Shown one piece after another: positions 1-33,224 of a stretch of 33,224 nucleotides of DNA; positions within the stretch are counted from its first letter, which is position 1; each line of letters starts with the position of its first letter. The notes beneath the pieces are model-generated. The model made no database searches. It was not told the origin of the DNA and saw nothing but the letters and a program-made list of their open reading frames with translations. A program made the translations under genes and the position numbers. Origin of the DNA: Candidatus Edwardsbacteria bacterium (GTDB lineage: Bacteria; Edwardsbacteria; AC1; EtOH8); assembly GCA_018821925.1 (NCBI GenBank), contig JAHJLF010000007.1, positions 1 to 33,224 of the forward strand, read 5' to 3'.

Positions 1-14
1 AATTTATTAAGGTG

Positions 15-611
15 ATGCCAGCAGAAATTATTATTGGATTATTAATCTTGGCAATTATTTCGGTAGTGTTTTTTAGTAGAAAATATATTAATCAAAAAAA
101 ATTATACAACGATTTACAAAAAGTAAACAAAAATAATAGTTATCAGTTTGTTTCACGATTTGGTGCATTTTGGAAATTATTTTATGATGACAACTATATT
201 GAAGATTTTCCATATTGTACTTGTTGCGAACCTAAGCAAGTGTTATCAATAGTCAAGTGGTATCCGAATGAAGAATATAAATGCTCAAAGACAGGGAATA
301 TAATAAGTCTTTTCGACGCTTTTTATATATCAAAAACGCAAGCATTAGAATCGTTACGTTGGAAGTATTCTAAAAATAAAAACAATTATGCTATTGGTGA
401 TATGTTTTTACAGGAATATAATAGATTGAAAGAATTGAGTCCGGAAACACAAGAAAAAGAATTACTTGCTGCTGTTTTTAATAATAAGCCATTTGAACGC
501 ATACCAAAGAAAGAAAGGGAAACAATATTAAAAAGATTTAACGGGAGCCAAGAAATTATCAGGTTTTTAATAAAGAACCAAGAAAAATATATTGCACTCA
601 TTAATAAATAA
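15..611 (+). CDS. AT-rich membrane-anchored hypothetical protein (5' end uncertain)
   Basis: I do not recognise the family. The 198-residue product starts with a hydrophobic segment (about residues 4-22) followed by a Lys/Asn-rich stretch, so it is probably an inner-membrane protein with a single N-terminal anchor and a cytoplasmic body. A cysteine cluster (YCTCCEP, near residue 70) and one more cysteine about 20 residues later could bind metal, but this is weak. The C-terminal half is charged and helical in character. The frame is open to the window edge and there is no room for a proper ribosome binding site before the ATG, so the true start may lie upstream. Base composition is far more AT-rich than dnaJ, which begins 34 bases downstream; this suggests recent acquisition or relaxed selection. 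Confidence 0.6.
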   Translation: MPAEIIIGLLILAIISVVFFSRKYINQKKLYNDLQKVNKNNSYQFVSRFGAFWKLFYDDNYIEDFPYCTCCEPKQVLSIVKWYPNEEYKCSKTGNIISLFDAFYISKTQALESLRWKYSKNKNNYAIGDMFLQEYNRLKELSPETQEKELLAAVFNNKPFERIPKKERETILKRFNGSQEIIRFLIKNQEKYIALINK

Positions 612-645
612 TATCCTTTAATACTAGATCGGCTACATAACGTAC

Positions 646-1827
646 ATGACTCCTACCAAACGCGACTATTACGAAATACTTGGCGTTCCCAAGAGCGCCG
701 ACGAGAGCCAGGTCAAGCAGGCCTACCGGGCCTTGGCCAAGAAGCACCATCCCGACATGAACCGGGAGGACCCCAAGGCGGCCGAGGAGAAGTTCAAGGA
801 ACTGTCCGAGGCCTACGAAGTGCTGATGGACAAGCAGAAGCGGGCCAACTACGACCAGTTCGGCCATGCCGGGGTGGATCCCAGCTTCGGGGCCGGCGGC
901 TTCGACTTCCGGCGCGACTTCACCCACAGCGATGATATCCAGGATATATTCGGCTCGCTGTTCGGCGGAGGCGGGGGGGGCTCCATCTTCGATATGCTGT
1001 TCGGCGGCGGGATGGGCGGGGCTACCCGCACCCGGGGCGGACGGCAGGTACGGCGGGGCGGCGATCTTAACGTCCGCCTGTCCCTGACCCTGGAGGAGAT
1101 CGCCACCGGGGTGGAGAAGACCATCCAATTAAAAAGATTCGAAAGCTGTTCCGAGTGCCACGGTGAGGGAGCCAAGTCCGGGGCTGATATCAAGGAATGT
1201 CCGGCCTGCAAAGGGGCGGGCGAGGTGCGGCAGGTGTCGCGTTCCATGTTCGGGCAGTTCATCAACGTGGGGGCCTGTCCGCAGTGCGGCGGCGAGGGCA
1301 AGATCATCAGCAACCCCTGCCCGGGCTGCAAGGGCGAGGGCCGGGTCAAGAAAGAGGCCACCATCAAGGTCAAGGTTCCGGCCGGAGTGGCTAACGGGAA
1401 TTACATCCCCATGCGTAATCAGGGGAACATCGGGCCCAAGCTGGGACCGGCCGGAGACATCCTGGTCTACATCGAAGAAAAGGAGCACCCGCTGTTCCAC
1501 CGCCACGGGGACGACCTGGTGCTGGGCCTGCCCATCTCCTACGCCCAGGCCGCCCTGGGGGCCAAAGTGACGGTGCTGATGCTGTTCGGCAAGGCTGAAT
1601 TGTCCATTCCCTCCGGCACTCGCAGCGGCAAGATATTCAGGATGCGGGGCAAGGGCCTGCCGCGATTGAACTCCAGCGGCAGCGGCGACCAGTTGATCCG
1701 GGTGGAGATCTACATTCCCAATAAACTTAACTCCGAGGAGAAGAAATTGCTGAAGCAATTGGGCGAGGTCCAGAATGGCAAGGTGCCCAGCCCGCATAAG
1801 GTCGATTTGAGCCAATTTGAGGAATAA
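646..1827 (+). CDS. dnaJ: Chaperone protein DnaJ (Hsp40)
   Basis: This is the co-chaperone that delivers unfolded clients to DnaK and stimulates its ATPase in the cytoplasm. The 393-residue product has all type I parts. The J domain has the HPD motif at residues 35-37. A Gly/Phe-rich linker follows (about 75-130, with a run of glycines). Four CxxCxGxG zinc repeats lie at about 168-232 ([32 protein letters not shown]). The C-terminal substrate-binding and dimerisation domains run to the end. Length is normal for the family. The ATG at 646 has no SD in front of it, like several other genes here. DnaK and GrpE are not in the window; the gene upstream is an unrelated AT-rich ORF and the next gene is rsmE. 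Confidence 0.97.
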
Positions 1828-1834
1828 TCTATCG

Positions 1835-1851
1835 ACAGGATTAACAGGATT
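1835..1851 (+). repeat. Short tandem direct repeat after dnaJ
   Basis: ACAGGATT occurs twice, at 1835-1842 and 1844-1851, starting 7 bases after the dnaJ stop codon. A similar pair (ACACGGAT twice, 3580-3597) follows the CvpA gene. Such GGAT-type double motifs look like remnants of a dispersed intergenic repeat, but the copy number cannot be judged from this window. Confidence 0.4.
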
Positions 1852-1875
1852 CTTCGAAACTAGAATTATGGACTA

Positions 1876-1974
1876 CGTCATCGCGAGGTAAGCAGAATAT
1901 AGCACAGATGAAGCGATCCATAAAAAAACTGGATTGCTTCGTTAGTAAAACAGTGCGGTCTTCTCGCAATGACG
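1876..1974. repeat. Palindromic intergenic repeat, left of rsmE
   Basis: The outer arms CGTCATCGCGAG (1876-1887) and CTCGCAATGACG (1963-1974) are reverse complements with one mismatch. The inner arms GAAGCGATCCA (1910-1920) and TGGATTGCTTC (1930-1940) also pair with one mismatch. The result is a nested, roughly 100-base imperfect hairpin with no coding potential. It resembles the dispersed palindromic repeats (REP/MITE-like) seen in many environmental genomes. A related but different element lies on the other side of rsmE. Confidence 0.65.
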
Positions 1975-2010
1975 GAAAAAACATCATACCATTAATGTCC
2001 GAGTAAATAT

Positions 2011-2799
2011 ATGTTTGAATATTTTTACGTTCCCCCATCCTCCATCGAAGCCCGGCAGATAGTGATCTCCGGCGAGGAGGCCCGCCATATCTCCAGGGCC
2101 CTGCGGCACAAAAAGGGCGACCAGATCACCATTGTGGACGGGCAGGGCGGGGAATACGAATGCACCCTAGCGGCCATCTCCGATGGAGCGGTAACCGCCA
2201 ATATCTTCAACCGGCGGTGCAAGACCAACGAGACCATCAAGCAGGTGACGCTGGCCCAGGCCGTGCCCAAGGGGCAGCGGATGGACTTTGTCATCGAGAA
2301 GGGCACAGAGATCGGGCTGCATGCCATCATCCCGCTGATCACCGAGAACTCGGTGGTCAAGCCGGCTGATGAAAAACCGAGTTTCAATCTTCCATTAATT
2401 GATAATGATTCCGGGGGCAGCAAGGCCGCCCGCTGGCAGAGGATCGCCATCGCCGCCATGAAGCAGTCCCTGCGCTCGGTCCTGCCGGTTATCGGAGAGC
2501 CGGTGGGTTTTGCCAAACTATCAGAAAGTTTCAACAATTACGATCTGCTGCTGATGGCCGATGAAGCCGAGAAGAAGATCAACCTGGCCGCCGTTTTCGC
2601 CATGCTGCCGGAGAACAGGGATGTCCGTAAAGTGCTGTGTCTGGTGGGGCCGGAGGGGGGCTTTTCCCAGAATGAGAAGAGGATCATCACCGAGGCCAGG
2701 GGGCACATCATCTCGCTGGGCACCAGGCGGCTGCGTTCCGAGACCGCCGGGCTGGTGCTGTCCACCGTGGTGCTGGACCGGCTGGGGGAGCTGGGGTAA
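2011..2799 (+). CDS. rsmE: 16S rRNA (uracil-1498-N3)-methyltransferase RsmE
   Basis: RsmE methylates N3 of U1498 in 16S rRNA of the assembled 30S subunit, using S-adenosylmethionine. The 262-residue product begins with the PUA-like N-terminal domain (EEARHISRALRHKKGD near residues 24-39). The SPOUT catalytic domain follows, with QAVPKGQRMDFVIEKGTEIG near 88-107, GPEGGFS at 213-219 and the knot signature SLGTRRLRSETAGL near 235-248. A short extra loop (about residues 124-143) precedes the conserved RW-R-I segment. The ATG at 2011 has only a weak GAG upstream. The gene stands between two palindromic repeat elements, so it is probably transcribed separately from its neighbours. Confidence 0.95.
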   Translation: MFEYFYVPPSSIEARQIVISGEEARHISRALRHKKGDQITIVDGQGGEYECTLAAISDGAVTANIFNRRCKTNETIKQVTLAQAVPKGQRMDFVIEKGTEIGLHAIIPLITENSVVKPADEKPSFNLPLIDNDSGGSKAARWQRIAIAAMKQSLRSVLPVIGEPVGFAKLSESFNNYDLLLMADEAEKKINLAAVFAMLPENRDVRKVLCLVGPEGGFSQNEKRIITEARGHIISLGTRRLRSETAGLVLSTVVLDRLGELG

Positions 2800-2840
2800 A
2801 TTAGATATTAGTTGTTAGATGATAGATAATGGGAGAGGTT

Positions 2841-2936
2841 TTTTCGTCATCCTGAGTTCAACTGCATTTCTTAGCCAACGAAGGATCCGGGGCTCTTCAC
2901 CTGCCAGGCATAATGTAATTTCCAGAGTGACGAAAA
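2841..2936. repeat. Palindromic intergenic repeat, right of rsmE
   Basis: The arm beginning TTTTCGTCATCCTGAG (from 2841) pairs imperfectly with CCAGAGTGACGAAAA (2922-2936). The interior contains CGAAGGATCC, typical of a family of dispersed palindromic repeats with CGTCAT/TGACG ends. It fills the gap between rsmE and the CvpA gene and has no coding potential. The same TGACG-type termini occur in the element at 1876-1974. Confidence 0.55.
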
Positions 2937-3003
2937 GGCGGTCATCAAAATATTGACGGCACATATCCCTGTAATCAGCAGGAAACAATAAAAGAGCATT
3001 ACT

Positions 3004-3561
3004 ATGAACTGGATAGATATCATCATCATAATCCTGCTGGCGGTGGCGGTGGGGATCGGCTTCAAGAAAGGGCTGGTGCAGGAGATTGTGGGCATCGTAG
3101 CCCTGATAATTGCATTTTTCCTGGCCCTCAAACTGCACCTGGTCGCGGCCGCCATGCTGACGAAAATCATCTCCGGCCTACCCAAGCACATCGCGCCGAC
3201 GGTCGGTTTTGTGGCTGTGTTCCTGATAGTATTTCTGGCTATCACCTTGGCCGGCTGGCTGCTGTCAAAAATAATCAAGGCCACCCCGCTGGACCTGGCC
3301 GACAAGATCGGCGGCATGGTCATCGGACTGGTCAAAGGCGCGCTGATAATATCGGTGATCCTGTTGTTGCTGGCCCTGGCGCCGCTGCCCAAGGAATTCA
3401 ACCACAAGCTGGATCGCTCCGGAATGATCCGCTCCATCCGCAAGGTGGCCCCGCTGGTCTACGAGAAATCCAAGGGGCTGTGGCCCAAGGCCCAGAAATT
3501 ATACCAGGAATTCGAGAAAGCCCCGACGCCCAAGAAAGTGGAGGAATTGAAGACAATTTAG
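3004..3561 (+). CDS. CvpA family inner-membrane protein
   Basis: The 185-residue protein has four predicted membrane segments (about residues 3-17, 26-46, 62-84 and 98-122). It has the CvpA/colicin V production family signature at its N-terminus: NWIDIIIIILL followed by GFKKGLVQEIVG. Family members are inner-membrane proteins linked to colicin V export, purF expression and envelope stress; the molecular function is not settled. A soluble, Lys-rich C-terminal tail of about 50 residues follows the last helix. In many FCB and Firmicutes genomes a cvpA gene lies directly before mutS2; here it is separated from mutS2 only by a small lipoprotein gene. The start at 3004 has a weak AAGAG upstream. 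Confidence 0.85.
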   Translation: MNWIDIIIIILLAVAVGIGFKKGLVQEIVGIVALIIAFFLALKLHLVAAAMLTKIISGLPKHIAPTVGFVAVFLIVFLAITLAGWLLSKIIKATPLDLADKIGGMVIGLVKGALIISVILLLLALAPLPKEFNHKLDRSGMIRSIRKVAPLVYEKSKGLWPKAQKLYQEFEKAPTPKKVEELKTI

Positions 3562-3579
3562 TTTTCAAGCTTGAATTGG

Positions 3580-3597
3580 ACACGGATAAACACGGAT
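3580..3597 (+). repeat. Short tandem direct repeat after the CvpA gene
   Basis: ACACGGAT is present at 3580-3587 and again at 3590-3597 in the gap between the CvpA and lipoprotein genes. It is similar in form to the ACAGGATT pair after dnaJ and may be a remnant of the same repeat type. Confidence 0.35.
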
Positions 3598-3629
3598 TGG
3601 GTTGAATTGAAAAGGACGAAAGGGATAAA

Positions 3630-4199
3630 ATGAAACGCATTGTTCTGTTTGTTTTGTTGGCTTCCCTTGGGTGCAGCAAAACACCGTTTGACCGGGCAAA
3701 AGGAAACGTCAGACAGTATGTAAAGACAATGCTGAATGATCCTGCTTATTACAAACCAGTTTCTTGGGGGACTCTGGATTCACTTCATTTTAATTCTACA
3801 GATAGCACATCAGTACAATTCAAACGAAGCACCATAACAGGTGAAATAACCTATTCTAAAGAAATACGAGAAAAACTTCGCGAAATAGACGAAGCCGGAG
3901 TTATGATGGGCAAGAAGCCGGAGGAACGCAAAGAAGCCATGCGAAAGTTTCTCCGCTCAAAAAAACTTGCTACACCAGATGAGGCTAAGTTGGAATTTGA
4001 GTTAGGGCAGATGGCTACCATATTCAAAATAGATCATTCTTTCCGTATTCGGGGACTTAAGAAGCAAAAGATACTGGTTAAATATCGTTTTTATCTTGAC
4101 TCTACCTTAACGGTTACAAAAGCGGTAGATCAAGAGATAAGGGCGATAGATTCACATAACAAAAAAGATCCCCTGGGTCTATTTCCAGAGGATAAATAA
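3630..4199 (+). CDS. Putative lipoprotein of unknown function
   Basis: I do not recognise the family. The 189-residue product has a short hydrophobic N-terminus after MKR and a cysteine at residue 15 in the context LASLGCSK, which resembles a lipobox though the -3 residue is Ser rather than Leu. It is therefore probably a lipoprotein facing the periplasm or outer surface. The rest is charged, with a Lys/Glu-rich stretch around residues 80-115 and a beta-rich end. The start at 3630 is preceded by AAAGG-type sequences suitable as an SD. Base composition is more AT-rich than the flanking CvpA and mutS2 genes, so it may be an insertion into an ancestral cvpA-mutS2 pair. Confidence 0.7.
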   Translation: MKRIVLFVLLASLGCSKTPFDRAKGNVRQYVKTMLNDPAYYKPVSWGTLDSLHFNSTDSTSVQFKRSTITGEITYSKEIREKLREIDEAGVMMGKKPEERKEAMRKFLRSKKLATPDEAKLEFELGQMATIFKIDHSFRIRGLKKQKILVKYRFYLDSTLTVTKAVDQEIRAIDSHNKKDPLGLFPEDK

Positions 4200-4275
4200 C
4201 CGCATACTACAAATATAACCTAATCAACAACGTGTTCAGGAAAAGCTTCTTTCTTGGTTTACATATATAATTTCA

Positions 4276-4302
4276 GCGCCATGAAAGGCGCAAGTAGCTT
4301 TT
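4276..4302 (+). terminator. Weak terminator-like hairpin before mutS2
   Basis: GCGCC (4276-4280) pairs with GGCGC (4287-4291) across a 6-base loop. A T-rich stretch begins about 7 bases later. The stem is short and the T tract is displaced, so termination is only a possibility. The rest of the 4200-4332 gap is AT-rich and holds nothing else I can support. Confidence 0.3.
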
Positions 4303-4332
4303 TATTTTTAATATTTGGTATTTTATTTTTTA

Positions 4333-6672
4333 ATGAACGCTCATAGTTTAAAAATATTAGAATTCAATTTCGTCCTGGAAGCATTGGCCCGCAAGACCGG
4401 CACGCCATATGGCCGGGAGATGGCCCGGGGTATCTTTCCGTCCACCTTCCCGGCCGTGATCGCCGAACAGCAGGCCATAACCGCCGAGGCCAGAAAAATG
4501 CTGGAGGCCGGCATCGGGCTGGATTTTGGTAACGTCCAGGATATCCGCCCGGCGCTGGGAGCGCTGGCGGCCGAGGGGGCCATCATCGAACCTCTGGAGC
4601 TGCTGCAACTGGGACGCCATCTGGAGGTGGCCCGCCGGATAAAGTCCACCATGAGTATGCGCAAGGAGGATTATATCCTGCTGGACGATCTAGCCTCAGG
4701 TTTTCGGGCCTACAAGGAGCTGGAGGACCGGATCGCCAAATCCATCGAGCCCGACGGACGGGTGGCCGACCGGGCCAGCGATACCCTGTATCACCTGCGG
4801 CGCGACCAGGAGGCCCTGCGGGCGAGGATCTACGACAAGCTGGAAAGCATCATGAACGCTTCGTCCGGCTCCATCCAGGAATCGGTGGTCACCATTCGGG
4901 AGGGGCGCTATGTGATCCCGGTCAAGTCCGACGCCAAGTCGCAGGTCAAGGGCATCGTGCACGACACCTCGTCCTCCGGGGCCACGGTGTTCGTCGAGCC
5001 GCTGGTGTCCGTTGAATTGAACAACAAGATGCGGCAGGTGATCCTGGCCGAGAAGCGCGAGGTGGAGAGGATCCTGCAGGAATTCTCCAAGGAGATACTG
5101 GACGAGATCGAGCCCATCCAGCAGAACCTGGAGTTGATCTCGCAGTTCGATCTGCTGATAGCCAAGGCCCGCCTGGCCGCCGAATGGCAGTGCTCCCAGG
5201 CCCTGCATACTCCGGGAAATTACCTGAATATGACGGCCGCCCGGCATCCGGCTTTGGAAGATCCGGTTCCGCTGGATATGGAGCTGGGCGACGGCAAGCT
5301 GACCATGGTGATCACCGGGCCAAACACCGGAGGCAAGACGGTGGTCTTGAAAACTGTCGGCCTGCTGGTGCTGATGAACCAGTCGGGGATGCAGATCCCG
5401 GCCGGAGATGGCAGCGCCCTGCCCATATTCGACGATGTGTTCGCCGATATCGGCGACGAGCAGTCCATCTCCCAATCGCTGTCCACCTTCTCCTCGCACA
5501 TGCGGCAGATAGGCAACATCGTCCGGGAAGCCGGAAAAAGATCGCTGGTGTTGCTGGATGAGATCGGGGCCGGCACCGAGCCATCCGAGGGATCGTCGCT
5601 GGCCATCGCCATCCTGTCGGACCTGACCGACAAGGGGTGTTTGACCCTCTCCACCACCCATTACGGAGCGCTGAAAAGCTTCGTCCAGAGCCGGGAGGGG
5701 ATGATCAACGCCGCCATGGAATTCGACCGCCAGGCCTTGAAGCCCACCTACCGCCTGATGATGGGCCTGCCCGGCGCCAGCTACGGGCTGGAGATAGCCT
5801 CGCGGCTGGGACTGCCGGATAGCATCGTGGCCGAGGCCCGGACCAGGCTGGACTCCAAGTCCATCAAACTGGAGGAATTGATCGCCGATATCGAAGACAC
5901 CAAACGCCGGATGGAACAGCGGGAACGGGAGGCCTCCGATGAACTGGACGCAGCCAGAAAAATGTCACAGGAATACCAGTCCAAGCTGCAGGGGCTGAAG
6001 GATGAACTGAAAGAACTTAAACAGCAGGCCAAGCAGGAGGCCAGGGATATTTTGGCCCAGGCCCGCAGCGCCTCGGAGATGGCGGTGGCCGGCATCAAGA
6101 AAGAACAGGCCTCCAAGGACAGCATCAAGCAGTCCCGGAATATTCTGGCCGATACCGAATCCAAGCTGGGCCTGGGATCTTCTGAGGAGTCAAAGGATGA
6201 GGACGACCACCTGACCATAAAGGAGCCTTTGAAGATGGGCCAGACGGTATATGTGCCGTCGGTCCATAAGGAGGGCGAGGTGGTGGCCTTGCCCGATTCC
6301 GGAGGCAAGGTCAAGGTTCAGGTGGGAGGCATCCGGATGACCCTGAAGCTCAATCATCTCCGGTCGCTGCAAAGGGGCAAGGAAGCCAAGGCCGGCCTGG
6401 CCAAAACCACGCTGGAGGAGGAGAGACATTTCAATTCCGAGCTTCACCTGCTGGGAATGCGGGCCGAGGAATCGCTGGAGCTGGTGGACCGCTACTTAGA
6501 TGAGGCGGTGATGCTGGGGATAAATTCGGTCAGGATAGTGCACGGCAAGGGTGCCGGGGTGCTGCGCCAGGTGGTCAAAGAGGCCCTGACCAAGGATTCC
6601 CGGGTGAGATCATTCCGCTTGGGCGAATGGAACGAGGGCCAGGACGGGGTGACGGTAGTGGAGCTGAAATGA
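4333..6672 (+). CDS. mutS2: Endonuclease MutS2
   Basis: MutS2 is a MutS-like ATPase with a C-terminal Smr nuclease. Known roles are suppression of homologous recombination and, in Bacillus, rescue of collided ribosomes. The 779-residue product has the conserved N-terminal core, an ABC-type ATPase with Walker A GPNTGGKT at residues 329-336, Walker B LVLLDE ending at E410, and the STTHYGALK segment. A long charged coiled-coil region follows (about 510-610), then a small KOW-like domain. The Smr domain at the C-terminus has ELHLLG at 703 and HGKG at 737. I chose the ATG at 4333 (MNAHSLKILEF), which matches the usual MutS2 N-terminus; a TTG six codons upstream is less likely. The leader is AT-rich with no SD. 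Confidence 0.96.
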   Translation: MNAHSLKILEFNFVLEALARKTGTPYGREMARGIFPSTFPAVIAEQQAITAEARKMLEAGIGLDFGNVQDIRPALGALAAEGAIIEPLELLQLGRHLEVARRIKSTMSMRKEDYILLDDLASGFRAYKELEDRIAKSIEPDGRVADRASDTLYHLRRDQEALRARIYDKLESIMNASSGSIQESVVTIREGRYVIPVKSDAKSQVKGIVHDTSSSGATVFVEPLVSVELNNKMRQVILAEKREVERILQEFSKEILDEIEPIQQNLELISQFDLLIAKARLAAEWQCSQALHTPGNYLNMTAARHPALEDPVPLDMELGDGKLTMVITGPNTGGKTVVLKTVGLLVLMNQSGMQIPAGDGSALPIFDDVFADIGDEQSISQSLSTFSSHMRQIGNIVREAGKRSLVLLDEIGAGTEPSEGSSLAIAILSDLTDKGCLTLSTTHYGALKSFVQSREGMINAAMEFDRQALKPTYRLMMGLPGASYGLEIASRLGLPDSIVAEARTRLDSKSIKLEELIADIEDTKRRMEQREREASDELDAARKMSQEYQSKLQGLKDELKELKQQAKQEARDILAQARSASEMAVAGIKKEQASKDSIKQSRNILADTESKLGLGSSEESKDEDDHLTIKEPLKMGQTVYVPSVHKEGEVVALPDSGGKVKVQVGGIRMTLKLNHLRSLQRGKEAKAGLAKTTLEEERHFNSELHLLGMRAEESLELVDRYLDEAVMLGINSVRIVHGKGAGVLRQVVKEALTKDSRVRSFRLGEWNEGQDGVTVVELK

Positions 6673-6790
6673 AAAACAGATGTTGAGAGGATGAGAAGCT
6701 GAGAATCAGGGCGTAAATCAAAAAGTTGTTTTAATCCGCATTTATCACAATACTGAACTTCTAAGCTAGAAAACTTAATCGAAAGCAACC

Positions 6791-7523
6791 ATGCCGGTAC
6801 AGATCAAAGAGGTCGCGACCAAGGCGGACCTGAAAAAGTTCGTTGAATTTCCCTTCTCCATTTATCGGGACAACCAGAACTGGGTTCCGCCCCTGCTGAT
6901 GGATGAGTATCACACTCTCCGCAAGGAGAAGAACCCCGCCTTCGAATACTGCGATGCCAAATACTGGCTGGCCTACAAGGACGGCCAGCTGGCCGGGCGG
7001 ATCGCCGGGATCGTCAATCATCGCTACATTGAAAAATGGGGCAACAAGTACGCCCGCTTCGGCTGGGTGGATTTCATTGATGACGCCGAAGTGGTCACAG
7101 CACTTTTCGATACCGCCGAAGGTTGGGCCAAGGAACAGGGGATGGCCGGCATCCACGGGCCGCTGGGCTTTACCGACATGGACCACGAGGGAATGCTGGT
7201 GGAGGGCTTTGACGAGCTGGGCACCCTGGCGGCTATCTACAATCATCCCTACTATCCCCAGCATCTGGAGAAACTGGGATACCAAAAGGATGTGGACTGG
7301 GTGGAGTTCGAGGTCAAGGTGCCGAAAGAGATTCCGGAGAAGGCCGACCGCATTTCCAAGATCGTGATGCAGAAGGCCGGAGTCAAGGTCTTAAATGCCA
7401 AAAAGGCCAAGGATCTGCTACCCTACGCCCATGAGATGTTCGAGGTGTTGAACAGCGCCTTTGCCGATATCTATTCCTTCGTGCCGCTCAACGAGAAACA
7501 GATCAAGATGTATATCAAACAGT
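6791..7523 (+). pseudogene. GNAT/YghO-like protein, 5' part (interrupted by IS)
   Basis: This is the N-terminal two thirds of a gene split by the IS at 7524-8973. It encodes 244 residues and stops at a TAA formed by the IS end. The sequence (FPFSIYRDNQNWVPPLL, then GPLGFTDMDHEGMLVEGFD, then YNHPYYPQHLEKLGY) matches a widespread family of about 370-residue proteins usually annotated as GNAT N-acetyltransferase or YghO-like, with unproven substrate. Removing the IS and one target-site copy rejoins codons in frame: ...YIKQ continues YFSFIMPDYT... The reconstructed gene is 1,131 bases (376 residues). The ATG at 6791 has no SD. An N-terminal fragment may still be made, but it lacks the C-terminal acyl-CoA-binding part. 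Confidence 0.85.
7516..7523 (+). repeat. Target-site duplication, left copy
   Basis: CAAACAGT at 7516-7523 is repeated exactly at 8974-8981, on the other side of the IS. Eight bases is the usual duplication length for IS1595-family elements. Confidence 0.9.
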
Positions 7524-7546
7524 AATGCTTATTCCCTTCACTCACC
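7524..7546 (+). repeat. Left terminal inverted repeat of the IS
   Basis: These 23 bases pair with 8951-8973 with a single mismatch (C versus T at position 16). The transposase stop codon lies just inside, at 7550-7552. Confidence 0.9.
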
Positions 7547-7549
7547 GGA

Positions 7550-8524
7550 TTACGCCGGATTGGGGTAAAATGGCCGTTCTGGCTCCATAAATCCCCGTAA
7601 AGTCCTTGGTTCTGCCAGCAAGGTAAGCCGCAAAATGTCGTTAAAGACCTCTATTGGGTGCTGGCGGGCGTTAAATCTGGTAGTATATTCGTTCAAGTAG
7701 TTCTGAACGTGCTTTTTCGACACGAATTTGTGGGTTCCTATCAGCCAGGATTGCAGATTTGCGAATACCCGATGAACTCTCGGTAGCTTTTTGCTGGCAT
7801 CCTCCGGGCTATCAAGACGCATGAGCTTGTGGACATACCCGATTTTAGATAATCCGTTGTAGCCCTTCCAGCCATCAGTCCTGATGGTGCTATGTGGCAT
7901 TACGTGGTCTTTGACAAACGAATTGATGTTGACCTGGCTGGCCGATTCCACCGAGCGCAGGCGGATTTGCCCGGAAACGGTCTTTTTGGGATTTTTTATA
8001 ACCTCAACAGCGCACAGGATCAAAACCTTTTCGCCGGACATTGACCGGCCCCGCTCGTCCCCGGTAAAGATATAGGTCTCGTCCATTTCGACATCGAAGT
8101 TTAGCTTTTGGCGATCAGGATCAATCATTGCCAGCCGTAACTTATGAAGCCAGGCCCAAGCTGTTTTATAACTGCCGAAGCCCATCTGCCGGTAAAGCTC
8201 CATTGCGCTGATCCCAGTCTTTTGGGTGGCTATTGTGTAGATGGCCCAAAACCACTGGGTAAGCGGCTTGCGAGTGCCCCGCATGACCGTATTGGATATA
8301 TACGATTCATCGTAGGCGCACTTTTTACACCGCAGCAGGTTGCGGGTGGTGATCAGGCTGTAATCACCATAACCACAGCGGGAGCAGTGCCAGCCGTCCT
8401 CGCCCCACTTAAGGTTTATCAGGTATTCCAAGCACTTCTCGTCCGTGTTGAAGTATTTCATAAAGTCCATCACGGAACGGATGGCATGGGGCTGGAAGTT
8501 ATTTTGAATGATGTTTGTTTTCAT
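7550..8524 (-). CDS. IS1595-family (ISXO2-like) transposase
   Basis: The 324-residue enzyme cuts and joins the IS ends. An N-terminal zinc ribbon has cysteines at 47, 50, 66 and 69 (CSRC and CKKC). The catalytic core has Asp148 in VEMDETYI and Asp217 in RTDGWKGY. The third position appears to be Asn256 (FANLQSWLIGTH), the Asn variant of the DDE triad that occurs in part of this family. The C-terminal segment YLNEYTTRFN is also typical. The reading frame is complete. Its start overlaps the end of the upstream passenger gene by 26 bases and has no clear SD, so translation is probably coupled to that gene. Confidence 0.95.
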   Translation of the reverse strand: MKTNIIQNNFQPHAIRSVMDFMKYFNTDEKCLEYLINLKWGEDGWHCSRCGYGDYSLITTRNLLRCKKCAYDESYISNTVMRGTRKPLTQWFWAIYTIATQKTGISAMELYRQMGFGSYKTAWAWLHKLRLAMIDPDRQKLNFDVEMDETYIFTGDERGRSMSGEKVLILCAVEVIKNPKKTVSGQIRLRSVESASQVNINSFVKDHVMPHSTIRTDGWKGYNGLSKIGYVHKLMRLDSPEDASKKLPRVHRVFANLQSWLIGTHKFVSKKHVQNYLNEYTTRFNARQHPIEVFNDILRLTLLAEPRTLRGFMEPERPFYPNPA

Positions 8525-8879
8525 GGTCTGTAAGTAAATTATTTACGTCTGTTGTTCTTTTCATGGAATCATTATCTACCCTTATGACGGTGGATCGCAA
8601 TCCTTCTATTTTTACTTTTGCTTCTGATAGTTCTGACATAGCTGTTGATAAATCATTTTGCGTTTCGATTAATTGTGAATTTGTCTTACCTAAAGACTGT
8701 TGGTATATCCAGATTGAATAAAGACCCGTTAATATATTAACTGTTGCGTAGGCTACAGCAACAACGACAATGTGAATAAATTCTATGTTTTTCATATTGT
8801 ATCCCTTCCAAAATAGAAGTGCTGTTGTTAGTAGGTTGCTTATAATATTCAGCGCAATCGTTTTTAGGCGTTCTTTCAT
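8499..8879 (-). CDS. IS passenger gene: small membrane protein with coiled coil
   Basis: I do not recognise the family. The 126-residue product has two predicted membrane segments (about residues 7-24 and 36-59). A heptad-like helical stretch follows (about 62-100, QLIETQNDLSTAMSELSEAK) and then a polar tail. The start at 8879 is chosen because AAAGGAG lies 6 bases upstream; an ATG 14 codons earlier lacks this. The gene lies wholly inside the IS, upstream of and overlapping the transposase gene, so it would be transcribed first and could drive coupled translation. It is not a known transposition accessory factor. It could be cargo affecting the host, a regulator of transposition, or a gene picked up by chance. 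Confidence 0.75.
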   Translation of the reverse strand: MKERLKTIALNIISNLLTTALLFWKGYNMKNIEFIHIVVVAVAYATVNILTGLYSIWIYQQSLGKTNSQLIETQNDLSTAMSELSEAKVKIEGLRSTVIRVDNDSMKRTTDVNNLLTDHENKHHSK

Positions 8880-8911
8880 ACCAAACTCCTTTAATTTATT
8901 GTTATACCGGG

Positions 8912-8941
8912 AGTTTAGCATGGGTTAATAGGGCTTGTCAA
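8912..8941 (-). promoter_or_regulatory. Candidate promoter of the IS genes
   Basis: On the minus strand TTGACA (8941-8936) is followed after 18 bases by TAAACT (8917-8912, 4 of 6 consensus). It lies inside the IS just after the right inverted repeat and 33 bases before the passenger start codon. The -35 is perfect; the -10 is modest. Confidence 0.5.
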
Positions 8942-8950
8942 TTAAAATCT

Positions 8951-8973
8951 GGTGAGTAAAGGGAATAAGCATT
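8951..8973 (-). repeat. Right terminal inverted repeat of the IS
   Basis: Reverse complement of 7524-7546 with one mismatch. It marks the right end of the element. Confidence 0.9.
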
Positions 8974-8981
8974 CAAACAGT
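8974..8981 (+). repeat. Target-site duplication, right copy
   Basis: CAAACAGT, an exact copy of 7516-7523. Confidence 0.9.
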
Positions 8982-9379
8982 ATTTCTCGTTTATCATGCC
9001 GGATTACACCAAGATCCTGTTGGATTCGAATAACAAGGTGGCCGGATTCGTGATCGGCATGCCCTCGCTGTCCCGCGCCCTGCAGAAATCAAAGGGAAGG
9101 CTGTTTCCCTTCGGGTTCATTCACATCCTGAAGGCCATCAGCCGGAAGAACAAATACATCGATCTGTATCTGGGCGCCATCCGTCCCGACCTGCAGGGCA
9201 AGGGGGCCGACGCTCTGCTGTTGACCGAGATGAGCCGCTCGGCCATCGGCAACGGGGTGATCTCGGCCGAGACCAACATCGAACTGGAGGAGAACCTCAA
9301 GGTCCAGGGCCACTGGAAATATTTCGAGTCGCGCCAGCACAAACGGAGACGCTGTTACATAAAGAAATTAAACCAATAA
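8982..9379 (+). pseudogene. GNAT/YghO-like protein, 3' part (interrupted by IS)
   Basis: This is the C-terminal third of the gene that starts at 6791, continuing in frame from the right target duplication (YFSFIMPDYT, then NNKVAGFVIGMPSLSRAL). The region has a GNAT-like core: LYLGAIRPDLQGKGADALL resembles the acetyl-CoA-binding motif (R/Q-x-x-G-x-G/A). It ends with KVQGHWKYFESRQHKRRR, the usual family C-terminus. An ATG at 8996 could permit translation of a 127-residue fragment, but no SD precedes it, so expression is doubtful. Confidence 0.85.
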
Positions 9380-9396
9380 TCCCCATAAGCGAGAAA

Positions 9397-10905
9397 ATGA
9401 TGCAAGGTTTTGACAACGAGAAATACCTGCGCCTGCAGACCGAGGCCATCCTGAAGAGGGTCGAGAAATTCGGCGACAAGCTGTACCTGGAGTTCGGCGG
9501 CAAGATCATCTACGACTATCACGCCGCCCGGGTGCTGCCGGGATTCCATCCCAATGTCAAAATGCAGCTGCTGCAGCAGCTGAAGGATCAGGCCGATATC
9601 ATCCTGTGCATCTATGCCGGCGACATCGAGCGCCGGAAGATCCGGGCCGATTTCGGCATCACCTACGACGTGGATGCGCTCAAGCTGATAGACGACCTGA
9701 AAGACAGGGGATTGTCGGTCAAGGCGGTGGTCATCACCCGGTTCGACGGCCAGCCCTCGGCCACCATATTCAAGAACAAACTCCAGCACCGGGGGATCAC
9801 TGTCTACACTCACCGCTATACCAAGGGGTATCCCACCGATGTCGACACTGTGGTCAGCGACGAAGGTTACGGCGCCAACGATTACATAGAAACCGACAAG
9901 CCGCTGGTGGTGGTTACCGGGCCCGGCCCGGGCAGCGGCAAGCTGGCCACCTGCCTGTCCCAGTTGTACCATGACCACCGCCGGGGACACAAATCAGGCT
10001 ACGCCAAGTTCGAGACCTTTCCCATCTGGAACATACCGCTCAAGCATCCGGTAAACGTGGCCTACGAGGCAGCCACCGCCGACATCCGGGACTACAACAT
10101 GATAGATCCCTTCCATCTTGAAGCCTACGGCAAGACCTCGATCAACTACAACCGGGACGTCGAGGTGTTCCCGGTGCTGCGCCGGATCCTGGTGAAGATC
10201 ATGGACGATCCGCTTTACAAGTCGCCCACCGACATGGGCGTCAACTGCGCCGGGTTCGGAATCGTAGATGACCAGGCCGTACAGCTGGCTTCGCAGCAGG
10301 AGATCATCAGGCGCTTCTTCCGCTACCGTTGCGAGCACGTGATGGGTTTCGTGGACAAGGAGACCATCCAGAGGGTGGAGTTATTGATGGACGATCTGGG
10401 CCTTAAGCCGGAGGACCGGCCGGTGGTGGAACCGGCCCGCCAGGCTGCGGCCGAGGGACAGGACTGCGGCAAGGGGAACGAGGGCATCTTCTGCGGGACC
10501 GCCATCCAGCTGCCGGACGGCTCGATAATCGCCGGCAAGAATTCCTCCCAGATGCACGCCGCCTCCAGCCTGGTGCTCAACGCGGTCAAGCAATTGGCCG
10601 GGATCCCCGACCAGATCCACCTGATCTCGCCGGCCATCATAGAATCCATTGCCAACCTGGACCGCAACATCCTCAAGGAGAGGACGGTCAGCCTGGACCT
10701 GGAGGAGACCCTGATCGCCCTGGCCGTCAGCGCCATGACCAACCCCACCGCCCAGATGGCCCTGGAGCATTTGAAGGAACTCCATGGCTGCGAGGTGCAC
10801 AGCACCCACATTCCCACCCCTGGCGACGAGGAGGGGCTGCGCAAGCTGGGGGTCAACCTGACCAGCGACCCCAATTTTTCCAGCCACAGTTTGTTTGTGG
10901 TCTGA
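9397..10905 (+). CDS. DUF1846 family protein
   Basis: The 502-residue product matches the DUF1846 family along its whole length. The family-typical start is GFDNEKYLRLQTEAILKRVE, then KLYLEFGGKIIYDYHAARVL. A glycine-rich segment GPGPGSGKLATC (from residue 175) resembles a P-loop but has not been shown to bind nucleotide as far as I know. The biochemical function of the family is unknown; it is a conserved cytoplasmic protein in many anaerobes and Firmicutes. It starts 17 bases after the interrupted acetyltransferase gene and ends 20 bases before the helix-hairpin-helix gene, so it may belong to the same transcript. A weak GCGAG precedes the start. Confidence 0.9.
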   Translation: MMQGFDNEKYLRLQTEAILKRVEKFGDKLYLEFGGKIIYDYHAARVLPGFHPNVKMQLLQQLKDQADIILCIYAGDIERRKIRADFGITYDVDALKLIDDLKDRGLSVKAVVITRFDGQPSATIFKNKLQHRGITVYTHRYTKGYPTDVDTVVSDEGYGANDYIETDKPLVVVTGPGPGSGKLATCLSQLYHDHRRGHKSGYAKFETFPIWNIPLKHPVNVAYEAATADIRDYNMIDPFHLEAYGKTSINYNRDVEVFPVLRRILVKIMDDPLYKSPTDMGVNCAGFGIVDDQAVQLASQQEIIRRFFRYRCEHVMGFVDKETIQRVELLMDDLGLKPEDRPVVEPARQAAAEGQDCGKGNEGIFCGTAIQLPDGSIIAGKNSSQMHAASSLVLNAVKQLAGIPDQIHLISPAIIESIANLDRNILKERTVSLDLEETLIALAVSAMTNPTAQMALEHLKELHGCEVHSTHIPTPGDEEGLRKLGVNLTSDPNFSSHSLFVV

Positions 10906-10925
10906 GTCTGAGAAGGAATCTTAAA

Positions 10926-11213
10926 TTGAAAGATTCAGCAATAAAAGAGCTACAGTCCATCCCCGGAGTGGGACCCAGCATCGCCCGGGACCTGCACCAG
11001 CTTGGGATCCGCCGGGTGGCCGATCTCAAGGGCCGTGATCCGGAGAAATTATACCTGCAGTCCTGCAATAAGGCCGGAAAACAGATCGATCGCTGCCTGC
11101 TCTACGTATACCGCTGTGCGGTCTATTATGCCTCGGCCAGGAAACCCGATCCGAAACTTTTAAAATGGTGGAACTGGAAGGATGGGATTGTCGATAATAA
11201 AAAAAGAGGATAG
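10926..11213 (+). CDS. Cdd1-type helix-hairpin-helix protein
   Basis: The 95-residue product contains a helix-hairpin-helix fold (LQSIPGVGPSIARDLHQLGI, residues 8-27), then DLKGRDPEKLY, then a Cys/Tyr-rich segment (DRCLLYVYRCAVYYAS) and a terminal LLKWWNWKD. This layout matches the Pfam Cdd1 (pathogenicity locus) family of small presumed DNA-binding proteins; no reaction is known. The start is TTG at 10926, supported by AAGGA 8-10 bases upstream. Its end overlaps the next gene by 32 bases, which suggests coupled translation. Confidence 0.8.
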   Translation: MKDSAIKELQSIPGVGPSIARDLHQLGIRRVADLKGRDPEKLYLQSCNKAGKQIDRCLLYVYRCAVYYASARKPDPKLLKWWNWKDGIVDNKKRG

Positions 11214-11625
11214 CCCGGTCATCATCCGCACCTCCGATCCCGGCTGGCTGGACAAGGCTTTAAAATCCTACCGCGACCGGATGCCCTTTCATTTCACCGA
11301 CGATGCCGGGCTGGGTGTAGCCGAGGGCGACCTGGTGTCGGCGGTGGCTCTGATCCGCCGGGCCAAGCAGTCCGGAAAGATGAGTTGGAAGGATATCTCC
11401 CAGATATTGACCGGGATGGGGCTGTCCGGAGTGGGGGTCTGGCTGATAGCCGCTTCCATCGCCGATCCCGAGCCCACCAGCAAGCTGTGGATCCTTTTAG
11501 CCGGCGGGGTGGTGTTGATATTGACCGGGGGGTTAAGCATCCTGAAAGCTTTGGGCCAGAAATGGCAGGTGCATGCCAAATACGGGAAACAGGAGATAAT
11601 GGTCAAGCCGGGAGATGATAATTAA
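11182..11625 (+). CDS. Small membrane protein of unknown function
   Basis: I do not recognise the family. The 147-residue product has a soluble N-terminal half (about 70 residues, with DPGWLDKALKSYRDRM). Two predicted membrane helices follow (about residues 78-95 and 101-119) and a short basic tail. The start overlaps the 3' end of the helix-hairpin-helix gene by 32 bases, with GGAAGG directly upstream of the ATG, so the two are probably co-translated. The start codon is not certain because the SD is very close. Confidence 0.6.
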   Translation: MGLSIIKKEDSPVIIRTSDPGWLDKALKSYRDRMPFHFTDDAGLGVAEGDLVSAVALIRRAKQSGKMSWKDISQILTGMGLSGVGVWLIAASIADPEPTSKLWILLAGGVVLILTGGLSILKALGQKWQVHAKYGKQEIMVKPGDDN

Positions 11626-11714
11626 AAAATACAACCAACCATAATCTATAAATTTAGCATTATGTCCTATGGGGATGTAAACCAAACACAATCATTATAT
11701 ATTGAGGAGAGACG

Positions 11715-12008
11715 ATGAATTTATTTGCAGGAAACCTGGCCAAGGAAATGACCGAAGCCGAGCTGAAGGAGATCTTCGAGAAGTTCGGTCAGGTGGCATC
11801 GGTGGCCCTGGTGATGGACAGATACAGCGGCCAGCCCCGCGGCTTTGCCTTTGTGGATATGCCGGTGAAATCGGAGGCCCTGGCGGCCATAGACAATCTG
11901 AGCGGCCGGGTAGCCCTTAAGGGCAAGGCCATCTTCGTCAAGGAGGCCCGCCCCCAGGAGAAGGGCCACGGAGGCCATCGTCCCTCGAATCGCAATAAAA
12001 GAAGATAA
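11715..12008 (+). CDS. RRM-domain RNA-binding protein
   Basis: The 97-residue product is a single RNA recognition motif. RNP2 is LFAGNL (residues 3-8) and RNP1 is RGFAFVDM (about 39-46), with the usual aromatic residues for stacking on RNA. A short basic, His/Gly/Arg-rich tail (HGGHRPSNRNKRR) ends the protein. Such small bacterial RRM proteins are common in cyanobacteria and FCB bacteria and are thought to bind mRNA; in cyanobacteria some respond to cold. Here the start has a strong SD (GAGGAG, 6 bases upstream), unlike many neighbours. The 89-base gap upstream is AT-rich and suggests a separate promoter, but I could not pick one with confidence. Confidence 0.92.
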   Translation: MNLFAGNLAKEMTEAELKEIFEKFGQVASVALVMDRYSGQPRGFAFVDMPVKSEALAAIDNLSGRVALKGKAIFVKEARPQEKGHGGHRPSNRNKRR

Positions 12009-12036
12009 CCAAATAACATAAATATTGCAGGTTGAT

Positions 12037-12507
12037 ATGAAAACCTTAGTGATCTATTACTCCCGCACCGGGATCACCAAAAAGATCGGCCAGGCCATCG
12101 CCTCAAAGATCCAGGCGGACACCGAAGAGATCATAGACCTTAAAGACCGCAAAGGGCCTTGGCAATACCTAAAGGCCGGGCGCGATGCTATGAAACGGGT
12201 CCCGGCCCAGATCGCCGTCATCAAGAACAATCCCGATTATTACGACCTGGTGGTCATCGGCACTCCGGTGTGGGCTGGCAATATGGCCTGCGCCATCCGG
12301 ACCTATATCGGCCAGAACAAAGACAAGATCAAAAAGCTGGCCCTGTTCTGCACCATGGGCGGCTCGGGCGACCAGAACACATTCAAGGAGATGGAATCTC
12401 TTTCAGGCAAGACTGCTGTTTCCAAAATGACGATCCGTACCCGCGAGGCCGGAAAGCCGGAGACCGATGCCCGGCTGGATGAGTTCGTCAAGCAGCTTTC
12501 GCAGTAA
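12037..12507 (+). CDS. Flavodoxin-like protein
   Basis: The 156-residue product has the flavodoxin fold. The N-terminal FMN phosphate loop is YYSRTGITKKIG (residues 6-17). VIGTPVWAGNMACAIRTYI follows near residue 72, and a third strand LALFCTMGGSGD near 103. These resemble flavodoxin_4/NAD(P)H-quinone-type flavodoxins, which carry electrons in the cytoplasm. Whether it works with a particular reductase cannot be told from the context (RRM gene before, dnaG after). I chose the ATG at 12037, with the family-typical MKTLVIYYSRTG, over a TTG four codons upstream. Confidence 0.9.
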   Translation: MKTLVIYYSRTGITKKIGQAIASKIQADTEEIIDLKDRKGPWQYLKAGRDAMKRVPAQIAVIKNNPDYYDLVVIGTPVWAGNMACAIRTYIGQNKDKIKKLALFCTMGGSGDQNTFKEMESLSGKTAVSKMTIRTREAGKPETDARLDEFVKQLSQ

Positions 12508-12534
12508 ACCAATCGTTCATATTATCAAATAATA

Positions 12535-14334
12535 ATGGCGCGCATTCCCGAGGAAATAATTGACGAGGTCCGGCAGTCCAACGACGTGGTGGAGGTGCTG
12601 GGACAGTACCTGTCGCTGAAGAAGACCGGCAGCACCTACAAGGCCCTGTGCCCCTTTCACCAGGAGCGGACCCCTTCTTTCGTGGTGACCCCGGTCAAGC
12701 AGATCTGGCATTGCTTCGGCTGCGGCAAGGGCGGCAACGTCATTTCATTTCTGATGGAGCACGACAAGGTGTCGTTTATCGAGGCCTTAAGGACCTTGGC
12801 CAAGCGGGCCAACATCACTTTGCCCACCTCCGACGACTACAAGGAAGGGGCCCACGACCTTTTATACCAGGCCAACGAGTTCGCCGCAAAATTTTTCCAG
12901 GAGCGGCTGGCCTCCGGCATCGGAACCGGAGCCCGGGAATATCTCAAGAACCGCGGCATCAGCGATCAATCCATAGAATTCTTCCGGCTGGGATATGCCC
13001 CCAATGCCTGGGAGGACCTGATCAAGGCGGCCGGCAAGCAGGGCCTGAGCCTACAGCTGCTGAAGGAAGCCGGACTTATAATCGCCCGCGATGAGAGCAA
13101 CGGATACTACGACCGTTTCCGGCACCGGATAATATTCCCCATATTCTCCTTAAGCGGTCGGGTGATCGGGTTCGGGGGGCGCAGCCTGGAGCAGAACCCC
13201 CAGGCCAAATATCTCAACTCGCCGGAGACGCCTATCTACCACAAGGGGCGTGGCTTCTACGGCTTCTGCCAGGCCAAGAGCCCGGTGCAGGACGCCGGAA
13301 AGGCCATTCTGGTGGAGGGGAATTTTGACCTGATAATCCCCTACCAGCACGGCTTCAAGAATATCCTGGCCACCTCGGGAACCGCCCTGAGCGGCGACCA
13401 GGCCAAGCTGCTGTCCCGCTACGCCAAGCAGGCGGTTATCTGCTACGATCCCGATGCCGCCGGGCAGAATGCCACCGAGCGGACCATCCCCCTGTTGCTG
13501 GAGGCCGGGATAGACGTCAAGGTGGCGGTGCTACCCCATGAGATGGACCCGGATCTGGCCATCCGCCGGGAGGGGGAGCAGGCCTTTGCCGCCATCATCG
13601 AAACGGCCATCACTTTCATCGAGTTCAAGGTGATGCGGGCCCGGCTGATGTCCGATCTGTCCCAGGTGGCTGACAAGAGCGCCCTGGTGAACAATCTTTT
13701 AAACTTGCTGGCCCTGGTGACCGACCCGGTGAAGCGGCGGCTCTACATCAAGGAGCTGGCCGAGGCGGCTGGTCTGGATGAATCCTTCGTGCTGGACCTG
13801 GCCCGGAAAAAGGACGGGCTCAAACCGGAGGGTAATTCGCTGGAAAATACGGCGAATAATAAACCGGATTGGGAGGGCGAGATCCTTTCCATTCTGCTGC
13901 GCCGGCCGGAGTGGATTAGTCATGAATTGCCAATTTTGGCAGAGTACTGTATGGCATCACAAAAACTGATCGGCCTTTTGAAAAAAATGGGGGCCATCTA
14001 TCAGGATACCGGCCGTCTGGACGGCGCCGGGCTGGTGATGAAATTCGAAGACCAGGAGGAACAGAGCCTGCTTTCCAAATCGCTGGTTAATAAGGAACTT
14101 CAAGATGATTCACTGGATAGCGCCGACAATGATGCTCAAAAATTGAGCGATTACAAGGACAAATTGCGGCAGCAAAACCTCAAGCCCAGGCGGGAAGCTA
14201 TAAAGCAAGAATTGATAAAAGTAAAAAACACTGGGGATGTTATTTTGGAGAATAAACTTCTAAAGGAATTTAATGATTTATATTCAACGGGAAAAGGGTC
14301 GGACGATTTAGTTGGAAACAACGAAAACAATTAA
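12535..14334 (+). CDS. dnaG: DNA primase DnaG
   Basis: DnaG makes RNA primers for DNA replication. The 599-residue protein has the CHC2 zinc finger (C39, H42, C60, C63; [11 protein letters not shown] and HCFGCGKGG). The catalytic core includes FRHRIIFPI and GFGGR. The TOPRIM region has Glu261 in LVEGNFDLI and Asp305/Asp307 in CYDPDAAGQ, followed by MDPDLAIR. The C-terminal region (about 420-599) is divergent, as is usual for the helicase-binding part. The ATG at 12535 has no SD. It is followed 31 bases later by rpoD, the common dnaG-rpoD pair; rpsU, which joins them in enterobacteria, is elsewhere in this window. Confidence 0.97.
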
Positions 14335-14365
14335 GAATATATATAACCAATTATTAGGAGAGGCC

Positions 14366-16093
14366 ATGGAGGACCGCAACATCAAGAAAAAGATCAAGCA
14401 GATAATCAGTTTCGGTAAAGGTCAGGGATTTATCACCTATCAGAAGCTGAACGAAATGCTGCCCGAGGATATCGTCTCTCCTGAGGAGCTGGAGAATTTC
14501 ATCATGATGCTGGCCCAGACCGGCGTGGAGGTGGTCAATTCCGAGGAGGAGTGGAACCAGATCAAGGAGGCGCGGGAGAAGGCCAAGGGCAAGGAGGAGG
14601 AGGTGGCGGAAGTGCCCGTCGGGCTCCGCTTTGACGATCCGGTGAGGATGTATCTGCATGAGATAGGGCGGGTTCCCCTGTTGGATCGGGAGAAGGAAAT
14701 CGAGATCGCCAAGAAGATAGAGGAATGCCAGAGGCAGATACTGAGCCTGTCTTTTTCGGCCCCGGTCAACATGAAAGAATTCATGCGCCTTTCCAAGCAG
14801 TTCGAAAAACACGAGTTGACCATGGAGGATCTGGTGCAGACCGACATTGACGGCTGGATGCCGCAGTATTCCTCCAGCCGCAAAAGGCAGAAGATCCTGC
14901 AATTGTTGAAGAGGATCCATCGGGATTACAAGGAGGTTGAATATCTCTCCACTCTCAAGAACCAGGAGAAGGCCGGACTCAAGATAAGCCAGCGCCGGGA
15001 GAAGATCCTGACCAATCTTCAGGCCCTTAAGCTGAGCAACGAATTGCTTAATTCCATGGTCCACCGATTGCTGAGCCTTTCCTTCCATATAAAGACCCAT
15101 CAGAAGGAGAAGGACCGCGCCCTGGGCCATTGCAAACTGAATGCCCAGGAGCTGGACAAGATGGCCAGAATCCTGAAGTCGGGCAAGAAGCTGAAGAAAG
15201 AGGAAAAAGCCAGGCTGACCGTTCCCAAGGATAAACTGCTCTGCTATTGGCAGGAGGTCCACACCGCCCAGAAAAAGATGATCGCCCTGGCCAAGGATGC
15301 CAGGACCACCCCGGAGCAGGTGATGGATCTGGCCGGTGAGGTCAGGAAGATGCAGTTCCAGCGGGATTATGCCAAAAAGGAGATGGTGGAGGCCAACGTC
15401 CGGCTGGTGATCTCCACCGCCAAACGCTACATCAACCGGGGCTTGGAGTTTTTGGACCTGATCCAGGAGGGCAACTCCGGGCTGATGCGGGCGGTAGAGA
15501 AGTTCGACTATCACAAGGGCTACAAATTCTCCACCTATGCCACCTGGTGGATCCGGCAGGCCATCACCCGGGCCATCGCCGACCAGGCCCGCACCATCAG
15601 GGTCCCGGTGCACATGATCGAGGCCATCAACAAGGTCTCCAAGGCCTCCCGTAAGCTGGTTCAGGAGTACGGCCGGGAGCCCACCAGCCACGAGATCGCC
15701 GAACACATGGAGTTGCCATTCGATAAGGTGCGTTCCATCATCAAGGTGGCCCAGGAGCCGATCTCCTTGGACAAGCCCATCGGGGACGACGAGGACACCG
15801 TCTTCGGCGATTTCATCGAGGACGCCTCGGCCAAAAGCCCGGCCCGCACCGCCAACTTTTTGATGCTGCGGGACCAGATCGAAAAGGTGCTGGCCACCCT
15901 GTCCAAGCGGGAGGAGTCCATCATTCGCCTGCGGTTCGGCCTCAACGACGGCTGCCCCCGGACCCTGGAGGAGGTGGGGGCCATCTTCAACGTCACCCGT
16001 GAGAGGGTGCGCCAGATAGAGGTCAAAGCCCTTAGGAAACTGCGCCATCCCTCCCGCAGCAAGCGGCTGGAGGGCTTCTCCGACGTGATCTGA
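14366..16093 (+). CDS. rpoD: RNA polymerase primary sigma factor (sigma-70)
   Basis: This is the housekeeping sigma factor that recognises -35 (TTGACA) and -10 (TATAAT) promoters. The 575-residue product has region 1.1 (about 5-60), region 1.2 ([16 protein letters not shown] near 89-104) and a large non-conserved charged insert (about 120-328). Regions 2.1-2.4 follow ([17 protein letters not shown], then [20 protein letters not shown]), then region 3, and region 4 with the helix-turn-helix [17 protein letters not shown]. The insert is of the size seen in group 1 sigma factors with a sigma70 non-essential region. The ATG at 14366 follows AGGAGAGG, so I prefer it to the TTG 18 codons upstream. 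It is the downstream gene of the dnaG-rpoD pair. Confidence 0.97.
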
Positions 16094-16120
16094 TCCTATG
16101 AATATTTAATACAATCTTAA

Positions 16121-16149
16121 TTGACAGGGGCATGGTTTTGTGTTATAAA
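16121..16149 (+). promoter_or_regulatory. Strong sigma-70 promoter for the secreted-protein genes
   Basis: TTGACA (16121-16126) is followed after 17 bases by TATAAA (16144-16149). This is 11 of 12 consensus bases with ideal spacing, 57 bases before the start codon of the endonuclease-like gene. The expected transcription start falls within the inverted repeat at 16152-16177. Confidence 0.8.
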
Positions 16150-16151
16150 TA

Positions 16152-16177
16152 GGCGGTAGCCAAAGAAGGCTACCGCC
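16152..16177 (+). terminator. Perfect 10-bp inverted repeat: rpoD terminator or operator
   Basis: GGCGGTAGCC (16152-16161) pairs perfectly with GGCTACCGCC (16168-16177) across a 6-base loop, followed by TACTATTTT. The T tract is poor for a Rho-independent terminator. Because the repeat begins two bases after a -10 box, it could instead be an operator or a 5' leader hairpin that protects the mRNA. Function is inferred only from structure and position. Confidence 0.55.
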
Positions 16178-16206
16178 TACTATTTTGGTCCAAAGAATAA
16201 GGTAAA

Positions 16207-18678
16207 ATGAAAAAATTACTGATAGCTGTAGCTATTATATCAACGGCATTTAGTTCCGTATCAGCAGTCGAACTTTTCCCCGGAGTGACGGGCCGTCCGC
16301 TGATAGATTCCTTGCGGAAATATTATAAAACGGCCACGGTATTAGGATACGATGGCGCCCGGGATAAGATGTACGGGGAGATAGATATTCAGGAGGACAG
16401 CCTTACCTGTGTCTATACGGGCTTTACCATGCATGGTGGTCCTACGGCTGATCCTACCGCTTGGGCGTATGATAACGCTGCCGGAATAAATTGCGAACAT
16501 ACTTGGGCGCAGTTTTATCTTGACTCCACCAAGACCGAATCTGATATGCACCATTTGTTCCCTACGGAATGCGATGTCAATTCTTCTCGCGGAAATTTGC
16601 CCTTTGGGGAGAGCATCGACAATCAGACTACCGAATGGTATCGTTACGAGGATGTATTAACCAGCATTCCCGGCTCCAATATTAACGAATATAGTGAGCG
16701 CTTGGTCAATGTAAAATTTGAGGCTAGAGAAATTCAAAAAGGCAATACTGCCCGGGCCATGTTCTACGTGCTGACCATGTACCAGTTGGGCGACACCTCG
16801 GATGCCTGGTGGACCGGCCAGAAGTACGACCTGCGGAACTGGCATACTATAGATCCCTCCGATTCCACCGAGAAGAGCCGGACCTGGAAGATCGCCGCCT
16901 ATCAGCAGAACAAGCCCAACCCCTTCGTGATCGACAGCTCCCTGGTGGATCGTTGTTATTTCCCGGAATACTGGAACACCAGCGTTTATTTCGCTTCTGT
17001 TGCAATCACCAAGACCGAAGGCGACGCTCCCTTTAACATCGCCGTGTCCATTGCCATTCCCAGCGCCGGCAGCGCCACCTCTGTCCAGGTGGTGCTTACC
17101 GGAGGAACCGGCACGGTGGCGGACATCAACGATTACACCACCCAAACCCTGACCTTTCCGGCCGGCTCATCGGCCAATCAAAACGCCGTCATTACCATCA
17201 CCGATGACGCCTTGGTGGAAGGCACCGAGACCCTGATCTTTAAACTGCGCAATGTCTCCGGCGGGACCAGCGCCGCCATCGGCGCCGACAGCGTCTTCAT
17301 CCTGACCCTGGGCGACAATGACGATGTCACGGCCCCGGTGATCACCTCCGGCCCGACGGTCACCGGCATCACTTCGTCTACGGCCACAATCAGCTGGACC
17401 ACAGACGAGGCCTCCAATTCCTGGGTTTACTACGGCCTGACCACATCGTATAGCGATACCGCCAAGAATGAAAGCGACGTCACTAACCATTCCGTCGGCC
17501 TATCCGGGCTGTCGGCCTCCACCAACTATCACTACAAAGTGTCGTCCACCGATCCCATGAACAACGGGCCTACCTATTCCGGGGACAATACATTCACCAC
17601 AACAGCTACCGGTGGTTATACGGTAGTGATCAGCGAGGTCAACGAACAGCGGTCTTCTTTGACGGGCTTTTCCAATGAATATGTTGAACTATTCAATAAT
17701 ACAGCTTCGGCTATCAATTTGAACAGTTGGACTTTAAGGCAATATAATTCGACATTAACCACTACTTTTACGTCATCTGATATAATACCGGCAGGTGGAT
17801 ATTTTGTTGTGGTAAGGTCCGATACTGCCAACTGGTTAAACTATTATTCCATTTTATATAATAAGGTTGGATTACTAACATTAAATGGATCAGAGATATT
17901 CAGCCTTCATGATGCAGGGGGCACTTTAATAGATTCCACCATGACTTTTGGGTTATCTTATTGGTGCCAGTACCGCACTCGTCCGTTTTCCAGCGGGATC
18001 CTGTCAGCCAGCTGGTACGGAGACGCAGCTAACAGCACCAGCGCCACCTACGGCACCCCCGGCGGGGCCAACCCCAACGATCCTTTGGGCGTGGAGCTGG
18101 CCTATTTCACCGCATTGGGCGAGCCGGGCCAGATCACCCTTAAATGGACCACCGCCAGTGAGATCAACAGTTACCAATGGCAGATCTGGCGGTCGCTGGA
18201 TTCCTTGAATTATTACCAGCTAATGATCTCCCTGCCGACGGCCGGCACCAGCAACGAGATCCACAATTACGGCTGGATCGATAAGAATGTCTTTGCTGGG
18301 GTTGATTATTACTACCGTTTGCTGGAGAAGGACGTCAATGGGGACACAGCCGTTTACGGACCGGTAAGGGCCGCTGCAACGCCTAGTATTTCCGAAAATG
18401 ATCCAGGCCATTGGGTAAGTTGTAGCCCCAATCCTTTTAGAAATAATATAACTTTCCGATACAATTTATCCCAGCCTGGCCCGGTTAAGCTGGATATCTA
18501 TAACATATCCGGTCAATTGGTAAAATCATTCTTCGAAAACAATGGCCAGGCCGGGCAGAACTATTTCGATTGGAACGGCCGGGGCGAGGGCGGAAAGGCC
18601 TGTCCGGCGGGGATATATTTCTTTAGATTAACTGCAAACGGGATAAACCAAAACGGCAGAGTAATTTTAATAAAGTAA
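16207..18678 (+). CDS. Secreted endonuclease I-like protein with Calx-beta, Fn3-like, LTD and T9SS-type C-terminal domains
   Basis: The 823-residue protein has a signal peptide (about residues 1-20, ending SVSA). The first domain (about 30-250) matches the Endonuclease_1 family of secreted metal-dependent DNA/RNA nucleases: NCEHTW (95-100), DMHHLFPTECDVNSSRGNLP (113-132), then EAREIQKGNTARAMFY. A Calx-beta domain follows (about 255-372), then an Fn3-like domain (about 378-465, LSASTNYHYKVSSTD) and a lamin-tail domain (about 470-610, VVISEVNEQRSS). The last 200 residues hold a beta-rich module (ELAYFTALGE...) and a T9SS type A/FlgD-like sorting domain with SPNPFRNN near 740, ending GIYFFRLTANG. 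It is likely exported and surface-bound, scavenging nucleic acid. A strong promoter precedes it and the next gene begins 30 bases later. Confidence 0.92.
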   Translation: MKKLLIAVAIISTAFSSVSAVELFPGVTGRPLIDSLRKYYKTATVLGYDGARDKMYGEIDIQEDSLTCVYTGFTMHGGPTADPTAWAYDNAAGINCEHTWAQFYLDSTKTESDMHHLFPTECDVNSSRGNLPFGESIDNQTTEWYRYEDVLTSIPGSNINEYSERLVNVKFEAREIQKGNTARAMFYVLTMYQLGDTSDAWWTGQKYDLRNWHTIDPSDSTEKSRTWKIAAYQQNKPNPFVIDSSLVDRCYFPEYWNTSVYFASVAITKTEGDAPFNIAVSIAIPSAGSATSVQVVLTGGTGTVADINDYTTQTLTFPAGSSANQNAVITITDDALVEGTETLIFKLRNVSGGTSAAIGADSVFILTLGDNDDVTAPVITSGPTVTGITSSTATISWTTDEASNSWVYYGLTTSYSDTAKNESDVTNHSVGLSGLSASTNYHYKVSSTDPMNNGPTYSGDNTFTTTATGGYTVVISEVNEQRSSLTGFSNEYVELFNNTASAINLNSWTLRQYNSTLTTTFTSSDIIPAGGYFVVVRSDTANWLNYYSILYNKVGLLTLNGSEIFSLHDAGGTLIDSTMTFGLSYWCQYRTRPFSSGILSASWYGDAANSTSATYGTPGGANPNDPLGVELAYFTALGEPGQITLKWTTASEINSYQWQIWRSLDSLNYYQLMISLPTAGTSNEIHNYGWIDKNVFAGVDYYYRLLEKDVNGDTAVYGPVRAAATPSISENDPGHWVSCSPNPFRNNITFRYNLSQPGPVKLDIYNISGQLVKSFFENNGQAGQNYFDWNGRGEGGKACPAGIYFFRLTANGINQNGRVILIK

Positions 18679-18708
18679 AAATAAATATAATATCTTGGAG
18701 ACCATGAA

Positions 18709-21700
18709 ATGAGAAAGTATGCGGTAATAACCATATTGGGCATTTTGATGTTAACATCATTTGCTCAAGGGCAATTGCTGGTCGACAATTTCGATTACAC
18801 TGCCGGAACCAATCTGACCGATAATGGGTGGACTGCTCATAGCAGCGGAGGTACAAATCCCATCACGGTATCCTCAGGCGGCCTTACATATACCGATTAT
18901 GCCTCCTCCGGCATCGGCAACGCAGCCTTGGTGGACAGCACCGGAGAGGATGTGAGCCGCACTTTTGATTTGGGCATCACTAGCGGATCGGTTTATGCGT
19001 CATTTCTGGTCAATGTGGGGTCGGGCGGTGCTCCAACGGGATATTTCCTGCATTTGGGTCCCAATCCGATCGGAACGACCTTTTTGGCCAGGGTCAACGT
19101 AATGAACGATGCCGGGAGCAATCTCGAATTTGGGTTGCAAAAAACTACCGAGACGGCCGTCTACACAGATAACAATTATTCCTACGGCACCACATATCTG
19201 GTTGTCCTGAAATACACGTTTTATTCTGGATCGACCACTAACGACAGCCTGTGCCTGTATGTGATGTCATCGGGGGCCCCGTCCTCGGAACCGGCCACCC
19301 CTACCATCGGCCCCATAGGTGCCGCAGGAGCCGATGCCGCCGAGCTGGGCACCATCGCTCTGCGGCAGTATAACGCCGCCCAGAGGATCACGGTGGACGG
19401 TATTCGGGTCGGCACTTCATGGACGGACATTGTTCCGGCCGTATCAGGCGGTTCCGATGTCAGCGCCGGTGCTGGCTCCGAGCCGGCCTCCATCTCGTCC
19501 CTGCTGGACACCGATGCCGAGAAGGTGCTCAATTTCGATTTCCGGGTCAAGGATGACTCCACCGGTGGCGATGCCCTTAATACACTGATAGATAAGATCG
19601 TCATCACCAAGGGCACCGGCAACGATATCTCCGACTGGAGCGGCATCATAGCCGGGGTCAAGCTGTTCGACGGATCGGCCGATTCGGCCTCGGGCACGGT
19701 CTATGCCGACAGCATCGTCTTCTCGGGGATAGATCATTCCTCTGGCAGGCTGGGAGAGGTGACCGACAACGGCAGTAAGACCTACCATCTGAAAATATGG
19801 CTGAAGGGCGACCTGGGCTCGTTTCAAGCCACCATAGACAACAGCAATCTGGCCTTCAAGGTGGACCGGACCAGCTTTACCGTGGACGCCGCCGGCACAC
19901 CATTTGCCAGCGGAGCAGGCACTGCGGTAGAATCCGGGGCATCTAATAATGCAGTCACCGTGGCCGCCACCAGGCTGAACATTGCCTCGGAACCACCGGC
20001 CTCGGTGGATGTCAGTGTTGACTTCGGATTATCTGTTGAGGCCGCCGATGGCAACGGCAACCGCGACCTGGACGCTGCCAACAGCGTCACTTTGACCCTG
20101 CTGGGCGGGATGGGAAATCTGACCTCGGCCACCGGCCTTACCCAGAATCTGGCTTCGGGTTTAAGGGCCTGGAGCGATCTGCAGTATGACCTGGCCGAAG
20201 GCGGGTTGACGATAGAGGCCGCTGCCTCCGGCCTGGTTCCTGACACCACCATAAGCTTTGCCGCCATCGGTGGGGCGCCCAGCGTTCAGGCCAGCAATAT
20301 AGTCTTCAGCGAGGTCTCAGAGAATCAATTGATTATCAGCTGGACCAACGGCAATGGCAGCGCCCGGATGGTGTTGGTCCAACAGGGGAGCCCGGTGGAC
20401 GCCGATCCGGTGGACGGCAACAGCTATTTCCCCAGCTCTACTTACGGCATGGGGCAGCAGATCGGAACCGGCAATTATACAGTCTTTTCCTCCTCCGGCA
20501 ACTGCGACACCATCCTGGGACTGGCTCCCAACACCACTTATCATTTTGCGGTCTATGAATACAATGGTTCGGGGGGCACCGAGAATTATCTTACTTTAAA
20601 CCCGGCAGTCGACAGCCAGCTCACCACCGAGCATTTCGACGCCGGAGATTACCGGTCGCTGAAGACCGGGATCTGGACGGATATTTCGTCATGGGAGACC
20701 TATAACGGAACAATCTGGGGTGCCGCCAGCCAGCCGCCGTGCTCTACCAACAATATCATCATCAGGGCCATTGATACCGTTACCGTCGACGCCGAGGCTT
20801 CGTGCAAGAACGCCATCTTCCTGGGGGCTAATTACGGAACCAGGCTGGATATCAGCGACTACACACTCTCGGTCCACGGAATGCTCAATGCCGACGGCGT
20901 CACTCTTAATGATTACTTGATACGTTGCAACTCCGGCCGGCTTAAATTTGTGGGCAGCGCCCGGGCGCTATTCGGAGAGAACTGGGGAGCCTACGGCACC
21001 AGATGGCGGATGGAGGTGGCCCTGGCCTCTGGCGACACCGGAACATCCTCCAAGAACGTAAAGGCTTCCGATATCATCATATCCTCCGGCGTTTTCAAGG
21101 GCGGGGATGTCCGGGCGGATTCGGGAGCAGTATTAACCGGAACTATGTCAATTGCTGCGGGGTCATCGCTTATAGCCCAAAGAGTTTCCCGTACATCCAC
21201 TGCTACGGTTCCCTGCCGGAAAATAGTGGTTGATGGCGTTCTGCAACTAACGGGATCCAATGTTTCAGCCGATAGTATTTTTGTTAACAACGGAGCCTAT
21301 CTGCGAAGTTCCTCGGCCACCGGGCAGATCGTGACTGGTGTTCTGCAGTATGCCGGCGGGTCCACCCTGGAATATGCCGGAACATCCGCTCAGCATACCA
21401 GGCAGGAGTTGCAGGAGACCATGCCCAATATCGTCATAAACAACACCAGCGGCGTAACCATGGACACCACCACCACCGTCGTAAATTCATTGACCCTGGA
21501 TAACGGAAACCTGAACACCGGGATCGACTCGCTGATCCTGGGTTCCAGCGCCACTCTGAGCGGAGAGCAGGCAGGGCGTTATGTGATCGGAAAGCTTTTG
21601 ACATCAAGAACGGTGGGCACCGGGAGCTCCAGCTTCGGGGGGATTGGCGTGTCGCTCAATTCGGGCGCTGATGATCTGGGAACGGTCAATGTTCGTCGTA

Positions 21701-22584
21701 TATCCGGACCGGCCGGAGTTGTGGTGGCCAGTATTACCGGTGCTAATGCCGATACAGGTATTACCCGCCGCTGGAACCTCACCTCTGACAATCCGCCGTC
21801 AGGCGGAAGAAGCCTGACGCTGTCATGGGTATCCGACGACGACAACGGACGGGACCTGACCTCTGCCCAGCTGTGGAAAAGCCTGGACGGTGGGAGCACC
21901 TGGACCGTGGCTTTTTCTCCGCACGACGTTTCATCCAGCCGTTCTATTACCGAAAGCGTGACCTCCTTCTCGGCCTGGACGGTCAGCGATGCCGCCAATC
22001 CGCTGCCGGTACAACTGGCATCATTTACTGGAGCAGTGGAGAACAGGAAGGTGCTTCTTAAGTGGATCACATCCTATGAGGCAGCCACCGATAGCTGGAA
22101 GATAGAGAGATCGACTCTCTCGGGAGGCCCGTATCATTTATCTGGCGAGATCGAAGCCTACGGCCAGCCGCACCAGTATCAATGGATCGATAACAGCGCC
22201 GGATACAATACTCAATATTATTACCGTCTGGCCCAGATCGATACCGATGGTAAGATCGTTTATTACGGGCCGGTGATGGTGGCCAGCGGAGCGCCGGCGT
22301 TTTCTGTCTCCCGACTTCTTTTCTGCGGCCCCAGCCCGTTCAGATCTTCTGCCAGAATATCCTACCAGGTGGGCCAAGGCAATGCCGAGGTCAATCTGAC
22401 TGTCTACAATATCGTCGGGCAGGCCGTTCACAGCAGATATTTGGGGGACAAGGCCTCAGGCAGTTATGAAACCAACTGGGACGGCTCCGATGACCGGGGG
22501 CGCAAATTATCCACCGGGGTATATTTTGTCAACCTAAAGATCGGCCAATCCAATTTTATGAAGAGACTAACCCTGCTGAGATAA
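18709..22584 (+). CDS. Large secreted surface protein with Fn3, Ig-like and T9SS-type C-terminal domains
   Basis: The 1,291-residue protein has a signal peptide (about 1-21, ending FAQG). A Gly/Ser/Thr-rich lectin-like beta domain follows (about 25-245), then beta modules (to about 410) and an Ig-like invasin-type domain (about 425-515, DVSVDFGLSVEAADGNGNRD). An Fn3 domain (about 525-640, NTTYHFAVYEYNG) precedes a repetitive beta-strand region that looks like a parallel beta-helix (about 645-1000). The end repeats the plan of the upstream protein: VQLASFTGAVENRKVLLKW (near 1100) and a T9SS type A/FlgD-like domain from about 1205 (GPSPFRSSARISY, ending STGVYFVNLKIG). No catalytic motif is visible; adhesion or polymer binding is possible. 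GGAG lies 8 bases before the ATG. It probably shares a transcript with the nuclease and ends at the terminator at 22601. Confidence 0.88.
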   Translation: MRKYAVITILGILMLTSFAQGQLLVDNFDYTAGTNLTDNGWTAHSSGGTNPITVSSGGLTYTDYASSGIGNAALVDSTGEDVSRTFDLGITSGSVYASFLVNVGSGGAPTGYFLHLGPNPIGTTFLARVNVMNDAGSNLEFGLQKTTETAVYTDNNYSYGTTYLVVLKYTFYSGSTTNDSLCLYVMSSGAPSSEPATPTIGPIGAAGADAAELGTIALRQYNAAQRITVDGIRVGTSWTDIVPAVSGGSDVSAGAGSEPASISSLLDTDAEKVLNFDFRVKDDSTGGDALNTLIDKIVITKGTGNDISDWSGIIAGVKLFDGSADSASGTVYADSIVFSGIDHSSGRLGEVTDNGSKTYHLKIWLKGDLGSFQATIDNSNLAFKVDRTSFTVDAAGTPFASGAGTAVESGASNNAVTVAATRLNIASEPPASVDVSVDFGLSVEAADGNGNRDLDAANSVTLTLLGGMGNLTSATGLTQNLASGLRAWSDLQYDLAEGGLTIEAAASGLVPDTTISFAAIGGAPSVQASNIVFSEVSENQLIISWTNGNGSARMVLVQQGSPVDADPVDGNSYFPSSTYGMGQQIGTGNYTVFSSSGNCDTILGLAPNTTYHFAVYEYNGSGGTENYLTLNPAVDSQLTTEHFDAGDYRSLKTGIWTDISSWETYNGTIWGAASQPPCSTNNIIIRAIDTVTVDAEASCKNAIFLGANYGTRLDISDYTLSVHGMLNADGVTLNDYLIRCNSGRLKFVGSARALFGENWGAYGTRWRMEVALASGDTGTSSKNVKASDIIISSGVFKGGDVRADSGAVLTGTMSIAAGSSLIAQRVSRTSTATVPCRKIVVDGVLQLTGSNVSADSIFVNNGAYLRSSSATGQIVTGVLQYAGGSTLEYAGTSAQHTRQELQETMPNIVINNTSGVTMDTTTTVVNSLTLDNGNLNTGIDSLILGSSATLSGEQAGRYVIGKLLTSRTVGTGSSSFGGIGVSLNSGADDLGTVNVRRISGPAGVVVASITGANADTGITRRWNLTSDNPPSGGRSLTLSWVSDDDNGRDLTSAQLWKSLDGGSTWTVAFSPHDVSSSRSITESVTSFSAWTVSDAANPLPVQLASFTGAVENRKVLLKWITSYEAATDSWKIERSTLSGGPYHLSGEIEAYGQPHQYQWIDNSAGYNTQYYYRLAQIDTDGKIVYYGPVMVASGAPAFSVSRLLFCGPSPFRSSARISYQVGQGNAEVNLTVYNIVGQAVHSRYLGDKASGSYETNWDGSDDRGRKLSTGVYFVNLKIGQSNFMKRLTLLR

Positions 22585-22600
22585 TTCGCTATTTAATTAG

Positions 22601-22632
22601 AAAAAAGGGACAGGCTTGGCCTGTCCCTTTTT
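22601..22632. terminator. Bidirectional Rho-independent terminator
   Basis: GGGACAGGC (22607-22615) pairs perfectly with GCCTGTCCC (22619-22627) around a 3-base loop. It is flanked by A6 on the left and T5 on the right, so it can stop transcripts from both the surface-protein gene (+) and the beta-barrel gene (-), which converge here. Confidence 0.92.
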
Positions 22633-22644
22633 ATTATAGGTATG

Positions 22645-23847
22645 CTAAAAATAAAATCTGTATGAAGCAAAATAAACGTCTGAATACGAACCAAACTCCG
22701 ATCTAATTGCACCGACACCGCCGGAAGAAATCTCCGATCTTTTCCCCAAGCCCTTATAAAGCCCGCAGGATAGGTAACTATTCTGGGTAAGATTATATTC
22801 GAATTGTTGGTTGAAAACAACCGACCAGTCGTCAAGGTTTAAGATCGGCTGGGTGCCGGAGGACAACAGGGGAGTTATCTGGTAGTTCAACCCAGCAGAA
22901 AAATAGTTTTTCGCCATAAGGTAGACAACACCCTCGCGGTAGGGCTGTTTAATATAATTCTCACTATAAGCAGATACATTGCTTTCTCCGAAGCCGTTGA
23001 AATGATATTCCCCGAAAGCATAGGTTTTAGCGCTTAACCTGTAATCGGCTCCGGCCGATACTCTAAAGGCATCCTCGGAAGGCTCTTCAAAATCGATATA
23101 TCCGGCTTCCCACCATAATCCGGCTCCGCTCAGTGATCTGGAGGCATCAATCCCGTATAGCAAATTGTTTTTGAATTCCATCAGGGTAAAAGCCAGGTCG
23201 GTCTTGAATAAATATATTATCGATCTTAGATAGGCGGCGCTGTTTTGCGGCTTAAAATTCTTGCCAGATATATAACCCAGCCCGATCTCAGACAATGGTC
23301 CCAGCGGGTAATTTATCCTGACGGCATCTACTCCAATTCGATCCTCAGTGTCCATTTCCTGGAAACCATAGGGGGCGATCACGTCGGTGGGGTTTATAAA
23401 GCGGGCGCTGCCCCAGGCGATGGGTTGGCGGCCCACAAAGATATCGGCCCGGTTCAGGCTTAAACGAACATAAGCCCGGTCCAGATTCTGCCACAGGGAA
23501 AGATTATCGGTAGCGCTTGGAGAATCCGATAAAAGTCTCGGTTTAAAATCGCTCACCCGGTATTGCCGGGCGCTGGAAGATGCTTCTACACCGGACGCCG
23601 GGCTCTCCCAGTGAGGAGAAATTATGTAGGCCAGGTTAAGTGAAAAGTTGTCGCGGGGAAGGCAGGAAATCTTTACCCCCCAGGGATTGGTCAGCATCCA
23701 GCGATCACCGCTGCCGTCAGGCGAGTGCTGAAAGATCAGAAACGATTTGGCATAACCGCCAAATTCCAATTGCCCGGCCAAGCAGGCGGCAGGTATCAAT
23801 GTAAGTGAGATCAGAAGAATAAAACAATATTTAAAAACACGATACAT
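22645..23847 (-). CDS. Outer-membrane beta-barrel protein linked to a LolCDE-like transporter
   Basis: The 400-residue product has a signal peptide (about 1-24, ending CLAG). Alternating hydrophobic strands run throughout, and it ends in a C-terminal Phe (FASYRFYF), as outer-membrane barrels do. The segment LDRAYVRLSLNRADIFVGRQ followed by IAWGSARFINPTDVIAPY resembles porin-like proteins (DUF1302/alginate-export-like) that are often encoded with LolA-like lipoprotein-sorting proteins. It is the last gene of the five-gene minus-strand operon, 8 bases after the ATPase gene, so it probably acts as the outer-membrane partner or cargo of that transporter. The exact family is not certain. Confidence 0.75.
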   Translation of the reverse strand: MYRVFKYCFILLISLTLIPAACLAGQLEFGGYAKSFLIFQHSPDGSGDRWMLTNPWGVKISCLPRDNFSLNLAYIISPHWESPASGVEASSSARQYRVSDFKPRLLSDSPSATDNLSLWQNLDRAYVRLSLNRADIFVGRQPIAWGSARFINPTDVIAPYGFQEMDTEDRIGVDAVRINYPLGPLSEIGLGYISGKNFKPQNSAAYLRSIIYLFKTDLAFTLMEFKNNLLYGIDASRSLSGAGLWWEAGYIDFEEPSEDAFRVSAGADYRLSAKTYAFGEYHFNGFGESNVSAYSENYIKQPYREGVVYLMAKNYFSAGLNYQITPLLSSGTQPILNLDDWSVVFNQQFEYNLTQNSYLSCGLYKGLGKRSEISSGGVGAIRSEFGSYSDVYFASYRFYF

Positions 23848-23855
23848 AATACACG

Positions 23856-24560
23856 CTATTTGACCAGGTCGCTATCTATCCTGCCGTCCTTGATGGTTAT
23901 TATCCGCTCGGCTTTGTCCATCACCAGCTTGTCGTGAGTGGAGAAAACGAAGGTCATCCCCGTTTTGTGGTTCAGCTCATGCATCATCTCCATCAGGGCC
24001 TGGGCGGTTTTGGAATCCAGGTTGGCGGTGGGCTCGTCGGCCAGGATTATCGAGGGCTTGGCCACCATGGCCCTGGCCACCGCCACCCGCTGCTGCTGGC
24101 CGCCCGAAAGTTTTGGCGGCAGGCGGTCCTGGTATCCCGCCAGCCCCACCTCCTTTAATGTTTCCAAAACCCGTTGGCGCCGCTCTTCATTGGGAACGCC
24201 CTGAAGCATCATCACATATTCGACGTTCTCCTCCACCGTCAGCACCGGTATCAGATTATAGGCCTGGAAAATGAAGCCGATATTGTCCCGCCGGAAATCG
24301 GACAGTTCCTTGCCTGACATCTGCGAGATATCCCGGCCATTAAGGTGGACCTGCCCCGATGTGGGGTTGTCCAGACCTGAGATCAAATTTAAAAAAGTTG
24401 TCTTGCCCGAACCGGAGGGGCCCACCAATGCGGCGAACTCGCCGGAATTGATAGTCAGATCTATGCCGCGCACCGCCTCCACCGGCAGGCCGTTATCTTG
24501 GTAGGTTTTGACCAGTCCCTTAGCGGCCATGATGTGATCGGTATCTTTAAAGGAATTCAT
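23856..24560 (-). CDS. ABC transporter ATP-binding protein (LolD/MacB type)
   Basis: The 234-residue ATPase energises the two FtsX-like permeases encoded directly upstream. It has Walker [10 protein letters not shown], a Q-loop [10 protein letters not shown], signature LSGGQQQR and Walker [14 protein letters not shown] with the switch His in FVFSTHD. These are typical of the LolD/MacB/FtsE group, which extracts or moves substrates at the inner membrane without classic import. I chose the ATG at 24560 because GGGGA precedes it; a TTG four codons upstream is the alternative. Spacing to its neighbours is 18 and 8 bases, so this is a tight operon. Confidence 0.95.
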
Positions 24561-24578
24561 AATTTCCCCCAATGCTAG

Positions 24579-25811
24579 TTAAAAACTTTTTCGCATGGCC
24601 GTGGCCGGTTGTATCCGGGCGGCGTGCACTGCCGGATAGATGCCGATGACCAGAGTGAACAGAAAGACCCAAATGGGGTATGTGATGTACTGCTTTATTT
24701 GGAATTCGGGGCGGATCGACTCATTGAAGGTGAGTCCGTAGAATTCAGCCCCGGCGTAATTGATCCCGACGGCCGCCAGGATGAGAGTGCTGGCCAGCCC
24801 CAGTAAGGCTCCCACTATGATGCTGATGACTGCCAGCGATCCGGCCTCGAACAGGATCAGCTTGGAGATGCCCAAAGCCCTGGTGCCCAGGGCCCGCAGC
24901 ACCCCGAACTCGAACATTCGCTCGAAGATGGACATGAACAGGGTGTTCAGTATCACGAAGGCCACCAGCCCTATCAGTATCACGGCCATTATGGCGGTGC
25001 TGACCTGCGACATGTCTATCATCGATTTTATCTGGGGCATCAGCTGTATCCATGAGAGGGCTTCGTTGCCGTTGGCGGAAAAATGCTTCCAAAATGGAAG
25101 CTGCAGGTTCTCGCTGGCTTTGGCGTCTTTGAATTTTATGGCGATCTGGTGGATGTTATCGCCCAGCCCCAACATCTTTTGGGCCCGGCTCAGGCGAATG
25201 AAGGCCAGCCCCGAGTTCATGCTGCGGTCCTTCATGTCGTAGATGCCCGATATGCGGAACATCTCCTGCGACAGGTCCCCACTGTGGGCCTGGGACACGG
25301 TCAGCACGATCCGGTCTCCCAGTTCAACTTCCAGTATCTCGGCCAGTTTTATGCCCAGCACTATCTCACGGTTGTCATCGCCGGTAAAGTAATCTCCCTG
25401 CACCACGGCTTCGTCGATCTTGGTTAAGTGCTTTTCCCAAGCGGGATCGATCCCGATCAGACTGACGCCGCTGACGTTGGCCGGTGAACTGATCATGGCT
25501 AAGCTCAAGACTCGCGGGGAATATTTATCAACCAGGTCGTCGTTCGATAGCTCATTCAAAATCCCCTGGGGATCGGTTATTGTCTTCTGCACATCCTGGG
25601 TCTGGCGAAAACCCGCGGCATTTATCTGGGCCTCGCCCAAAAACGAGGAGGTGGCCAGATTGACCATTACCCTGACCAGCCCGACCATAAATCCGTCGCT
25701 TAGTATCAGCGAAGCCAACCCCATGCCGATGGCCAGGCTGGAAATCAAAGTTCTCCGCTTGTTACGAAAGAGATTTCTCCAGGCTAATTTTACATATAAC
25801 ATCAAATTCAC
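24579..25811 (-). CDS. FtsX/MacB-type ABC transporter permease (second)
   Basis: The 410-residue permease has the standard LolC/E-like plan: N-terminal membrane helix after LAWRNLFRNKRRT (about 20-42), a large periplasmic domain (about 45-265) and three C-terminal helices (about 275-300, 325-350 and 370-395). The GIDPAWEKH segment in the periplasmic domain and FEFGVLRALGTR before the later helices match the family. It differs from the other permease of the operon, so the transporter is probably a heterodimer, like LolCE. It begins 9 bases after the first permease gene. Confidence 0.93.
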   Translation of the reverse strand: MNLMLYVKLAWRNLFRNKRRTLISSLAIGMGLASLILSDGFMVGLVRVMVNLATSSFLGEAQINAAGFRQTQDVQKTITDPQGILNELSNDDLVDKYSPRVLSLAMISSPANVSGVSLIGIDPAWEKHLTKIDEAVVQGDYFTGDDNREIVLGIKLAEILEVELGDRIVLTVSQAHSGDLSQEMFRISGIYDMKDRSMNSGLAFIRLSRAQKMLGLGDNIHQIAIKFKDAKASENLQLPFWKHFSANGNEALSWIQLMPQIKSMIDMSQVSTAIMAVILIGLVAFVILNTLFMSIFERMFEFGVLRALGTRALGISKLILFEAGSLAVISIIVGALLGLASTLILAAVGINYAGAEFYGLTFNESIRPEFQIKQYITYPIWVFLFTLVIGIYPAVHAARIQPATAMRKSF

Positions 25812-25820
25812 GCCTTATTT

Positions 25821-27032
25821 TCAGTGTAAACGCATGGCCCGGGCAGGTTGAATCTTAGATGCCATCCTCGCCGGAAATATGCAGACCAGCAGGGCCGAGA
25901 AAAAGACCAGCAGGGTGGGGATGTAAATGCTCGGGGCGTTGATCTCGGATTTCATGGTGTCCATCACTATGCCACCCACCTCGGTGGGAGGGATATTAAA
26001 TCCGTAGATAGAGAAAATATAGTTGACCAGAAGCCCTAACAGGCTGCCTATAACAAGACTGATTGCGGCCATGGCCATTACCTCTATCACCACCATCCGG
26101 AATATCTGCGATGGCCGGGTTCCCAGGGCTTTTAAGACCCCGTATTCCCTGGTGCGCTCCAGCACCGCCATCAGCACGGTGTTCAGTACGCCGATAGCCA
26201 CTATCAGCATGATGATGAAGTGAAATACGACGTTGCCTTGCTTGTCGGCCTGCATGCTCCGGTAGAAGGTCTTGGCCACCACCTGCCATGGCTCGACGTC
26301 CAGACCCATCCCCGAAAGCTCTTGTGATAACCGGCGTGTTATCCCCGGCACTTTTTTGATGTTGGAAACATTGATGCTGATCTGGTGGACCCGGCCCTCC
26401 AGGACCATCAGCTCCTGGGCATCGGCCAGGTGCAGGTAGAAGGACATCCGATCTTTATAATCGTCTCCGCTCTCCATGATCCCGCAGACGGTGTAGATAT
26501 CGTTGGCGATGGAGCCATCGGCAGCCTGGGAGACTATCACTATCTGACTGTCCAGATCAGCTTTGAGGCTTTGTGCCAGGCCCTTGCCTATCACCGCAAA
26601 ATGACCGGGCTGCTCCGGGAATAATATTCCCTGTTTGATCTTTTTGTCAAAATGGGTGGTGGCCGTCTCCCGTCGGGGGTCGATCCCGATCATCTGCACA
26701 GCGCTGCTCTTGTCGTTCAGCGAGGCCAGCCCCGGAGCGAATAACTGCGGTGCCCAGGATTCCACCCCTCTGACGGTCTCTATCTTATTGCCTACGTCCT
26801 GATAGCCGTCTATGGTCTTGTAAAGCGACGGCTTGTCCAGGTAGTCGCCTTTGTGAATCTGGATGTGGCCGGTCTGGGTGCGGGTAAAGACGTCTATCAG
26901 GTGGTTGTAGGAGCCGTCGGCGATGCCGATGCTCAGGGAGGCCAGGGTAAAACCGCCCACCATGGTCAGCACCGTAAAAACCGTGCGCCGTTTTTGACGG
27001 AAAATATTTCTTAGGGCCAATTTAAGTATCAT
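25821..27032 (-). CDS. FtsX/MacB-type ABC transporter permease (first)
   Basis: The 403-residue permease has an N-terminal helix after LALRNIFRQKRRT (about 15-40) and a periplasmic MacB_PCD-like domain (about 42-265) with GIDPRRETA. Three C-terminal helices follow (about 270-295, 315-345 and 365-390), with TREYGVLKALGTRPSQIF between helices and IQPARAMR at the end. It is paralogous to the next permease in the operon. Together with the ATPase, the upstream LolA-like protein and the downstream barrel, it suggests movement of a lipoprotein or lipid from the inner to the outer membrane. Confidence 0.93.
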   Translation of the reverse strand: MILKLALRNIFRQKRRTVFTVLTMVGGFTLASLSIGIADGSYNHLIDVFTRTQTGHIQIHKGDYLDKPSLYKTIDGYQDVGNKIETVRGVESWAPQLFAPGLASLNDKSSAVQMIGIDPRRETATTHFDKKIKQGILFPEQPGHFAVIGKGLAQSLKADLDSQIVIVSQAADGSIANDIYTVCGIMESGDDYKDRMSFYLHLADAQELMVLEGRVHQISINVSNIKKVPGITRRLSQELSGMGLDVEPWQVVAKTFYRSMQADKQGNVVFHFIIMLIVAIGVLNTVLMAVLERTREYGVLKALGTRPSQIFRMVVIEVMAMAAISLVIGSLLGLLVNYIFSIYGFNIPPTEVGGIVMDTMKSEINAPSIYIPTLLVFFSALLVCIFPARMASKIQPARAMRLH

Positions 27033-27051
27033 AATAGAATGTTGTTTACTA

Positions 27052-27804
27052 TTACCGGCCTTTTTTCAGATTGCGCAGGGAAAATATACCCTCTTTCAGG
27101 GGGATGTCAAAATCGGTCTTCAGGTAACGGATGACCGTCCGGTTGCCTTCCTTGGTCTGGGATATCAGCTCCATAACTGTCGGGATGGTCTTGCCGCCCA
27201 TTACCTTGATCTCTTTGAATTCCATCAGCCGCATCATTCGGCCCTTCTCGTCGTAATATTCCTGCCGGACCGGCAGGTAATCCTTCTCCCTGACAGTCAA
27301 TATAATCTTGCCCCAGACTACGGCAGCGTTCTCTTTGGGGATCATCTCCAGGCTGAGCATCCCCGGCTCCGGCTCCGCCGGAGTGATCATCGTATAGGTA
27401 TAATCGTCCAGCATCGATGACTCGCGCACCAGGTCGTCGTTGTTGAAGTCTGAGCCCATCCAGGAGCCCATCATCATTGAGGGCGGCACCTTGATCACCT
27501 TGGCGGTCTGGGGCAGGTAGTTCCACATCTCGTTCTTGATGCGCAGGGTGGCGGTACCGCTTTCCTTCTTGGGAGAGTTGATAAGGATGAAAGTCTTGTC
27601 GGTGCCCTTGGTCCATGCCTCCAGCGAAAGGGTCCGCTGCCAGTGTGGGGTGCTGATCTCCATTTCCATCTGAGCGTAACTGCTGTTGCTACGGTATAAT
27701 TGATCCACCTTTTTGATGATCTCCCGGGCCCGGTCCTCCGGCTGGCCATTTAGGCGGCCCAGGGTCAGCAGCATCAGGACAAATGCCAATAATGTTCTTT
27801 TCAT
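27052..27804 (-). CDS. Outer membrane lipoprotein-sorting protein (LolA-like)
   Basis: The 250-residue product has a signal peptide (about 1-20, ending RLNG) and the LolA-like fold of the outer membrane lipoprotein-sorting family (Pfam PF17131 type). Motifs are NEMWNYLPQTAKVIKVPPSM, then GSWMGSDFNNDDLVRESSML, then VREKDYLPVRQEYYD. Proteins of this fold carry lipids or lipoproteins across the periplasm. It is the first gene of a five-gene operon whose other members form an ABC transporter and an outer-membrane barrel, so it is probably the periplasmic carrier. A GGGAGAT SD lies 7 bases upstream of the ATG and a good promoter lies at 27872-27900. Confidence 0.92.
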   Translation of the reverse strand: MKRTLLAFVLMLLTLGRLNGQPEDRAREIIKKVDQLYRSNSSYAQMEMEISTPHWQRTLSLEAWTKGTDKTFILINSPKKESGTATLRIKNEMWNYLPQTAKVIKVPPSMMMGSWMGSDFNNDDLVRESSMLDDYTYTMITPAEPEPGMLSLEMIPKENAAVVWGKIILTVREKDYLPVRQEYYDEKGRMMRLMEFKEIKVMGGKTIPTVMELISQTKEGNRTVIRYLKTDFDIPLKEGIFSLRNLKKGR

Positions 27805-27871
27805 GTTATTATCTCCCGTCGGATGGTTTGGATTCGCAACCCTGTTAATAATCGCCGGAACGATTGGTTAA

Positions 27872-27900
27872 ATGATATCAATAAAAGGATATATTTTCAA
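27872..27900 (-). promoter_or_regulatory. Promoter of the LolA-like/ABC/barrel operon
   Basis: On the minus strand TTGAAA (27900-27895) is followed after 17 bases by TATCAT (27877-27872). Each box matches 5 of 6 consensus bases. The start codon is 67 bases further on. Confidence 0.7.
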
Positions 27901-27931
27901 TACCGTTGATCGATTAAAAAAATATTAATTA

Positions 27932-27961
27932 TTGACACCATTGATGGTATAATGATATCTT
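27932..27961 (+). promoter_or_regulatory. Candidate promoter for the YigZ/TatD/rsmA/UbiA genes
   Basis: A perfect TTGACA (27932-27937) is followed after 18 bases by TATCTT (27956-27961). A perfect TATAAT (27948-27953) also occurs, but only 10 bases after the TTGACA, so which -10 is used is unclear. The region lies divergently opposite the LolA-operon promoter. Confidence 0.5.
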
Positions 27962-27988
27962 ATTAGGTATTAACGCCGCTATGCAAAC

Positions 27989-28378
27989 ATGAAGATTATT
28001 CAAGGCTTAAAGCAGATAAATCCTTTTATAGTGGACCGAAGATCCAAGTACGCGGTCACTTCTTTTCCGGTCCTTTCGGAGGATGATTTTAAGGAAAAGA
28101 TTAAGCTTCTATTGAAAGACAAGAAATTCCGTCAGGCCGATCACAACATCGTTGCTTACCGGATAAAAACCGGCGACGGAAGAATTCTTGAATATAAAAA
28201 CGACGGCTATAATTCCCCGTCAAAGGAGACCGGGGCCGGGGTGATGATGCTGGAGATCATGCGGAAGAGAAAGGCGGAGAACCTCTGCTTGGTGGTCACC
28301 CGCTGGTACGGCGGTGTGCACCTGGGAGCAGACCGGTTCAAGCACGTAAGGGATGCGACAATTGAAATATTAAAATGA
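27989..28378 (+). CDS. YigZ/IMPACT family protein (UPF0029), short form
   Basis: The 129-residue product is the UPF0029 domain, ending in the signature LVVTRWYGGVHLGADRFKHV. Family members (YigZ, the N-terminal domain of eukaryotic IMPACT) are linked to translation and stress, but no reaction is established. Bacterial YigZ usually has about 200 residues with a C-terminal DUF1949 domain; that domain is absent here. The ATG at 27989 has no SD. The next gene starts 6 bases after its stop. Confidence 0.88.
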   Translation: MKIIQGLKQINPFIVDRRSKYAVTSFPVLSEDDFKEKIKLLLKDKKFRQADHNIVAYRIKTGDGRILEYKNDGYNSPSKETGAGVMMLEIMRKRKAENLCLVVTRWYGGVHLGADRFKHVRDATIEILK

Positions 28379-28384
28379 GATTTG

Positions 28385-29770
28385 ATGAACGAGCCTGATA
28401 AAACAAAAATCATTGACACCCACGCCCACCTGACCAAGAGCGACTACAAAAACGACCGGGATCAGGTCATCAAAAGAGCGCAGGATGCCGGCGTGGAGTA
28501 TATAATCAACGTCGGCTACGATCTGAAGACCAGCCGGGCCTCGGTGGAGCTGGCCGAGAAGCACGACTGTTGCTATGCCGCGGTGGGCATCCATCCCCAT
28601 GATGCCAAAACTCTTGATGAAAAAACCTTCAAAGAACTGGAAGTTTTGGCTAAAAATCCCAAGGTAGTGGCCATCGGCGAGATGGGCTTGGATTTCCACC
28701 GGAACCTGTCCCCCAAAGAAATCCAGGTCGAAGCTTTCAAAAAACAGTTGGCCTGGGCGGAAACGCTTAACCTGCCGGTGGTGGTTCACGACCGCGACGC
28801 CCATCAAGAAGTGATGGACATTTTAAAAGAGCATCCTGGTCTCAAAATTGTCCTTCATTGTTTTGCCGGGGATGTCGAAATGGCCAAAGAGTCCAAGCGG
28901 CGGGGCTATTTGCTGTCGGCAGGCGGGCCGATTACTTTCAAGAATTCCAAGCATCTTCCCGAAGTGCTTAAAACAGTGGAACTGGAGAGCCTGATGCTGG
29001 AGACAGACTGTCCCTACCTGGCTCCGGAGCCGCACCGCGGCCAGCGCAACGAGCCGGCTTATCTGGAGATCATTGCCAGGAAAGTGGCGGAGATCCTTTC
29101 GCCACTGACTTATGATGACGTCTGCCGGGTTACCACCCTGAATGCCAAAAAGTTCTTCAACATCGGAAGAATAGACCCGGCCAAGATCGCATATCAGATA
29201 AGAGATTCACTCTACCTGAACATCACAAATCGCTGCACCAATTCCTGCCTGTTCTGCATCCGACAGAAGACAGACTTTATCAAGGGGCACAACCTTAGGC
29301 TGGAGCGGGAGCCGGATTTCCAGGAGGTAGTTGATGCCATCGGCGATCCATCAAAATATCGGGAGGTGGTCTTCTGCGGCTACGGCGAGCCGCTGCTGCG
29401 CCTGGATCTGGTCAAGCAAGTGGCCGGCTGGCTTAAAAGCAAAAAGACCCATGTGCGGATCAACACCAACGGACAAGGCAACCTGATCGCCGGGCGTGAT
29501 ATAATTCCCGAATTAAAAGGCCTGATAGACGAAGTCTCCATCAGCCTCAATGCCGGAGATCAGGAGACCTACGACAGGATCTGCCCCAGCCGGTTCTCCG
29601 ACAAGGCCTTTGCAGCGTTGCTGGACTTTGCCAAGGGCTGCCGGTCGGCGGGAATAAAAACAACCGTAACGGTAATGGATATGCCGGGAGTTGATATAGA
29701 GAAGGCAAAGCAGACGGCCAAGGAGCTGGGGGTAAATATTCGCATCAGGCATTACGATGTGGTGGGATAG
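28385..29770 (+). CDS. TatD-family metal-dependent hydrolase fused to a TatD-linked radical SAM domain
   Basis: The 461-residue protein has two enzymes in one chain. Residues 1-265 are a TatD-type nuclease: DTHAHL (11-16), VGIHPHD, GEMGLDFHR, VVHDRDAH, LHCFAG and ETDCPYLAPE supply the metal ligands. Residues 270-461 are a small radical SAM domain with the cluster motif CTNSCLFC (C284, C288, C291), GYGEPLLR and INTNGQG. This corresponds to the TatD-linked rSAM family (TIGR04038 type), found fused to or next to tatD; its substrate is unknown. It follows the YigZ gene by 6 bases and precedes rsmA by 3, so they are co-transcribed. I chose the ATG at 28385 over the adjacent upstream TTG. Confidence 0.95.
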   Translation: MNEPDKTKIIDTHAHLTKSDYKNDRDQVIKRAQDAGVEYIINVGYDLKTSRASVELAEKHDCCYAAVGIHPHDAKTLDEKTFKELEVLAKNPKVVAIGEMGLDFHRNLSPKEIQVEAFKKQLAWAETLNLPVVVHDRDAHQEVMDILKEHPGLKIVLHCFAGDVEMAKESKRRGYLLSAGGPITFKNSKHLPEVLKTVELESLMLETDCPYLAPEPHRGQRNEPAYLEIIARKVAEILSPLTYDDVCRVTTLNAKKFFNIGRIDPAKIAYQIRDSLYLNITNRCTNSCLFCIRQKTDFIKGHNLRLEREPDFQEVVDAIGDPSKYREVVFCGYGEPLLRLDLVKQVAGWLKSKKTHVRINTNGQGNLIAGRDIIPELKGLIDEVSISLNAGDQETYDRICPSRFSDKAFAALLDFAKGCRSAGIKTTVTVMDMPGVDIEKAKQTAKELGVNIRIRHYDVVG

Positions 29771-29773
29771 CCA

Positions 29774-30592
29774 ATGGAAAACCTGATATTTAAAAAAAGT
29801 TTAGCTCCCAAGAAAAAATACGGACAGAATTTTCTCACCTCCCCGGCGGTGGCCGAGAAGATCGTAACCGCTGCCGAACTTAAATCAACAGACACGGTGC
29901 TGGAGATCGGGCCAGGCAAGGGTGTGCTGACATCACTGATGACCGACCGGTGTCGAAAAATATGGGCGGTGGAGATAGATCCCCGGCTGGTAGAAACCCT
30001 GTCAGCAATGTTCGGGCAAAGCGAAAAAATCAAGATTGTCAATCAGGATATTCTGCAATATGATCTTGATGAAATCATAAAAGAATCCGGCAGGTCATTC
30101 AAGGTAGTGGCCAACCTGCCTTATAATATAACGGTTCCCATTCTGGAAAAACTGATAGAGAGTCGCCAGCGTATTGCCAGCATAATAGTGATGGTCCAGA
30201 AGGAGATGGCCGACCGCCTATCAGCCAAGCCCGGCAGCAAGGATTACGGCTCGCTATCGATATTCATTCAATATCACTTAACGGTAGAAAAATTATTCAA
30301 CGTATTGCCCGGCTCATTTTTTCCTAAGCCCAAGATAACGTCATCGGTGATAAAATTAACGCCGCATAAAATGCCGCCGGTAATCCTGGAAGAGGAAGGA
30401 GATTTTTTCGATTTCGTGCGGCTATGTTTTTCCCAGAGGAGAAAGATGCTACGCTCAGTGCTTAAACAGCATAATAAATGGGAGGAGGAGATTAGCAATC
30501 GGATATCGGCCGAAATGGATCTTACCCGGCGGGCGGAGACCCTGAACCTGAATGAATTCGTCAAGTTGTATAATATTTTAAAGGCGGACTAG
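29774..30592 (+). CDS. rsmA: 16S rRNA dimethyladenosine transferase RsmA (KsgA)
   Basis: RsmA dimethylates A1518 and A1519 in helix 45 of 16S rRNA late in 30S assembly. The 272-residue product has KKKYGQNFLTSPAVAEKIV at the start, the SAM-binding LEIGPGKGVLTSLM, the acidic VEIDPRLVE, the catalytic NLPYNI motif, and the C-terminal FFPKPKITSSVIKL. Length is normal. It starts 3 bases after the TatD-rSAM stop and ends 2 bases before the UbiA gene, so it is inside a tight operon. Pairing of tatD with rsmA is common in bacteria. Confidence 0.97.
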   Translation: MENLIFKKSLAPKKKYGQNFLTSPAVAEKIVTAAELKSTDTVLEIGPGKGVLTSLMTDRCRKIWAVEIDPRLVETLSAMFGQSEKIKIVNQDILQYDLDEIIKESGRSFKVVANLPYNITVPILEKLIESRQRIASIIVMVQKEMADRLSAKPGSKDYGSLSIFIQYHLTVEKLFNVLPGSFFPKPKITSSVIKLTPHKMPPVILEEEGDFFDFVRLCFSQRRKMLRSVLKQHNKWEEEISNRISAEMDLTRRAETLNLNEFVKLYNILKAD

Positions 30593-30594
30593 CG

Positions 30595-31464
30595 ATGATA
30601 AAAAATATCTTCATTTCAATGCGGCCCAGACAGTGGACAAAAAACCTGATAATATTCGCCGGCCTGATATTTTCCCAGAATTTAGGCCATCCGCTGCTGC
30701 TGGCCAAAACCATCATCGCCGTTGTCCTGTTCTGCGCCATTTCCGGAGCTGTCTATATTATTAATGATATTCTGGATTACAAATCCGATCAATTGCATCC
30801 GGTAAAAAAACAAAGGCCCATTGCCAGCGGCGCCCTGCCCCGGTCAGCCGCTTTGGCAGCAGCGGTGATACTGGGCTTTGCCGGATGCGCAATAGCGTTT
30901 TTGATAAACCTGCCGTTCGGTATGGTGGCGCTCTCCTATCTGCTGTTGATGCTGGGCTACAGCCTGTGGCTCAAGCGTCTGGTGATAATAGATGTATTCG
31001 TGATTGCGGCGGGATTCGTCATGAGGGCGGCGGCCGGTGCTGAGGCTGTCAGTGTGCCTATCTCCGACTGGCTGCTGATCTGCGTGATATTGTTGTCGCT
31101 GTTCCTGGCCCTGGCCAAGAGAAGGCAGGAGATGAAAACCATGGAAAATGAAGCTGTCGTCCATCGTCAGACCCTTTCCGATTACAGCGACAAACTGCTG
31201 GACCAGATGATCGCCGTGGTTACTGCTGCGGTGGTCGTCAGCTACAGCCTTTACACCATGTGGCCGGAGACGGTGGAAAAATTCGGGACCAGTAATTTGA
31301 AATTCACCATACCTATCGTGCTGTACGGCATATTCAGATACCTCTACCTTATCTACCGGAAAAACCAGGGCGAACAGCCGGAGACGGTGCTTTTGACCGA
31401 CCGCTGGCTGCTGTCCAGCTTGGTGGTGTATGTCCTGGCGGTGTGGCTGATAATCTACCAATAA
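30595..31464 (+). CDS. UbiA-type prenyltransferase (decaprenyl-phosphate phosphoribosyltransferase-like)
   Basis: The 289-residue integral membrane protein has seven to nine predicted helices. It has both UbiA Asp-rich motifs: NDILDYKSDQLHPVKKQRPI (57-76) and the second around YSLWLKRLVIIDVFVIAAGF. The N-terminal MRPRQWTKNLIIFAGLIFS is typical of the Rv3806c-like branch that transfers phosphoribose to decaprenyl phosphate for cell-envelope sugar donors; the substrate here is an inference. It is the last gene of the operon starting at 27989 and is followed by a bidirectional terminator. A downstream polysaccharide deacetylase hints at envelope glycan work nearby. Confidence 0.9.
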   Translation: MIKNIFISMRPRQWTKNLIIFAGLIFSQNLGHPLLLAKTIIAVVLFCAISGAVYIINDILDYKSDQLHPVKKQRPIASGALPRSAALAAAVILGFAGCAIAFLINLPFGMVALSYLLLMLGYSLWLKRLVIIDVFVIAAGFVMRAAAGAEAVSVPISDWLLICVILLSLFLALAKRRQEMKTMENEAVVHRQTLSDYSDKLLDQMIAVVTAAVVVSYSLYTMWPETVEKFGTSNLKFTIPIVLYGIFRYLYLIYRKNQGEQPETVLLTDRWLLSSLVVYVLAVWLIIYQ

Positions 31465-31467
31465 AAA

Positions 31468-31491
31468 AGGCCCCCTGTTATTAGGGGGCCT
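31468..31491. terminator. Bidirectional Rho-independent terminator (UbiA gene / rpsU)
   Basis: AGGCCCCCT (31468-31476) pairs perfectly with AGGGGGCCT (31483-31491) with a 6-base loop. On the minus strand it is followed by six Ts, making a strong terminator for rpsU. On the plus strand ATTATTT follows, giving a weaker one for the UbiA gene. Confidence 0.92.
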
Positions 31492-31507
31492 ATTATTTCA
31501 ATGATAT

Positions 31508-31690
31508 TTAAATTCCGATCTTGGCTTTTCTGGTTCTGGCCTTGGCTGATTTCAGCCTTTTGCGAATGCTGGGTTTCATGAAATACTCGCCTTTGCGGAT
31601 ATCGGCCAGCAAACCTTCCTTGATACACTTGCGCTTAAAGGTTCTTAAAGCTTTATCGAATGAATCATTGCTTTCAACGGTTACCTTCGT
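31508..31690 (-). CDS. rpsU: Small ribosomal subunit protein bS21, probable ACG start codon
   Basis: bS21 binds the 30S subunit near the 3' end of 16S rRNA. The 60-residue product (KVTVESNDSFDKALRTFKRK, then EYFMKPSIRKRLKSA, with a basic tail) aligns with bS21 from its first residues. The codon at the expected initiator position, 31690-31688, is ACG. There is an in-frame TGA three codons upstream, and the first in-frame ATG lies far inside the gene (the M of EYFMKP). A 9-base SD (GGAGGTGAT) stands 5 bases upstream. So ACG is the only reasonable start unless the base is an error. It has its own promoter (31760-31788) and a strong terminator. In enterobacteria rpsU precedes dnaG-rpoD; here it is 15 kb from them. 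Confidence 0.93.
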   Translation of the reverse strand, partial: TKVTVESNDSFDKALRTFKRKCIKEGLLADIRKGEYFMKPSIRKRLKSAKARTRKAKIGI

Positions 31691-31695
31691 ATTAA

Positions 31696-31704
31696 ATCAC
31701 CTCC
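31696..31704 (-). promoter_or_regulatory. Extended SD of rpsU
   Basis: GGAGGTGAT on the minus strand is complementary to nine bases of the 16S rRNA 3' end. It is 5 bases before the ACG start. AATC and GATT flank it and could form a weak 4-bp hairpin with the SD in the loop. Most genes in this window have little or no SD, so this one stands out. Confidence 0.85.
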
Positions 31705-31759
31705 GATTCTCAATAATGAAAGCAAGTAAGAGTATGTGTTGCTTTTAATTTAGATTTGT

Positions 31760-31788
31760 AATATACAACATTTTAAGCGTTTTGTCAA
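31760..31788 (-). promoter_or_regulatory. Promoter of rpsU
   Basis: TTGACA (31788-31783) and TATATT (31765-31760) are separated by 17 bases on the minus strand. The sequence just before and through the -10, ATGTTGTATATT, is identical to that of the promoter at 33113-33140. The predicted 5' leader is about 60 bases. The rest of 31789-31898 holds no further feature I can support. Confidence 0.8.
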
Positions 31789-31898
31789 GTTTTATTTTAT
31801 TCGCCTAACGCCAAGCGGTGCATGCGCATAGAGACAAAAGGTGTTTTAGCGAGCTTTTAATATTTGAAATTTTAACCTAAAACTCATTAATATGCATT

Positions 31899-32834
31899 AT
31901 GTATATAGTTATATTCCTAATTATTGTAGCGGTTATATCATGTGGTTTGCTTTTTCTGGGATATTTGGTCTGGCGGTCAAGGTTCGGCAGACCGGCCGGT
32001 AATTATATTCCCATTCTGGCCTATCATAAGGTTGATAAAAAATTCGAACTGGGCGGGACTTGGACCACACCGGGACAATTCCAAAAACATATGGACTATA
32101 TCAAGGCCAAGGGCATAACTCCGGTGACGCTTTCCCGGGCGGTGGAATTGATGAGAAGCGGTGAGAGCAAAAACAAAAAATATGTCTGTCTTACCTTCGA
32201 TGATGCCTATGAGGGATTGTATAATTATGCCTGGCCCATTCTGCAAAAGCACGGATATCCCGCCACCATTTTTGTGGTCACCGATTATGTGGGCAGGGAG
32301 AACGAATGGGATGTCAACTGGGGAGGCCGTAAATTCAGGCATCTCGGGTGGAAGCAGATCATCGAGATGTCTGAAGCCGGCATCGAATTCGGATCCCATA
32401 CCCGCACCCATCAGGACCTTCGCCGGCTTGATGATGATGAGTTGAGGGACGAACTGGTCGGGGCAAAAAATATTTTGGAAAAATATCTGGGGCAAAAAAT
32501 CGGGACGCTGTCCTATCCCTTCGGCCGTTATGATCAGCGGGTAATGGAGGCTGCCGGCGAATACGGCTATGATGCGGCCTGCAGTCTTTCTCCCCAAATG
32601 AAAAATAACCAAATAAATTTTATGGCCCTGCGCCGCAGTGCGGTTTATATCACCGATATAATGTGGGATTATCAGAACAAAATAGTCCAGGAAGGAAGGT
32701 TCTTTTGGCTGCAGGACCTGTGGTGCCGGATGATAAATTTTTGTGCCGGGGGAACAATAATCGCCCAAAGCACAATAAAATTATTTCGCCCCAAAAAAAG
32801 AATTTTCGACGATGACTTTCTCAAAAACCCGTAA
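31899..32834 (+). CDS. Polysaccharide deacetylase (NodB homology, carbohydrate esterase 4)
   Basis: The enzyme is expected to remove acetyl groups from an N-acetylated sugar polymer (peptidoglycan, chitin-like or exopolysaccharide) outside the inner membrane. The 311-residue product has an N-terminal membrane anchor (about 2-24), then the NodB domain. Motifs are CLTFDDAYEG (Asp101, Asp102), GSHTRTHQDL (metal ligands His167 and His171) and LSYPFGRYD. A basic C-terminal tail follows. The Asp-His-His triad is complete, so it should be active; the substrate is unknown. The ATG at 31899 has no SD. It is divergent from rpsU, and the palindrome at 32949 is its likely terminator. Confidence 0.9.
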   Translation: MYIVIFLIIVAVISCGLLFLGYLVWRSRFGRPAGNYIPILAYHKVDKKFELGGTWTTPGQFQKHMDYIKAKGITPVTLSRAVELMRSGESKNKKYVCLTFDDAYEGLYNYAWPILQKHGYPATIFVVTDYVGRENEWDVNWGGRKFRHLGWKQIIEMSEAGIEFGSHTRTHQDLRRLDDDELRDELVGAKNILEKYLGQKIGTLSYPFGRYDQRVMEAAGEYGYDAACSLSPQMKNNQINFMALRRSAVYITDIMWDYQNKIVQEGRFFWLQDLWCRMINFCAGGTIIAQSTIKLFRPKKRIFDDDFLKNP

Positions 32835-32948
32835 GATGCAGCATTTACAATACTTGCGAACTTATTTTAAAACCTAAAAGCACTGAACACATTGATATTA
32901 AAGGGTTTGGCAACTATTATAAAAAAAATCTTATAAAAACATGATTTT

Positions 32949-32989
32949 AATATCCACAACACAATATATTGTGTTGTGGATATTTTTTT
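32949..32989 (+). terminator. Perfect 36-bp palindrome with T tract
   Basis: Positions 32949-32984 form an uninterrupted perfect palindrome (arm AATATCCACAACACAATA) whose end runs into seven Ts (32983-32989). It can act as a Rho-independent terminator for the deacetylase gene, 114 bases after its stop. The centre, ACAATATATTGT, resembles the ACAATATGTTGTAT found in the promoter at 33113-33140, so a protein-binding role is also possible. The region 32835-33224 has no gene longer than a few codons. Confidence 0.75.
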
Positions 32990-33112
32990 ATCTATAATCA
33001 GCTATAAACAATCATAGGTCTTGTAAAGCATTGATTTCAAAGGATTTTTTAAACTTAATAAGAATTCATAAAAATATAACTAAAAATAAATATAATTTTA
33101 CAAAAAATATTC

Positions 33113-33140
33113 TTGACAAAAATACAATATGTTGTATATT
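33113..33140 (+). promoter_or_regulatory. Promoter directed toward the gene beyond the window end
   Basis: TTGACA (33113-33118) is followed after 16 bases by TATATT (33135-33140). It shares the string ATGTTGTATATT with the rpsU promoter. It lies in a strongly AT-rich tract. Confidence 0.75.
33122..33137. promoter_or_regulatory. Possible operator between -35 and -10
   Basis: ATACAA (33122-33127) and TTGTAT (33132-33137) form an inverted repeat with a 4-base centre, overlapping the spacer and -10 of the promoter at 33113-33140. Its position fits a repressor site. The rpsU promoter keeps only the right half (TTGTAT), so the symmetry may be chance. Confidence 0.35.
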
Positions 33141-33213
33141 TATAAACAGATAACACAAGATTATAAAAAAGGGTTTATTATTTTGGGTGCCGATAAAAAA
33201 CCGGCTCCTAAAA

Positions 33214-33224
33214 AAAGGAGGTGA
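33214..33224 (+). promoter_or_regulatory. Perfect 11-base SD at the window end
   Basis: AAAGGAGGTGA matches eleven bases of the anti-SD complement. The gene it serves must start just outside the window. A small hairpin (33186-33192 with 33202-33208, one mismatch) lies immediately upstream. A 13-codon frame (TTG at 33183 to TGA at 33222-33224, MGADKKPAPKKRR) ends inside this SD. Confidence 0.75.

Follow-up and report, generated by a model that had tools for sequence, protein, structure and literature searches.

The single rpsU gene of this Edwardsbacteria genome is probably translated from an ACG codon. Initiation at this poor codon would be rescued by a 9-bp Shine-Dalgarno (SD) helix, and the codon would have been selected for a low output that is sensitive to initiation stringency (a reading to which we assign a probability of about 0.6). 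The parts of this reading differ in strength. The sequence comparisons support well that ACG is a true weak start offset by a strong SD. What they show directly is that ACG is conserved, that no other start is available, that the SD is present and that the initiator tRNA anticodon and the anti-SD are normal. From this we infer that ACG is where translation begins, that output is low, that the codon is under selection and that there is feedback.

Contig C7, from a genome of 2.44 Mb, makes up the window (the whole stretch of 33,224 nucleotides that was analysed). Close relatives of this genome in public records carry the labels Candidatus Edwardsbacteria and UBP2. Membership of bS21 was defined by matches to both PF01165 and TIGR00030 above their curated cut-offs, and the rpsU product matches PF01165 (Ribosomal_S21; E=3.4e-17, 62.3 bits, cut-off 27) as well as TIGR00030 (S21p; E=1.2e-19, 69.9 bits, cut-off 28.95). 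The gene is present in only one copy. The features used below, all in the window except the last, are:

31508..31690, minus strand: rpsU coding sequence for bS21, with 60 sense codons counting ACG, closed by TAA; PF01165 and TIGR00030 matches, coding-type divergence from codon 2
31513-31511, minus strand: last codon of rpsU, followed by the stop TAA at 31510-31508 (coordinates confirmed)
31688..31690, minus strand: ACG initiator codon, the same in 9/9 family genomes with rpsU (four genera), canonical start out of reach
31691..31695, minus strand: spacer TTAAT from SD to ACG; spacer length by genus 5 nt (g1, g4), 4 nt (g3) and 3 nt (g2)
31696..31704, minus strand: SD GGAGGTGAT, 9 nt, perfect complement of the 16S 3' end, invariant within the family
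31760..31788, minus strand: promoter-like TTGACA-17-TATATT, with similar TTGACA...TATAT elements upstream in other genera
31468..31491, minus strand: terminator-like intrinsic hairpin, then a T run, read from the sequence
G000:C74:7897-8151, minus strand: infC (L064), ATT start (g1)

A leader of about 60 nt separates the promoter-like element from the SD, and rpsU appears monocistronic. Its terminator hairpin (31468-31491) abuts the end of a convergent UbiA-like prenyltransferase gene (30595-31464). Elsewhere in the window, a single ORF (28382-29770) appears, from its translation only, to fuse a TatD-like nuclease part with one that is radical-SAM-like and has CxxxxCxxC-type cysteines. No conserved leader structure was found at rpsU: the local RNA folds around the start differ between genera, and a riboswitch-like or ribosomal protein-binding structure is therefore not proposed.

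The earlier note had read the rpsU frame as starting with ACG, behind an in-frame TGA and with no ATG, GTG or TTG nearby. Both points and the minus-strand coordinates (ACG at 31690-31688) were confirmed. The TGA sits within the SD (AGG TGA TTT AAT ACG), and no in-frame ATG, GTG or TTG occurs from this TGA up to codon 27. The codon preceding ACG is AAT in g1 and g4 and TTT in g2 and g3, neither of which is usable as a start. ACG occupies the start of rpsU in all nine family genomes that carry the gene (G000-G006, G008 and G009); a tenth, G007, with a completeness of 88% and without an rpsU match, lies outside this count. The same ACG, behind CGGAGGTGAT as in the family genomes, is found in four public MAGs that were retrieved separately and overlap with the former set, some probably being identical assemblies. 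An ordinary ATG start in relatives, named beforehand as the observation that would speak against ACG, was encountered in none of the family genomes examined, ACG and the SD being kept. However, the conservation was sampled in four genera and hence in few independent lineages, which counts against the proposed explanation.

ACG and ATG are a single base apart, as a one-base sequencing or assembly error would produce, but eight other family genomes carry the same ACG; this refutes an assembly error and leaves such an origin with practically no probability. It is also very improbable that ACG is not the start, and that translation begins instead at an internal TTG or ATG, further upstream in combination with a frameshift, or at an ACG edited in the RNA. 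The rpsU gene of genus g2 (L012 1400-1800) does contain an internal AAAGGAGGGGTTGATG, with a canonical-looking start at codons 24-28. However, this internal ATG is absent from the other genera, and codons 2-26 evolve as coding sequence: for each genus pair, 12-20 of the 25 third positions differ, against 1-7 differences at first or second positions. No upstream start lies within reach and, to our knowledge, C-to-U editing that creates start codons is known in plastids and not in bacteria.

The distance from GGAGG to ACG is 7-9 nt in the family, making the 9-bp SD both strong and well spaced. The changes in spacer length between genera indicate that ACG is kept in register with the protein frame and not with the SD. 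No third base is common to all four genera in codons 2-26, whereas that of ACG is. Threonine codons of the genome are ACC in 74% of cases and ACG in 11%, so that the start ACG is not simply the favoured threonine codon. Regulation of rpsU is likely because a single C-to-T transition would restore ATG; ACG remained unchanged while third positions turned over, which argues that ATG was selected against. This pattern suggests that poor initiation has been retained to control the amount of bS21.

A possible though rather unlikely alternative gives ACG no regulatory purpose: an ancestral ATG-ACG (Met-Thr) would have lost its ATG, the strong SD making ACG an adequate start that was then inherited. 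In an alignment, ACG indeed falls on the second residue of other bS21 proteins, where Met is followed by Thr, Pro, Ala or Ser. Moreover, a distant relative (L021) reads ATG ACG behind GGAGGTGAT, and strong SDs before rpsU, widespread in bacteria generally, are in line with such an inheritance. However, ATG lies one transition away and is found in none of the four genera despite their heavily diverged third positions.

The SD itself, GGAGGTGAT, is a 9-nt perfect match to the 3' end of 16S rRNA (GGATCACCTCC), which carries a standard anti-SD (GGATCACCTCCTTTCT). Its predicted duplex with 16S rRNA reaches -18.4 kcal/mol, compared with -16.8 kcal/mol for the best of 420 called gene starts in 630 kb, and it ranks as the strongest of the 421 sites compared. 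The claim that this SD is a perfect 9-base match far stronger than that of most genes is borne out by these values. Another copy of GGAGGTGAT (G000:C43:48905-48913, L113) precedes GGC ATG and could serve as a second, equally strong 9-nt SD. A reading of the 72 genomic GGAGGTGAT sites as SDs was rejected, nearly all of them lying inside ORFs on either strand. Other genes of the genome use SDs to a fair extent: 116 of the 420 starts are at or below -8 kcal/mol, compared with 55 mock sites, with a G-rich peak between -12 and -6.

These results bear on a mechanism of the type described in Flavobacterium, in which ribosomes bearing bS21 hide their anti-SD and those lacking it translate the strong-SD rpsU. 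The earlier note had suggested such an occlusion and autoregulation, and we consider it quite unlikely here. The leading position of the rpsU SD among the 421 starts does recall Flavobacteriales (PMC9976891). However, the mechanism requires an occluded anti-SD, and the Edwardsbacteria genome uses SDs elsewhere. The Tyr54 of Bacteroidia bS21 is also missing, its position being occupied by Thr or Ser in the family (a position extrapolated one residue past the end of the 7jil alignment, 3-52 to 4-53). Finally, strong SDs are general in rpsU: among 95 genes from outside the family, the median energy, computed with the Edwardsbacteria 16S tail, is -16 kcal/mol and 16 SDs are at least as strong as that of Edwardsbacteria. 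bS18 was found in the genome. The original interpretation thus stands for a real conserved ACG with a compensating SD, present in every relative found, and is unsupported for the Flavobacterium-like part. Control by stringency of the IF3 type would fit at least as well, and bS21 may act sterically close to the SD helix in a way other than that of the Flavobacterium model, as is mentioned for E. coli (PMC13009471).

The proposed reading, a selected weak start rescued by its SD, involves the initiator tRNA. Its anticodon is the normal CAT in g1, g2 and g4, the three genera in which a mutated initiator tRNA reading ACG was looked for and not found, so that its middle base would be mismatched with that of ACG. 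The CAU anticodon would pair with only the first and third bases of ACG, making initiation intrinsically poor, and the 9-bp SD:anti-SD helix would rescue it by keeping the 30S subunit at the site. The poor codon would be kept by selection and bS21 output would be low. This output would be sensitive to initiation stringency, most likely through the IF3-governed rejection of mismatched starts, as for infC, and perhaps also to the prior presence of bS21 on the 30S subunit that initiates. In a stronger version, the family would possess a dedicated, selected ACG whose second-position mismatch forms with the 9-bp SD a sensor of 30S composition, subunits lacking bS21 tolerating the mismatch; this version appears unlikely. 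Two points count against the main reading: bS21 is a ribosomal protein needed in quantity, for which a very weak start is odd, and the leader shows no conserved structure.

The initiator tRNA of g1 (L238-L241, G000:C35:29445-29512) has C33 (loop CCCATAA) where g2 and g4 keep the usual U33. The corresponding 13-mer also occurs in G005 and, among 386 genomes searched, in 14 outside the family, tRNA identity having been checked for part of them.

IF3 is present in all ten family genomes. Their infC genes (L063-L072) start with ATT in g1 and g2, with ATC in g4 and, in g3, with TTG or ACT, always preceded by a GGAGG-containing SD. This strengthens the analogy drawn previously with infC and its AUU start. 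What marks an infC-type start is also seen in rpsU, namely no available ATG, GTG or TTG and the same non-canonical codon in 9/9 relatives with the gene.

Outside the family, the 95 distinct rpsU genes start with ATG (66), TTG (16) or GTG (13) and none with another codon, starts being assigned as the nearest canonical codon. The share of GTG or TTG (29/95) is high for a ribosomal protein gene. A weak start combined with a strong SD may be a wider rpsU trend. L025, considered as a second non-canonical rpsU, was rejected as a GTG is present at codon 4. With infC as the exception, no second clear gene requiring such a start was found among 424 called genes in 630 kb, contig edges and one probable frameshift aside (calls came from our own simple caller, with canonical starts only, from which short genes may escape). 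A search for viral bS21 relatives found none, the 10 viral pattern matches encoding other products than bS21. In the literature, ACG starts among the matches listed are eukaryotic, organellar or viral, and natural bacterial examples are hardly documented. The literature searched, whose coverage excludes most subscription journals, yielded no ribosomal protein gene with a family-wide ACG start. Conserved weak starts backed by strong SDs are an already known kind; the new element is the ACG, family-wide and in a gene for a ribosomal protein.

Such a conserved ACG provides a clean natural test of how the strength of an SD trades off against a mismatch in the start codon. It also bears on whether initiation stringency sets the level of bS21, a protein central to work on specialised ribosomes. 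In practice, gene callers limited to ATG, GTG and TTG will miss or truncate Edwardsbacteria rpsU. If ACG initiates with Met, the N-terminus of bS21 would be MKVTVESNDSFDK or KVTVESNDSFDK; otherwise TKVTVESNDSFDK or a later start would be expected.

A first close parallel is infC, as known from E. coli and also seen in this family, which encodes IF3, starts with AUU, AUC or AUA and is autoregulated through discrimination by IF3. Both genes belong to the translation apparatus and have a conserved start other than AUG behind an SD, and in both stringency is a possible sensor. However, the gene here is rpsU, the mismatch falls at the second codon position and sensing is only proposed. In S. aureus, infC (AUA), cvfC1 (AUU) and ccpN (AUA) have conserved non-canonical starts behind extended SDs, and in poor medium the output of the starts tested was about 10% of that from AUG (PMC13009471). 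The combination of a conserved weak start and an extended SD is the same, although the lowered output was measured there and is proposed here, and Edwardsbacteria differ by phylum, by the codon (ACG rather than AUA or AUU) and by the ribosomal protein gene concerned. In Flavobacterium johnsoniae, rpsU is autoregulated and has an exceptionally long SD, with no ACG start mentioned (PMC9976891). The long SD on rpsU is shared with Edwardsbacteria, but nearly all other Flavobacterium genes lack an SD and its bS21 has the Tyr54 contact, whereas Edwardsbacteria use SDs and lack Tyr54. A last comparison concerns rpsT (bS20), which differs from Edwardsbacteria rpsU in its start, UUG being far more efficient than ACG. 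In gamma-proteobacteria, autoregulation through this UUG start of rpsT has been proposed and is considered unproven in a review (PMC10931766). Like Edwardsbacteria rpsU, it is a ribosomal protein gene whose weak start is proposed to serve autoregulation.
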